Of a stretch of 51,805 nucleotides of DNA, positions 1-51,805 are shown piece after piece. This DNA is from Acidimicrobiales bacterium. GTDB taxonomy: Bacteria > Actinomycetota > Acidimicrobiia > Acidimicrobiales > MedAcidi-G1. Every line of letters begins with the position of its first letter. Position 1 is the first letter of the stretch. The notes beneath the pieces were generated by a model. That model saw only the letters and a program-made list of their open reading frames with translations, was not told the origin of the DNA and made no database searches. Made by a program: the position numbers and the translations under genes. The stretch is from the NCBI GenBank assembly GCA_022452035.1, contig JAKURV010000017.1:1-51805 (forward strand), read 5' to 3'.

Positions 1-2491
<2,491 letters not shown>

Positions 2492-2500
2492 GGGTCGGCC

Positions 2501-2890
2501 ATGGGACGGGGAGCACCCCAGGGGCGTCGCTCGGGTGGGGCCACCCGCGGCTACGACCGGACCGATCGGCTCAACGAGCTCCTGGTGCGCATCTTGGCCG
2601 ACGAGGTTGAGCGCATCGACGACGACCGCTTGGGATTCCTCACCGTGGCCGGTGTGGAGACCGACCGTGACCTGAGCATGGCCCGGGTCTACGTCACATC
2701 TGACGTCGACGACCACGGGCTTCTGGAGGCCTTAGCCGAGCACCGGCCGCGGCTCCAACGGGCCATCGGATCCCAGGCCCGGGTTCGACGCGTCCCCCCG
2801 TTGACGTTCGTGGTCGACGACACGGTCCGCTCGGCCGACCGCATCGAGGAGATCCTTCGCGGGCTTGCCCCGTTCGACGAGGAGGAGTGA
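2501..2890 (+). CDS. rbfA: 30S ribosome-binding factor RbfA
   Basis: RbfA is a small KH-fold protein that binds the 30S precursor and helps mature the 5' end of 16S rRNA. The product has 129 residues, the usual size. A Gly/Arg-rich start is followed by the family pattern: an N-terminal helix with RLNELLVRILADEV, a central strand containing DLSMARVYVTS, and a C-terminal strand ending in PPLTFVVDDTV. It begins 9 bases after infB stops and ends one base before truB, so infB-rbfA-truB is likely one transcript. The infB neighbourhood is typical for this gene. Confidence 0.93.
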   Translation: MGRGAPQGRRSGGATRGYDRTDRLNELLVRILADEVERIDDDRLGFLTVAGVETDRDLSMARVYVTSDVDDHGLLEALAEHRPRLQRAIGSQARVRRVPPLTFVVDDTVRSADRIEEILRGLAPFDEEE

Positions 2891-2891
2891 G

Positions 2892-3785
2892 GTGGCCGAC
2901 CGGCCGGCCGAACCCGACGGGGTCGTAGTTATTGACAAGGAGGCCGGCTGGACCAGTCACGACGTGGTGGCGCGCTCCCGGGGCGTGCTAGGCACCCGCA
3001 AGGTAGGCCACTCGGGGACGTTGGACCCCGACGCCACAGGGGTTCTGGTCCTCGGTGTGGGTCGGGCCACCCGCCTGCTCCGCTTCCTGACGGCTCTGCC
3101 CAAGGAGTACACGGGCCGGGTCATCCTGGGGACCGAGACATCGACGCTGGACGCCTCGGGCGAGGTAACCGCCGTCCATGACATGTCGGCCGTGGATCCG
3201 GACCAGGTAGTGGCCGCAGCACGGGCATTCGTTGGCGTCATCCAGCAGGTTCCACCCATGGTGTCGGCGGTCAGGGTCGGTGGCCGGCGACTCCACGAGA
3301 TCGCCCGGGAGGGCGGTGAGGTGGAACGAAATCCCCGAACGGTGACCGTGCACCGCTTCGACGTGGCACCCGGCGACAAGCAGGGCACCTACGACATAGC
3401 GGTGGCTTGCTCCTCGGGGACTTACATTCGCACCCTTGCAGCAGATCTCGGGACGGCCCTCGGCGGTGGCGCCCATCTCCGCGACCTCCGTCGGACCTCG
3501 ATCGGGTCGTTCACCGAGGTTGAGGCCCGCCCAGTCGAGACCCCCATCCTGCTGCCCATGACCGAGGCCCTGCGCGATCTGGGTGGCGTTCATGTCGACG
3601 AGGCCACGGCCGTTGACGTTTCCTTTGGCCGACCGTTGGACCTCGACCGCCTGGGCGTGGAGCCGGGGTCCACCGAGGTGGGCCCGTGGCCGGTCCACGG
3701 ACCGGATGGGGCGCTGCTGGCCGTGTACGAGCCCCACCGGGGTGGGGCCAAGCCGGCTGTCGTCCTGGCCCCCGCCGTTTCCTGA
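2892..3785 (+). CDS. truB: tRNA pseudouridine(55) synthase TruB
   Basis: TruB converts U55 of the tRNA T-loop to pseudouridine. The product has 297 residues. I start it at GTG 2892, one base after the rbfA stop, because a GGAGGAG Shine-Dalgarno lies just upstream and translation then begins with the family-typical DGVVVIDKEAGWTSHDVV. An in-frame TTG at 2865 would add nine residues inside rbfA. The catalytic aspartate is Asp45 in GHSGTLDPDATG. The later motif YIRTLAADLG is also present. A PUA-like C-terminal part follows. Translation is probably coupled to rbfA. Confidence 0.95.
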   Translation: MADRPAEPDGVVVIDKEAGWTSHDVVARSRGVLGTRKVGHSGTLDPDATGVLVLGVGRATRLLRFLTALPKEYTGRVILGTETSTLDASGEVTAVHDMSAVDPDQVVAAARAFVGVIQQVPPMVSAVRVGGRRLHEIAREGGEVERNPRTVTVHRFDVAPGDKQGTYDIAVACSSGTYIRTLAADLGTALGGGAHLRDLRRTSIGSFTEVEARPVETPILLPMTEALRDLGGVHVDEATAVDVSFGRPLDLDRLGVEPGSTEVGPWPVHGPDGALLAVYEPHRGGAKPAVVLAPAVS

Positions 3786-3814
3786 ACGGTTCCGACGGAC
3801 CGACAGCCGCTCGC

Positions 3815-3820
3815 TAGCCT
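3815..3820 (+). promoter_or_regulatory. -10 element TAGCCT, leaderless start of ribF
   Basis: TAGCCT ends 7 bases before the ribF GTG, and no Shine-Dalgarno is visible between truB and ribF. The spacing puts the transcription start at or next to the start codon. No convincing -35 element is seen. Confidence 0.6.
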
Positions 3821-3827
3821 CGCCGTT

Positions 3828-4793
3828 GTGGAGATCCGCCGGGAGTTGAGCCCCCACGACCCCTCGTCGCCGGGGACCGCTCTGACCATCGGCGCCTACG
3901 ACGGCGTGCACGTCGGCCACCAACAGGTGGTCGCCGAGGTCCGCCGCCTGGCCAAAGAGAGGGAGTTGGCCTCGGCGGTTGTCACCTTCGACCGGCATCC
4001 GGCCACCGTGGTCCGGCCCGAGTCGGCGCCGCTCTTGCTGACTGACAACGAGCAGAAGTTGGAACAGCTGGCCATCACGGGAGTGGATCTGACCCTGGTG
4101 GTGCCGTTCGATGAGGTGCGAGCCATGGAGTCCGCCGAGGAGTTCGTGGCTGACGTACTGGTCGGGTGCCTGGGAGCCAGGCTGGTGGTGGTCGGGGAGG
4201 ACTTCCACTTCGGTCACCAGCGCTTGGGCAACGTGGCGCTCCTGCGCGACATGGGCTCCAGGATGGGCTTCGAGGTCCTCGGCCTGGGCCTGATCGGCTT
4301 GACCGGCAGCCCGGCTCGCGACCACGAGCAGGTCTCGTCCACCTTCATCCGGCGGGCCCTGGCCCGGGGCGACCTGAAGCGGGCCAATGCCATGCTGGGC
4401 CGCCCCTACGAGGTCCGGGGCGTGGTTGACGCAGGTGACGGTCGGGGCCGGGAACTGGGGTTCCCGACAGCCAACGTCCGTGTCGATCCCTCGATTCTGC
4501 TTCCCGAGGACGCCGTGTACGCCGGCTGGTACGAGAGGCCCGACGGCACGGTGCATCCAGCGGCCGTATCGCTAGGGACCCGACCTCACTTCTACGAGGA
4601 CGGTGCTGTGCTTCTGGAGGCCCACCTGCTCGACGTGGGCGGGCCGGACGATGGCGGCCCTGACCTCTACGACGAAGAGGCCCGGGTTCGGTTCACGCGG
4701 CGGCTCCGTGACCAGCGCACCTTTGACGGCGTCGAGGCGCTCGTGGAACAACTTCATCGGGACGTGGTGGACACCCGGGTCGCCCTGGCCTGA
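3828..4793 (+). CDS. ribF: Bifunctional riboflavin kinase / FAD synthetase RibF
   Basis: RibF phosphorylates riboflavin to FMN and adenylylates FMN to FAD. The product has 321 residues. The N-terminal nucleotidyltransferase half carries GAYDGVHVGHQ near residue 22 and, further on, VVGEDFHFG and STFIRRAL. The C-terminal flavokinase half contains GRGRELGFPTANV with the conserved PTAN signature. Start is GTG 3828, preceded by a leaderless-type -10 hexamer. The gene follows truB, as is common in bacteria, and stands just before the FMN-riboswitch-controlled riboflavin operon but upstream of that riboswitch, so it is not under its control. Confidence 0.95.
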   Translation: MEIRRELSPHDPSSPGTALTIGAYDGVHVGHQQVVAEVRRLAKERELASAVVTFDRHPATVVRPESAPLLLTDNEQKLEQLAITGVDLTLVVPFDEVRAMESAEEFVADVLVGCLGARLVVVGEDFHFGHQRLGNVALLRDMGSRMGFEVLGLGLIGLTGSPARDHEQVSSTFIRRALARGDLKRANAMLGRPYEVRGVVDAGDGRGRELGFPTANVRVDPSILLPEDAVYAGWYERPDGTVHPAAVSLGTRPHFYEDGAVLLEAHLLDVGGPDDGGPDLYDEEARVRFTRRLRDQRTFDGVEALVEQLHRDVVDTRVALA

Positions 4794-4804
4794 CCGGACC
4801 TCGC

Positions 4805-5539
4805 GTGGACCTTCTCGATGTCGTCCTGCTGGTCGTCGGTGGCCTGTTCGCAGGTTGCGTGAACACCATGGCCGGGGGTGGGTCGCTGCTAACCGTGCCG
4901 CTCCTGGTGCTGACCGGCGTGCCGGGCGATGTGGCCAACGGCTCCAACCGGGTTGGGATCCTGGCCTCCAACGTAAGTGCCATGGCTACCTTCCGACGGC
5001 TCAGGGTCTCCGGCGTGTCCCGGGCGCTTCCGGTGCTGGTGCCTGTGGTCGCTGGGTCACTCACCGGGTCACTGCTGGTCTCCCAGTTGGCTGCCGAGAC
5101 CTTCGAACGGGTCTTCGGGGTGGTGATGGTCCCGCTCTTAGTCCTGTCGCTTCGCCCCCCGAGAATCGGTGCGGCTACTCGCCACTGGTCGCCGACCACG
5201 GCGGGAATCGTGTTCTTCGGCGTGGGTTGCTACGGCGGGGCATTTCAGGCCGGTATCGGCCTGCTCTTGGTATTGGCCCTGTCCCGGTCCGGCCTGGACC
5301 TAGTGCTTGCCAACGGCATCAAGGTGGTGGTCATCCTGGTGGTCACCGTCACCGCCCTCCCGGTGTTCGTCGCCCGGGACCTGGTCGATTGGGCCCCGGC
5401 CCTCGTCCTAGCCGCCGGCTTCGCCGCCGGCGGGGGTCTCGGGGCCCGCTTTACCGTGGTCGGGGGAGCTCGGGCGGTCCGTCCGGTGATAGCGGTGGCA
5501 GTGCTGGCCATGTCAGGACGCCTCCTCGGCGTCTACTGA
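4805..5539 (+). CDS. TSUP (TauE/SafE) family membrane transporter
   Basis: This 244-residue, very hydrophobic protein matches the TSUP family of probable sulfite/organosulfonate or other anion exporters. The first helix is followed by CVNTMAGGGSLLTVPLLV, the family signature with its Gly-rich turn. Later, FFGVGCYGGAFQAGIGLLL repeats the motif in the second half, giving the usual inverted-repeat design of about 7-8 membrane segments. GTG 4805 lies 11 bases after ribF, so the two are probably co-transcribed. The substrate cannot be read from sequence; position next to flavin genes is suggestive but weak evidence for a role there. Confidence 0.85.
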   Translation: MDLLDVVLLVVGGLFAGCVNTMAGGGSLLTVPLLVLTGVPGDVANGSNRVGILASNVSAMATFRRLRVSGVSRALPVLVPVVAGSLTGSLLVSQLAAETFERVFGVVMVPLLVLSLRPPRIGAATRHWSPTTAGIVFFGVGCYGGAFQAGIGLLLVLALSRSGLDLVLANGIKVVVILVVTVTALPVFVARDLVDWAPALVLAAGFAAGGGLGARFTVVGGARAVRPVIAVAVLAMSGRLLGVY

Positions 5540-5577
5540 GGGCGGACCCGGCTGGGTGGCCAGGACCGGACCGCCGG

Positions 5578-5583
5578 TACGCT
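5578..5583 (+). promoter_or_regulatory. Probable -10 element (TACGCT) of the riboflavin operon
   Basis: TACGCT fits the actinobacterial TANNNT pattern. Transcription would start about 5590, a few bases before the first pairing strand of the FMN riboswitch. No clear -35 hexamer is visible. Confidence 0.5.
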
Positions 5584-5598
5584 GACCTGCACAACACA

Positions 5599-5747
5599 GT
5601 CCTCGGGGTTGGGTGAAAGTCCCGACCGGCGGTGAATCGGAGCGATCCGACCAGCCCGCGAACCCCGAAAGGTCGCCGTGAGGCGCCTTCCGGGGCCGAT
5701 CAGGTGCGAGTCCTGGGCCGACGGTCAGAGTCCGGATGGGAGAGGAC
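5599..5747 (+). promoter_or_regulatory. FMN riboswitch (RFN element)
   Basis: The RFN core is readable: GGGTGAAAGTCCCGACCGGC, GGTGAATC, then AGCCCGCGA, GGTGCGAGTCCTGGGCCGAC, GGTCAGAGTCCGGATGGGAG. The closing helix P1 pairs GTCCTC (5599-5604) with GAGGAC (5742-5747). The variable arm between AGCCCGCGA and the GGTGCGAGT segment is GC-rich and somewhat long. The element lies directly upstream of ribE, and in this family FMN binding lowers expression of riboflavin genes. Confidence 0.96.
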
Positions 5748-5769
5748 GTCGGAAGCGGAGTCGTCTTCG

Positions 5770-5801
5770 CGACCGCTGACCCTTCGGGTCACCGTCGGTC
5801 G
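5770..5801 (+). terminator. Hairpin in the FMN riboswitch expression platform
   Basis: TGACCC (5777-5782) and GGGTCA (5786-5791) form a 6-bp stem with a TTC loop. CGACCG (5770-5775) and CGGTCG (5796-5801) extend it after a small internal loop. It sits between the aptamer and the ribE Shine-Dalgarno and has no T-run. It may be a weak intrinsic terminator or part of a translational switch. Confidence 0.45.
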
Positions 5802-5876
5802 TGTTGGTCGACGCCGGGTCCCGTCGGCTCCCGCGACCCCTCCCGGGGATCGGATACGCAGGAGAGAACGGGACAC

Positions 5877-6497
5877 ATGTTCACGGGAATCGTCGAGGAA
5901 CTCGGCGCCGTCCGGTCGGTCGACGAGGTCGGCGCCGGTCGTCGTGTCGTCGTCGAGGCGACCACCGTGCTCGACGATGTGACCCTCGGCGCGTCAATCG
6001 CCGTGAACGGCTGTTGCCTCACCGTCGTGGAGTGGGCGGACGGCTGGTTTGCCGTCGACGCCGTCCCCGAAACGCTCAACTGCACCACCGTCGGTGGCTT
6101 GAGTCCCGGCGATCCAGTCAACCTGGAGCGGCCGCTGGTCGCTGGTGGACGGTTGGGCGGCCACGTGGTCCAGGGCCACGTCGACATGGTCACCGAGGTG
6201 TTGGCCGTCCGGGAATTGTCTGACGGCTCCCGTCGGCTGTCCTTCCGCCTACCCGACGAGTTGGCCGGCAAGGTGGTCGAGAAGGGTTCGGTCACCCTGG
6301 ACGGGGCCAGCCTGACCGTGGCTGCCGTCGACAACGACACGTTCGACGTGGCCCTCATCCCCCACACCCTCCAGGTCACGACGTTCGGCCGCCGGGCTCC
6401 CGGCGACCAGGTCAATGTCGAGGCCGATGTCCTCGCCCACTACGTGGCCGGCCTGCTGGCTGCCGGGCGTATCCCTGCCAATGAAGGGAGCGGTTGA
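5877..6497 (+). CDS. ribE: Riboflavin synthase, alpha-type
   Basis: This enzyme dismutates two 6,7-dimethyl-8-ribityllumazine molecules to riboflavin and the pyrimidinedione. The 206-residue protein starts with the invariant MFTGIVEELG and contains two lumazine-binding repeats. The first has NGCCLTVV. The second begins around QGHVDMV and has SVTLDGASLTV. ATG 5877 is chosen because the family begins exactly here and AGGAGAG lies 11 bases upstream. It is the first gene after the FMN riboswitch. Its TGA overlaps the ATG of ribBA. Many operons have ribD in front of this gene; here there is none. Confidence 0.96.
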   Translation: MFTGIVEELGAVRSVDEVGAGRRVVVEATTVLDDVTLGASIAVNGCCLTVVEWADGWFAVDAVPETLNCTTVGGLSPGDPVNLERPLVAGGRLGGHVVQGHVDMVTEVLAVRELSDGSRRLSFRLPDELAGKVVEKGSVTLDGASLTVAAVDNDTFDVALIPHTLQVTTFGRRAPGDQVNVEADVLAHYVAGLLAAGRIPANEGSG

Positions 6498-7723
6498 TGC
6501 CGCTATCCAGCATCGAAGACGCCATCAAGGCCTACGCCCGGGGCGAGTTCCTGGTCGTGGTGGATGACGAGGACCGGGAGAACGAGGGTGACCTCATCAT
6601 CGCCGCCGACGCCATGACGCCGGAGAAGATGGCGTTCATGATCCGCCACACCAGCGGGGTGATCTGCGCCCCCATGTCCGACGAGCGAGCCGACGAACTG
6701 GACCTGCCGCTCATGGTGGTCGAGAACACCGAATCGATGCGTACGGCGTTCACGGTGTCGGTGGATCTGGCGGAGGGCACCTCAACCGGGATCTCGGCTT
6801 CGGACCGGTCGGCCACCGTGGTCGGCCTGTCCAATCCGGACCGGCGCCGTGCGGAGTTCGCCCGTCCCGGGCACATCTTCCCGCTACGGGCCCGAGCGGG
6901 CGGCGTGCTCAAGCGTGCTGGACACACCGAGGCTGCTGTCGACCTGTGTGCCTTGGCCGACCGGCAGCCGGTGGGGGTGCTGTGCGAGATCGTCAACGAT
7001 GACGGCACCATGGCCCGACTGTCCGACCTGGAGGTTTTCGCCACCGAGCACGGGCTGCAACTCATCACCATCGCCGACCTGATTCGCCACCGTCGACGCC
7101 ATGAGAAGTTGGTCGAGCACTTCGGTTCGGCCCGTATCCCCACGAAGTACGGCGAGTGGACCGCTCACGCCTACGTGTCCCTGCTGGACGAGGACGAGCA
7201 CGTGGCCTATGTGCTGGGCGACCTGGGCTCGGTCGACGCCCCGCTGGTCCGGGTCCACTCCGAGTGCCTGACCGGAGACCTGTTGGGATCCCTGCGCTGC
7301 GACTGTGGTTCCCAACTTGATGCCGCCCTGGCCCAGATCGGGGTCGAGGGGGCTGGTGTGGTGGTCTACCTACGAGGGCATGAGGGTCGGGGTATCGGCA
7401 TCGGCCACAAGCTACGGGCCTACGGCCTTCAGGACCAGGGGCTGGACACCGTGGACGCCAACCTCCAGCAGGGGCTTCCGGTGGACTCGCGGGAGTATGG
7501 CGTGGGGGCCCAGATGCTGTCCGACCTCGGCATCACCCGCATGCGGCTCATGACCAACAACCCGGCCAAGTACGGCGGCCTGGAGGGCTATGGCCTGGAG
7601 ATCACTGACCGGGTTCCGTTGGACACCTCGCCCAACCCGGAGAACGTCCGGTACCTGGAGACCAAGCGGGACCGCATGGGCCACATCCTTGACGAGGCGG
7701 GAGCCGAGGGGGGAGCGTCGTGA
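6497..7723 (+). CDS. ribBA: Bifunctional DHBP synthase / GTP cyclohydrolase II
   Basis: The N-terminal half makes 3,4-dihydroxy-2-butanone 4-phosphate from ribulose 5-phosphate; the C-terminal half opens GTP to the first pyrimidine intermediate. The product has 408 residues. DHBP synthase motifs are DDEDRENEGDLI near residue 22 and GISASDRS. GTP cyclohydrolase II begins near residue 205. It shows the zinc cysteines in SECLTGDLLGSLRCDCGSQ, then LRGHEGRGIGIGHKLRAYGL and the DTVDANLQ stretch. ATG 6497 shares its A with the ribE stop; a TTG one codon upstream is a less likely start. It overlaps ribH by 4 bases. Confidence 0.96.
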   Translation: MPLSSIEDAIKAYARGEFLVVVDDEDRENEGDLIIAADAMTPEKMAFMIRHTSGVICAPMSDERADELDLPLMVVENTESMRTAFTVSVDLAEGTSTGISASDRSATVVGLSNPDRRRAEFARPGHIFPLRARAGGVLKRAGHTEAAVDLCALADRQPVGVLCEIVNDDGTMARLSDLEVFATEHGLQLITIADLIRHRRRHEKLVEHFGSARIPTKYGEWTAHAYVSLLDEDEHVAYVLGDLGSVDAPLVRVHSECLTGDLLGSLRCDCGSQLDAALAQIGVEGAGVVVYLRGHEGRGIGIGHKLRAYGLQDQGLDTVDANLQQGLPVDSREYGVGAQMLSDLGITRMRLMTNNPAKYGGLEGYGLEITDRVPLDTSPNPENVRYLETKRDRMGHILDEAGAEGGAS

Positions 7724-8190
7724 GGGCACTGGACGCTCCCCTGGATGGCGCCGGCCTGCGGATCGGCTTGGTGGCCGGCCGGTTCAACGACTTCGTATCG
7801 TCCAGCTTGGTCGCCGGCACCCGGAATCGCCTGGTGGCTCTCGGGGTGGCCGACGACGACGTGGACCTGGCTTGGGTGGCCGGGGCGTTCGAGGTGCCGT
7901 TGGCCGCCCGGGCTATGGCCGAGTCGGGCCGCTACGACGCCGTGGTATGCCTGGGAGCGGTCATCAGGGGCGAGACCCCACACTTCGACTACGTGGCCGG
8001 CGAGGCAGCGGCCGGGATTATGCGAGCCGGCCATGACACCGGCGTACCCGTGGTGTTCGGGGTGCTGACCACCGACACCGTGGAGCAGGCCATGGAGCGG
8101 GCTGACGAGGAGCGGGGCGATAAGGGCGCTGACTGCGCCGATGCCGCGGTCGAGATGGTCCGCCTGCTGGCTGCCATCCGCGCTGACTGA
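7720..8190 (+). CDS. ribH: 6,7-dimethyl-8-ribityllumazine synthase
   Basis: RibH condenses the ribityl-aminopyrimidine with DHBP and forms icosahedral or pentameric shells. The 156-residue protein has the expected landmarks: VAGRFNDFV near residue 18, WVAGAFEVPLAAR, then CLGAVIRGETPHFDYV with the catalytic histidine, and the C-terminal GVLTTDTVEQAMERA followed by the family KGADCADAAVEM. GTG 7720 overlaps the ribBA stop (GTGA), which implies translational coupling. It closes the riboflavin operon; a convergent VOC gene starts 9 bases past its stop. Confidence 0.96.
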   Translation: MRALDAPLDGAGLRIGLVAGRFNDFVSSSLVAGTRNRLVALGVADDDVDLAWVAGAFEVPLAARAMAESGRYDAVVCLGAVIRGETPHFDYVAGEAAAGIMRAGHDTGVPVVFGVLTTDTVEQAMERADEERGDKGADCADAAVEMVRLLAAIRAD

Positions 8191-8199
8191 CCGGCCGAC

Positions 8200-8616
8200 T
8201 CAACTGCCGAAGGCCTCCTGGCTCTGGCCGAAGCTGAACTCCACCACGTTCCCGTCGGGATCGGTGAGGGCGCATAGGTAACCGATGGGCGGGGGTAGTT
8301 GCTCGGCCTCCCAGTGCAGGCAGCCCTCAGCCCGACCCCGCTCGGCCATGGCCTCCACCTCTGCTGGGCCGTCCACGTCGAATCCCAGGTGTGCGAACGG
8401 CGACAGGATGGTCTGGGGTTCACCTAAGTCCCGGGCCTCGAACGATTGCACCACCACCAAGCCGAACTCGGACCCCTCCTCGGCTAGCCACGCCACCTCG
8501 CCGTCCACGTCGACTCGACGGTGGAAGGTCCGCATCGCTGTGTGGTCCTCGTACCAGGCAATGGTGGCGTCCAGGTCACGGCAGGGGAGCGCCAGGTGGG
8601 TGAGGCGGGTGGCCAT
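8200..8616 (-). CDS. VOC family (glyoxalase/dioxygenase superfamily) protein
   Basis: This is a 138-residue single-module vicinal-oxygen-chelate protein. It opens with [18 protein letters not shown], the usual first strand and helix with a His ligand. It continues with AHLGFDVDG in the middle strand and closes with [15 protein letters not shown], where the Glu is a typical metal ligand. Substrate is not predictable. ATG 8616 is preferred because a TATTGT hexamer lies 6 bases upstream on the minus strand. The gene is convergent with ribH and divergent from rpsO. Confidence 0.82.
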
Positions 8617-8622
8617 AGGGCG

Positions 8623-8628
8623 ACAATA
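8623..8628 (-). promoter_or_regulatory. -10 element TATTGT, leaderless start of the VOC gene
   Basis: Read on the minus strand, TATTGT is followed by 6 bases and then the ATG at 8616, with no Shine-Dalgarno. The geometry matches the other leaderless starts in this window. Confidence 0.55.
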
Positions 8629-8699
8629 CGATGGCTGGGGACCCGGAGGGCGGCCGGTTGTCAGCATTCATCCGGGGTGGTCCGTAACGGCGCCGCTGG

Positions 8700-8826
8700 T
8701 ACCCTTTGCCTCCGAGGACGACCCGACCGGGTCGTTCAGGGTCGGAATCGAAGACCTCCGGCCCTCCGAATGGCTTCCGGTGGCGCACAGCGCACCACGA
8801 GGCTGGGTCCGATACCCGAGGTTCCG
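8700..8826 (+). promoter_or_regulatory. rpsO promoter candidate and structured leader
   Basis: TACCCT at 8700-8705 is a possible -10. It would give a leader of roughly 115 bases before rpsO. The leader holds a perfect 7-bp hairpin, ACGACCC (8718-8724) and GGGTCGT (8729-8735) with a GACC loop, and more GC-rich pairing downstream. S15 is known to repress its own mRNA through leader structures in several phyla. I cannot see which fold is used here. The bases between the VOC start (8616) and 8700 hold only the VOC promoter. Confidence 0.4.
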
Positions 8827-9096
8827 ATGCCGACCAACCTGCCCCCCAAGGGCGACACCATCGAGTCCAACCGGCTGCACGAGAGTGACACCGGTTCTCC
8901 CGAGGTGCAGATCGCACTCCTGAGCGACCGCATCAACCACCTCACCGACCACCTGAAGGTCCACAAGAAGGACCATCACAGTCGGCGCGGGTTGTTGATG
9001 GTGGTGGGTCGCCGCCGGCGGCTACTCGACTACGTCAAGAAAAACGACGTCGAGCGTTACCGGGCGATCATCGCCAAGTTGGGTCTTCGCCGATAG
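8827..9096 (+). CDS. rpsO: 30S ribosomal protein S15
   Basis: S15 binds the 16S rRNA central domain and is a primary assembly protein of the 30S platform. The product has 89 residues, the standard size. Recognisable stretches are [38 protein letters not shown] and the basic [14 protein letters not shown], ending in a basic tail. ATG 8827 is the family start; an in-frame extension upstream has no homology that I recognise. It is followed by pnp after a hairpin-containing spacer, the same order as in many bacteria. Confidence 0.97.
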
Positions 9097-9180
9097 GTCG
9101 AATCTGATTCCGGGTGACCTGTGGGTCGGCCGGGTCGCGTCGGGGACCGGACCACCGGGACCGACAACCAGAACGATGAG

Positions 9181-9211
9181 TGGGGACGGACGACACGCGT
9201 CCACATCCCCA
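9181..9211 (+). promoter_or_regulatory. Long hairpin between rpsO and pnp
   Basis: TGGGGA (9181-9186) pairs with TCCCCA (9206-9211), and inside it GGACG (9188-9192) pairs with CGTCC (9198-9202) around an ACACG loop. The rest of the 183-base spacer (9097-9279) holds no gene. In E. coli a hairpin in this place is cut by RNase III and is the target of PNPase autoregulation. The same role here is inference from position. Confidence 0.6.
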
Positions 9212-9279
9212 ACATGCCGCAGATCGCGGCCGTCGAACCGTCCGAAGTCGTTTCGGGCGGGCTACGAGAAGAGAGAAGC

Positions 9280-11715
9280 ATGACTGAAGCAACCACGGTT
9301 TCCTGCACATTCAGCGGGACCGACAAGACAATGTCGTTCGAGACAGGTCGTATGGCCGGTCTCGCCGGCGGAGCCGTCCTGGCTCAGATCGGCCGTTCCA
9401 CGGTCCTGGTGACCGCCACCGGAGCGAAGTCCCCCCGACCGGGTGCGGACTTCTTCCCACTCACGGTCGACATCGAGGAGCGGATGTACGCCGCCGGCAA
9501 GATCCCCGGCTCGTTCTTCCGTCGTGAAGGTAGGGCGCCGGAATCGGCGATCCTGACCTGTCGCCTCATCGATCGTCCGCTACGGCCAATGTTCCCGGAC
9601 GGCTTTCGTAACGAGGTCCACATCGTGGGCACCGTCGTTGGTGCCGACATGGAGAACCCCCACGACGTGCTGGCCCTGAACGGCGCCTCGGCGGCCCTGA
9701 TGCTGTCCGGCATCCCGTTCGACGGCCCGGTCGGTGCGGTGCGCATCGCCTGGACCGCGGCCGGCGAGTGGATTCCGCATCCCACCTACGAGGAGGGCAG
9801 CGAGTCGGCCTTCGAGATGGTCGTGGCCGGTCGTCTGCTGGACGACGGCGACGTCGCGGTGATGATGGTCGAGGCTGGTGGCACCGAGGCCACCTGCGAC
9901 GTCTACGAGGCCGGTGCCCCGAAGGTCGACGAGGCTGTTCTGGCCGACGGCCTGGAGTTCTCCAAGCAGTTCATCCGCGAGGTCATCGAGCTCCAGAAGG
10001 AGCTCGTGGCCGCCGTGGGAGCGCCGGAGATCATGGCCTACGAGGTCACGAGCGACTACACCCCCGAGGTGCTCGCTGCGGTCGAGGCTGCCAGCGCCGA
10101 GCGCATCGCCGAGACCCAGACCATTGCCGACAAGGCCGAGCGTGGTGCCGCCGAGTCGGCACTCAAGGCCGAGCTCCTCGACGAGCTGCTTCCGCAGTTT
10201 GCTGACGTGGACAATGCCGATCGCCACATCGCCGGTGCCATCCGTGCGGTCACCAAGGAGGCCGTGCGATCCCGCATCGTCACCGAGGGCGTCCGCATCG
10301 ACGGGCGTGGCACGGGCGACCTCAGGCCTGTGTCGTCGGAGGTGGCGGTCATCCCCACGGCGCACGGTTCGGGCCTCTTCCAGAGGGGCGAGACCCAGGT
10401 GCTGAACTTCACCACCCTGGGTACTGGGCGCATGGACCAGATGATCGACGGCATCGACCCGGTCGACCGCAAGCGGTTCATGCACCACTACAACTTCCCG
10501 CCCTTCTCGACCGGTGAGACAGGCTTCATGCGGGGTCCGAAGCGTCGTGAGATCGGCCACGGTGCGCTCGCAGAGCGGGCCCTGTTCCCGATCATCCCGA
10601 GCTTCGAGGAGTTCCCCTACACCCTGCGCCTGGTGTCGGAGGTCCTTGCGTCCAACGGCTCGAGTTCCATGGGTTCGGTGTGCTCCTCCAGCCTTTCGAT
10701 GATGGACGCCGGTGTGCCGATCAAGGCCCCGGTGGCCGGCATCGCCATGGGCCTCATCTTCAAGGACGGCGAGTACGTCACCCTCACCGACATCCTCGGT
10801 GCGGAGGACGCCTTCGGTGACATGGACTTCAAGGTGGCCGGTACGGCGGAGTTCGTCACCGCACTCCAGTTGGATACCAAGATCGACGGCATTCCCGCCG
10901 ACGTCCTGGCCAACGCCCTGAACCAGGCCAAGGAAGCCCGACTGGCGATCCTTGGAGTCATGGCTGAGGCGATTCCCGGACCGCGCGACGACGTCGGCGA
11001 GAACGCGCCGAAGATCGAGGCGTTCGAGATCCCGGTGGAGAAGATCGGTGAGGTCATCGGTCCGAAGGGCAAGATGATCAACACCATCCAGGCCGAGACC
11101 GGAGCCGACATCAGTGTCGACGACGACGGCATGGTGGGCATCGTGTCTATCGCCTCGCCGGACCGCGACAAGGTCGCCGAGGCCAAGCGCCAGGTCATGC
11201 TGATTGTGGATCCGCCCACCGCCGAGGTGGGTGCTGTCTACGAAGGCCGGGTGGTGAACATCACCAAGTTCGGTGCCTTCGTCAGCATCCTTCCCGGCCG
11301 TGATGGACTGGTCCACATCTCCAAGCTCGGTGGCGGCAAGCGCATCGACAAGGTGGAAGACGTGCTGGAACTGGGCCAGCCGTTGACGGTCGTGGTCGAA
11401 GACGTCGACCCGAACGGCAAGATCTCCCTGAAGCCGGCCGGCGATGCACCATCCAAGCCGGCTGCCAAGGCCCCGAAGAAGGCGGAAGAGGCTCCGGACG
11501 ACGACGTTCCTGAGGTCGACGACGTAGCCGACGAGGTGGTCGACGATTCGGATGATGACGACGTAATCGACGACGGTCCCATCGAGGCCAGCTTCGAGGA
11601 CGCCTTCAAGAACGAGCTCGAAGCGGTCCACGGGGACCTAGGGGTGGCCGTTCCCGCTGGTCGCGGTCGCGGTGGCGGTGGCGGTGGCGGTGGTCGCCGT
11701 CGGCGGGGTCGCTGA
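9280..11715 (+). CDS. pnp: Polyribonucleotide nucleotidyltransferase (PNPase)
   Basis: PNPase degrades RNA 3' to 5' by phosphorolysis and can also add tails. The 811-residue protein has two RNase PH modules (about residues 10-145 and 330-560), the first with PGSFFRREGRAPESAILTCR, the second with SSMGSVCSSSLSMMDAGVP. They are separated by an alpha-helical linker. A KH domain follows (EVIGPKGKMINTIQ) and then an S1 domain (YEGRVVNITKFGAFV). An acidic stretch and a Gly/Arg tail ending RRRRGR make the C-terminus, as in many actinobacteria. ATG 9280 is chosen because GAGAAGAGAG is just upstream. Confidence 0.97.
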   Translation: MTEATTVSCTFSGTDKTMSFETGRMAGLAGGAVLAQIGRSTVLVTATGAKSPRPGADFFPLTVDIEERMYAAGKIPGSFFRREGRAPESAILTCRLIDRPLRPMFPDGFRNEVHIVGTVVGADMENPHDVLALNGASAALMLSGIPFDGPVGAVRIAWTAAGEWIPHPTYEEGSESAFEMVVAGRLLDDGDVAVMMVEAGGTEATCDVYEAGAPKVDEAVLADGLEFSKQFIREVIELQKELVAAVGAPEIMAYEVTSDYTPEVLAAVEAASAERIAETQTIADKAERGAAESALKAELLDELLPQFADVDNADRHIAGAIRAVTKEAVRSRIVTEGVRIDGRGTGDLRPVSSEVAVIPTAHGSGLFQRGETQVLNFTTLGTGRMDQMIDGIDPVDRKRFMHHYNFPPFSTGETGFMRGPKRREIGHGALAERALFPIIPSFEEFPYTLRLVSEVLASNGSSSMGSVCSSSLSMMDAGVPIKAPVAGIAMGLIFKDGEYVTLTDILGAEDAFGDMDFKVAGTAEFVTALQLDTKIDGIPADVLANALNQAKEARLAILGVMAEAIPGPRDDVGENAPKIEAFEIPVEKIGEVIGPKGKMINTIQAETGADISVDDDGMVGIVSIASPDRDKVAEAKRQVMLIVDPPTAEVGAVYEGRVVNITKFGAFVSILPGRDGLVHISKLGGGKRIDKVEDVLELGQPLTVVVEDVDPNGKISLKPAGDAPSKPAAKAPKKAEEAPDDDVPEVDDVADEVVDDSDDDDVIDDGPIEASFEDAFKNELEAVHGDLGVAVPAGRGRGGGGGGGGRRRRGR

Positions 11716-11768
11716 GCACTCCCGCTGACCGGGGCCGCCGACACGGCGCCCCTGCGGCCACCGAATCG

Positions 11769-13001
11769 GTGGTCGAGTTGAGCCTGCCCGAACACGGGCC
11801 GACTGCAGGACCGAGCGTGGTGTCCGAACGGATGCCGGATGCCCGCTCGGTCTCGGTCGGCGTATGGGTGGGCGTCGGAGGTCGGGACGAGGATCCGGCG
11901 GTGTCCGGCGCCTCGCACTTCCTTGAGCACCTGTTGTTCAAGGGAACCGACCGGCGGACGGCCCGGGCCATCGCCGAGATGGTGGACGCCACGGGCGGCG
12001 AGATGAATGCCTTCACGTCCAAGGAGTACACGGCGTACTACGCCCGAGTCCCGGCAGGTGACCAGGAGTTGGCCACCGCTCTGCTAGCCGACGTCATCGG
12101 CGAGCCTGCCTTGCGGGCCGCCGACGTCGAGACTGAGCGGCAGGTCATCCTGGAGGAACTCCACCTCCAGGCCGACGATCCTGACGACGTGGTGTTCGAG
12201 CTCCTCTACGAGGCACTGTTCCCCGGCCACCCGTTGGGCCGCGAGGTGCTGGGGTCCGAGGACTCGGTGGCCACCATCGCCCGCCACGACCTGGTCGAGT
12301 TCCACGACCACTGGTATCGGGCGCCCAACCTCGTGGTGGCTGCGGCTGGGGCCGTCGACCACCACGCCCTAGTGGAGCAGGTGGGCGAGGCCTTCGCCTC
12401 CCGAACGGACGGTATGACGCCTGTCCGTGCCGGACCGTCGGAGGAACCGGTTGAGGCCCGACGGATCACCCGACCCACCGAGGCAGCCCACGTGGCCTGG
12501 GGATGGCGCGGCCTGCGACGCGACGACCGTCGACGCCACGCCCTGGCCCTTGGGATCCACGTATTGGGCGGGGGGCTGTCCAGCCGTCTCTTTCAGACTG
12601 TGCGCGAGGAGAAGGGGTTGGCCTACAACGTCTTCGCCTCGCCGGCCGGTTACGAGGACGCCGGCGTGGTGTCGGTTTACGCCGGTACGGCCCCCGAGCG
12701 AGCCGATGAACTCCAGCGGGTAGTGGCCGACCAGGTGGCCGAGGTGGCCGCCCATGGGATCACAGCCGAGGAGATGGACATCGCCCGCGACGGGTTTGAG
12801 GGGTCAATTCTGCTGGGCCTGGAAGACTCCGGGAGCCGGATGTCCCGGCTGGGCACCAGCCAGAGCCTCCTAGGCCGCGTGGTCCCCTTAGACGAGTACG
12901 TCGACACCCTGCGGGCCGTCACTCTGGACGATGTCAACGCCGTGCTGAACGAGGTGCTGTCTCCCGAGGCGGTCGTGGCCCTGGTGGGACCGACCGCCTG
13001 A
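11769..13001 (+). CDS. M16 family zinc peptidase (PepR / processing-peptidase type)
   Basis: The 410-residue protein is an M16 (pitrilysin/MPP-like) metallopeptidase. The inverted zinc motif HFLEH is at residues 50-54, with His50, Glu53 and His54. The distal glutamate lies in ERQVILEEL near residue 128. The C-terminal half has the usual R/Y pair region (GGGLSSRLFQTVREEKGLAY). The gene follows pnp and precedes dapB, as pepR does in mycobacteria. GTG 11769 is 53 bases after pnp; no strong Shine-Dalgarno is visible, so the start is less certain than the identity. Confidence 0.92.
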   Translation: MVELSLPEHGPTAGPSVVSERMPDARSVSVGVWVGVGGRDEDPAVSGASHFLEHLLFKGTDRRTARAIAEMVDATGGEMNAFTSKEYTAYYARVPAGDQELATALLADVIGEPALRAADVETERQVILEELHLQADDPDDVVFELLYEALFPGHPLGREVLGSEDSVATIARHDLVEFHDHWYRAPNLVVAAAGAVDHHALVEQVGEAFASRTDGMTPVRAGPSEEPVEARRITRPTEAAHVAWGWRGLRRDDRRRHALALGIHVLGGGLSSRLFQTVREEKGLAYNVFASPAGYEDAGVVSVYAGTAPERADELQRVVADQVAEVAAHGITAEEMDIARDGFEGSILLGLEDSGSRMSRLGTSQSLLGRVVPLDEYVDTLRAVTLDDVNAVLNEVLSPEAVVALVGPTA

Positions 13002-13031
13002 ACCCAGCCGGGCCGCCGCGACGGTGACCGC

Positions 13032-13037
13032 TAGCCT
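13032..13037 (+). promoter_or_regulatory. -10 element TAGCCT, leaderless start of dapB
   Basis: TAGCCT is followed by six bases (CACCCC) and the dapB ATG at 13044. No Shine-Dalgarno is present in the 42-base gap after the M16 gene. Confidence 0.65.
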
Positions 13038-13043
13038 CACCCC

Positions 13044-13820
13044 ATGTCCGGAGATCCGATCCGTGTCGGTGTGCTTGGGGCCGCCGGCCGCATGGGCCGT
13101 ATGGTGGCCGGAGCGGTCACGGCCGCCGAGGGGATGGTCCTGGCCGCCGCAGCCGACCCGTCGGCTCCCGGGTCGGAGGTCTCCGGAGTGACCTTGGTGG
13201 CCGACGTAGGGGACCTGCTCAACGCCGGTGTCGACGTGGTCGTGGACTTCACGGTGGCCGAGGCCAGCCGGACCAACCTGCCGGTCCTGGCCGCGGCCGG
13301 GGTACACGTCGTCGTCGGCACCAGTGGCCTGGGTGACGACGACCTGGACAACCTTCGGGCTGCCTTCACGTCCAGCAACTGCCTGGTGGCTCCCAACTTC
13401 GCCATCGGTGCCGTTCTCATGATGCGCTTCGCCGAGATGGCAGCGCCGTGGTTCGAGACGGCCGAGATCGTGGAGGTCCATCACGACGGCAAGGTCGACG
13501 CCCCGTCGGGCACTGCGACGGCCACCGCCGAACGCATGGCGGCCGCCTCCTCGGACTGGGCACCCGATCCGACCACCCGGGAGGCGGTGGCCGGGGCCCG
13601 GGGTGGGGTAGGACCGGCGGACATCCGCATCCATTCGCTGCGCATGAGGGGCGCCGTGGCCGACCAGGAGGTCATCCTGGGGACTACCGGCCAGACCCTG
13701 ACCATCCGGCACGACACCACCGACCGCAGTTCGTTCATGCCCGGGGTGGTGCTGGCCATAGGCCGGATCGCCGAGGTGCCCGGCGTGACCGTGGGCCTCG
13801 ACGCGCTGCTCGGCCTCTAA
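13044..13820 (+). CDS. dapB: 4-hydroxy-tetrahydrodipicolinate reductase
   Basis: DapB reduces the DapA product to tetrahydrodipicolinate with NAD(P)H on the way to meso-diaminopimelate and lysine. The product has 258 residues. The N-terminal Rossmann motif is GAAGRMGRMV. The cofactor-linked GTSGL stretch follows, and the catalytic His pair and Lys lie in EVHHDGKVDAPSGTA. The C-terminal region includes EVILGTTGQTLTIRHD. dapA is downstream in the same orientation, with two unrelated genes between. Its own leaderless-type promoter suggests independent control. Confidence 0.96.
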   Translation: MSGDPIRVGVLGAAGRMGRMVAGAVTAAEGMVLAAAADPSAPGSEVSGVTLVADVGDLLNAGVDVVVDFTVAEASRTNLPVLAAAGVHVVVGTSGLGDDDLDNLRAAFTSSNCLVAPNFAIGAVLMMRFAEMAAPWFETAEIVEVHHDGKVDAPSGTATATAERMAAASSDWAPDPTTREAVAGARGGVGPADIRIHSLRMRGAVADQEVILGTTGQTLTIRHDTTDRSSFMPGVVLAIGRIAEVPGVTVGLDALLGL

Positions 13821-13833
13821 CCCGGTTCCTACC

Positions 13834-14577
13834 GTGGATTCCGGTACCCGGCGTTTCTTGAGGCCGGCATGGATCGCCTCGCACGTGCTGGTAGCCGCCC
13901 TGCTAGTGGCCACCACCAACCTGGGCTTCTGGCAACTCCGTCGCCTGGATGCACGACAGGACTACAACGCCAGGGTGGTTGCCCGGGCCGACGAGCCCGT
14001 GGTGGCCTTGGCCACGGCGTTCGGGGCCCTGACGGAGGGCAGACCGCCGGAGGACCTCCGCCATGTGCGGGTCACGGTGTCCGGCACGTGGGACGTCGCT
14101 TCGGAGGTCTATCTGGCCAACCGCTCCCGAGACGGGGTCCCCGGGGTCCACGTGGTGACCCTGCTGCGGATCGAGGGCGCCCGTCCCAGCGTGGGGGTGG
14201 CCGTCGACCGGGGGTTTGTCCCCCGGGTCCACTACCTGAAGGGGGACCGGTCGGCCTGGGCGCCTGCCAGAGGAGAGGTCGAGGTGGTAGGCAGCCTGGA
14301 GGTCGGCCGGATAGGCGAGCGGGGCCACGGATCCGAGGTGGACCGCATCGACCTGGAGGCTTTGTCGGACCGGTGGGGAATCCCCGTGGCGTCGATGTGG
14401 ATCCGGGCTGCCGCCAACGGGTCGGCGGGTTGGCCGGCCTCCACGCCGGCGGAGGACTTGGGCGACGGGCCCCACCTCTCCTACGCCGTCCAGTGGTTTG
14501 TATTCACCCTCATCGGCTTGGGCGGCTATCCCCTGGTCCTCTACCGGCTGGCCCGCCGGGACCCGGGGGTAGCGTGA
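13834..14577 (+). CDS. SURF1 family cytochrome oxidase assembly protein
   Basis: SURF1-like proteins are inner-membrane factors for assembly of haem-copper oxidase. The 247-residue product shows the typical two-helix topology: an N-terminal membrane segment (VLVAALLVATTNLGFWQL, residues about 17-37) carrying the conserved LGxWQ pattern, a long extracytoplasmic domain, and a C-terminal segment (WFVFTLIGLGGYPLVLY) followed by basic residues. GTG 13834 begins 13 bases after dapB. The stop overlaps the promoter of the next gene. Family assignment is good; the oxidase partner is not in the window. Confidence 0.87.
   Translation: MDSGTRRFLRPAWIASHVLVAALLVATTNLGFWQLRRLDARQDYNARVVARADEPVVALATAFGALTEGRPPEDLRHVRVTVSGTWDVASEVYLANRSRDGVPGVHVVTLLRIEGARPSVGVAVDRGFVPRVHYLKGDRSAWAPARGEVEVVGSLEVGRIGERGHGSEVDRIDLEALSDRWGIPVASMWIRAAANGSAGWPASTPAEDLGDGPHLSYAVQWFVFTLIGLGGYPLVLYRLARRDPGVA
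14570..14575 (+). promoter_or_regulatory. -10 element TAGCGT, leaderless start of the next gene
   Basis: TAGCGT lies inside the last codons of the SURF1-like gene and ends 7 bases before ATG 14583. This is the same geometry as the other leaderless starts. Confidence 0.55.
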
Positions 14578-14582
14578 GCAAC

Positions 14583-15233
14583 ATGTCCTACGCCAGCCCG
14601 GCCGAGCTCCTCGTCGTTCACGACTTGCGCGTCCGGGGCTTCGCTGACTCAGCGGACGTAGCTGTCGCCACAGGGCTGGAGATTGACGCCGTCGGGGCCC
14701 ACCTGGCCGACCTAGAGGCCGCCGGCCTGGCCCGCTACCGCGACGGACGCGTGTCGGGCTGGATGCTGACCTCTGACGGCCGGACCCACGGCGAGGAGTT
14801 GGTGGCCGCCGAGTTGGACGGCACTGGGCTCCGGGACGAGGTAGACGCCGCCTACCGACGCTTCCTGGACGTCAACCAGGCCTTCCTGAGCCTCTGCACC
14901 GACTGGCAGATGTGTCCCAATCCCGAGGATCCGGGCGCCGAACCAGTGGTCAACGACCACACCGACCTGGTCTACGACGGGATGGTGATCGACCGTCTGG
15001 GTGAAACTGATGCTGCCGTGCAGCCGGTGTGTGCGACGCTGGCCGGGGTCCTGGGCCGCTTCGGGGACTACGGCGACCGGCTAGCCAGGGCATTGGACCG
15101 GGTGAGGTCCGGGGACCTGGATTGGTTCACCCGGCCGATGATCGACTCGTACCACACGGTGTGGTTCGAGTTGCACGAAAACCTGCTGGCCACCCTGGGG
15201 ATCGAGCGGGCAAGGGAGCACGCCGCCGGCTGA
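14583..15233 (+). CDS. Protein with winged-helix-like N-terminus, function unknown
   Basis: The product has 216 residues. The first 70 or so look like a MarR/GntR-type winged helix: an N-terminal helix, a recognition-helix-like stretch (ATGLEIDAVGAHLADLEAAG), a wing (LARYRDGRVSGWMLT) and SDGRTHGEELV. The remainder is acidic and helical, with a CTDWQMCPNPEDP segment, an NDHTDLVYD patch and an aromatic C-terminal part (YHTVWFELHENLLATLGI). I do not recognise the C-terminal domain. It may be a ligand-sensing domain or an enzyme-like bundle. It precedes dapA by 36 bases, which makes a regulatory link possible but unproved. Confidence 0.7.
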   Translation: MSYASPAELLVVHDLRVRGFADSADVAVATGLEIDAVGAHLADLEAAGLARYRDGRVSGWMLTSDGRTHGEELVAAELDGTGLRDEVDAAYRRFLDVNQAFLSLCTDWQMCPNPEDPGAEPVVNDHTDLVYDGMVIDRLGETDAAVQPVCATLAGVLGRFGDYGDRLARALDRVRSGDLDWFTRPMIDSYHTVWFELHENLLATLGIERAREHAAG

Positions 15234-15269
15234 GCCGGATTGGGCGTCCGAGACGAGGAGGAAGCGGAG

Positions 15270-16157
15270 ATGGAGCCGAGGTTCGGTCGGGTGATCACCG
15301 CCATGATCACTCCGTTTGCCGCCAACGGGTCGTTGGATCTGGACGGGGCGGTGGAGTTGGCCCGCTGGCTGGTGGAGCAGGGCAACGACGGTCTGGTGCT
15401 GGCCGGGACGACCGGCGAGTCGCCGACCCTGACCCACGACGAGCAGATCGCCCTGGTGGAAGCGGTGGTCGGTGCTGTGGATTGTCACGTCATCGCCGGT
15501 GCTGGAAGCAACGACACGGCTGCTGCCGTAGAGCTGACCGAGCGGTGCACGGCCGCTGGGGCCGACGCCATCCTCACTGTCACCCCGTACTACAACCGTC
15601 CGTCGCAGCTCGGGCTGTTCCACCACTTCCGGGCAGTAGCCGAGACCACCACGCTGCCGGTGATGCTCTACGACATCCCGATCCGGTCGGGTCGCAAGAT
15701 CGACACGGCCACCATCCTCCGCCTGGCCGACGAGGTCCAGAATGTGGTGGCCGTGAAGGATGCGGCGGGCGACGTGAGCGAGACGGCCCGCTTGGTGGCC
15801 GCCGTCCCCGAAGGTTTCGAGGTCTACAGCGGAGAGGACGCCCTGACCTTGTCGCTGCTGGCTGTGGGGGCGGTCGGCGTGGTTAGCGTGGCGTCTCACT
15901 GGGCGACCCCGGAGACGGTGGCCATGGTGGACGCCTTCTTCTCCGGCGACGTGGCGGGCGCTACGGCGGCCAACCAGCGCCTGATCCCCTCCTGGGAGTT
16001 CGAGTCGGGCGACCTCAATCCCAACCCGATCCCCACCAAGGCCATGATGAAGGTGCTGGGCCTGCCCGGAGGCGACTGCCGCGCACCCATGGGGCCAGAG
16101 CCCGACGAACTTCAGGACCTGGCCCGACGGATCCTTGTCGGGCTCGGCCGCGGCTGA
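15270..16157 (+). CDS. dapA: 4-hydroxy-tetrahydrodipicolinate synthase
   Basis: DapA condenses pyruvate with aspartate semialdehyde, the first committed step to diaminopimelate. The 295-residue protein has the family start (RFGRVITAMITPF), GTTGESPTLTHDE, the catalytic tyrosine in VTPYYNRPSQ, and the Schiff-base lysine in NVVAVKDAAGD. ATG 15270 is chosen because GAGGAGGAAGCGGAG lies just upstream and the length then matches the family; an upstream in-frame start at 15240 would add ten acidic residues. It runs into rnj with a short gap. Confidence 0.96.
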   Translation: MEPRFGRVITAMITPFAANGSLDLDGAVELARWLVEQGNDGLVLAGTTGESPTLTHDEQIALVEAVVGAVDCHVIAGAGSNDTAAAVELTERCTAAGADAILTVTPYYNRPSQLGLFHHFRAVAETTTLPVMLYDIPIRSGRKIDTATILRLADEVQNVVAVKDAAGDVSETARLVAAVPEGFEVYSGEDALTLSLLAVGAVGVVSVASHWATPETVAMVDAFFSGDVAGATAANQRLIPSWEFESGDLNPNPIPTKAMMKVLGLPGGDCRAPMGPEPDELQDLARRILVGLGRG

Positions 16158-16179
16158 CCGCAGCCGGACCTCACCTTCC

Positions 16180-17850
16180 ATGGCCCCTCCCGTACACCTA
16201 ACGTTTCTCGGCGGGCTGGGCGAGATCGGTCGTAACTGTGCTGCCCTGGAGTCCGAGGGACGCATCGTGTTGCTGGACTGCGGGCAGTTGTTCCCCGACG
16301 ATCTTCCCGGGGTCGACGCGGTGCTCCCAGACTTCACCTGGCTGCTGGAGCGGGCCGACCGGATCGAGGGCTGTGTGGTCACTCACGCCCACGAGGACCA
16401 CATCGGAGGACTTCCCTACCTGCTGCGGTCCTTGGCAGGCGAGGGTGTCTCGATGCCGATCTATGGCGCGCCGTTCACGCTGGGAATGGTGCGGGGCAAG
16501 CTGAAGTCGGCCGGCCTGCCCCTGCCCGACCTGGTGGAACTGGGAGACCATGCCCGCCTGCCCATCGGCCCGTTCGACTGCGAGTTCCTGCCCGTCACGC
16601 ACTCCACGCCGAGTGGCCTGATGACCGTCTTTGGGACGTCGCAGGGCCGCATCCTCCATTCCAGCGATTTCAAGTTGGACCCGACCCCCATCGACGGTCG
16701 GGTGACCGACCTGGGTCGCCTGAGGGAGCTGGCCGACGGCGACGGGATCCGCCTCCTGCTGGCCGACTCGACCAACGCGGGGATTGCCGGTTCCTCGACC
16801 TCGGAGGCCACGATCGGTCCGGTGCTACGTCAGGTTTTCGCCGACCACGAGGGTCGCCGGATCATCGTTGGAGCCTTTTCCAGTCACATCCACCGGATCC
16901 AGCAGGTGGTTGACGCGGCGGCAGAAACGGGGCGGACGGTGGTGGTGTTGGGCCCGTCGATGGTGCGCAACGTCACCTTGGCCCGGGAGCTTGGCCTGTT
17001 GCGGATCTCGGACCGGATGCTGGCCACCGATGAGCAGTTGGAGGACCTGGATCCGGCCACCACGTGCGTGGTGTGCACCGGCTCACAGGGTGAGCCCCGG
17101 GCCGCCCTGAAGCGCATGGCCGACGGCAGCCACCGATTCCTTAACGTGGGCGACCAGGACACCGTGGTCTTCTCCTCGCATCCCATTCCCGGTAACGAGG
17201 CCGCCGTGTCCCGCCTCCACAACGCACTGGCCCGCCGGGGTGTCCAGCTGGTGCACAGCGGCCAGCTGGGCGTGCACACCACCGGGCACGGCAAGGCCGA
17301 CGAGCTGTTGGCACTCCACGAGGCTGCCGACCCGGACCTGTTCATCCCGGTGCACGGGGAGTACGCCCACCTGGTCGCCCACCACGACCTGGCCCTCGGG
17401 CGGGGGATGCCGGAGGGCCAGGTGATGCGCTGCACGGACGGCGATCGGGTCTCGTTGAACGACGCGGGGCTGGTCCGGGCCGGCCGGGTTTCCGACGAGT
17501 ACGTGATGGTCGACGAGTCTGGTCGCCAGGTGTCCGAGACGCTGGTCGAGGAGAGGCGGGCCATGTCGGGCGAGGGATTCGTGTTCGTCCGGGTAGTGGT
17601 GGACGGTCGCAAGGGTCGGTTGGTGGGTAATCCGGTGGTCGAGAGTCGGGGCTGGGTGGAGCCAGACGACCGGGACACCTGGCACCGCGACGTGGCCGAA
17701 GCGGTGACCGAGGCGGTCGCCTCGGCCGTCGGGGACGGCCAGCGTGAGCCCCGGGAACTGGAGCGCCTGACCCGCCGGGCCACCGGTCGCCTGGTCTCCA
17801 GGCGGACCGGTCGCCGTCCAGCCCTCGTTCCCACCGTTGAGGTCCGCTGA
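16180..17850 (+). CDS. rnj: Ribonuclease J
   Basis: RNase J is a metallo-beta-lactamase/beta-CASP nuclease with endonuclease and 5'-3' exonuclease activity in mRNA turnover and rRNA maturation. The product has 556 residues. Early motifs are FLGGLGEIGRNCA and the zinc motif THAHEDHIGG (HxHxDH). Then come VTHSTPSG and HSSDFKLD, the beta-CASP part, and GHGKADEL and FIPVHGEYAHL near residue 390. A smaller C-terminal domain follows. The order dapA-rnj-ftsK is typical of actinobacteria. ATG 16180 is taken over an upstream TTG that lies inside dapA. Confidence 0.95.
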   Translation: MAPPVHLTFLGGLGEIGRNCAALESEGRIVLLDCGQLFPDDLPGVDAVLPDFTWLLERADRIEGCVVTHAHEDHIGGLPYLLRSLAGEGVSMPIYGAPFTLGMVRGKLKSAGLPLPDLVELGDHARLPIGPFDCEFLPVTHSTPSGLMTVFGTSQGRILHSSDFKLDPTPIDGRVTDLGRLRELADGDGIRLLLADSTNAGIAGSSTSEATIGPVLRQVFADHEGRRIIVGAFSSHIHRIQQVVDAAAETGRTVVVLGPSMVRNVTLARELGLLRISDRMLATDEQLEDLDPATTCVVCTGSQGEPRAALKRMADGSHRFLNVGDQDTVVFSSHPIPGNEAAVSRLHNALARRGVQLVHSGQLGVHTTGHGKADELLALHEAADPDLFIPVHGEYAHLVAHHDLALGRGMPEGQVMRCTDGDRVSLNDAGLVRAGRVSDEYVMVDESGRQVSETLVEERRAMSGEGFVFVRVVVDGRKGRLVGNPVVESRGWVEPDDRDTWHRDVAEAVTEAVASAVGDGQREPRELERLTRRATGRLVSRRTGRRPALVPTVEVR

Positions 17851-17870
17851 CCCTCGGATCGGGCCGTTTC

Positions 17871-17907
17871 ACGCCCCCGGACCGTGCTTGGGCTGCCCCG
17901 GGGGCGT
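17871..17907 (+). terminator. Rho-independent-like hairpin after rnj
   Basis: ACGCCCCCGG (17871-17880) pairs perfectly over 10 bp with CCGGGGGCGT (17898-17907), leaving a 17-base loop. There is no T-run, which is common for actinobacterial terminators. It lies between the rnj stop and the ftsK promoter. Confidence 0.65.
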
Positions 17908-17920
17908 CACCCCCCGGTGG

Positions 17921-17926
17921 TACCGT
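17921..17926 (+). promoter_or_regulatory. -10 element TACCGT, leaderless start of ftsK
   Basis: TACCGT is followed by 8 bases and the ATG at 17935. This spacing is one or two bases longer than in most of the set and is shared with msrB. Confidence 0.5.
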
Positions 17927-17934
17927 CGATTCCG

Positions 17935-20385
17935 ATGGCTTCCCGTTTCGCGCGCCCCGGCCCGACCGGAAAATCCGCTGATGGCAAGGGAAAAAACCGG
18001 TCACGCGACACTTCGACGAGCACTGCCGGCCGGGAAGTTGAGGCTTCCGTCCCGTTGCTGCGACGCATGGCCCGGGCGGCCTTCGGCGGTCGGGGAGACG
18101 AGGTCCTCGGTCTCCTACTGGTCGTCGGCGGCCTACTGACCGGCCTCTCGGTCTACCTCGAGCGTGCCGGTGTCGTCGGTCGGGTCGTGGACTCCGGCCT
18201 GGGCTGGTCGGTCGGGACCACACGGGTGGTCCTGCCGGTAGCCATGGTGGCGACCGGCCTGGCCATGTTCCGGGAACGCAGCGAGCTGGGCGAGATCTCC
18301 AAACGCCTTCCAGTGGGCCTGGTAATGGCCGTGCTGAGTGTGACCGGCCTGCTGCACATCACCAGGGGCCGCCCCGGGCTGGACGACGGCGCCGACGGGC
18401 TCGGCGAGTCCGGAGGCCTGATCGGCCTAGCGGTGGGCGGCGGCCTGGAGGCCGGCGTGGCTACCTGGGGTGCCGTGCTCATCCTGTCCGGTATCGGGTT
18501 GGTGGCCGCCGCCGTGATCACACGGACCACGGCACGGCAGGCAGCCCGAGGAGCGGCCCGGGGGGCGGCTTTCACCGCCCGCCACGCGGCTCGCGGTGCC
18601 GCGGGAGGGTTACGGCCTGCCCTACGGGGCCTGCGCAACTGGCTCCAGGGCCTCCTCACCCCACCGGGAGGCGACCACGCCCCTGTGTCGACCCCCGAGC
18701 CGGCCCCCGCACCCGTGACGCCGCCCCCCGAGCCTCCGGCCGCCACGCCGACACCGCCTCGGTCGCGCAAGCGCCGGACAAAGGTGGTGCCACCGGAGGC
18801 CGGCGAACAGCTCACCATCGAGCTGGGGGCTGCGGTGGCCGACTCGCCCTGGCGCCTGCCGCCCCTGGAGTACCTGGCCCGCCAGGAGACCCACGACGTC
18901 GACGCCAAGGCAGTGGAGGAGCGAGGCCATCGCCTCCAGGAGGCGTTAGCCGCCCACGGGGTCGAGACCCGCTTGGTCGAGATGACCGTAGGCCCGACCG
19001 TTACCCGCTACGCCCTCCAGTTGGGCGAAGGGGTCAAGGTCTCCAGGGTCACCAGCCTCAACAAGGACATCGCCTACGCCCTGGCCGCCGCCGACGTCCG
19101 GATCCTTGCCCCCATCCCCGGCCAGCAGGCCATCGGCATCGAGGTCCCCAACGAGGACCGCGAGGTGGTGGCCCTGGGCGACATCCTCGCCTCGCCCGAA
19201 GCGGCCAAGGCCCGGCATCCGCTAGAGGCGGCCATTGGCCGCGACATCAGCGGACGCTCGGTGATGCTGAACCTGGCCACCATGCCCCATCTCCTGATCG
19301 CCGGGGCTACGGGGGCTGGCAAGTCATCGTGCATCAACTCGTTCATCACCTCGATCCTGATGCGCTCAACACCCGACCAGGTGCGGATGATCCTCGTAGA
19401 TCCCAAGCGGGTCGAGATGGGCCAGTACGAGGGTGTGCCACACCTCCTAACTGCTCCAGTGACCGACCCCAAGAAGGCGGCCAACGCCCTGCACTGGGCC
19501 GTCCGGGAGATGGAGCGCCGCTACGACCTCCTGTCCACCTGCGGGTTCCGTGACATCAGCGGTTACAACGCGGCGTTCGACCGGGGCGACCTGCGGGCAC
19601 CGCTGGGCATGGCCGAGGAGGACGGCGAGCCGGTCTCGTACCAGCGTCTGCCGTTCATCCTCGTGGTGGTCGACGAGCTCTCCGACCTCATGATGGTGGC
19701 CGCCCGCGACGTGGAGGACTCCATCTGCCGCCTGGCCCAGATGGCCAGGGCCGTGGGCATCCACTTGGTGGTGGCTACCCAGCGTCCGTCGGTCAACGTC
19801 ATCACCGGCGTCATCAAGGCCAACATCCCGGCCCGCCTGGCCTTCGCTGTGTCCAGCCTGGCCGACAGCCGGGTCATCCTCGACCAGCAGGGCGCCGAAC
19901 GCCTGGTGGGATGGGGCGACATGCTTCTACTCGGCCCGAGCTCCAGCGTGGCCCAGCGCATCCAGGGTGCGTGGGTGGACGAGCACGAGGTCCGCCAGGT
20001 CGTGGAGTTCTGGACGGCTCAGGCCCGGACGGCGGCTGACGCCGATGAGGCCGAGGTCGAGGCCCACGATCCGACCGGTCCGGTCGACAAGACCGCCAGT
20101 GTCGGGACGGCGCCCGACATCACCGAGGACTCGACCCGACCGGCCACCGCCGGCACCTCGGACGACGACGAACTGTTCGAGGAGGCCCGGCGGCTGGTGG
20201 TGTCCAGCCAGCTGGGCTCCACCTCGATGCTGCAGCGCAAGCTGCGGGTGGGCTTCGCCCGGGCGGGCCGGCTGATGGACCTACTGGAGGAGGCCGGGGT
20301 GGTGGGCCCGTCGACTGGTTCCAAGGCCCGCGAGGTTCTCATCGTGGCCGACGGGCTCGAGAACCTCACCGAACAGGGCCTCTAG
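17935..20385 (+). CDS. ftsK: DNA translocase FtsK/SpoIIIE
   Basis: FtsK is a septal, ATP-driven dsDNA pump that clears and aligns chromosome termini at division. The 816-residue protein begins with a short basic tail, then about four membrane segments (roughly residues 55-200), then a Pro/Ala-rich linker. The motor has Walker A in AGATGAGKSS near residue 456 and Walker B in LVVVDELSDLMM, followed by QMARAVGIHLVVATQRPS. A C-terminal gamma winged helix (SQLGSTSMLQRKLRVGFARA) would read KOPS-like sequences. ATG 17935 is chosen because it has a -10 element at the right distance; an earlier in-frame start at 17884 would lie inside the terminator hairpin. Confidence 0.95.
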   Translation: MASRFARPGPTGKSADGKGKNRSRDTSTSTAGREVEASVPLLRRMARAAFGGRGDEVLGLLLVVGGLLTGLSVYLERAGVVGRVVDSGLGWSVGTTRVVLPVAMVATGLAMFRERSELGEISKRLPVGLVMAVLSVTGLLHITRGRPGLDDGADGLGESGGLIGLAVGGGLEAGVATWGAVLILSGIGLVAAAVITRTTARQAARGAARGAAFTARHAARGAAGGLRPALRGLRNWLQGLLTPPGGDHAPVSTPEPAPAPVTPPPEPPAATPTPPRSRKRRTKVVPPEAGEQLTIELGAAVADSPWRLPPLEYLARQETHDVDAKAVEERGHRLQEALAAHGVETRLVEMTVGPTVTRYALQLGEGVKVSRVTSLNKDIAYALAAADVRILAPIPGQQAIGIEVPNEDREVVALGDILASPEAAKARHPLEAAIGRDISGRSVMLNLATMPHLLIAGATGAGKSSCINSFITSILMRSTPDQVRMILVDPKRVEMGQYEGVPHLLTAPVTDPKKAANALHWAVREMERRYDLLSTCGFRDISGYNAAFDRGDLRAPLGMAEEDGEPVSYQRLPFILVVVDELSDLMMVAARDVEDSICRLAQMARAVGIHLVVATQRPSVNVITGVIKANIPARLAFAVSSLADSRVILDQQGAERLVGWGDMLLLGPSSSVAQRIQGAWVDEHEVRQVVEFWTAQARTAADADEAEVEAHDPTGPVDKTASVGTAPDITEDSTRPATAGTSDDDELFEEARRLVVSSQLGSTSMLQRKLRVGFARAGRLMDLLEEAGVVGPSTGSKAREVLIVADGLENLTEQGL

Positions 20386-20404
20386 GCCACCGGTCGGCGG
20401 CCGG

Positions 20405-20410
20405 TAGCGT
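20405..20410 (+). promoter_or_regulatory. -10 element TAGCGT, leaderless start of the exchanger gene
   Basis: TAGCGT ends 6 bases before the GTG at 20417, with only GGGT-containing sequence between and no Shine-Dalgarno. Confidence 0.6.
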
Positions 20411-20416
20411 CGGGTC

Positions 20417-21370
20417 GTGGTCCTCAACATCCTGCTGCTTGCGCTCGGCGTGGCCGGGCTGACAATCGCCGCCGATCGCTTCGTGGTCGGGGCGGCGCAG
20501 GTGGCCGCCCGGTTGCGGGTTTCGACGGTGGTGACCGGCGCCCTCATCATCGGGTTCGGTACGAGCGCCCCCGAGCTGGTCGTCTCGACCCTGGCGGCGC
20601 TGACCGAGGGGGCCGAGGGCACGGCGTTGGCCGTGGGCAACATCGTGGGTTCGAACGTCGCCAACTTGACGTTGGTTCTGGCCATCCCGGCGCTGGTTTT
20701 CGGAAGCGTGCGTATCGAGACGGGGGTCAAGCGCCAGGCGGCGCTCTCCGCATTCGGGGTTACGGTCTTTGCCGCCCTGCTCTTCTTCGCGGAGCCGTCG
20801 GCCTGGTGGGGAGTGATGCTGCTGATCCTTACGTTGGCTGCCCTGCGGGCCGTCCTCTGGCTCGGCGATCGGTTCGGTGGCGTACCGCCACCAGATACCA
20901 CCGAGGGAGCGAGTCCGTGGATCCGGACAGTGGTTGGGCTGGTCGGGACCGTCGGCTTCGCCTACCTGGTGGTCCGGTCGGCAACCTCGATTGCCGACGA
21001 CCTGGGCTGGACCGGGGGCTTCGTGGGATTTGCCCTCGTGGCGGTGGGTACGTCGCTGCCCGAACTCGTCACGGCGCTAGCCGCCGCCCGAAGGGGCGAG
21101 TCGGGGCTGATCCTTGGCAACCTGCTGGGCTCCAACCTCTTCAACGGCCTCATGGTCGGGGCGGCGGTGTTCCTCGCCAACGGTGCGACTCCGTACGACA
21201 AGGTGTCAGGACTGCCAGATGAGCCACTACTCGTCATGGTTGCCGTGTCGTGGGGAGTCATCTGGTTCATGAGGACCGGCCGGCGGATCGACCGGCGTGA
21301 GGCAGCATTTCTGATCGTCGCCTATGCCGGCCTCCTCGGCTGGTTGGCCACCAACTCCGCCGTGGCCTGA
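20417..21370 (+). CDS. Calcium/sodium antiporter (CaCA family, YrbG-like)
   Basis: The 317-residue integral membrane protein has the two inverted alpha repeats of the Ca2+/cation antiporter family. Alpha-1 reads GTSAPELVVSTLAAL followed by GNIVGSNVANLTL. Alpha-2 reads GTSLPELVTALAAARRGE followed by GNLLGSNLFNGL. The acidic residues in both PEL motifs are the cation-binding ones. About ten membrane segments are expected. It probably exchanges Ca2+ for Na+ or H+; the counter-ion cannot be read here. It stands alone between ftsK and rimO with its own promoter. Confidence 0.92.
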   Translation: MVLNILLLALGVAGLTIAADRFVVGAAQVAARLRVSTVVTGALIIGFGTSAPELVVSTLAALTEGAEGTALAVGNIVGSNVANLTLVLAIPALVFGSVRIETGVKRQAALSAFGVTVFAALLFFAEPSAWWGVMLLILTLAALRAVLWLGDRFGGVPPPDTTEGASPWIRTVVGLVGTVGFAYLVVRSATSIADDLGWTGGFVGFALVAVGTSLPELVTALAAARRGESGLILGNLLGSNLFNGLMVGAAVFLANGATPYDKVSGLPDEPLLVMVAVSWGVIWFMRTGRRIDRREAAFLIVAYAGLLGWLATNSAVA

Positions 21371-21402
21371 GCGCCGGGCCGGGCGGCCGGGTGTCGAGCC
21401 CG

Positions 21403-21408
21403 TAGCCT
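21403..21408 (+). promoter_or_regulatory. -10 element TAGCCT, leaderless start of rimO
   Basis: TAGCCT is followed by GAACCG and then ATGATG at 21415. The 6-base spacing supports the first ATG as the start. Confidence 0.65.
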
Positions 21409-21414
21409 GAACCG

Positions 21415-22668
21415 ATGATGGGAGCCGGCACCTACCACCTCGTCACGCTGGGCTGTCCGAAGAACCAGGTGGACTCGGACAAACTCGAGGGTGTGCTGGT
21501 CGCTGACGGCCACTCGTCGGTGGATCAGGCGTCCGACGCCGACCTGATTGTGGTCAACACCTGCGCATTCATCGAAGATGCCCGCCAGGAGTCGGTCGAC
21601 ACCGTGCTGGCCCTGGCCGACCAGCAGCGGGACGGTGCTCGCCTGGTGGTCACCGGCTGCATGGCCGAGCGGTACGGCGACGAGCTGGCTTCCGTCCTGC
21701 CTGAGGTCGACCGGGTGGCTGGGTTCGGGGTGCCGGTAACCCTCGGGCGACGTCCCGATGCCCCGACGTCAGAGCTCCCCTCCTTCGACCTGTTGAACCT
21801 GCCCCGTCCGGCAGCGGCCCGCCCGTGGGCTTACGTGAAGGTCGCCGAGGGGTGCGACCGGTCGTGTGGATTCTGCGCCATCCCCACCTTCCGTGGTCCG
21901 CAACGCAGCCGGACGGCGGCCTCCATCCTGGATGAGGTGGACGCCCTGGACGCCCGTGAGGTGGTGCTGGTAGCCCAGGACCTCGCCTCCTACGGCCGCG
22001 ATCAGGGAGAGGGCGAGCGGGCCATCGTGCCGCTGGTCGAGGCGGTGGCCGACCTGGTGGACCGGGTCCGCCTGCTGTACCTGTACCCGTCGGACCTGAC
22101 CGACCGCCTGGTGGCCACCATCTGTGCCACCGGCGTCCCGTACTTCGACCTGTCCCTTCAGCACGTATCGCCCCCGCTAATGCGCCGCATGCGGAGGTGG
22201 GGCGACAGCGAACGCTTCCTGGAGCGCATCGCTCACATCCGCAGCGTCGAGCCCGAAGCCGCCCTGCGCTCCAACTTCATCGTCGGCTACCCGGGCGAGA
22301 CCGAGGAGGACCACGACGCCCTGCTGGCCTTCGTGGAGGCTGCCAACCTGGACTGGTGCGGGTTCTTCGCCTTTAGCCGCGAGGAGGGGACCCACGCCGC
22401 CTCCCTGGACGGCGAGGTCGCTCCCGGCCTGATGGCCGAACGTCTCCACGAGCTGGGCGAGATCCAGGATCGGATTACGGCTAACCGGCGGGATGCCCTC
22501 ATCGGGCGCACAGTGACCGTGCTGGTCGACGAGTCAGGAGTGGGACGCACCCACCGCGAGGCGCCGGAGATCGACGGCATAGTGATCGTTCCCTCCGCCC
22601 TGCCGGTCGGCCGGTTCGCCGACGTCACGGTGACCGGGGCGCTCGGACCTGACCTGGTGGCGGCATGA
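21415..22668 (+). CDS. rimO: Ribosomal protein S12 methylthiotransferase RimO
   Basis: RimO adds a methylthio group to the beta carbon of the conserved Asp of ribosomal protein S12. The 417-residue protein has the UPF0004 domain with its iron-sulfur cysteines (LGCPKNQVDSD, NTCAFIEDARQES, GCMAERY). A radical-SAM domain follows with CDRSCGFC in VAEGCDRSCGFCAIPTFRG, and a C-terminal TRAM domain. CPKNQVD and AFIEDA separate it from MiaB, which is also present in the window. Its stop overlaps the pgsA start, so rimO-pgsA-cinA is likely one operon. Confidence 0.95.
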   Translation: MMGAGTYHLVTLGCPKNQVDSDKLEGVLVADGHSSVDQASDADLIVVNTCAFIEDARQESVDTVLALADQQRDGARLVVTGCMAERYGDELASVLPEVDRVAGFGVPVTLGRRPDAPTSELPSFDLLNLPRPAAARPWAYVKVAEGCDRSCGFCAIPTFRGPQRSRTAASILDEVDALDAREVVLVAQDLASYGRDQGEGERAIVPLVEAVADLVDRVRLLYLYPSDLTDRLVATICATGVPYFDLSLQHVSPPLMRRMRRWGDSERFLERIAHIRSVEPEAALRSNFIVGYPGETEEDHDALLAFVEAANLDWCGFFAFSREEGTHAASLDGEVAPGLMAERLHELGEIQDRITANRRDALIGRTVTVLVDESGVGRTHREAPEIDGIVIVPSALPVGRFADVTVTGALGPDLVAA

Positions 22669-23237
22669 GGCACTTCCGGACCGTGGTCTCTCCAGCCAAC
22701 CTGGTAACTCTGGCCCGCCTGGTTCTGGCGCCAGTCCTATTCGCCCTCGTGCTGGGGGCCGAGGACCGTGACGGCGCGACATGGGCCGGGTTCGCCCTCG
22801 GCTCAGTGCTGGCCGCCACCGACTACTTCGACGGCATCCTGGCCCGCCGCCGGGGCACGATCAGCCGCTGGGGGGCGTTCCTAGACCCGTTGGCCGACAA
22901 GGTGGTGGTGATCGGTGTGGCCGTCTGCCTGGCCATGGTGGGTCGCTACGCCTGGCTGCCGGTCGTCCTGCTGGCCGTCCGGGAACTGGCTATCACCCTT
23001 TACCGCCTGTGGTTTGCCCGGCAGGGGTTGGCCGTACCGGCCCGGCGGTCAGCTAAGTGGAAGACCATCGTCCAGGGCACGGCGCTGCTGATCGCCGTAA
23101 TGCCACCAATGCGGGACGCCGACCTGGTGGTCGACGTCGCCCTGTGGCTGGCTGTGTCCTTCACCCTGGTGACCGGCGCCCAGTACCTGCGGGACGGGCG
23201 CAGGGCCACCAGCCCCACCGGGTCGCGGTCCGGCTGA
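22665..23237 (+). CDS. pgsA: CDP-diacylglycerol-glycerol-3-phosphate 3-phosphatidyltransferase
   Basis: PgsA makes phosphatidylglycerol phosphate, the first step to anionic membrane lipids. The 190-residue membrane protein starts with PANLVTLARLVLAPVLF and carries the full CDP-alcohol phosphotransferase signature, D-x2-DG-x2-AR-x8-G-x3-D-x3-D, beginning at TDYFDGILAR and ending at DPLADK. About five membrane helices follow the family pattern. The ATG overlaps the rimO stop (ATGA). The rimO-pgsA-cinA order supports PgsA over other members of the same superfamily. Confidence 0.92.
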   Translation: MRHFRTVVSPANLVTLARLVLAPVLFALVLGAEDRDGATWAGFALGSVLAATDYFDGILARRRGTISRWGAFLDPLADKVVVIGVAVCLAMVGRYAWLPVVLLAVRELAITLYRLWFARQGLAVPARRSAKWKTIVQGTALLIAVMPPMRDADLVVDVALWLAVSFTLVTGAQYLRDGRRATSPTGSRSG

Positions 23238-23260
23238 CCACCGCGGAGGGAGAGGACGTC

Positions 23261-24523
23261 GTGCGTTGCGAGGTGGTGGCGGTCGGAACGGAGCTGCTGC
23301 TGGGCCAGATCGTTGACACCAACTCGTCGTGGATCGGGGAGCAGTTGGCCCTGGCCGGCATCGACTGCCATCGCCACACCGCGGTGGGTGACAACCGGGA
23401 TCGGATGCGCGACGCCATAGCCGACGCCCTGGGCCGGGCCGACGCCGTGATCGTGACCGGGGGCCTGGGACCCACCCAGGATGACATCACCCGGGATGTG
23501 TTGGCCGAGGTGCTGGGCGTGGACCTGGTCCGGGACGACGCCCTGGTGGAGAGGATCGAGGCCGTGTTCGGTGGCCGGGGGCGCGCCATGCCGGCCAACA
23601 ACCTGAGACAGGCCGAGGTGCCGGTCGGAGCTCGGGCCATCGAGCAGATGCCAGGCACAGCGCCGGGCCTGGTATGCCCAGTGGGCGAGGGGGGCGACGA
23701 CAGCCCCCGGGTCCTCTACGCGGTGCCCGGGGTGCCCTGGGAGATGCGTCAGATGGTGGAGGGCACGGTCCTGCCCGACCTGAAGCGGCGGGCTGGGATC
23801 GCCAGCGTCATCCGGTCGCGGACGCTACGCACGTGGGGCCAGTCGGAGTCAGGGCTGGCCGAGGACCTGGCCGACGAGATCGACCGCCTGGACACCGAAG
23901 GTGGGCCGACGCTGGCCTTCCTGGCCAGCGGCATGGAGGGCCTGAAGATCCGGATCACCGCCAAGGCGGCTAGCGGACCCGAGGCCGAGGCCCTGCTGGC
24001 TGACGAGGAGGCGCGTGTCCGCAGAATCGTGGGGCCCATCGTGTTCGGAGTGGACGACCAGACCATGGAGTCGGTCGTCCTCGACCTACTGGTCGATCAG
24101 GGGCTCCGGCTGGCCACCGCCGAGTCGATGACCGGTGGGATGGTCGGGACCCGCCTCACCGAGGTTCCGGGTTCCAGTCGGGCCTACGTGGGATCGATGG
24201 TGGCCTACGACGGTGACGTCAAGCGCTCGCTCCTGGGCGTTCCCGACGGCCCGGTGGTCGGAGAAGCCGCCGTCGAGGCCATGGCTATCGGGGTGTGCCG
24301 ACTGCTGGGGGCCGATGCGTCGGTGGCCGTAACCGGGGTGGCGGGGCCCGACCCGCAGGACGGCCAAGAGCCGGGCACAGTCTGGATGGCCACCTGTGTG
24401 GACGGGGTCGTGGAGTCGGTCCGGGTCCGGTGGCCGTTCGACCGGACGCGGACCCGTCAGTTCACGGTTATTTCGGTCCTCGACGCCCTGCGCCTGCGCC
24501 TGCTAGACCGCGCCGGGCACTGA
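23261..24523 (+). CDS. cinA: CinA family nicotinamide-nucleotide amidohydrolase
   Basis: CinA has an N-terminal molybdopterin-binding-like (COG1058, ADP-ribose pyrophosphatase type) domain and a C-terminal NMN deamidase domain that recycles pyridine nucleotides. The product has 420 residues. The N-terminal signature CEVVAVGTELLLGQIVDTN is at the start, with VTGGLGPTQDDITRD near residue 68. The C-terminal domain has TAESMTGGMVG and VAVTGVAGPD. GTG 23261 is chosen because GGAGGGAGAGG precedes it and the protein then begins at the conserved core; the frame is open further upstream inside pgsA. Confidence 0.94.
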   Translation: MRCEVVAVGTELLLGQIVDTNSSWIGEQLALAGIDCHRHTAVGDNRDRMRDAIADALGRADAVIVTGGLGPTQDDITRDVLAEVLGVDLVRDDALVERIEAVFGGRGRAMPANNLRQAEVPVGARAIEQMPGTAPGLVCPVGEGGDDSPRVLYAVPGVPWEMRQMVEGTVLPDLKRRAGIASVIRSRTLRTWGQSESGLAEDLADEIDRLDTEGGPTLAFLASGMEGLKIRITAKAASGPEAEALLADEEARVRRIVGPIVFGVDDQTMESVVLDLLVDQGLRLATAESMTGGMVGTRLTEVPGSSRAYVGSMVAYDGDVKRSLLGVPDGPVVGEAAVEAMAIGVCRLLGADASVAVTGVAGPDPQDGQEPGTVWMATCVDGVVESVRVRWPFDRTRTRQFTVISVLDALRLRLLDRAGH

Positions 24524-24543
24524 CCAGTAGCCGGAGGCCCGTC

Positions 24544-25038
24544 ATGCGGTGCTTCGTCGCCGTCCTCCCACCGCCCGAGGTGTTAGACGTCCTGGCCCGA
24601 CTGGACCGACCGGCGGCCCCGGGGGTGCGCTGGACCCATTATGACCAGTGGCACGTGACCCTACGGTTTCTGGGCGAGGTGGACCCGGGCGAGGTCAGCG
24701 TCGCCCTAGCCGGACTGAACGCCGAGGCGGTGGTGGCCGCCATGGGGCCGGCGACGATCGTGCTGGGCGGGCACGCCGTGGTGGTTCCGGTGTCCGGCCT
24801 CGACGGGCTGGCCGCATCCGTGGTGACCCGGACGGCCCTGGTGGGGGAGCAACCCGAGGACCGGCCCTTTGTGGGGCACCTCACCCTGGCCCGTCTTGGG
24901 GCCCCGGCACCCCCTGGGTCGGTCGGGGTTCCGCTAGCGGCCGAGTTCCCGGTGGGTGAGGTGTGCTTGGTGGCTAGTCACCTGCTTCACGACGGCGCCG
25001 CCTACGAGGTGCTAGAGCGATTCGCCCTGACTGGCTGA
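24544..25038 (+). CDS. thpR: RNA 2',3'-cyclic phosphodiesterase (2H family)
   Basis: This is a 164-residue 2H phosphoesterase of the LigT/ThpR type that hydrolyses 2',3'-cyclic phosphates on RNA and has historically been called 2'-5' RNA ligase. The protein begins with the typical RCFVAVLPPPEV. Two catalytic His-x-Thr motifs are visible: HVTLRF near residue 37 and HLTLAR near residue 113. ATG 24544 has GGAG upstream. It follows cinA by 20 bases and is convergent with msrB, with a 9-base gap. Cellular role is not settled for this family. Confidence 0.9.
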   Translation: MRCFVAVLPPPEVLDVLARLDRPAAPGVRWTHYDQWHVTLRFLGEVDPGEVSVALAGLNAEAVVAAMGPATIVLGGHAVVVPVSGLDGLAASVVTRTALVGEQPEDRPFVGHLTLARLGAPAPPGSVGVPLAAEFPVGEVCLVASHLLHDGAAYEVLERFALTG

Positions 25039-25047
25039 CAGCGCCGG

Positions 25048-25479
25048 TCAGGCTGGGGCCTGCTCCTCGAGCACGATGCAGGCCGAGTTGATGCAGTAGC
25101 GGTCACCGGTGGGTGCCGGGCCGTCAGGGAACACGTGGCCGAGGTGGGCACCGCACGTGCCGCAGGTGGTCTCGGTCCGAACCATGCCGAGGCTGGTGTC
25201 GGCCCGGGCGTCAATCCGAGCGTCCTCGGCCGGAGCCGTGAAGCTCGGCCAGCCGCACCCGGAGTCAAACTTGGCAGCGCTGTCGAACACCACGGCGTCG
25301 CACGCTGCGCAGCGGTAGGTTCCGGTTCGCTTCTCGTCCCAGTAGGTGCCGGTGAAGGCCCGTTCGGTTCCGGCCTCCTGGGTGCAGTGCCAGGCCATCG
25401 GGTCCAGGCGTTCACGGAGGTCGGGGTTCCGTTCGGCGTGGGCGGTCCGCTTCTCTTCGGGGGTGAGCTGGTCATCCAT
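25048..25479 (-). CDS. msrB: Peptide-methionine (R)-S-oxide reductase MsrB
   Basis: MsrB reduces the R epimer of methionine sulfoxide in proteins. The 143-residue protein has the zinc site formed by two CxxC pairs (CAAC and CGTC), the FDSGCGWPSF stretch, GHVFPDG, and the catalytic cysteine in RYCINSA. There is no selenocysteine: the catalytic codon is an ordinary Cys codon. I use ATG 25479 because a TACCGT hexamer lies 8 bases upstream. Another in-frame ATG at 25506 would add nine residues that look non-homologous. The gene is divergent from recA. Confidence 0.94.
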   Translation of the reverse strand: MDDQLTPEEKRTAHAERNPDLRERLDPMAWHCTQEAGTERAFTGTYWDEKRTGTYRCAACDAVVFDSAAKFDSGCGWPSFTAPAEDARIDARADTSLGMVRTETTCGTCGAHLGHVFPDGPAPTGDRYCINSACIVLEEQAPA

Positions 25480-25487
25480 GGCCTCTG

Positions 25488-25493
25488 ACGGTA
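25488..25493 (-). promoter_or_regulatory. -10 element TACCGT, leaderless start of msrB
   Basis: On the minus strand TACCGT ends 8 bases before the ATG at 25479. The same hexamer and spacing are found in front of ftsK. Confidence 0.45.
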
Positions 25494-25531
25494 GTTCCCG
25501 TGCCATCCATGACCGATTCGGAGGAGAATAC

Positions 25532-25561
25532 TTGCATCGAACGCCTGTTCGCAATTACGCT
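25532..25561 (+). promoter_or_regulatory. recA promoter with embedded SOS box
   Basis: TCGAACGCCTGTTCGC at 25537-25552 matches the actinobacterial/Bacillus-type LexA operator TCGAAC-N4-GTTCGA at all but the last base. It lies almost exactly between a -35-like TTGCAT (25532-25537) and a -10-like TACGCT (25556-25561), so bound LexA would block RNA polymerase. A second possible -10, TAGAGT at 25601, could serve a constitutive start. The leader before recA is then about 115 bases. Confidence 0.8.
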
Positions 25562-25682
25562 GTTGTCATTCGTTCCGGACCCGTTGTCACAGGCCTTTCC
25601 TAGAGTCGCCGGCGACAACTCCGACAGACATCCAGAAACCTGACCAGGACCACGAGGGTCCGGAGAGAACGGAGCAACCAAC

Positions 25683-26810
25683 ATGGCGAAGCATGGCAGG
25701 ACGATGAGCGGTGGCGACCTTGAGGCGGGGGCCGAGCGCACCAAGGCCCTCGACATGGCCCTGGGCCAGATCGAGAAGCAGTTCGGAACCGGCGCCGTCA
25801 TGAAGATGGGCGACAAGGGCTCCATGGCCATCGAGACGGTGCCCACCGGAGCCCTGGCGCTGGACCTGGCGTTAGGCATCGGTGGCATCCCACGGGGGAG
25901 GGTCGTTGAGATCTTCGGGCCGGAGGGCTCGGGCAAGACCACCCTGGCCACCCACGTTGTCGCCGAGGCACAGCGCAACGGCGGCATCTGCGCATACATC
26001 GATGCTGAGCACGCAATGGATCCGACCTACGCCCGGGCCATCGGCGTCGATGTAGACGAACTCCTAATCTCCCAGCCCGACACCGGAGAGCAGGCCCTCG
26101 AGATCGCCGACATGCTCGTACGCTCCGGGGCTCTCGACGTGGTGGTAATCGACTCCGTAGCTGCCCTCACCCCACGTGCCGAGATCGAGGGCGAGATGGG
26201 CGATGCACACGTGGGCCTGCAGGCCCGCCTCATGTCCCAGGCTCTACGCAAACTCACCTCCAACCTCAACAAGTCCCAGACGATCCTCATCTTCATCAAC
26301 CAGTTGCGGGAAAAGATCGGCGTGATGTTCGGATCACCGGAGACCACGCCCGGTGGTCGAGCCCTGAAGTTCTACTCCTCGGTCCGCTTGGACATCCGTC
26401 GGATCGAGGCCATCAAGGATGGCCTCGAGGTGGTGGGGAACCGCACCCGGGTCAAGGTCGTCAAGAACAAGTGCGCCCCGCCGTTCCGCCAGGCCGAGTT
26501 CGACATCATGTACGGGCGTGGCATCAGCCGTGAGGGTTCCGTGGTGGACCTCGGGGTGGACCTGGGCGTAGTCAAGAAGTCAGGGGCTTGGTACACGTAC
26601 GAAGGCGAACAGCTCGGCCAGGGCAGGGAGAACGCCAAGAAGTTCTTGCTGGAGAATCCCGAGGTCATGGTCGAGATCACCGACCGGGTTTGGCGGGAAG
26701 TCCAGCCTGTCGAGGAGCTGGAGGCCGAGCCGGAGGCGCCGACCGAGGTCCAAGCGGTGGCCGACGAGTTCACCGAGGCCGACGACCTTCCGATCTCCCT
26801 GGAGGACTGA
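25683..26810 (+). CDS. recA: Recombinase RecA
   Basis: RecA forms filaments on single-stranded DNA, drives strand exchange, and triggers LexA self-cleavage. The 375-residue protein has Walker [10 protein letters not shown] near residue 80, the Walker B stretch [19 protein letters not shown], and the loop region [15 protein letters not shown] and [14 protein letters not shown]. The C-terminus is acidic. No intein is present. GGAGAG is upstream of ATG 25683. No recX follows, although recA-recX is usual in actinobacteria; the next gene is miaB after a strong hairpin. Confidence 0.98.
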
Positions 26811-26849
26811 CGGGGGTTCCCTCCTCCCGCCCCTCCGGGGTTCAGTGCT

Positions 26850-26885
26850 CGGCCCCGGCCTGCCCCGACGGGGGCGCCGGGGCCG
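26850..26885 (+). terminator. Strong GC hairpin terminator after recA
   Basis: CGGCCCCGGC (26850-26859) pairs perfectly with GCCGGGGCCG (26876-26885). Inside, GCCCC (26862-26866) pairs with GGGGC (26871-26875). The result is about 15 bp with a two-base bulge. There is no T-run. Its last base directly touches the miaB -10 element. Confidence 0.7.
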
Positions 26886-26891
26886 TAGCCT
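26886..26891 (+). promoter_or_regulatory. -10 element TAGCCT, leaderless start of miaB
   Basis: TAGCCT is followed by 7 bases (CTGCACC) and GTG 26899. The region where a -35 would lie is occupied by the terminator hairpin. Confidence 0.6.
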
Positions 26892-26898
26892 CTGCACC

Positions 26899-28362
26899 GT
26901 GGAGAGGACCTACGCGGTGCGCACCTACGGGTGCCAGATGAACGAGCACGACAGCGAGCGCATCGCCGGCCTGCTCGAAGCTGACGGCCTAGTTCCGGCG
27001 TCCACCGAGGATGAGGCCGACGTGATTGTCCTCAACACGTGCTGTATCCGAGAGAACGCCGACAACAAGCTCTACGGCGCCCTGGGCCACCTGAAGGCGC
27101 TCAAGGACGCCCGTCCAGACGTCCAGTTGGCGGTAGGGGGCTGCTTGGCCCAGAAGGACCGCGACCTGATCCAGCGGCGCGCTGGCCACGTCGATGTCGT
27201 ATTCGGTACCCACAACGTGCACCGGGCCGCTGAGCTGCTGGCCGAGGCCCGGGCCAACGGGCCGGTCTTGGAGATCCTGGAGGAGACGGCTCGAGACGAT
27301 GCCGAGGCCTTCCCTTCAGCGCTTCCTACCCAGCGTGACGCTGACCATAAGGCCTGGGTGACCATCCAGATCGGGTGTGACAACTCCTGCGCCTTCTGCA
27401 TCGTGCCGTCGGTCAGGGGGCCGGAAATCAGCCGGCCGTTCGGGGAACTCCTCGGCGAAGTTGGGGATCTAGCTGAGGACGGGGTGACCGAGGTGACCCT
27501 GCTGGGACAGAACGTCAACTCCTACGGACGGGACCTGACCGTGCGCCTCCGGTCGTTGGATGCCGGACCCGCTGATCGGTTCGAAGCCGGTCGACGCTGG
27601 GCTGAGGATTCCTCCCGACGCGCCCAACCACTGTTTGCCGATCTCCTAGTTGCCGTGGGTGAGGTCGACGGCATCCGTCGGGTCCGGTTCACCAGCCCGC
27701 ATCCCAAGGACCTGCGCCCGGAGACCATCGTGGCCATGTCGGAGACCGCTGCCGTGTGTGAGCACCTGCACCTTCCCCTCCAGTCGGGGAGCGACCGCAT
27801 CCTGGCCGCCATGCACCGCGGCTACACCGCCGAGCGGTACATGGAGCGCCTGGCGGCCGCACGGGCCGGTATTGAAGACCTTGCCGTTACCACGGACCTC
27901 ATCGTGGGGTTCCCCGGGGAGACCGAAGTTGACTTTGAATCCACTCTGGAAATGGTTGCAGAGGCCGGTTACGACTCGGCGTACTGCTTCGTCTTCTCCC
28001 CCCGAGCAGGGACGGAGGCGGCGACCATGGTCGGGGACTTCGTCGACCACGACGTCTGCGTAGACCGCTTCGAACGTCTGCAACAGGTCCTGAAGCGGTC
28101 GGCGATGCTCACCCACCGGGCCCGTATCGGCCGGGTCGAGGAGGTGGTTATCGAGGGTCCTGCCAAGCGGGAACCCGACCAGGTCACCGGGCGGACTCGC
28201 CAGAACAAGCTGGTGCACCTGGCGGCGGCCGACGGCCTGCGCCCCGGGGCGTACGCCGACGTCCAGATCGTCGATGCCGCCACCCACTACCTTCATGCCG
28301 ACCTGGTGGAAGTCACGGCCCCGCCCCAGCACCGACGCCGGATCCCCGTCGCGTCGGCCTGA
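26899..28362 (+). CDS. miaB: tRNA-2-methylthio-N6-dimethylallyladenosine synthase MiaB
   Basis: MiaB methylthiolates isopentenyl-A37 of tRNAs reading UNN codons. The 487-residue protein starts RTYAVRTYGCQMNEHDSE, with the second cluster cysteine in LNTCCIRENAD and the third in VGGCLAQKD. The radical-SAM motif is CDNSCAFC within IQIGCDNSCAFCIVPSVRG. A TRAM domain ends the protein. GTG 26899 is chosen on the -10 spacing and because homology begins right there. It is followed 5 bases later by miaA, whose product makes the substrate of MiaB. Confidence 0.96.
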   Translation: MERTYAVRTYGCQMNEHDSERIAGLLEADGLVPASTEDEADVIVLNTCCIRENADNKLYGALGHLKALKDARPDVQLAVGGCLAQKDRDLIQRRAGHVDVVFGTHNVHRAAELLAEARANGPVLEILEETARDDAEAFPSALPTQRDADHKAWVTIQIGCDNSCAFCIVPSVRGPEISRPFGELLGEVGDLAEDGVTEVTLLGQNVNSYGRDLTVRLRSLDAGPADRFEAGRRWAEDSSRRAQPLFADLLVAVGEVDGIRRVRFTSPHPKDLRPETIVAMSETAAVCEHLHLPLQSGSDRILAAMHRGYTAERYMERLAAARAGIEDLAVTTDLIVGFPGETEVDFESTLEMVAEAGYDSAYCFVFSPRAGTEAATMVGDFVDHDVCVDRFERLQQVLKRSAMLTHRARIGRVEEVVIEGPAKREPDQVTGRTRQNKLVHLAAADGLRPGAYADVQIVDAATHYLHADLVEVTAPPQHRRRIPVASA

Positions 28363-28367
28363 GGACG

Positions 28368-29294
28368 GTGGCCCCTAACGGGCACCTGGTGGTCATCGGG
28401 GCCACGGCGTCGGGCAAATCGGCCCTGGCCCTCGAGGTGGCACGGCAGCGCCCCGGCGTGGAGCTGATCTCAATGGACTCCATGGCCCTCTACCGGGGAA
28501 TGGACATCGGTACAGCGTCGCCCACGTTGGCCGAACGCAACGAGGTTCCACACCACCTGTTGGACATAGTCGATCCCACTGAGGAGTTCACGGTCTCGGA
28601 ATTCCAAAAGGCGGCCTCCGGAGCGCTAAACGACATCACGGACCGGGGACAGAGGGCCGTGATGGTGGGAGGAACCGGCCTACACGTCCGAGCCGTGGTG
28701 GACGACCTGGAGATCCCTGGTCGTTACGACCAGGTTCGGGCTGACCTGGAGTCCGACGACGACACCGTGGGCCTCCACGCCCGGCTACTCGACTTGGATC
28801 CGGTAGCTGCTCAGCGGATGGAGCCGACCAACCGGCGGAGGGTCCTGCGGGCCCTCGAGGTGACTCTCGGATCCGGTCGTCCCTTCTCATCATTCGGACC
28901 GGGGCTGGAGGCCTACCCTCCCACCCGGTTTACCCAGGTGGGTCTCCGGGTGGACCGCGACGTGCTGGACCGCCGCATCGCCGAACGGTACGAACGCCAG
29001 ATGGACGAAGGGTTCCTCGACGAGGTCCGTGCCCTAGCCGCCCTCCCGGGAGGCCCCTCCCGGTCGGCGGCCCAGGCCCTCGGCTACCGGGAACTCCTCG
29101 CTCACCTCCGGGGCGAGTGCACCCTGGACGAAGCTGTGGGCGATGCCGTAGTAGCTACCCGCCGGTTTGCCCGCCGCCAGGAGCGGTGGTTCCGTCGGGA
29201 TCCCCGGATCCAGTGGTTTGACGTAGCTGAGGAGCCGCTGGCCGTTCTGGAAAGCGTGCTCGAGGCCTTCGACCGGTGCGGAACCGAGCAGTGA
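28368..29294 (+). CDS. miaA: tRNA dimethylallyltransferase MiaA
   Basis: MiaA transfers dimethylallyl to A37 of tRNA, before MiaB acts. The product has 308 residues, with the P-loop GATASGKSALA near residue 10, the substrate loop SMDSMALYRGMDIGT, and VGGTGLHVRAVVDD near residue 103. The C-terminal part shows the typical ALGYRELLAHLRGE and RRFARRQERWFRRDPRI. GTG 28368 is 5 bases after miaB, so the two genes are clearly one unit, and dapF and hflX follow in the same direction. Confidence 0.96.
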   Translation: MAPNGHLVVIGATASGKSALALEVARQRPGVELISMDSMALYRGMDIGTASPTLAERNEVPHHLLDIVDPTEEFTVSEFQKAASGALNDITDRGQRAVMVGGTGLHVRAVVDDLEIPGRYDQVRADLESDDDTVGLHARLLDLDPVAAQRMEPTNRRRVLRALEVTLGSGRPFSSFGPGLEAYPPTRFTQVGLRVDRDVLDRRIAERYERQMDEGFLDEVRALAALPGGPSRSAAQALGYRELLAHLRGECTLDEAVGDAVVATRRFARRQERWFRRDPRIQWFDVAEEPLAVLESVLEAFDRCGTEQ

Positions 29295-29337
29295 CGGCCC
29301 GGGTCGCCGGGGAACGGACCGTGTCGGCCGGTCAGTC

Positions 29338-30168
29338 GTGGACGAGACTGGTCCTGTGCACCTGACCCGCCACCATGGCCTCGGCAACGACTTCCTGATC
29401 ACCTTTGCCGACGAGGTGCCCGACGGCGCCTCGGAACTGGCCCGCCGGCTTTGCCACCGGACGGACGGCATCGGCGCTGACGGCTTGGTCTTCGGTACTC
29501 CGGACGACGTTCACGACCGTTCCTTCACCCTGTTCAACAGCGACGGCAGTCGGGCCGAGTTGAGCGGCAACGGCCTCCGGTGCTTCGGCCAGGCCCTGCT
29601 TCGCGAGTCGGTCACTGACGGTATTGACCTGGTGGTGGGAACGGCGGCCGGGCCCCGGCGCGTCGTGGTTGACGGCTCCCCGGCCGACGAGGAGGTCCTA
29701 GCCACGGTCGAGATGGGTTCGGCCGGGCCGGGTCCGTCGTTTGATGGCCTAGAGGTCGACCTGGGTGGCCAAGAGGTACGGAGGATGGAGAGCGCCGACG
29801 TGGGTAACCCCCACCTGGTGGTCCTGGTCGACGATCCGGACACCGTGGACCTGGGCCGAGTAGGCCCGGTCGTCGAGGCGGCCTTCGCCCCGGTGGGCTG
29901 CAACGTAAACCTGGTCTCCGTTCAGGATCGGTCGGAGGTCCGCCTGCGGACCTGGGAGCGAGGGGCCGGCCTCACCGAGGCGTGCGGCACCGGAGCCTGC
30001 GCGTCGGCCCACGTGCTCCGATCGTGGGGCCTGGTCGACGAGGTGGTGGCCGTCCACATGCCGGGTGGTCGGGCGACGGTGACCGTGGCCGACCCGATCC
30101 TCCTGACTGGTCCGGCCGTCCACGTCGACGACCACGATGTCGACCCAGTGGTCACCCCTGATGGCTGA
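29338..30168 (+). CDS. dapF: Diaminopimelate epimerase
   Basis: DapF converts LL-diaminopimelate to the meso form used in peptidoglycan and for lysine. The 276-residue protein has the two catalytic cysteines of the racemase pair: ELSGNGLRCFGQ near residue 79 and TEACGTGACASA near residue 219. GLGNDFLIT near the start and the GNPHLV motif are also present. GTG 29338 is used; GTG 29356, six codons later, would also fit the family start. It overlaps the beginning of hflX by 8 bases. Confidence 0.95.
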   Translation: MDETGPVHLTRHHGLGNDFLITFADEVPDGASELARRLCHRTDGIGADGLVFGTPDDVHDRSFTLFNSDGSRAELSGNGLRCFGQALLRESVTDGIDLVVGTAAGPRRVVVDGSPADEEVLATVEMGSAGPGPSFDGLEVDLGGQEVRRMESADVGNPHLVVLVDDPDTVDLGRVGPVVEAAFAPVGCNVNLVSVQDRSEVRLRTWERGAGLTEACGTGACASAHVLRSWGLVDEVVAVHMPGGRATVTVADPILLTGPAVHVDDHDVDPVVTPDG

Positions 30169-31555
30169 TCCCACCGACGACCTCGACCCGTTCCCCAACG
30201 GGGTGGTCGACCCGGACGACGGAGAGACCCACCGGGGTGCGTTCGGGGAGTTCGGCGGCGAGGCCACGGGCCTCATCGACCGGGCCTTTCGGGAGCGGAT
30301 CGTCTTGGCCGGTGTCACCCTTGAGCGGGCCGATCCTGAGGCCACCGACGCCTCCATGGACGAGCTGGCTCGCCTGGTGGACACTGCCGGGGCCGACCCG
30401 GTGGCCCGTGTACTCCAGCGGCGTGAGGCTCCCGACCGGGCCACCTACGTCGGTCGGGGCAAAGCCCAGGAGATCCTGACGGTGTCAGAGGCCGTGGACG
30501 CCGACACCGTGGTCTTTGACAACGACCTCACCCCGGCACAGCAGGGAAACCTCGAGGCGATCCTGAAGCGAACGGCGTTGGATCGCACGGCGGTGATCCT
30601 TGACATCTTCGCCCAGAACGCCAGCAGCCCGGAGGGCAAGGCCCAGGTCGAGCTGGCTCAACTTCGGTACCGGCTCCCCCGGCTCCGCCACTCGGGGCGT
30701 ATTTTCAGCCAGCAAGCCGGCGGCATCGGGACCCGGGGACCCGGGGAGACGCAGTTGGAGGTGGATCGTCGTCGGCTCATGCGCCGAGTCACCCGTCTGG
30801 AGTCCGACCTCGGACGTATCCGCAAGAACCGGTCGACCCAGTCCAAGGCCCGTCACCGGACTAGTAACCGGGCGGTTGCCATCGTTGGCTACACCAATGC
30901 CGGGAAGTCCACGCTCCTGAACCGCCTGACCGATGCCGGGATCCTGGTCGAGGACCGGCTGTTCGCCACGCTCGACGCCACGACGAGGCGACTCCAGCTC
31001 CCTGGCGGTGAGGCGGTGTTCCTCAGCGACACGGTCGGCTTCATACGCAAGCTGCCTCACCAACTGGTCGAGGCCTTCAAGTCGACGCTCGACGTGGTGG
31101 TCGACGCCGACCTCCTGGTCCACGTTGTAGACGCCTCGGATCCTGACCCCGAGGGTTGCATTGCCGCTGTCCGGTCCGTGCTGGACGAGATCGGTGCTGA
31201 GCGCGTACCCGAGATGTACGCCTTCAATAAGGCGGACCTGGCTCCCGAGTCGGCCTCCCGTCTCGTAGACCGGGAACCGGGGTCGGTGGCCGTTTCGGCA
31301 GCCACCGGCGACGGCCTCGACGACCTGCTGGCTGCCGTGGGCCGTCAGCTCCGACGCCACACCGTCGTGGCTGAACTCTCGGTGCCCTACGACCGGGGCG
31401 ACATCCTGGCCATGGCTCACCGGGAGGGCGAGGTCCTTGACGTCGAGGAGGAGGCCGAAGGCTGGACCATCCGGGTCCGAGTCGACGATGGCTCAGCGGG
31501 CCGCCTGGCCGGGTACCGGACCAACACAGAAAACGACGAGGAGGCCGGTCGGTGA
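30161..31555 (+). CDS. hflX: Ribosome-associated GTPase HflX
   Basis: HflX is a GTPase that splits stalled or heat-damaged 70S ribosomes. The 464-residue protein has an N-terminal HflX domain (YVGRGKAQEI, then VVFDNDLTPAQQGNLE) and the glycine-rich linker GIGTRGPGETQLE. The G domain has G1 IVGYTNAGKSTLLN, switch II LSDTVGFIRKLP and G4 FNKADL. ATG 30161 overlaps the dapF stop by 8 bases; an earlier in-frame ATG at 30137 lies deeper in dapF. Its stop overlaps the next start (GTGA). Confidence 0.95.
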   Translation: MADPTDDLDPFPNGVVDPDDGETHRGAFGEFGGEATGLIDRAFRERIVLAGVTLERADPEATDASMDELARLVDTAGADPVARVLQRREAPDRATYVGRGKAQEILTVSEAVDADTVVFDNDLTPAQQGNLEAILKRTALDRTAVILDIFAQNASSPEGKAQVELAQLRYRLPRLRHSGRIFSQQAGGIGTRGPGETQLEVDRRRLMRRVTRLESDLGRIRKNRSTQSKARHRTSNRAVAIVGYTNAGKSTLLNRLTDAGILVEDRLFATLDATTRRLQLPGGEAVFLSDTVGFIRKLPHQLVEAFKSTLDVVVDADLLVHVVDASDPDPEGCIAAVRSVLDEIGAERVPEMYAFNKADLAPESASRLVDREPGSVAVSAATGDGLDDLLAAVGRQLRRHTVVAELSVPYDRGDILAMAHREGEVLDVEEEAEGWTIRVRVDDGSAGRLAGYRTNTENDEEAGR

Positions 31556-32685
31556 CGGGTGCAGTCGATCCGAACGGGTTTGTCCCACCGCCCTACCCGT
31601 TTGACGTACCACCCGAGGTGCGAGAGATGGCGGCTGCTCTGCCCGGCGGGGCGATCGACCTGTCCCGCGGCGTACCGTGCGACCCGGTCCCTGCGGTGGT
31701 GGCCTCTGCTCTAGCTGAACCGGGCCCGGCTCGACCGTACCCGCCCTCGGTCGGGACACCAGAGCTCCTGGATGCCGTAGTCGGTTGGTGTAGCCGAAGG
31801 ATCGACGTGACCCTCGAGGCTGAACAAGTCGGGGCCTGTGTAGGCACCAAGGAGCTGGTCAGCGGACTACCTCACCTCCTGAGGCTCCGTAACCCCGAGC
31901 GGGACACGGTCCTTCATCCGGCCGTGGCCTATCCCACCTACGCCATGGGAGCAGTTCTTGCCGGCTGTCGGGCCGTGCCGGTGCCGCTGGACGCCGAGTG
32001 GCGGATCGACCTCTCGGCCGTCAACGAGGCTGACGCGGCTCGGGCCCTGTGCCTGTGGGTCAACACCCCAGGTAACCCGGCGGGCGGGCTGGATGACCTA
32101 GGGGAGGCCGCCCGGTGGGGGAGAGAGCGGGGCATTCCGGTGTTGTCCGATGAGTGCTATGTGGAGTTCACCTGGAGCGGCCCTCCCCGGTCGATTCTGC
32201 AACACGGTGTCGAAGGGGTGCTAGCTGTGCACTCGCTGTCCAAGCGGTCGAACCTGGCCGGCTTGCGGGTCGGCTTCTATGCCGGCGACCCCGACCTGGC
32301 CTGGTACCTACGCGAGACCCGCCGCCATCAGGGTTTCCTGATTCCGGGTCCGGCCCAGGCGGCGGGGGCGGCAGCGCTGCGGGACCAGGCTCACGTGGAG
32401 GTCCAGGCCGCCCGCTACCGGCGACGCCTGGAGGTACTCGTCGAGGTTCTCGGAGCCGTGGGGGTCGAAGCCAGGATGCCGGAGGGCGGTTTCTACCTCT
32501 GGGCGGAGGCGCCGGGAGGCGACCACATGACCCTTGTCCGGCAGTTGGCCTCAGAGCTCGGGGTGCTAGTTAGCCCGGGCACCGTCTTCGGCCCGGACGG
32601 CGCCGGTCGGGTTCGGGTGGCTGCCGTGGTCACCGACGACGAGCTAGAGGTGGTGCGCCGTCGGGCCGACTCCCTCTCCGGCTAA
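31552..32685 (+). CDS. dapC: Succinyldiaminopimelate aminotransferase DapC (class I/II fold)
   Basis: This fold-type I PLP aminotransferase has 377 residues. The PLP lysine is in HSLSKRSNLAGLRVGFYAG, the Asn/Pro pattern LWVNTPGNPAGG binds cofactor and substrate, and the terminal arginine lies in RVRVAAVVT. The actinobacterial DapC makes N-succinyl-LL-DAP from the DapD product. I assign this role because dapD and dapE follow directly. Sequence alone would only support a general aminotransferase. GTG 31552 overlaps the hflX stop. Confidence 0.87.
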   Translation: MTGAVDPNGFVPPPYPFDVPPEVREMAAALPGGAIDLSRGVPCDPVPAVVASALAEPGPARPYPPSVGTPELLDAVVGWCSRRIDVTLEAEQVGACVGTKELVSGLPHLLRLRNPERDTVLHPAVAYPTYAMGAVLAGCRAVPVPLDAEWRIDLSAVNEADAARALCLWVNTPGNPAGGLDDLGEAARWGRERGIPVLSDECYVEFTWSGPPRSILQHGVEGVLAVHSLSKRSNLAGLRVGFYAGDPDLAWYLRETRRHQGFLIPGPAQAAGAAALRDQAHVEVQAARYRRRLEVLVEVLGAVGVEARMPEGGFYLWAEAPGGDHMTLVRQLASELGVLVSPGTVFGPDGAGRVRVAAVVTDDELEVVRRRADSLSG

Positions 32686-32734
32686 CCGTCCTGCGCGCAC
32701 CGGAACCGGTCCCGATTGACGCGGGGCCTGGCAG

Positions 32735-32740
32735 TAGCCT
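32735..32740 (+). promoter_or_regulatory. -10 element TAGCCT, leaderless start of dapD
   Basis: TAGCCT is followed by CAGCACC and ATG 32748. A TTGACG at 32716 looks like a -35, but the 13-base spacer is too short for normal use. Confidence 0.65.
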
Positions 32741-32747
32741 CAGCACC

Positions 32748-33572
32748 ATGTCCGACCTCCAGACACAGATCGAAGAGCTGTGGGCCGGGAGCGCTGACCT
32801 GTCGGTCGACGACGCCGGGGCCAACGCGGCCATCCACGCCGCCATCGACCTGTTGGACACCGGGCAGGCTCGGGTGGCAGAGCCCGACGGTTCCGGGGGG
32901 GTGGTGGTCCACGAGTGGCTGAAGCTGGCCATCCTCCTGTTGTTCCGCCAGTCCCAGATGACCACCATCGAGATGGGCCCCTTTGAGTTCACCGACAAGA
33001 TCCCCCTCAAGACGGGCTGGGCGGAGCGCCGGGTACGGGTGGTGCCCGGCGCTCAAGCCAGATGGGGCAGCTACCAGGGTCCCGGCGTCGTGATGATGCC
33101 CAGCTACACGAACATCGGCGCCTATGTGGGCGATAACACCATGGTCGACACATGGGCCACCGTCGGGTCCTGCGCCCAGATCGGACAAAACGTCCATCTC
33201 TCGGGTGGGGTGGGCATCGGCGGCGTGCTGGAGCCGCCCAATGCCGTGCCGGTGGTGATCGGCGACGACTGCCTGATCGGCAGCCGATGCATCGTGGCCG
33301 AGGGGGCCCGGGTGGGCAACGGAGCGGTGCTGGGGGCCGGGGCGGTCCTCACCGGTTCCATCCCAGTGATCGACGCCGAGACCGGCGAGGAGATCTCCCG
33401 AGGTGTTGTACCCGACTGGTGTGTGGCCGTGCAGGCCACCCGGCCGAAGGTCTTCGAGGGCGGAGAGTACGGACTGCCGTGCGTCCTCGTGCTCAAGCGC
33501 CTGGACCCCGGCGAGCGCCACGACAAGTCGACCCTCAACGACGTGCTGCGTCGTCACGGCGTCACCACCTGA
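32748..33572 (+). CDS. dapD: Tetrahydrodipicolinate N-succinyltransferase
   Basis: DapD transfers succinyl from succinyl-CoA to tetrahydrodipicolinate. The 274-residue protein has a helical N-terminal domain and a left-handed beta-helix of hexapeptide repeats (from about IGAYVGDNTMVDTW through GNGAVLGAGAVLTGS). The substrate-binding segment SGGVGIGGVLEP and the C-terminal VLKRLDPGERHDKSTLN are seen. It belongs to the longer actinobacterial/gamma-type DapD. dapE begins 16 bases after its stop. Confidence 0.94.
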   Translation: MSDLQTQIEELWAGSADLSVDDAGANAAIHAAIDLLDTGQARVAEPDGSGGVVVHEWLKLAILLLFRQSQMTTIEMGPFEFTDKIPLKTGWAERRVRVVPGAQARWGSYQGPGVVMMPSYTNIGAYVGDNTMVDTWATVGSCAQIGQNVHLSGGVGIGGVLEPPNAVPVVIGDDCLIGSRCIVAEGARVGNGAVLGAGAVLTGSIPVIDAETGEEISRGVVPDWCVAVQATRPKVFEGGEYGLPCVLVLKRLDPGERHDKSTLNDVLRRHGVTT

Positions 33573-33588
33573 CATCGGTCTCCCTGCC

Positions 33589-34650
33589 GTGACCGACCTG
33601 CTGGCCCTGACTGCCGAGCTGGTCGACATTCCGTCGGTCAGTTTCGACGAGGCCGACCTCGTGGCTCGTCTGGAGGCCGAACTAAGGGCCGTACCAGGGC
33701 TCGGCGTTGACCGTATCGGCGACAACCTGGTGGCCCGGACCGACCTGGGTCGTGACCACCGCCTCATCCTGGCCGGTCACACCGACACCGTTCCCGGCGA
33801 CACCACGGGGTCCCGCCTGGACGGTGACACCCTCTGGGGTTTGGGGGCCGCCGACATGAAGGGCGGCCTGGCCGTGATGCTGGAGTTGGCCCGGACCATG
33901 TCGGAACCGGCGATTGACGTGACGTGGGTGTTATACGCCCGCGAGGAAGTGGCCATCGCCCACAACGGCCTTCGGGAGTTGTTCGCCGAGGCTCCGGACC
34001 TGCTGGACGGTGATGTGGCCATCCTCGGAGAGCCGACCGGTGGAGCCGTCGAAGCGGGCTGCCAGGGGACGATGCGCTTTGAGGTGACCCTGGCCGGCAC
34101 CCGGGCCCACACGGCCCGGCCTTGGATGGGACGCAACGCCGTCCACCGCCTAGGAGGGCTGCTGGACGCCCTGAACGGCTACGAGCACCGGGAGCCCGTA
34201 GTGGACGGCTGCCGGTACCGGGAGGCCCTCCAGGCCGTGCACGTCGAGGGCGGGGTGGCCGGCAACGTAGTGCCTGACCGGGCCATGGTGCGGATCAACC
34301 ACCGTTACGCGCCGGACCGGACCGGCGACGAGGCCGAAGCCCACGTGCGGGGGTTCCTGGCCCCGCACCTGGAAGAGGGCGACGAGGTGGATTTGGTGGA
34401 CCACTCGCTGGCCGCCGCCCCGGGGCTGTCTCATCCCCTCCTACGGGCCGTCGTGGAACGGAACGGCCTGAAGGTAGGGGCCAAGCTGGGTTGGACCGAC
34501 GTGGCGTTCTTTTCCGAGCGGGGAGTACCGGCGGTCAACCTCGGTCCGGGAGAGTCGACACTGGCCCACACCGCGGACGAGCGGGTGGAGCGGTCGTCGT
34601 TGGAGTCCTGCTACGCCGTCCTGAGGGACCTGATGGAGAACGGGATCTGA
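33589..34650 (+). CDS. dapE: Succinyl-diaminopimelate desuccinylase
   Basis: DapE removes succinate from N-succinyl-LL-DAP with a two-zinc M20 active site. The 353-residue product begins LLALTAELVDIPSVSFDEAD. Metal ligands are visible in LAGHTDTVPGD, GLGAADMKGG, the YAREEVAI stretch, the EPTGGAVEAGC region, and a late histidine in the STLAHTADERV segment. GTG 33589 lies 16 bases after dapD; no Shine-Dalgarno is obvious, but the start fits the family. The gene is convergent with lexA. Confidence 0.93.
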   Translation: MTDLLALTAELVDIPSVSFDEADLVARLEAELRAVPGLGVDRIGDNLVARTDLGRDHRLILAGHTDTVPGDTTGSRLDGDTLWGLGAADMKGGLAVMLELARTMSEPAIDVTWVLYAREEVAIAHNGLRELFAEAPDLLDGDVAILGEPTGGAVEAGCQGTMRFEVTLAGTRAHTARPWMGRNAVHRLGGLLDALNGYEHREPVVDGCRYREALQAVHVEGGVAGNVVPDRAMVRINHRYAPDRTGDEAEAHVRGFLAPHLEEGDEVDLVDHSLAAAPGLSHPLLRAVVERNGLKVGAKLGWTDVAFFSERGVPAVNLGPGESTLAHTADERVERSSLESCYAVLRDLMENGI

Positions 34651-34651
34651 G

Positions 34652-34678
34652 CCGTCGGAGTGCCAGACCCCCCGACGG
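34652..34678. terminator. Bidirectional hairpin between dapE and lexA
   Basis: CCGTCGG (34652-34658) pairs with CCGACGG (34672-34678) around a 13-base loop. It lies in the 33-base gap between the convergent dapE and lexA stops and could end transcription from both sides. Confidence 0.6.
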
Positions 34679-34683
34679 TGGTC

Positions 34684-35316
34684 TCAGATCCGACGTAGGA
34701 CGGTCACGACCTTTCCGAAGACCGTGACCTCGTCGGCTGGGTAGCGCTGTTCGGAGAAGGCCGGGTTGGCCGGGACCAGGACCACGGTCTCGCCCTCGGT
34801 TCGGAAGTGCTTCACGGTGCCTTCGCCGCCCGGGATACCCGCCACCACCAGGTCGCCCTGGTCGGCGGTGGGCTGAGAGCGCACAACCACGTGGTCGCCA
34901 TCCAGGATGCCCGCCTCGATCATCGAGTCGCCCCGGACCCGGAGCATGAACAGCTCCCCATCGCCGGTGAACTCGGCGGGGAGGGGGAGGGACCCTTCGA
35001 CATTCTCGTGGGCCAGGACGTCAACTCCGGCCGCCACGTCGCCGACCAAAGGAACGTGACAGATCGGAGCACGCTCCACCGGCGCACCGCTGACCGGATC
35101 GAACCGCACCTCGATGGCTCGGGGCTTGCTGGGGTCACGGTGGAGGAAGCCGCGGTCCTGGAGGGTGGTCAGGTGAGAGTGGACGGTCGACGGGGAGGTG
35201 AGGCCGACCGCCGTGCCGATCTCGCGGACCGACGGTGGATAGCCGCGCTGGCGGGTCTCGGCGTCGATGAACTCAAGGATCTGCTGCTGTCGCTTGCTGA
35301 GCCCTGTCTCGGTCAT
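34684..35316 (-). CDS. lexA: SOS repressor LexA
   Basis: LexA represses DNA-damage genes and cleaves itself when RecA is active. The 210-residue protein has an N-terminal winged helix (GYPPSVREIGTAVGLTSPST), the cleavage site Ala96-Gly97 in GDVAAGVDV, the nucleophile Ser131 in RGDSMIEAGI and the general base Lys169 in GTVKHF. I start at ATG 35316, where GGAAAGAA lies just upstream; an in-frame start at 35385 would put the SOS box inside the gene. nrdR, often next to lexA in actinobacteria, is not here. Confidence 0.97.
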   Translation of the reverse strand: MTETGLSKRQQQILEFIDAETRQRGYPPSVREIGTAVGLTSPSTVHSHLTTLQDRGFLHRDPSKPRAIEVRFDPVSGAPVERAPICHVPLVGDVAAGVDVLAHENVEGSLPLPAEFTGDGELFMLRVRGDSMIEAGILDGDHVVVRSQPTADQGDLVVAGIPGGEGTVKHFRTEGETVVLVPANPAFSEQRYPADEVTVFGKVVTVLRRI

Positions 35317-35358
35317 GGTGCGTTCTTTCCGCTGATTGACCGACGGGTGCCGGTCGAT

Positions 35359-35386
35359 TTGACAACGAACATATGTTCGATACACT
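35359..35386 (+). promoter_or_regulatory. Promoter of the LysM gene with embedded SOS box
   Basis: A near-consensus promoter, TTGACA (35359-35364), 16-base spacer, TACACT (35381-35386), points toward the LysM gene. The spacer is filled exactly by ACGAACATATGTTCGA (35365-35380), whose central 14 bases are a perfect palindrome matching the LexA operator core. The same box would also cover the divergent lexA promoter, whose -10 may be TATGTT on the minus strand. Confidence 0.85.
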
Positions 35387-35397
35387 GATCACCGTGA

Positions 35398-35443
35398 TCG
35401 AACACCTGTACGCCGAATACATGTTCCCCGAACAGGCGTTCCA
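35398..35443 (+). promoter_or_regulatory. Three tandem SOS-box-like sites at 15-base spacing
   Basis: Downstream of the first box are TCGAACACCTGTACGC (35398-35413), CCGAATACATGTTCCC (35413-35428) and CCGAACAGGCGTTCCA (35428-35443). Each keeps the GAA-N6-GTNC backbone of TCGAAC-N4-GTTCGA with two to four mismatches in the half sites. They share boundary bases and repeat every 15 bases. They would lie in the 5' leader of the LysM mRNA, just after the predicted start site. Confidence 0.65.
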
Positions 35444-35506
35444 TGTCAAGGACCCTATGCCGGTCTCGGGGCCGGCCTGTCACACCCGATCGTCAGGATG
35501 GATCAC

Positions 35507-36007
35507 ATGGACACGATGACCCTCGACACCCGAGCCCTCCAGCTTCCGCTCGATTTCTCTGACGGTGCCGGGCCCGCTTCGCCATACCGGCCCTCTCCGG
35601 CCCCGTCGGCCCTACGGCGCCTGGTAGCCGACGTCCTATCGGCCGAACCGGCTGCAGTTGCCGCCCGGCGCGAGGCGACCCCGGTCCGCCCGACGGCTAC
35701 CAGCCTGACCGTCTACCGCCGCCGCCGCCTGCTGGTTGCCGTGACCCTCGGCCTCCTAGCCTCCGCTCTCTCCCTCCTAGGCGGCGAGCTGGTCGCCCGG
35801 GTCACCGGCACGCCCGGATCGGCCGTCGTCGAGGCGGCAGGCGAGCCCGTGGTTTATGTGGTCCAGCCGGGTGACACGCTGTGGTCCATCGCCGAGCGGA
35901 TCACCCCGGACGACCGCGACATCCGCCACACCGTGGACCGCCTGGCCGCGTCCACCGGTGGGGCGATGCTCCAGCCGGGACAGCGGGTCGTCCTGCCCTC
36001 CAGCTAA
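35507..36007 (+). CDS. LysM membrane protein, probable SOS cell-division inhibitor
   Basis: The product has about 166 residues: a cytoplasmic N-terminus of some 65 residues, one membrane helix (LLVAVTLGLLASALSLLGG), and an extracytoplasmic LysM motif (VYVVQPGDTLWSIAERI through LQPGQRVVLP). LysM binds peptidoglycan. Divergent neighbours of lexA with this layout include YneA in Bacillus and Rv2719c/ChiZ in mycobacteria, both damage-induced and linked to a division block. The four SOS-like sites upstream support the same role; that role is inference. ATG 35507 is preferred for its AGGATG at suitable distance; ATG 35498 is in frame just upstream. Confidence 0.83.
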   Translation: MDTMTLDTRALQLPLDFSDGAGPASPYRPSPAPSALRRLVADVLSAEPAAVAARREATPVRPTATSLTVYRRRRLLVAVTLGLLASALSLLGGELVARVTGTPGSAVVEAAGEPVVYVVQPGDTLWSIAERITPDDRDIRHTVDRLAASTGGAMLQPGQRVVLPSS

Positions 36008-36038
36008 ACCAGCGTCGTCGCCGGATTCGATCCCGTGC

Positions 36039-36800
36039 CTAGGAGACCAGGTACCGGCAGAAGAGGAACCCGTCCTCAGACAGCACCCGGTGCAGACCGA
36101 GGCGGATCGGCACGGCCAGGCTGGGACCGTCCAGCAGGGCCCGGCCCCCGAGGCCCACGCCACCGACCAGCATCGGCGAAATCGACACGCACAGCTCGTC
36201 TACCAGGCCTGCAGCGAACAGTTGGTGGTTGAGGTGTGGCCCACCCTCGCACAGCACCGTCCGCGCTCCGATGTCGTTGAGGGTGGCCAGGAGCCCGGTC
36301 AAGTCCACCAGCGTCTCACCGCACACCACCAGCTCAGCCAGCGGCTCCAGGGCAGCCCGGCGGTCGGCAGGAGAACTCGAGACGGTAGCCACCAGGGGTG
36401 CCGGATCACCGGGGTCGTTCTCGGCAAACAGGGGGAGGGTGGGGTCAAGGTCCAGGGAGCCGGACACCACCACCAGGCGGGGCCTCGGGGCCCGTCCCTC
36501 GGCGGCGCGTCGGGAAGCCACCGGACCGGCGGGGTCTTGAGGCGGTCGGTAGCCCTCAGCTCGCACGGTTCCTGCACCGACCAGGACCATGTCGGACAGC
36601 CCACGGAGCGCCTGAAAGACGTGGCGGTCGCCGGTTCCGCCGAGGCCGCCCGACCGACCGGCCACCGTCGTGGCACCGTCCATGGAGGCCACCATGTTGA
36701 CGACCACCCACGGACGACCCGGGGGAGCCGGCCGGTCGTCGCCGAGATAAGCCTCGACCGGGTCAACCTCGGGCCCGTCGCTGGGGTGGAGGATTCGCAC
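36039..36800 (-). CDS. RibD C-terminal-type (pyrimidine) reductase
   Basis: The 253-residue protein belongs to the RibD_C/dihydrofolate-reductase-like fold. The start VVVNMVASMDGATTVAGRSG is the substrate/NADPH region; SDMVLVGAGTVRAEGYRPP and ARTVLCEGGPHLNHQL are further family motifs. It lacks the deaminase domain of full RibD. The riboflavin operon in this window has no ribD, so this could supply the 5-amino-6-ribosylamino-uracil reductase step. A related stand-alone mycobacterial enzyme (Rv2671) can also reduce folates, so the role is not certain. GTG 36800 is chosen for its TACCGT at 6 bases. Confidence 0.85.
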   Translation of the reverse strand: MRILHPSDGPEVDPVEAYLGDDRPAPPGRPWVVVNMVASMDGATTVAGRSGGLGGTGDRHVFQALRGLSDMVLVGAGTVRAEGYRPPQDPAGPVASRRAAEGRAPRPRLVVVSGSLDLDPTLPLFAENDPGDPAPLVATVSSSPADRRAALEPLAELVVCGETLVDLTGLLATLNDIGARTVLCEGGPHLNHQLFAAGLVDELCVSISPMLVGGVGLGGRALLDGPSLAVPIRLGLHRVLSEDGFLFCRYLVS

Positions 36801-36806
36801 GGCGCG

Positions 36807-36812
36807 ACGGTA
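36807..36812 (-). promoter_or_regulatory. -10 element TACCGT, leaderless start of the reductase
   Basis: On the minus strand TACCGT is followed by CGCGCC and the GTG at 36800. No Shine-Dalgarno lies between. Confidence 0.6.
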
Positions 36813-36824
36813 TCCGGTCCAGGC

Positions 36825-36885
36825 TGTGGACAACCCCGTGGTCGTCCACCGGGAATTCCACAACCAATCCCCCTATCGGTCCACA
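36825..36885. promoter_or_regulatory. Cluster of DnaA-box-like sites upstream of nrdJ
   Basis: TGTGGACAA (36825-36833) is the exact complement of the actinobacterial DnaA box TTGTCCACA. Three weaker plus-strand sites follow: TCGTCCACC (36842-36850), AATTCCACA (36854-36862) and CGGTCCACA (36877-36885). The last overlaps the space just upstream of a candidate nrdJ -10 (TAGGTT, 36898). DnaA is known to bind RNR promoters in some bacteria. Its binding here is inference. Confidence 0.45.
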
Positions 36886-36897
36886 GGCTGGTGTCCG

Positions 36898-37146
36898 TAG
36901 GTTCCCCCTCGTGGTCGGTGGCGGTCGGCTCGGCACGAACCATCACCCCGACCCGTTGGGGTGACGCTGGGAGGTCCGCACCATCCGTCGCGACGGGTGG
37001 AGCCCGGGTCTCCTCGACCTGGGCCAGCCGCTGTCGGCCACGACCTCGGAGGTCGTCGGGGCACCGGAAGGGTGTCACCGAGGGGCCGTACCATCGGTAC
37101 GGGTAGACCCAGAATCGACAAGGACCGCAGGAGGGCGGAAGGGCAC
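36898..37146 (+). promoter_or_regulatory. Structured leader of nrdJ
   Basis: Starting from a possible -10 (TAGGTT, 36898-36903), about 240 bases precede nrdJ without a gene. Four hairpins can be drawn: TCACCCC/GGGGTGA (36943-36964), CCATCCGTC/GACGGGTGG (36981-37000), ACGACCT/AGGTCGT (37040-37056) and CCGTACC/GGTACGG (37086-37102). An alternative -10, TACCAT at 37089, would leave a short leader. AGGAGGGCGG is the Shine-Dalgarno. I do not find the conserved boxes of a cobalamin riboswitch, nor a clear NrdR box. Confidence 0.45.
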
Positions 37147-39930
37147 ATGTCGCTGGCATCGGAGCGGGGGATCCTGGGGATCCGCCGCCGCTTCACTACC
37201 CCGGAGACCGACCCCTACGACCAGGTGGCGTGGGAACACCGGACCTCTCGCCTGGTTGACCACCGCGACGGCAGCGTGGCCTTCGAACAGGACGACGTCG
37301 AAGTGCCGTCCTCCTGGTCGTTAAATGCCACCAACATCCTCGCCCAGAAGTACTTCCGGGGGCCGCTAGGCAGCCCGGAGCGCGAGGGCTCGTTGCGCCA
37401 GGTCGCAGACCGAGTGGCCGGAGCGATCGCCGACTGGGGCCTGCGTGACGGCTACTTCGTCGACGGCGACGAGGCCGACGCCTTCGCCGCCGAGCTCCGG
37501 TACCTGATCGTGACCCAGCGGGCAGCCTTCAACTCGCCGGTGTGGTTCAACATCGGCGTTCCCGGCGTGCCCCAACAGGCCTCGGCTTGCTTCATCCTCT
37601 CCGTGGACGACGAGATGTCATCCATCCTTAACTGGTACGTCGAGGAGGGGACCATCTTCAAGGGCGGTTCCGGTTCTGGCGTCAACCTGAGCGCAATCCG
37701 GTCAAGCCGGGAGGTGTTGAGGGGCGGCGGGAATGCCAGCGGGCCGGTGAGCTTCATGAGGGGTGCCGACGCGTCGGCCGGCACCATTAAGAGCGGAGGC
37801 AAGACCCGACGGGCGGCCAAGATGGTGATCCTCGACGCCGACCATCCCGACGTCGGGGACTTCATCTGGTGCAAGGCCCGTGAGGAGCGCAAGGTGCGGG
37901 TACTGGCCGAGGCCGGCTTCGACGTCGGCTTCGACGGCGCCGACAGCCACTCCATCATGTACCAGAACGCCAACAACTCGGTCCGGGTCACCGACGAGTT
38001 CATGCAGGCCGTCGAGTCCGACGGCGACTGGGACCTCCGGGCAGTTACCGACAGCGCGGTAATCGAAACGGTTCGGGCCCGCGGCCTCTTCCGGCAGATG
38101 GCCCAGGCGGCATGGGAGTGCGCCGATCCCGGCGTCCAGTTCGATACCACCATCAACCGCTGGCACACCGCGTCCAACTCCGGCCGGATCACGGCCAGCA
38201 ACCCTTGCTCCGAGTATGTCCACCTCGATGACTCGGCCTGCAATCTGGCCAGCCTGAACCTGCTGGCCTTCCTCGGGTCCACCGACGACGAGACGGCGGG
38301 TATCGGAGGTTTCGACGTAGACGGCTTCTGCCACGCGGTCGAGGTGATGCTCACCGCCCAGGAGATCCTGGTCGGTAACGCCGACTACCCGACGGTGGCC
38401 ATCGGGGAGACCACGCGGGCCTTCCGCCAACTGGGTCTCGGCTATGCCAACCTGGGCGCCCTCCTGATGGCCCTCGGCCTGCCCTACGACAGCGACGAGG
38501 GTCGGTCAGTGGCCGCCGCTGTCACCTCCCTGATGACCGGACACGCCTACCGGACTTCGGCCCGGTTGGCCGACCGGATGGGCCCCTTCGACGGCTACGA
38601 GCACAACCGGGAACCCATGCTGGGCGTCCTGGACATGCACCGGGAGGCTGCCGAGATGCTGGACGACGACGTGGCACCCGAGCTGGTGGACGCTGGCCGG
38701 ACGGCGTGGTTCGAGGCCTGTGCCCTTGCTCAACGCGTTGGGGTGAGAAACAGCCAGGCCACGGTCCTGGCCCCCACGGGCACCATCGGCCTGCTCATGG
38801 ACTGCGACACCACGGGCATCGAACCGGACCTCAGCCTGGTGAAGCACAAGCGCCTGGTCGGGGGCGGCACTATGTCGATCGTCAACCGCACCGTTCCCCG
38901 TGCACTGGCCCGGCTGGGCTACGACGACCAACAGGCGACTGCCATCCTGGCCTGGATCGACGAGCACCAGACGGTGGTCGGCTGCCCGGAGGTTCGGGCC
39001 GAGCACGTGGCCGTGTTCGCCACCTCCATGGGCGACAACCCCATCCACCACATGGGCCACATCCGGATGATGGGGGCCGTCCAACCGTTCCTGTCCGGGG
39101 CCATCTCCAAGACCTGCAACATGCCCGAGGACGTCACCGTCGATGACGTCGAGGAGCTGTACATGGAGTCGTGGCGGCTCGGCCTGAAGGCGGTCGCCAT
39201 CTACCGGGACAACTGCAAGGTGGCTCAGCCCCTGTCCACCGGCCACGAATCGACGCCGGAGCCAGCCGCCGCCGTCGAGGATGTCACCGCGGCCCTGGCC
39301 GAACCGGTCCGCCGCCGACTGCCGCGGCGCCGCCGGTCCCGCACCCTCGAGTTCCGGGTAGCGGACTGCAAGGGCTTCGTCACCGTCGGTGAGTACGACG
39401 ACGGCCGTCCGGGAGAGGTGTTCGTCCGCGTCTCCAAGCAGGGTTCGACCCTGGCCGGGATCATGGACGCCTTCGCCATCTCGCTCAGCCACGGCCTGCA
39501 ATACGGCGTTCCGCTTCGGGCCTTCGTCGACGCGTTCACCGGGATGCGGTTCGAACCGGCCGGAATGACCGACGATCCCGACCTCCGAATCTCCACCAGC
39601 CTCATCGACTACCTGTTCCGACGCCTGGCCGTCGAGTACCTGACCGCCGAGGAGCGGGCCGAACTGAACATCTTGACCACTAGCGAACGCACCCAGCCCA
39701 CCCTGCCCGGCGTAGAGGAGTCCGTCACCGAGACCCGTCAGGGATCCGAAGTACCGCCAGACCCCCCCACCGTTCCGTCGGCCACCCAGTTTGCCGCTCA
39801 CCTGGCCCTCGGGTCCCTGGGCGCTTCCGGAGCCGACGCCCCCATGTGCATGCAGTGCGGCGTGTCCATGCAGCGCGCCGGGTCCTGTTACGTATGCGCC
39901 GACTGCGGTGCCACCAGCGGGTGCTCGTGA
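37147..39930 (+). CDS. nrdJ: Vitamin B12-dependent ribonucleotide reductase (class II)
   Basis: NrdJ makes deoxyribonucleotides with adenosylcobalamin as radical source and needs no oxygen. The 927-residue protein includes the first redox cysteine (QQASACFILSV), the active-site loop NPCSEYVHLDDSACNLASLN, the phosphate-binding region TGTIGLLMDCDTTGIEPD, and a C-terminal TSCPD-like domain. It ends in a zinc-ribbon-like tail with MCMQCGVSMQ and CYVCADCG. ATG 37147 has AGGAGGG upstream. An in-frame extension to 36961 runs through the leader and looks spurious. tdk follows after 28 bases, a sensible dNTP-supply pairing. Confidence 0.96.
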   Translation: MSLASERGILGIRRRFTTPETDPYDQVAWEHRTSRLVDHRDGSVAFEQDDVEVPSSWSLNATNILAQKYFRGPLGSPEREGSLRQVADRVAGAIADWGLRDGYFVDGDEADAFAAELRYLIVTQRAAFNSPVWFNIGVPGVPQQASACFILSVDDEMSSILNWYVEEGTIFKGGSGSGVNLSAIRSSREVLRGGGNASGPVSFMRGADASAGTIKSGGKTRRAAKMVILDADHPDVGDFIWCKAREERKVRVLAEAGFDVGFDGADSHSIMYQNANNSVRVTDEFMQAVESDGDWDLRAVTDSAVIETVRARGLFRQMAQAAWECADPGVQFDTTINRWHTASNSGRITASNPCSEYVHLDDSACNLASLNLLAFLGSTDDETAGIGGFDVDGFCHAVEVMLTAQEILVGNADYPTVAIGETTRAFRQLGLGYANLGALLMALGLPYDSDEGRSVAAAVTSLMTGHAYRTSARLADRMGPFDGYEHNREPMLGVLDMHREAAEMLDDDVAPELVDAGRTAWFEACALAQRVGVRNSQATVLAPTGTIGLLMDCDTTGIEPDLSLVKHKRLVGGGTMSIVNRTVPRALARLGYDDQQATAILAWIDEHQTVVGCPEVRAEHVAVFATSMGDNPIHHMGHIRMMGAVQPFLSGAISKTCNMPEDVTVDDVEELYMESWRLGLKAVAIYRDNCKVAQPLSTGHESTPEPAAAVEDVTAALAEPVRRRLPRRRRSRTLEFRVADCKGFVTVGEYDDGRPGEVFVRVSKQGSTLAGIMDAFAISLSHGLQYGVPLRAFVDAFTGMRFEPAGMTDDPDLRISTSLIDYLFRRLAVEYLTAEERAELNILTTSERTQPTLPGVEESVTETRQGSEVPPDPPTVPSATQFAAHLALGSLGASGADAPMCMQCGVSMQRAGSCYVCADCGATSGCS

Positions 39931-39958
39931 CCGCTCGGCTTGCACCCGAGGTCCGCTG

Positions 39959-40615
39959 ATGGCCGTGTTGCGGTTCTCCTTCGGGACGATGGGCTCCGGC
40001 AAGAGCACCCTGGCTCTCCAGATCCACCACAACCTGAAGCAGCGCGGCCTGCAAGGGATCCTCTGCAGCCAACTAGACCGTTCGGGTGGCAAGGTCTCCA
40101 GTGCCTTAGGGGTCTCGGCCGACGCTGTGGAGGTCGGACCCAAGTTGGACCTGTTCGAGATGGCCCTGGCCGTGGCATCCCGCCGGGGCAGCCTCGACTA
40201 CCTGGTTTGCGACGAGGCCCAGTTCTACCGTCCCGAACAGATTGGCCAACTGGCCCGCATCGTCGACGAGTTAGGGGCCGACGTGTTCGCCTTTGGTCTG
40301 CTGACCACCTTCCAAGGTGAGCTATTCGAGGGCACCAGGCGGCTGCTGGAATTGGCCGACGAGCGGGTCGAGGTCCAGGTTGAGGCCCGCTGCTGGTGCG
40401 GGTCGCGGGCCACTCACAACGCCCGTCTGGTGGACGGCGTGCAGGTCTACGACGGCAAACTGTTCGTTATCGACGACCCGAATGACGAACGGGTGACCTA
40501 CGAGTTGCGTTGCCGGCGCCACTGGCTGTCCGGCCAATCTGGTCCAGTGGCCGGCCAGGGAGAGGCCCCGGAACGGTCCGGGTCAGAGACCGAGCCGGCT
40601 CGTCAGGTGGTTTGA
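39959..40615 (+). CDS. tdk: Thymidine kinase
   Basis: Tdk phosphorylates thymidine in the salvage pathway. The 218-residue protein has the P-loop GTMGSGKSTLALQ near residue 9 and the Walker-B-like DYLVCDEAQFYRPEQI. A later AFGLLTTFQGELFEG lasso region and cysteines in RCWCGSRATHN and LRCRRHW could form the zinc site of type II thymidine kinases. It is longer than the minimal family by a C-terminal tail. Its last 33 bases overlap the 3' end of the convergent NTF2-like gene. Confidence 0.94.
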   Translation: MAVLRFSFGTMGSGKSTLALQIHHNLKQRGLQGILCSQLDRSGGKVSSALGVSADAVEVGPKLDLFEMALAVASRRGSLDYLVCDEAQFYRPEQIGQLARIVDELGADVFAFGLLTTFQGELFEGTRRLLELADERVEVQVEARCWCGSRATHNARLVDGVQVYDGKLFVIDDPNDERVTYELRCRRHWLSGQSGPVAGQGEAPERSGSETEPARQVV

Positions 40616-41035
40616 CAGGTCCCCGACCAGGTCGGCCCGGTAGGTCCGCTCGCTGAACCTCCAGGACCCGCCCACCATCTCGAACCGGTCGAGGTAACGG
40701 CCGCTTATGACCGGTTGCAACGGCCCGCCGTCGACCTGTTGGAACACCGTGTAAGTGCTGCGGCAGGCGGCCGTTCCCGCCTCTTCGTCGACCTCCAGGA
40801 TGGGGGTGCCGACCAGGTGGCGGGTCCGTGGGGTTCCGTCGGCGTGGATCCGGATCAGCGAGGTCCAGAGGGCCAGCAGCCCGTCGCGGTCCACGACCAC
40901 CGGGGGCTCAGCATCAGCGTCCAGGACCACCCGGGCGTGGGCGAACAGGTCAACGCACTCCTCGAGGCGGCCGGCGTCCATCAACTCGGCGTACCTGTAT
41001 AGGAGGTTGGCGATCAGCGTGTCGGCGGTGGTCAC
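40583..41035 (-). CDS. NTF2-like/SnoaL-type nuclear transport factor 2 family protein
   Basis: The 150-residue protein has the cone-shaped NTF2 fold pattern: an N-terminal helix pair (LIANLLYRYAELMDAGRLEE), CVDLFAHARVVLD, a catalytic-pocket-like TRHLVGTPILEVD, and C-terminal strands GRYLDRFEMVGGSWRFSER. Members act as small-molecule isomerases, hydratases or dehydratases; I cannot assign the substrate. GTG 41035 has a TAGGTT hexamer 6 bases upstream. It is divergent from the acyl-CoA dehydrogenase gene and overlaps tdk tail to tail by 33 bases. Confidence 0.82.
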   Translation of the reverse strand: MTTADTLIANLLYRYAELMDAGRLEECVDLFAHARVVLDADAEPPVVVDRDGLLALWTSLIRIHADGTPRTRHLVGTPILEVDEEAGTAACRSTYTVFQQVDGGPLQPVISGRYLDRFEMVGGSWRFSERTYRADLVGDLSNHLTSRLGL

Positions 41036-41041
41036 CGCAGG

Positions 41042-41047
41042 AACCTA
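41042..41047 (-). promoter_or_regulatory. -10 element TAGGTT, leaderless start of the NTF2-like gene
   Basis: On the minus strand TAGGTT is followed by CCTGCG and GTG 41035. It forms a divergent pair with the element at 41087. Confidence 0.55.
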
Positions 41048-41086
41048 ACCCCGAACGCCGATCCCGAACCGCCGGGGAGTGGGCGG

Positions 41087-41092
41087 TAGCGT
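41087..41092 (+). promoter_or_regulatory. -10 element TAGCGT, leaderless start of the acyl-CoA dehydrogenase
   Basis: TAGCGT is followed by GCGCCC and ATG 41099, without a Shine-Dalgarno. Confidence 0.6.
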
Positions 41093-41098
41093 GCGCCC

Positions 41099-42901
41099 AT
41101 GACCGACTACCGGCCGCCGTTAGCCGACATTCGTCTGGTCCTGGACGAGATCGCCGACATCGCCGCCATCTGCGAGCTGCCCAACTTCGAACACGTAGAC
41201 CGGGAGATCGTCGACGGCGTACTGGACGAGCTGGGGCGGTTCGTGGCTGAGGTCGTGGCGCCGGTCAACCGGATCGGTGATGAGGAGGGTTGCTCGGTTA
41301 CCGACGGTGTGGTCACCGTTCCCGACGCGTTCGGCAAAGCGTGGGACATGTACGTCGAGTCCGGGTGGGGGGCCATCTCGCAGGACCCTGACTACGGGGG
41401 CGGAGGCTTCCCGGGCACCGTTCAGACAGTGATGACCGAGATGCTGGCCACCGCCTCGCGAGCCTGGTCGATGGGGCCGATGTTGACCGTAGGGGCCCTG
41501 GACGCCCTGCACACCTTTGCCGACGAGGGCATGAAGGAGACCTACCTGCCGCGGATGGTGACCGGCGAGTGGTCGGGCACCATGAACCTGACCGAACCAC
41601 AGGCCGGTTCCGATGTGGGCGCCCTGACCACCCGGGCCGTACCCGGAGACGACGGCACCTACCGAATCTTTGGGACCAAGATCTTCATCACCTTCGGCGA
41701 GCACGAGCTCGCGGAGAACATCATCCAACTGGTCCTGGCCCGGACCCCGGACAGCCCCCCCGGCACAAGGGGTATCTCCCTCTTCGTGGTCCCCAAGTAC
41801 CTAGTCGGCGACGACGGGAGTCTGGGGGAACGCAACGACTACACCTGCGTGTCGGTCGAGCACAAGCTGGGCCTACATGCCAGCCCGACGTGCGTGCTTT
41901 CGTACGGAGACGCAGGCGACGGCGCGGTGGGCTACTTGGTGGGCGAGGAACACCAGGGCATGCGGTACATGTTCAAGATGATGAACAACGCCCGCCTTGG
42001 GGTGGGCGTGGAGGGCCTGGCCGTCACCGAGAGGGCCCTGCAGCAGGCTGCCGACTACGCCGGGGAGCGACGCCAGGGACGGGCCATCGGTGGTCCCGCC
42101 GGTGAACAGGCGGTCATCGTGGACCACGCCGACGTCCGACGGATGCTGTTGACCATGCGGGCCTACGTTGACGCCATGCGGTGCCTTCTCTACCTGAACT
42201 CGGCGACCCTCGACATGGCCACCCACCACCCGGACGAGACAGTCCGCCAGAAGGCCTCCGAGAGGGCCGAGTTGCTGACCCCCATCTCCAAGGCCTGGTG
42301 CACAGACGTGGGCGTCGAAATGACCTCATTGGGCATCCAGGTCCACGGGGGATATGGCTACATCGAGGAGACGGGAGCCGCGCAGCATTTCCGGGACTCC
42401 CGGATCTCGCCCATCTACGAGGGCACCAACGGCATTCAGGCCATGGACCTCGTAGGTCGCAAGTTGCCCATGCGCGAGGGCGGGGTCATGGGCGACCTCC
42501 TCGTTGAGATGGCAGCCATCGATTCTGACCTGGCCGCGGCGGGCGAGGATTTCGTGACCATCCGCAGCGGCCTAGCCGATGCCCGGTCGGCCATGGAGGA
42601 GGCCACCTCGTGGCTGATGGCCCACGGGCTGGCCGACCCGAACGACGCTCTGGCCGGTGCCACTCCGTACCTGAGGATGTTTGGCCAGCTGGCGGGCGGG
42701 TGGCTCCTGGCTCGCCTCGCCCTGGGTGCCCGCCGTCGACTCGACGCTGGCGAGGGCGATGCCGACCACCTGGCTACCAAAGTGGTGGTCGCCCGCTTCT
42801 ACGCAGAACAGTTGCTGCCCGTGGTCCGCGCCCAGCTCGGGGCGGTCACCGCCGGCGCCGGGGACCTGTACGCCGTGCCCGCCGACGGCTTCTCGGCCTA
42901 A
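41099..42901 (+). CDS. Acyl-CoA dehydrogenase, DmdC/AidB-like long type
   Basis: The 600-residue flavoprotein belongs to the long acyl-CoA dehydrogenase subfamily that includes 3-methylmercaptopropionyl-CoA dehydrogenase DmdC. Visible signatures are SQDPDYGGGGFPGTVQT, MNLTEPQAGSDVGALTT (FAD/substrate binding), KIFITFGEHEL, VHGGYGYIEE and the catalytic glutamate in ISPIYEGTNGIQAMDLVGRK. A C-terminal helical extension of some 130 residues is typical of this group. DmdC acts in DMSP demethylation, but the subfamily also contains ordinary fatty acyl-CoA enzymes, and no dmdA, dmdB or dmdD is in the window. Exact substrate is open. Confidence 0.88.
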   Translation: MTDYRPPLADIRLVLDEIADIAAICELPNFEHVDREIVDGVLDELGRFVAEVVAPVNRIGDEEGCSVTDGVVTVPDAFGKAWDMYVESGWGAISQDPDYGGGGFPGTVQTVMTEMLATASRAWSMGPMLTVGALDALHTFADEGMKETYLPRMVTGEWSGTMNLTEPQAGSDVGALTTRAVPGDDGTYRIFGTKIFITFGEHELAENIIQLVLARTPDSPPGTRGISLFVVPKYLVGDDGSLGERNDYTCVSVEHKLGLHASPTCVLSYGDAGDGAVGYLVGEEHQGMRYMFKMMNNARLGVGVEGLAVTERALQQAADYAGERRQGRAIGGPAGEQAVIVDHADVRRMLLTMRAYVDAMRCLLYLNSATLDMATHHPDETVRQKASERAELLTPISKAWCTDVGVEMTSLGIQVHGGYGYIEETGAAQHFRDSRISPIYEGTNGIQAMDLVGRKLPMREGGVMGDLLVEMAAIDSDLAAAGEDFVTIRSGLADARSAMEEATSWLMAHGLADPNDALAGATPYLRMFGQLAGGWLLARLALGARRRLDAGEGDADHLATKVVVARFYAEQLLPVVRAQLGAVTAGAGDLYAVPADGFSA

Positions 42902-42916
42902 TCGGGACAACCCACG

Positions 42917-43756
42917 GTGGTGGCGTCGATGGCCGGGTTGTTCGGAGCCCTCCCCAGCCCGTCAGCCAACTCGCTCTCGATCGGACCGCTGGAATTACGG
43001 GCCTACGGCTTGATGATCGCCCTGGGTGCCCTGACCGCCGTGGCCTGGAGCCGGCGGCGCCACGCGGCCCGGGGTGGAGACCCGGAGGACATGTCGACCA
43101 TTGCCCTGTGGGCCGTGCCAGCCGGGCTGGTCGGATCACGGCTGTACCACGTGGCCACCGACTGGCGGTCCTTCCAGGGGCGGTGGGAGGACGTGCCGGC
43201 ACTCTGGCAGGGTGGCCTGGGTATCCCGGGAGGACTGATGGCCGGCGTGACGGTCGGCGTCCTGGTGGCCCGCCGCCGCGGTCTGTCCATGGCCGGGGCG
43301 ATGGACGTGATGGTGCCGACCATCCCGGTGGCCCAGGCCATCGGCCGGTGGGGGAACTGGTTCAATCAAGAGGTGTTCGGCAGGCCGACCGACCTGCCAT
43401 GGGCACTGGAGATCGATGCCGCCCACCGCCCCTCTGGCTACTCGGAGGCTGCGACCTTTCACCCAACCTTCCTCTACGAGGGGCTGTGGAACGTGGCCCT
43501 GGCCGTGTTCCTGGTGCGGATCGAACGACGGGGGGTCCTGCGACCCGGATACCTGGTCGGCCTCTGGGTCTTCGGCTACGGGCTGGGACGCCTCTGGGTG
43601 GAGGCACTCCGGGTAGACCAGGCCTCGCTGATCGTCGGGGTCCGGGTCAACACGTGGATGGCCCTGGCGGCCATCGGAGTGGGTGCCGTGGTGACGTGGA
43701 CCGGGCGGACGGCCAAGTCGCCAGCGGGTGCCGGGAGCGACGGGGCCACGACATGA
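42917..43756 (+). CDS. lgt: Prolipoprotein diacylglyceryl transferase
   Basis: Lgt transfers diacylglyceryl from phosphatidylglycerol to the lipobox cysteine of prolipoproteins. The 279-residue polytopic membrane protein has the LELRAYGLMIALG start, VGSRLYHVATDW, GGLGIPGGLMAGV and the Lgt signature GRWGNWFNQEVFG, followed by HPTFLYEGLWN and a late GYGLGRLWVEALRVD. About seven membrane helices are expected. GTG 42917 lies 15 bases after the dehydrogenase gene. The stop overlaps the ATG of the cyclase-like gene (ATGA). Confidence 0.95.
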   Translation: MVASMAGLFGALPSPSANSLSIGPLELRAYGLMIALGALTAVAWSRRRHAARGGDPEDMSTIALWAVPAGLVGSRLYHVATDWRSFQGRWEDVPALWQGGLGIPGGLMAGVTVGVLVARRRGLSMAGAMDVMVPTIPVAQAIGRWGNWFNQEVFGRPTDLPWALEIDAAHRPSGYSEAATFHPTFLYEGLWNVALAVFLVRIERRGVLRPGYLVGLWVFGYGLGRLWVEALRVDQASLIVGVRVNTWMALAAIGVGAVVTWTGRTAKSPAGAGSDGATT

Positions 43757-44286
43757 CCATCGACGATCTCCCGAGGAGGGACCTGAAGCGGGTCGAGCGG
43801 ACCTTCGCCTTCCTCGACATCAGCGGCTTCACCGCCTACACAGACAGGGAGGGCGATGCGGCGGCCTACGACGTGATCCGTAACTTCAGGAACGTCGTCC
43901 GGCAGGTGGCATCAGAGCGGGGGGTACGCATGGCCAAGTGGCTGGGCGACGGAGCGATGATGGTCGGGGTCCATTCGGAGGACCTGGTCGAAGCGGTCAT
44001 CGACATCGAGCGTCTGGTCGACTACACCCAGTCGCCCCGACCCATGCGAGCCGGCATCGCCCGGGGGCCGGTGCTCCTCATCGACGGCGATGACCACGTC
44101 GGCAGGGCGGTGATCCTGGCTTCGCGGCTCTGTGATCGAGCGAAACCCCACGAGATCCTGGCCCAGGTGGGAACGGTGAACCTGGAGATGGTGAACGCCG
44201 AGGCGGCCCCCCTGGGTTGCCACGAGATTCCCGGCTTCGTCGAACCCATTGACCTGGTCCGCCTCACCCCGGTGGGCGACTCCTGA
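43753..44286 (+). CDS. Class III adenylate/guanylate cyclase-like protein
   Basis: The 177-residue protein is a single class III nucleotide cyclase homology domain. Both metal aspartates are present: Asp22 in AFLDISGFTAY and Asp66 in KWLGDGAMMVG. The transition-state Asn normally found in VNxAxRL is replaced by Ile121 (VILASRL), while Arg125 is kept. It may therefore be inactive, or act as a heterodimer half. It overlaps lgt by 4 bases and is probably translated with it. No sensor or membrane domain is attached. Confidence 0.82.
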   Translation: MTIDDLPRRDLKRVERTFAFLDISGFTAYTDREGDAAAYDVIRNFRNVVRQVASERGVRMAKWLGDGAMMVGVHSEDLVEAVIDIERLVDYTQSPRPMRAGIARGPVLLIDGDDHVGRAVILASRLCDRAKPHEILAQVGTVNLEMVNAEAAPLGCHEIPGFVEPIDLVRLTPVGDS

Positions 44287-44293
44287 GCGATCG

Positions 44294-44590
44294 GTGTCCG
44301 AACAACCCCACCGGGGCACCGGGCTCACGCCGTTTGAGGCAGCGGTGGCCGCTGTGCTGACCGACCTGACGCCCGGCGAGGTGATGACCTACGGAGAAGT
44401 GGCGGCCGAGGCCGGACATCCGGGGGCCCATCGGGCCGTCGGTCGTTTCCTACGCGACCACGACGGCCACCCCTGGTGGCGGGTGGTGACCTCCACCGGC
44501 CGTCTAGTTCCGGGCCATGAACTGGAGCAGGCCCGGCGCTTAGCCGCCGAGGGCGTAGCCACCGCCGACGGTCGGGTCCGACCCGTCTGA
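44294..44590 (+). CDS. Alkyltransferase-like protein (ATL, MGMT-fold)
   Basis: The 98-residue protein matches the DNA-binding domain of O6-alkylguanine alkyltransferases: LTPGEVMTYGEVAAEAGHPG with the base-flipping Tyr33, then HRAVGRFLRDH. The acceptor motif PCHR is replaced by PWWR (residues 60-63). Loss of the cysteine defines ATL proteins, which bind O6-alkylguanine and hand damage to nucleotide excision repair. Known ATLs usually read PWHR; here the His is also Trp. GTG 44294 follows the cyclase-like gene by 7 bases. Confidence 0.85.
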   Translation: MSEQPHRGTGLTPFEAAVAAVLTDLTPGEVMTYGEVAAEAGHPGAHRAVGRFLRDHDGHPWWRVVTSTGRLVPGHELEQARRLAAEGVATADGRVRPV

Positions 44591-44635
44591 GTTCCTGTCG
44601 CGCCGAGCAGTCCACCCGCTATGACGGGGCGCCGG

Positions 44636-44784
44636 TAGGCTGGGTGGTGCCCTCCCGGGTCCCGTCGGTCGCTGGTATGCCGACACCGGGTTGGATTCGT
44701 CACCCAGCGGAGAGCGGTGGCGAGACCTGCCGACAAGCGGGTGACGACACGGCGGCCCGGCCGCCGGGAAAAACAGGCAGTCCG
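44636..44784 (+). promoter_or_regulatory. Promoter candidate and structured leader of the DEAD-box gene
   Basis: TAGGCT (44636-44641) fits a -10 and would start RNA near 44648, leaving a leader of about 137 bases. A 7-bp GC hairpin, CGGCGGC (44750-44756) and GCCGCCG (44760-44766), is followed by GGAAAAACAGG just before the ATG. Cold-shock helicase genes often have long regulatory leaders. I recognise no known motif here. Confidence 0.4.
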
Positions 44785-45954
44785 ATGACGACGACCCAGT
44801 TCGCCGACTTGGGCATCGACCAGGACCTGGTTGATGCCCTCGCCGAGCGGGGCATCACCGCCCCGTTTGAGATCCAGGCCCTGGCCATCCCCGACGGGCT
44901 GGCCGGCCGCGATGTGTGCGGCAAGGCCAAGACCGGCTCGGGGAAGACACTGGCCTTCGGCCTCCCCCTGATCCAACGCCTGCCGAAGGCCAAACCCCGG
45001 TGTCCCACCGGCCTTACCCTCGTGCCGACCCGGGAGTTGGCCGTCCAGGTCTGTAAAGAACTGGCGCCGTTGGCTGCCGTCCGGGGTCTGACCGTCGAGG
45101 CCATCTATGGCGGCGCCCCGATTGAGAAGCAGACCGCCGCCCTGGCTAAGGGCGTGGACTTCGTGGTGGCCACTCCCGGCAGGATGATCGACCTGATCCA
45201 GCAAGGCGAGGTCTCGGTGACCGACTTGGAGGGCGTCGTCATCGACGAAGCCGACCGGATGGCCGACATGGGCTTCATGCCTCAGGTTGAGTGGATTCTC
45301 CGCCATGCCGAAAAGGATCACCAGACGCTGTTGTTCTCGGCCACGCTGGACGGGATGGTCGGTGCTCTGATCAGCCGCTACCAGAACGACCCAGTCACCT
45401 ACCAGGTGGCGGCCCGGGAGGTCACGGTGGCTGAGATGGAACACCGGTTCCTGGCCGTCCACGAGATGGATCGGGTGCGGGTGGCGGCCCGGATCATCGG
45501 GGCCTCAAATCGGACCATCATCTTCTCTCGCACCAAGTGGGGGGCCGACAAGCTGACCGGCAAGCTTGTCGGCGAGAACGTGAAGGCGGCCGCCATCCAC
45601 GGTGACCTGCGACAGGCCCAGCGGGAGAAGGCGTTGGCCGATTTCATTGCCGGGAAGATCGAGTGCCTAGTGGCCACCGACGTGGCCGCCCGCGGCATCC
45701 ACGTAGACGACGTGGAGGTGGTCATTCACTACGACCCTCCGTCCGATGCCAAGACGTACGTCCACCGTTCTGGACGGACGGCCCGGGCCGGCGAATCAGG
45801 CATGGTTGTCAGCCTGGTGCTCTGGAACGAGGAGTTGGAGGTCCGAAAGCTGCTGCGACGCCTCGGGATGAAGCAGCCCATCGTGGAGGTCTTCTCCAAC
45901 GACGAGCGGCTCGACGACCTGATGGCCTGGGACCCGGCCGCCGAGGCCGCCTGA
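44785..45954 (+). CDS. DEAD-box RNA helicase
   Basis: The 389-residue protein is a minimal DEAD-box ATPase. Motifs run in order: Q motif around FEIQALAIP, I AKTGSGKT, Ia PTRELAVQ, Ib TPGRMIDL, II DEAD in VVIDEADRMADMGF, III SAT, IV IIFSRTKWGA, V TDVAARGIHVDDV, VI HRSGRTARAG. It lacks a long basic C-terminal tail, so specificity is unclear; roles in ribosome assembly or mRNA decay are typical. ATG 44785 is preferred. The open frame upstream to 44644 has no helicase homology. Confidence 0.93.
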   Translation: MTTTQFADLGIDQDLVDALAERGITAPFEIQALAIPDGLAGRDVCGKAKTGSGKTLAFGLPLIQRLPKAKPRCPTGLTLVPTRELAVQVCKELAPLAAVRGLTVEAIYGGAPIEKQTAALAKGVDFVVATPGRMIDLIQQGEVSVTDLEGVVIDEADRMADMGFMPQVEWILRHAEKDHQTLLFSATLDGMVGALISRYQNDPVTYQVAAREVTVAEMEHRFLAVHEMDRVRVAARIIGASNRTIIFSRTKWGADKLTGKLVGENVKAAAIHGDLRQAQREKALADFIAGKIECLVATDVAARGIHVDDVEVVIHYDPPSDAKTYVHRSGRTARAGESGMVVSLVLWNEELEVRKLLRRLGMKQPIVEVFSNDERLDDLMAWDPAAEAA

Positions 45955-45982
45955 CCCCGACCATGACGGGACCCGGCCGGCG

Positions 45983-47575
45983 GTGACCGACCGGCGAAAC
46001 GACCGGGAGGCCGACCGCCTAGCTGCCGAGGCGGCTGCGGTCCTACAGGGTGCCGACGACCGTCGGCGCCGTGGAGCCTTCTTCACGCCCCCCGACGTGG
46101 CGGCGGCCCTCGTCGGCCACGTGGTCGGGGGGGGAACGGTGGTCGATCCGGCCTGCGGGGCCGGGGTGTTCCTGCTGGCTGCCGCCCGACGCCTCTACGA
46201 GGACGGTTGCGCCGATCGTCGAACCCTGGTGCGGCGGTGCCTTTTCGGGGCCGACGTGGATTCGGCTTCCGTGGTCGCCACCCGCCGGATCCTGGCTGCG
46301 TGGGCCGGAGTCGATCCCGACGAGGTGGTCGGCGTGGTAGTCGGAGATCCGTTGCGGGACGGTTCGTCGGTGTGGCCGGACAGGCCGCCCGACGGCTTCG
46401 ACAGCGTGGTCGGAAACCCGCCGTTCCTGGGCCAACTGCGGTCCTCCACTGCCCGAACCGACCGGGATCGTGCCCTTCTGGGGGAGCGCTTCGGATCCTT
46501 GATGGGGGCCTACACCGATGCGGCCTGGCTCTTTCTGTCGGTCGGGCTGGACCTTCTGGCCCCCGGGGGGCGGCTGGTGCTCATCCAGCCGCAGTCTGTG
46601 CTGGCTGCCCGGGACGCCGGACCGGTACGCGACCAGTTGGCCGCCGAGGGTCGACTCGTCGGGCTGTGGTTGGATCGCTCGAGGGTGTTTGCCGGTCGGA
46701 CCGAGGTCTGTGCGCCGATCGTGGAACGGCGGATCAGGGCCGGCGGGCCTGACCCTGAGGTGCTGCTACTGGCCGACCGGAGGGTGGAGCCTGCTGGAAC
46801 GGTGGCGGTACCGGTCGCCGGCCGACCCTGGGGCCCTCTGGTGGCCGGCCTGCTCGGCATTCCCGCCGTGCCCCGGGCCGGCCCCGAGACGGTCGTCGAC
46901 CGGGCGGCGGTGACGGCCGGCTTCCGTCAGCACTACTACGGGCTAGTCGGGGCGGTCCACGAGCGGACCGGGCCCGACGATGACCGGCCGCCGCTGGTCA
47001 CCACGTCGGCGGTGGATCCGCTTCGGTGCCGCTGGGCGTCCGCCCCGTGCCGTTTCGATGGGCGCCGCTGGTGTGCCCCGGTGGTCGACCGGGCGGCGGT
47101 GGCCGCGCGCTCACCCGAGGTGGCCGCCTGGCTGGATCGTCGCCGACGACCCAAGCTCCTGGTAGCCACCCAGACCGCCATCCTGGAAGTTGTGGTCGAT
47201 CCGGTAGGCGACCTGGTGCCGCTCACGCCGCTGATTGTCGTCGAGCCCGAGGTAGACGACCTGTGGCACCTGGCGGCGACCCTCAGCGCTCCGGTTACTG
47301 CCGCCCGCGCGGCACGTCGCTCGGTCGGGGCTGCCCGGACCGCTGGCCGGATCAAGCTGTCGGCTGGCCAGGTAGCGGCCCTGCCGCTCCCGACGGACCG
47401 GGGAGCGTGGGACACCGGAGCCCAGATGGCCGAAAGGTTGCACGATCTCGGGGCCGGCGCCCCGGCGGAGGCCTGGTTGGCTTTCGGCGACGCCATGGGT
47501 CGGGCATACGGCGTGCACGACGAGGGCCTCGTTTCGTGGTGGTGGGGCCGCCATCCGGCCCGGCGGGACGCTTGA
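45983..47575 (+). CDS. N6-adenine DNA methyltransferase (gamma type), orphan
   Basis: The 530-residue protein has motif X (RRGAFFTPPDVAAALV) near residue 30, SAM motif I (VVDPACGAGVFLLAAAR) near residue 54, the acidic motif II/III region (FGADVDSAS), and catalytic motif IV NPPF in SVVGNPPFLGQL near residue 140, followed by GGRLVLIQPQSVLA. The C-terminal 250 residues would be target recognition. The order of motifs is that of the gamma class, as in Eco57I/TaqI-like enzymes. No restriction or specificity gene flanks it, so it looks like a solitary methylase. It starts 28 bases after the helicase. Confidence 0.86.
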   Translation: MTDRRNDREADRLAAEAAAVLQGADDRRRRGAFFTPPDVAAALVGHVVGGGTVVDPACGAGVFLLAAARRLYEDGCADRRTLVRRCLFGADVDSASVVATRRILAAWAGVDPDEVVGVVVGDPLRDGSSVWPDRPPDGFDSVVGNPPFLGQLRSSTARTDRDRALLGERFGSLMGAYTDAAWLFLSVGLDLLAPGGRLVLIQPQSVLAARDAGPVRDQLAAEGRLVGLWLDRSRVFAGRTEVCAPIVERRIRAGGPDPEVLLLADRRVEPAGTVAVPVAGRPWGPLVAGLLGIPAVPRAGPETVVDRAAVTAGFRQHYYGLVGAVHERTGPDDDRPPLVTTSAVDPLRCRWASAPCRFDGRRWCAPVVDRAAVAARSPEVAAWLDRRRRPKLLVATQTAILEVVVDPVGDLVPLTPLIVVEPEVDDLWHLAATLSAPVTAARAARRSVGAARTAGRIKLSAGQVAALPLPTDRGAWDTGAQMAERLHDLGAGAPAEAWLAFGDAMGRAYGVHDEGLVSWWWGRHPARRDA

Positions 47576-47668
47576 TCCGAGGCGTTTGAACACCTGATCT
47601 GGGGCGGTTGCGCTCCTGGTCGGATGAGGTACCGAAATTCGCCCTGCCGGACGGTGGCTGCGAGGGCC

Positions 47669-47674
47669 TACACT
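47669..47674 (+). promoter_or_regulatory. -10 element TACACT of the metX transcript
   Basis: TACACT lies 10 bases before the first pairing strand of the SAM riboswitch, so RNA would begin about 47681. The stretch 47576-47668 shows no gene. Confidence 0.5.
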
Positions 47675-47684
47675 GTTCTGACAG

Positions 47685-47794
47685 ACATCACGAGTGGCCC
47701 GGTTCGCCGGGTCCGGCAACCTGGGACGGACACCCAAGGTGCTCGCTCACCGGCAACGGTGGGGATGTGGCCCGGAAGGGCAACGAAGTGTCCG
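47685..47794 (+). promoter_or_regulatory. SAM-IV type S-adenosylmethionine riboswitch
   Basis: P1 pairs ACATC (47685-47689) with GATGT (47764-47768). Then come CACGAGTG, P2 (GGCCCGG-TTCG-CCGGGTC), the SAM core CCGGCAACC with AAGGTGCT, and P4 (CACCG-GCAA-CGGTG). After P1, GCCC-GGAA-GGGC forms the extra hairpin, and the P3 loop CGGACAC (47727-47733) can pair with GTGTCCG (47788-47794). This second pseudoknot marks the SAM-IV group, known from actinobacteria upstream of methionine genes. The metX Shine-Dalgarno (AGGAGA) can be masked by TCCT just upstream, suggesting translational control. Confidence 0.87.
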
Positions 47795-47862
47795 CCGGCG
47801 GGCCTCCGGGTTCCGCTGTCGGCGCAGAGCGCTGGAGTCCTCCCGGTCAGGAGACCGACTTC

Positions 47863-49092
47863 ATGACGCACGAACGGGTGAGCGGTGACGGGACCTCCGT
47901 CGACCAGCCCCGTCATCCGCGCGCCTACACGTCGGACCTGCCGGTCACCGGGGCCTGGCTGCCAGGCGATCCGGTGGGGAACCGACAGTTCACCCCGGTG
48001 GGCTCCGGTCGCCCCTTCGTCCTAGAGGGCGGTGGCGTCCTGTCCGACGTCACCATGGCGTTCGAGACGTGGGGGGAGCTCTCGCCAGCGGTCGACAACG
48101 CCATCCTGGTCTGCCATGCCCTGACCGGCGACAGCCATGCCTACGGAGAGGTCGGTGACGGCCACGCGACCGAGGGCTGGTGGAACGGCATCATCGGACC
48201 CGGTTGTGGAATCGATACCGACCGTCACTTCGTGGTTTGCGTGAACTCGCTGGGTGGATGCCAGGGGTCCACCGGACCGTCCTCGATCAACCCGGCGACC
48301 GGCGTCCCCTACGGTTCGTCTTTTCCCACGGTGACGACCCGTGACATCGTCCGATGTCAGGCCGCGGTGGCCGACCACCTGGGCATCGACCGGTGGCTGG
48401 CCGTCGTCGGGGGGTCCATGGGTGGCATGCAGGTCCTGGAGTGGGGCGTGATGTTTCCCCACCGAGTCCGGACTATCGCCCCCATCGCCACCACCCTGGA
48501 GGCCACCGCCCAGCAGGTGGCGTGGAGCGCCGTGGGGCGCACCGCTCTGGCCCTCGATCCCCGTTTCCGGGGCGGCGACTACTACGACGCCAAACCGGGT
48601 GACGGCCCGTTCGCCGGACTGGCCATTGCCCGGTCGGTGGCCCAGATCACCTACCGCAGCGCCGAGGTGTTCGACGACCGGTTCGCCCGCGATCTCGTGG
48701 ACCCCCGGGCGTTGTTCGGCCAGTGGGACCGGTTCCAGGTCGAGTCCTACCTCGACTACCACGGAGAGAAGCTGGTACGTCGATTCGACGCCAACAGCTA
48801 CCTGGTGCTCAACCGCACCATGGACCTGCATGACCTGGCCCGAGACCGGGGCAGCATGGAGTTAGCGGTGCAACGCATGGCCGGGCTGCCGGCGCTGACC
48901 CTGAGCATCAGCTCCGACGTTCTGTACCCACTTCCACAGCAGGAGGCCATCCGGGACGCCATTCGGGCGGCCGGGGGTCGCTGCGACCACCACGTGATCA
49001 AGAGCCCGGACGGGCACGACGGCTTCCTGCTGGCCACTCGCGAGGTCGGGTCGTACCTGGCGGACTTCCTCCAGGAGGTGGAGAGCTCATGA
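47863..49092 (+). CDS. metX: Homoserine O-acetyltransferase MetX
   Basis: MetX acetylates homoserine with acetyl-CoA to begin methionine synthesis. The 409-residue alpha/beta hydrolase has the early NAILVCHALTGDSHAYG, VNSLGGCQGSTGPSSINP, the nucleophile in VVGGSMGGMQVLEW, the Asp in SISSDVLYP and the His in SPDGHDGFLL. Some family members use succinyl-CoA; this cannot be settled by eye. ATG 47863 is chosen because CAGGAGACC precedes it; the frame is open upstream through the riboswitch. It overlaps the next gene (ATGA). Confidence 0.93.
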   Translation: MTHERVSGDGTSVDQPRHPRAYTSDLPVTGAWLPGDPVGNRQFTPVGSGRPFVLEGGGVLSDVTMAFETWGELSPAVDNAILVCHALTGDSHAYGEVGDGHATEGWWNGIIGPGCGIDTDRHFVVCVNSLGGCQGSTGPSSINPATGVPYGSSFPTVTTRDIVRCQAAVADHLGIDRWLAVVGGSMGGMQVLEWGVMFPHRVRTIAPIATTLEATAQQVAWSAVGRTALALDPRFRGGDYYDAKPGDGPFAGLAIARSVAQITYRSAEVFDDRFARDLVDPRALFGQWDRFQVESYLDYHGEKLVRRFDANSYLVLNRTMDLHDLARDRGSMELAVQRMAGLPALTLSISSDVLYPLPQQEAIRDAIRAAGGRCDHHVIKSPDGHDGFLLATREVGSYLADFLQEVESS

Positions 49093-50282
49093 CCGAACCA
49101 CGCCACGACGAAGGGCCGGAGGTCCGGCCCGAGACGACGGCCATCCTGGCCGGACGGGCCGCCGCCGACCGGTCGCTGGCCCCCGTCCTGTACCCCACGT
49201 CGACCTTCGAGTTCGACACGGTGGAGCAGGGCCGCGACCTGGCCACGGCGCTGGCCCCGGAACGGTTCTACAGCCGGTACGGGAACCCCACGGTCCGCGC
49301 CTTCGAAGACACCATCGCCGAGTTAGAGGGCGGGGAGGCCGCCCGGGCTTTCGCCTCGGGCATGGGAGCAATCAGCACCGTGGTGCTGGCCGTCTGCTCG
49401 TCCGGCGACCACATCGTGACCCAGCGCCAGCTGTACGCCGGGACCCAACTGTTCTTCCAGACGGCCTGTCCTCGGCTGGGCATCGACGTGACCTTCGTGG
49501 ACGGGACCGATCCGGAGGCGTTCGCCGCCGCCGTGGTTCCCGGTAGGACGATGCTGGTGTTCGCCGAGACGCCAGCCAACCCGCGGTTGGACCTGGTGGA
49601 CCTCGACGCCCTGGGAGCTATCGGTAACGCCTTGACGGTGGTCGACTCCACGTTCGCTACCCCGCTCGGGCAGACCCCGCTGGCCCACGGGGTGGACCTG
49701 GTCCTCCACTCGGCCACCAAGGGAATCGTCGGCCACAACGACGCCACTCTGGGCGTAGTGGCCGGCTCTGACGACCTGCTGGCCTGGCTGTGGGGGTTCG
49801 CGGTGCTCCACGGGGCCAACGCTTCGCCCTACGACGCCTACAACGCCCACCGGGGCGTGCGGACGCTAGACGTCCGGTTGCGGGCCCAGGCCGAGACGGC
49901 CCAGCGCTTGGCCGACTTCCTCGAGAGCCACGGGGCCGTCGCCGAGGTGCGCTATCCGGGGCTGGCTTCCCATCCCCAGCACGACCTGGCCGTCCGCCAG
50001 ATGCGATCCATGGGTGGGCTGCTGACCTTTGACCTGGCTGGGGGGATCGACGCCGGACAGCGGTTCGTGGAGGCCACCGCGATCGCCCGTCAGGCCACCT
50101 CCCTTGGTGGTCCGGAGACGCTGGTTTGCCACTCGGCCACCAGTACCCATGTCGGCCTGACCCCGGAGGAGTTGGCGGCGTCGGGAATCGGCGAGGGGAC
50201 GGTCCGGGTGTCGTGCGGTTTGGAGCACGTCGACGACCTGCTGGACGACTTCAGTCGGGGCCTCGAGGCCACTACCGGCTGA
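49089..50282 (+). CDS. Cys/Met-metabolism PLP enzyme (MetB/MetZ/MetY-like)
   Basis: The 397-residue fold-type I PLP enzyme has RFYSRYGNPTVRAFED, ASGMGAISTVVLAVCSSGDH, the FAETPANPRLDLVDL stretch, and the PLP lysine in LHSATKGIVGHNDATLG. Its length fits cystathionine gamma-synthase or O-acyl-homoserine sulfhydrylase of the MetZ type. Because it is translationally coupled to metX under the same SAM riboswitch, it most likely uses O-acetylhomoserine. Whether it adds cysteine or sulfide is not decidable from sequence. Methionine gamma-lyase is the main alternative. Confidence 0.85.
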   Translation: MTEPRHDEGPEVRPETTAILAGRAAADRSLAPVLYPTSTFEFDTVEQGRDLATALAPERFYSRYGNPTVRAFEDTIAELEGGEAARAFASGMGAISTVVLAVCSSGDHIVTQRQLYAGTQLFFQTACPRLGIDVTFVDGTDPEAFAAAVVPGRTMLVFAETPANPRLDLVDLDALGAIGNALTVVDSTFATPLGQTPLAHGVDLVLHSATKGIVGHNDATLGVVAGSDDLLAWLWGFAVLHGANASPYDAYNAHRGVRTLDVRLRAQAETAQRLADFLESHGAVAEVRYPGLASHPQHDLAVRQMRSMGGLLTFDLAGGIDAGQRFVEATAIARQATSLGGPETLVCHSATSTHVGLTPEELAASGIGEGTVRVSCGLEHVDDLLDDFSRGLEATTG

Positions 50283-50303
50283 CTGGCGTCCACCGACCGC
50301 CCC

Positions 50304-51083
50304 GTGCCGGAGATCCTGGAGGTCGAGGCCTACCGTCGCTTGGCCGAGAGGGTGGTCGGACGGACCATCTCGGCTGTCGAGGCGCCCGATGCCTGGTTCG
50401 TGAAGGGCGGCGCCACCCCCGAGGCCGTGGCTGTCGCGTTGGTGAACCGCCGAATCACGGCGTCGCGTCGGCACGGCAAGGTGCTGCTCCTGGATTCGGG
50501 CGGGCCGACCCTCGGGCTGCGGTTCGGTATGACGGGCCGCCTGCTGGTCGACGGCGAGGCAGCCATCCGATACCTGCAATGGGGAGGTCGACGGTCCGAT
50601 CCGTCGTGGGTGCGGTTCGGCCTGCGGTTCCGGGGCGGGGGGCGCCTGTGGATTGATGACCCGCGCCGCCTGGGTGGCGTGGAGTTGGAACCCGACGTGG
50701 GAGGTCTCGGCCCTGACGCCTGGACGGCCACGACAGCGGAGTTCGAGCAGGCGCTGGCTGGTGGGCGGGGGCCGTTGAAGGCACGGTTGCTGGACCAGGC
50801 CCGCCTGGCCGGCCTGGGGAACCTCCTGGTCGACGAGGTCCTGTGGCGGGCCGACCTGTCACCTCACCGGCCAGCGGGATTACTGGACACCGACGAGGTC
50901 CGCCGGCTCCGCCGGGTAGTTCGACGGGTGCTGGACCAGATGGACCGGCGGGGCGGCTCCCACACCGGGGACCTGTTCGACGCCCGGAGGCCGGGTGGCG
51001 TCTGCCCACGTGACGGTACCGGCCTGCGCCGGGCCACGGTCGGCGGACGAACGACATGGTGGTGTCCGGCCCACCAGGGTTGA
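50304..51083 (+). CDS. Fpg/Nei family DNA glycosylase with altered zinc finger
   Basis: The 259-residue protein starts MPEILEVEAYRRLAERVVG, the Fpg/Nei N-terminus in which Pro2 is the catalytic amine and Glu3 is conserved. SRRHGKVLLLDSGG carries the DNA-contacting Lys, and the helix-two-turn-helix is seen in LAGLGNLLVDEVLWRADLSP. The C-terminal zinc finger, usually four cysteines, reads Cys234, Asp237, Cys254, His257. This may still bind zinc or may be a degenerate loop. Whether it excises oxidised purines (Fpg) or pyrimidines (Nei) is not clear. It starts with GTG, 21 bases after the PLP enzyme. Confidence 0.88.
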   Translation: MPEILEVEAYRRLAERVVGRTISAVEAPDAWFVKGGATPEAVAVALVNRRITASRRHGKVLLLDSGGPTLGLRFGMTGRLLVDGEAAIRYLQWGGRRSDPSWVRFGLRFRGGGRLWIDDPRRLGGVELEPDVGGLGPDAWTATTAEFEQALAGGRGPLKARLLDQARLAGLGNLLVDEVLWRADLSPHRPAGLLDTDEVRRLRRVVRRVLDQMDRRGGSHTGDLFDARRPGGVCPRDGTGLRRATVGGRTTWWCPAHQG

Positions 51084-51093
51084 GCTTCCCAAC

Positions 51094-51099
51094 TACCAT
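51094..51099 (+). promoter_or_regulatory. Possible -10 element (TACCAT) for the secreted-protein gene
   Basis: TACCAT lies about 25 bases before GTG 51125, giving a short leader containing AGGGGG as Shine-Dalgarno. No -35 element is clear. Confidence 0.35.
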
Positions 51100-51124
51100 C
51101 ACGTCCCGGAGTAGGGGGCAGCCC

Positions 51125-51544
51125 GTGACGCAGAGGCGTTGGACGACCACGAGATCGCCACGTGCCGGCCTGGCCGCCGTGGTGCTGGCCGGCGGGATGC
51201 TGGTGGGTCTAGCCGGGCCGGCTTTCGCCCAGGTCACGACCGTCGAGACGGTTCCGCCGGAGGTCGACGAGGACGGTCGGACGGCGGGAGACCGCATCGA
51301 TCGGATCGTGGTCACGCTGCGGGTGCTGGCCGGTGTCGTCCTGGTGGGGACCGCCGCCTACTGGTGGCGGACCAGGCCTGTCAACCGTCAGCCCCTGACT
51401 GTCGCTGACGACCTGGAACTAGAGGGCGAGGACCGCGAGGACCGGATGCCGACCATCGAACCCCCGGACGAGGTCGAGGAGGTCACGCTGCTCCCGGCTG
51501 TCGGACCGGTCGTAGCGTCGTCCGAGTCTCTTGAGGAGGGCTGA
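51125..51544 (+). CDS. Small membrane/secreted protein, unknown function
   Basis: I do not recognise this 139-residue protein. It has a basic N-terminus and a signal peptide (LAAVVLAGGMLVGLAG, then GPAFAQV with an AxA-type cleavage site). A short acidic extracytoplasmic linker rich in Glu/Pro/Asp follows, then a second membrane segment (VVTLRVLAGVVLVGTAAYWW). The C-terminal tail of about 55 residues is strongly acidic and presumably cytoplasmic. GTG 51125 is chosen for the AGGGGG upstream. It is followed 3 bases later by another small gene and probably shares its transcript. Confidence 0.7.
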   Translation: MTQRRWTTTRSPRAGLAAVVLAGGMLVGLAGPAFAQVTTVETVPPEVDEDGRTAGDRIDRIVVTLRVLAGVVLVGTAAYWWRTRPVNRQPLTVADDLELEGEDREDRMPTIEPPDEVEEVTLLPAVGPVVASSESLEEG

Positions 51545-51547
51545 GCT

Positions 51548-51778
51548 GTGTCTAAGCCGGAACTAGATCTGGACGCCATGGTGCAGCGGTTCCGAGAACG
51601 CGCCGCTGCCGTGCGGACTCGGACCCTGCCACCGGTGGGCGGCGAGGAGCGTCAACGGTTCATTGACCAGGCCCAGGCCGACTTCCAAGACTTCGCCATC
51701 ATCGGTGACGCTGAGGCCACCCTGGACGATGGGATCCTGACCCTCCGCATCGACCTCAGCGAGGGATCTGAGGGCTGA
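51548..51778 (+). CDS. Small acidic protein, unknown function
   Basis: The 76-residue protein has an N-terminal amphipathic helix (LDAMVQRFRERAAAVRT), a helix GEERQRFIDQAQADFQDFAI, and a C-terminal strand pair (DAEATLDDGILTLRIDLSE). It has no signal peptide or membrane segment and no cysteines. GGAGGG lies upstream of GTG 51548. It is probably co-expressed with the preceding membrane protein; its acidic tail or the first protein's tail might interact, but this is a guess. The last 27 bases of the window after it show nothing. Confidence 0.68.
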   Translation: MSKPELDLDAMVQRFRERAAAVRTRTLPPVGGEERQRFIDQAQADFQDFAIIGDAEATLDDGILTLRIDLSEGSEG

Positions 51779-51805
51779 TCCCCGCCGACCCGTGAACGCT
51801 AAACG

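Follow-up and report, generated by a model that had tools for sequence, protein, structure and literature searches.

A conserved four-box LexA array between lexA and a divergent LysM gene in Acidimicrobiales, with a 15-bp triple that most likely belongs to lexA

The lexA/LysM locus and its operators

The window, a stretch of 51,805 nucleotides from an Acidimicrobiales genome (contig JAKURV010000017.1), contains lexA adjoining a divergent gene for a small single-pass LysM-domain protein, the layout of lexA with a ChiZ/DivS/YneA-type inhibitor (Table 1; ChiZ, DivS, and YneA are described in PMC3989709, cited, like the other literature here, from excerpts). The LysM protein contains one hydrophobic stretch and a C-terminal LysM domain. 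From its position and build it appears ChiZ/YneA-like and is probably an SOS-induced division inhibitor; it scores 19.4 bits against the YneA model NF010723, below the cut-off of 60, and so is not filed as YneA. Beyond the LysM gene, positions 36039–39930 include a ribonucleotide reductase gene of class II (B12-dependent), separated from the LysM gene by a RibD_C-domain gene. An Rfam scan of positions 34000–38000 returned no RNA family at the gathering threshold.

Table 1. Coordinates of the features discussed, numbered from the first base of the window
Feature	Positions	Strand	Details
lexA	34684–35316	-	TIGR00498, 214.9 bits (cut-off 110.95); LexA_DNA_bind and Peptidase_S24
LysM promoter (predicted)	35359–35386	+	-35 TTGACA 35359–35364, 16-bp spacer, -10 TACACT 35381–35386; predicted start ~35393
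Box 1	35365–35380	.	core 35367–35378 GAACATATGTTC; 0 mismatches; in LysM promoter spacer
Box 2	35398–35413	.	core 35400–35411 GAACACCTGTAC; 1 mismatch; between both predicted start sites
Box 3	35413–35428	.	core 35415–35426 GAATACATGTTC; 1 mismatch; one half is also the predicted lexA -10
Box 4	35428–35443	.	core 35430–35441 GAACAGGCGTTC; 0 mismatches; in predicted lexA promoter spacer
lexA promoter (predicted)	35421–35449	-	-35 TTGACA 35449–35444, 17-bp spacer, -10 GAACAT 35426–35421; predicted start ~35414
Conserved element	35478–35485	+	TGTCACAC; 21 nt before LysM ATG 35507
LysM gene, small protein	35507–36007	+	start 35507 or 35498; PF01476, 28.7 bits (cut-off 20.9)

The actinobacterial LexA operator consensus is CGAAC-N4-GTTCG. 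The control region between the two genes contains four boxes with GAAC-N4-GTTC cores, whose starts are separated by 33, 15, and 15 bases; against the consensus core, two of them are perfect and two have one mismatch. An earlier, sequence-only reading of this DNA had placed LexA-type operators at the lexA/LysM pair, and all four sites are where it put them: its 16-mers at 35398, 35413, and 35428 correspond to the last three cores, each extended by two bases at both ends, and neighboring 16-mers have one end base in common, as it claimed. Its description of the three downstream sites as weaker holds for boxes 2 and 3 and fails for box 4, which has a perfect 8-base core with only its outer flanks off. 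A 15-base step equals 1.43 turns at 10.5 bases per turn, which by geometry, rather than from a measured structure, sets neighboring dimers about 154 degrees apart, so packing should be possible.

Single cores are common in this DNA (22 with at most one mismatch in the whole window, against 17.5 expected, which is no excess), and the case for the array therefore rests on clustering and conservation. Resampling the 187 upstream regions described below with a first-order Markov model gave, among 9350 resamples, three boxes in five, four boxes in none, and a 15-bp neighbor pair in none. When the window's own genome was searched for 15-bp tandem pairs, the box 3–4 pair was the best match (one mismatch), and the box 2–3 pair (two mismatches) tied with one other place, followed by 17 further places with three mismatches; this search gave 20 forward matches, compared to five for the reversed pattern.

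Elsewhere in the genome, recA has one perfect box (25539–25550), the single box attributed to it earlier, and a one-mismatch core at 25354 falls inside the neighboring open frame. There are ten perfect 14-mer operators in the genome, five of them at lexA, recA, imuA', a DnaE2-like frame, and an AlkB-like 2OG-Fe(II) oxygenase gene, and the remaining five in or beside other frames. The imuA' gene behind its operator scores above the cut-off. The DnaE2-like frame has an error-prone polymerase as its best match and scores 537.6 bits, below the cut-off of 939, because the frame is cut and only 495 aa are present. In two loci (L017 and L021, position 1501), the single box preceding imuA' or the DnaE2-like gene is part of a longer palindrome, AGTATCGAAC-N4-GTTCGATACT.

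Conservation of the array and layouts among relatives

Of the 17 genomes in the genus, counting that of the window, 16 yielded lexA; the one that did not (G005) is 66% complete. All 16 loci have four boxes upstream of lexA, with spacings, in lexA orientation, of 15-15-33 in 12 and 15-15-32 in four, and the latter four (L003–L006) contain a fifth core 95 bp further from lexA. Conservation of the 15-base period in close relatives had been set beforehand as a test, and the period is kept in 16/16. A palindrome (GATCAC-C-GTGATC, 35387–35399) was considered as the site of another regulator and rejected; it is found in the window and, with a different middle base, in L016, and is absent from the other 14 same-genus loci.

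The comparison was extended to the family (lexA in 47 of 48 genomes), the order (184 of 198 genomes matched, with the best places listed, from which 84 further loci were read, 24 new and the 60 next in line; one genome's second match was skipped), and named records (the best 80 of 228). From 211 lexA loci we kept 187 that are distinct and have at least 300 upstream bases, 58 of which are named records without a family label; five loci with shorter upstream stretches (L012, L039, L153, L212, and L225) and 19 with an identical one were dropped. The order set is not random, having been picked by LexA similarity, so the sample leans toward LexA proteins like the window's, and the 187 regions are related and thus not independent of one another. 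Among the best 80 of 228 named records, the nearest is Acidimicrobiaceae MAG SP351 (L147; 95% LexA identity). Two MAG records titled Bifidobacterium breve (L211 and L214) carry a lexA near that of Acidimicrobiales, 65% identical to the window's, and one of them (L211) is identical to an Actinomycetota MAG (L221); these titles look like mislabels.

Across the 187 regions, from Acidimicrobiales and near relatives, we counted two boxes in six regions, three in 22, four in 110, five in 38, six in nine, and seven in two. Every region thus has at least two boxes, none has fewer, and 181/187 have at least three. Neighboring boxes are 15 bp apart 167 times, 14 bp seven times, and 16 bp five times, and, by family label, some 15-bp pair occurs in 13 of 33 families. 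Clustered boxes are therefore the rule among the loci read, and the 15-bp triple is not.

We distinguished two layouts with sequence patterns that were written after seeing example sequences. The pattern for the facing layout includes TTGAC, box 4, and AACAT on the lexA strand; the mycobacteria-like layout has a lexA-proximal AAC-N4-GTTT followed by N14–21 and TANNNT, such that the box overlaps the -35. The facing layout is found in 65/187 loci: all 45 of the window's family, 6/58 named records, and 4/4, 4/4, 2/2, and 4/5 loci in families f17, f27, f53, and f28, respectively. The mycobacteria-like layout is found in 104/187 (101 alone and three, all in f28, together with the facing layout) and in 0/45 loci of the window's family, and 21/187 match neither pattern. 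Reversed sequences of the 187 regions gave zero and one matches, respectively. A search of the phylum (192 of 198 genomes matched) provided 57 loci outside the order, of which none has the facing and 30 have the mycobacteria-like layout, counting L292, with 178 bases, as no match. Family f88, which we take to be mycobacterial, has the latter in 4/4 loci. On a LexA tree of 112 rows (the 44 family rows thinned to 11), layout needs five changes, with well-supported branches forcing at least two; a test for a single clade of the facing layout gave p = 0.113, so that a single origin is neither shown nor firmly rejected. With a strict LysM pattern, the LysM gene was found in 33 of the 38 facing-layout loci with enough flank, and in only 19 of 51 loci of the other main layout.

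Within the 65 facing-layout loci, the distance between boxes 4 and 3 is 15 in 64 (16 in one), and between boxes 3 and 2 it is 15 in all 65, counted with offsets of 14, 15, and 16 allowed and with 15 taken in case of a tie. For the 20 loci outside the family, the 4–3 distance and the promoter-like elements were largely built into the selection pattern; the 3–2 distance was not. The distance between boxes 2 and 1, in contrast, ranges from 21 to 38 bp (29–33 in the family). A rigid triple and a drifting fourth box indicate two modules. A DNA loop joining boxes 1 and 4, which are 63 bp or six turns apart in the window, is not supported, as their separation ranges from 59 to 63 bp across the family.

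The boxes also differ in how well their cores match. Within the family, the box 1 core is perfect at all 45 loci and that of box 4 at 39 (one mismatch in the other six); box 2 is perfect in 14 and has one mismatch in 31; and box 3 is perfect in none, with one mismatch in 39 and two in six. In one family subgroup (L048–L053), box 3 carries two mismatches and box 4 a single one, and the counted boxes are 30 and 33 apart. Of the 20 facing-layout loci outside the family, 11 have a perfect box 3 and 16 a perfect box 2; box 3 is thus not uniformly weak in this layout.

Promoter-like elements on the two strands

TTGACA-16-TACACT, in whose spacer box 1 had been reported to sit, is exact at 35359–35386, and this LysM-directed element is the sole promoter-like match in a scan of positions 35280–35560. 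It is held across the family: TTGNNA-16-TANNNT, with the -10 anchors T1, A2, and T6, spans box 1 on the LysM strand in 45/45 loci, the -35 being TTGACA in 21, TTGCAA in 14, TTGTAA in seven, and another variant in three. The element is looser in the 20 facing-layout loci outside the family (all three -10 anchors in 16/20; spacers of 15–18). On the lexA strand, the same search across box 1 yielded no locus with all three -10 anchors (0/65 facing-layout loci). Neither is there an enrichment of lexA-strand TANNNT 13–22 nt beyond box 1, which occurs in 7/45 family loci, against 10.7 expected from base shuffles, and in seven of the other 20, against 6.3 expected. Given the LysM-strand promoter in 45/45 loci and the lack of a lexA-strand -10 excess beyond box 1, this box looks like the LysM operator.

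On the lexA strand, TTGACA ends two bases before box 4 in 44/45 family loci (TTGACT in the exception), and [GA]AACAT follows 17 bases past TTGACA in 44/45 (the exception has box 3 one base further). CTTGACA is near-invariant, although TTGACA falls outside the LexA core; we take TTGACA at 35444–35449 for a lexA -35. The predicted -10, GAACAT, has three of six consensus bases and lacks the first T, and the consensus scan of 35280–35560 listed no lexA-strand promoter, the predicted one included. Because the conserved bases of this -10 overlap box 3, part of their conservation may reflect LexA binding. The T that comes two bases after GAAC is conserved in box 3 (44/45 family loci) and variable in boxes 4 and 2, which favors a -10 over a mere box. 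Transcription usually starts about seven bases from the -10, and both predicted starts rest on that distance. Taken together, the triple of boxes 4, 3, and 2 most likely belongs to lexA and not to the division inhibitor.

A further conserved element precedes the LysM gene. TGTCA[CG]AC is found on the LysM strand in 108/187 loci, among them 61 of the 65 facing-layout loci; the opposite strand gave a single match, and reversed sequences gave none. In 44/45 family loci, N8 and an xAxxxT hexamer, in most cases AGGAT-like, come after it, with the hexamer 6–7 nt before the ATG; the window's own copy (35478–35499) has TGTCAC and the hexamer CAGGAT. The PafBC promoter motif is given as TGTCNN-N10-TANNNT and also quoted as TGTCAC-N10-TANNNT (PMC8151990). 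A PafBC promoter at the LysM gene was rejected, since only half of the motif is present and TGTCA[CG]-N10-TANNNT occurs in 0/65 facing-layout loci; the element may be half a PafBC motif, part of a ribosome-binding context, or something else. Upstream of recA (25585–25606), TGTCACAG-N8-TAGAGT fits the PafBC-type TGTCAC-N10-TANNNT (PMC8151990); with four exact genome matches versus three for the reversed control, the recA-type motif is not significant by number. Two adjoining WYL-domain genes (G000:C32:5354–6486; L227 and L228) are a possible PafB/PafC pair.

Two probable facing promoters and alternative readings

From the boxes, their spacing and conservation, and the promoter-like elements and their directions, all read directly from the sequence and its comparison among relatives, we infer a probable arrangement of two overlapping promoters that face each other, with box 1 on that of LysM and boxes 4, 3, and 2 on lexA's own. 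LexA bound to box 1, in the spacer, would block the LysM promoter. LexA dimers on boxes 4, 3, and 2, 15 bp apart and on roughly opposite faces of the helix, would block the lexA promoter across its spacer, -10, and start region, so that lexA would be negatively autoregulated by one good operator and two weaker ones; box 2, lying between the two predicted starts, could block both promoters, LysM's included. Upon DNA damage and LexA cleavage both promoters would open. About 21 bp separate the two predicted, oppositely directed starts, and polymerases heading toward one another from them should therefore exclude one another or collide. The presence of the same operator before imuA', the dnaE2-like gene, and recA in this genome was counted in favor of this arrangement; counting against it is the analogy to M. 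tuberculosis, by which the cluster could serve LysM instead.

The M. tuberculosis lexA/Rv2719c intergenic region was reportedly the subject of Dullaghan 2002, the E. coli LexA operator consensus differs from the one here, and in bacteriophage 186 the facing promoters are situated near the repressor gene. The M. tuberculosis region likewise combines a divergent lexA and LysM-type division regulator (Rv2719c, ChiZ) with four SOS boxes, and a PafBC motif there faces away from lexA (PMC8151990); the sequence-only view that one or two boxes are usual at such a pair is thus at odds with published data. According to the excerpts of that source, M. tuberculosis lexA seems to be regulated by one box, and the other three, with the PafBC motif, act on the divergent operon. 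The arrangement differs here, where, by comparison among relatives, the 15-bp triple would be directed to a lexA promoter facing that of LysM. E. coli lexA is similar in being negatively autoregulated by multiple operators close to where transcription starts and differs in having two functional operators (PMC7440846), and several SOS boxes are described at some E. coli genes (PMC11002266). Colicin genes, where two LexA dimers occupy overlapping SOS boxes, resemble the array in this respect, but these are plasmid toxin genes with two boxes and are not a case of lexA autoregulation (PMC2994835). Bacteriophage 186 shares the convergent promoters (PMC6593788) and has a different repressor; in the present region the three packed operators are placed over the predicted promoters and in between them. 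LexA, RecA, ImuB, and DnaE2 are listed for marine Acidimicrobiales in PMC10205998, in whose excerpts we found no mention of operators. Full-text literature searches returned no treatment of LexA operators for Acidimicrobi- with LexA and SOS, as far as the retrieved excerpts extend, and no match for lexA with "face-to-face promoters".

The strongest competitor to the facing-promoter arrangement, though in our view unlikely, follows the sequence-only proposal: all four boxes, or boxes 2–4 as downstream operators, would serve LysM and make induction of the division inhibitor graded or late relative to recA, leaving lexA on box 1 alone. Boxes 2–4 do lie downstream of the predicted LysM start and closer to LysM than box 1, and in M. 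tuberculosis the three boxes and the PafBC motif are on the Rv2719c side, with one box for lexA (PMC8151990, from excerpts). However, the triple fits on a promoter-like site directed into lexA in 45/45 family loci, box 1 occupies the LysM-directed promoter in the same 45 with no lexA -10 enrichment beyond it, and the mycobacteria-like lexA promoter, found in 104/187 loci, is seen in none of the family. The cooperative LexA binding that had also been suggested finds no evidence here, and none was found at the E. coli lexA double operator, the role of which is called unclear in the excerpts available (PMC7440846). In a toy repression calculation with guessed affinities, several independent operators already gave a steeper response than a single operator, without any need for cooperativity; with a 9-fold mismatch penalty, the triple repressed less than one perfect box, and, the affinities being guessed, the toy curves alone support nothing.

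It is rather improbable that LexA binding in vivo is confined to boxes 1 and 4, with box 3 mainly the lexA -10, box 2 a decaying or start-site element, and the 15-bp period without a separate role. The absence of a perfect box 3 from the family and the mismatch in box 2 in 31/45 loci would be expected of such sites, yet the second half of box 3 is constrained at three positions (96–98%), with the mismatch mostly at one of two others, each of these two boxes is perfect in more than half of the 20 loci with this layout outside the family, and the period is exact. Least probable, and to our minds quite doubtful, is that the boxes are real LexA sites and lexA is driven by another, unrecognized promoter, which would accord with the weak predicted -10 missing from the consensus scan but is opposed by the scan listing no other lexA-strand promoter either and by the retention of TTGACA, outside the LexA core, in 44/45 family loci.

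On sequence grounds, the four-box array is real and deeply conserved in these largely uncultured actinobacteria, and it is a variant of known multi-box lexA regions. A more speculative view, which we hold only tentatively and think has perhaps a modest chance of being correct, is that the facing promoters represent a clade-specific rewiring of the SOS response, in which the ancestral gene-adjacent lexA promoter was lost and lexA came to be driven from the far side, through the promoter of the inhibitor. One array and head-on polymerases would then prevent lexA resynthesis and the division block from occurring together, and one good and two deliberately weak operators would allow a steep shut-off without cooperativity. 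The 65 regions with a 15-bp-locked triple and a drifting fourth box, together with the 101 of the other layout, make the roles of operator number, spacing, and promoter orientation testable by swapping short pieces of DNA. Should the facing promoters be in use, lexA and the inhibitor gene would compete for the same DNA, which may provide a simple way of linking the completion of repair with the resumption of division.
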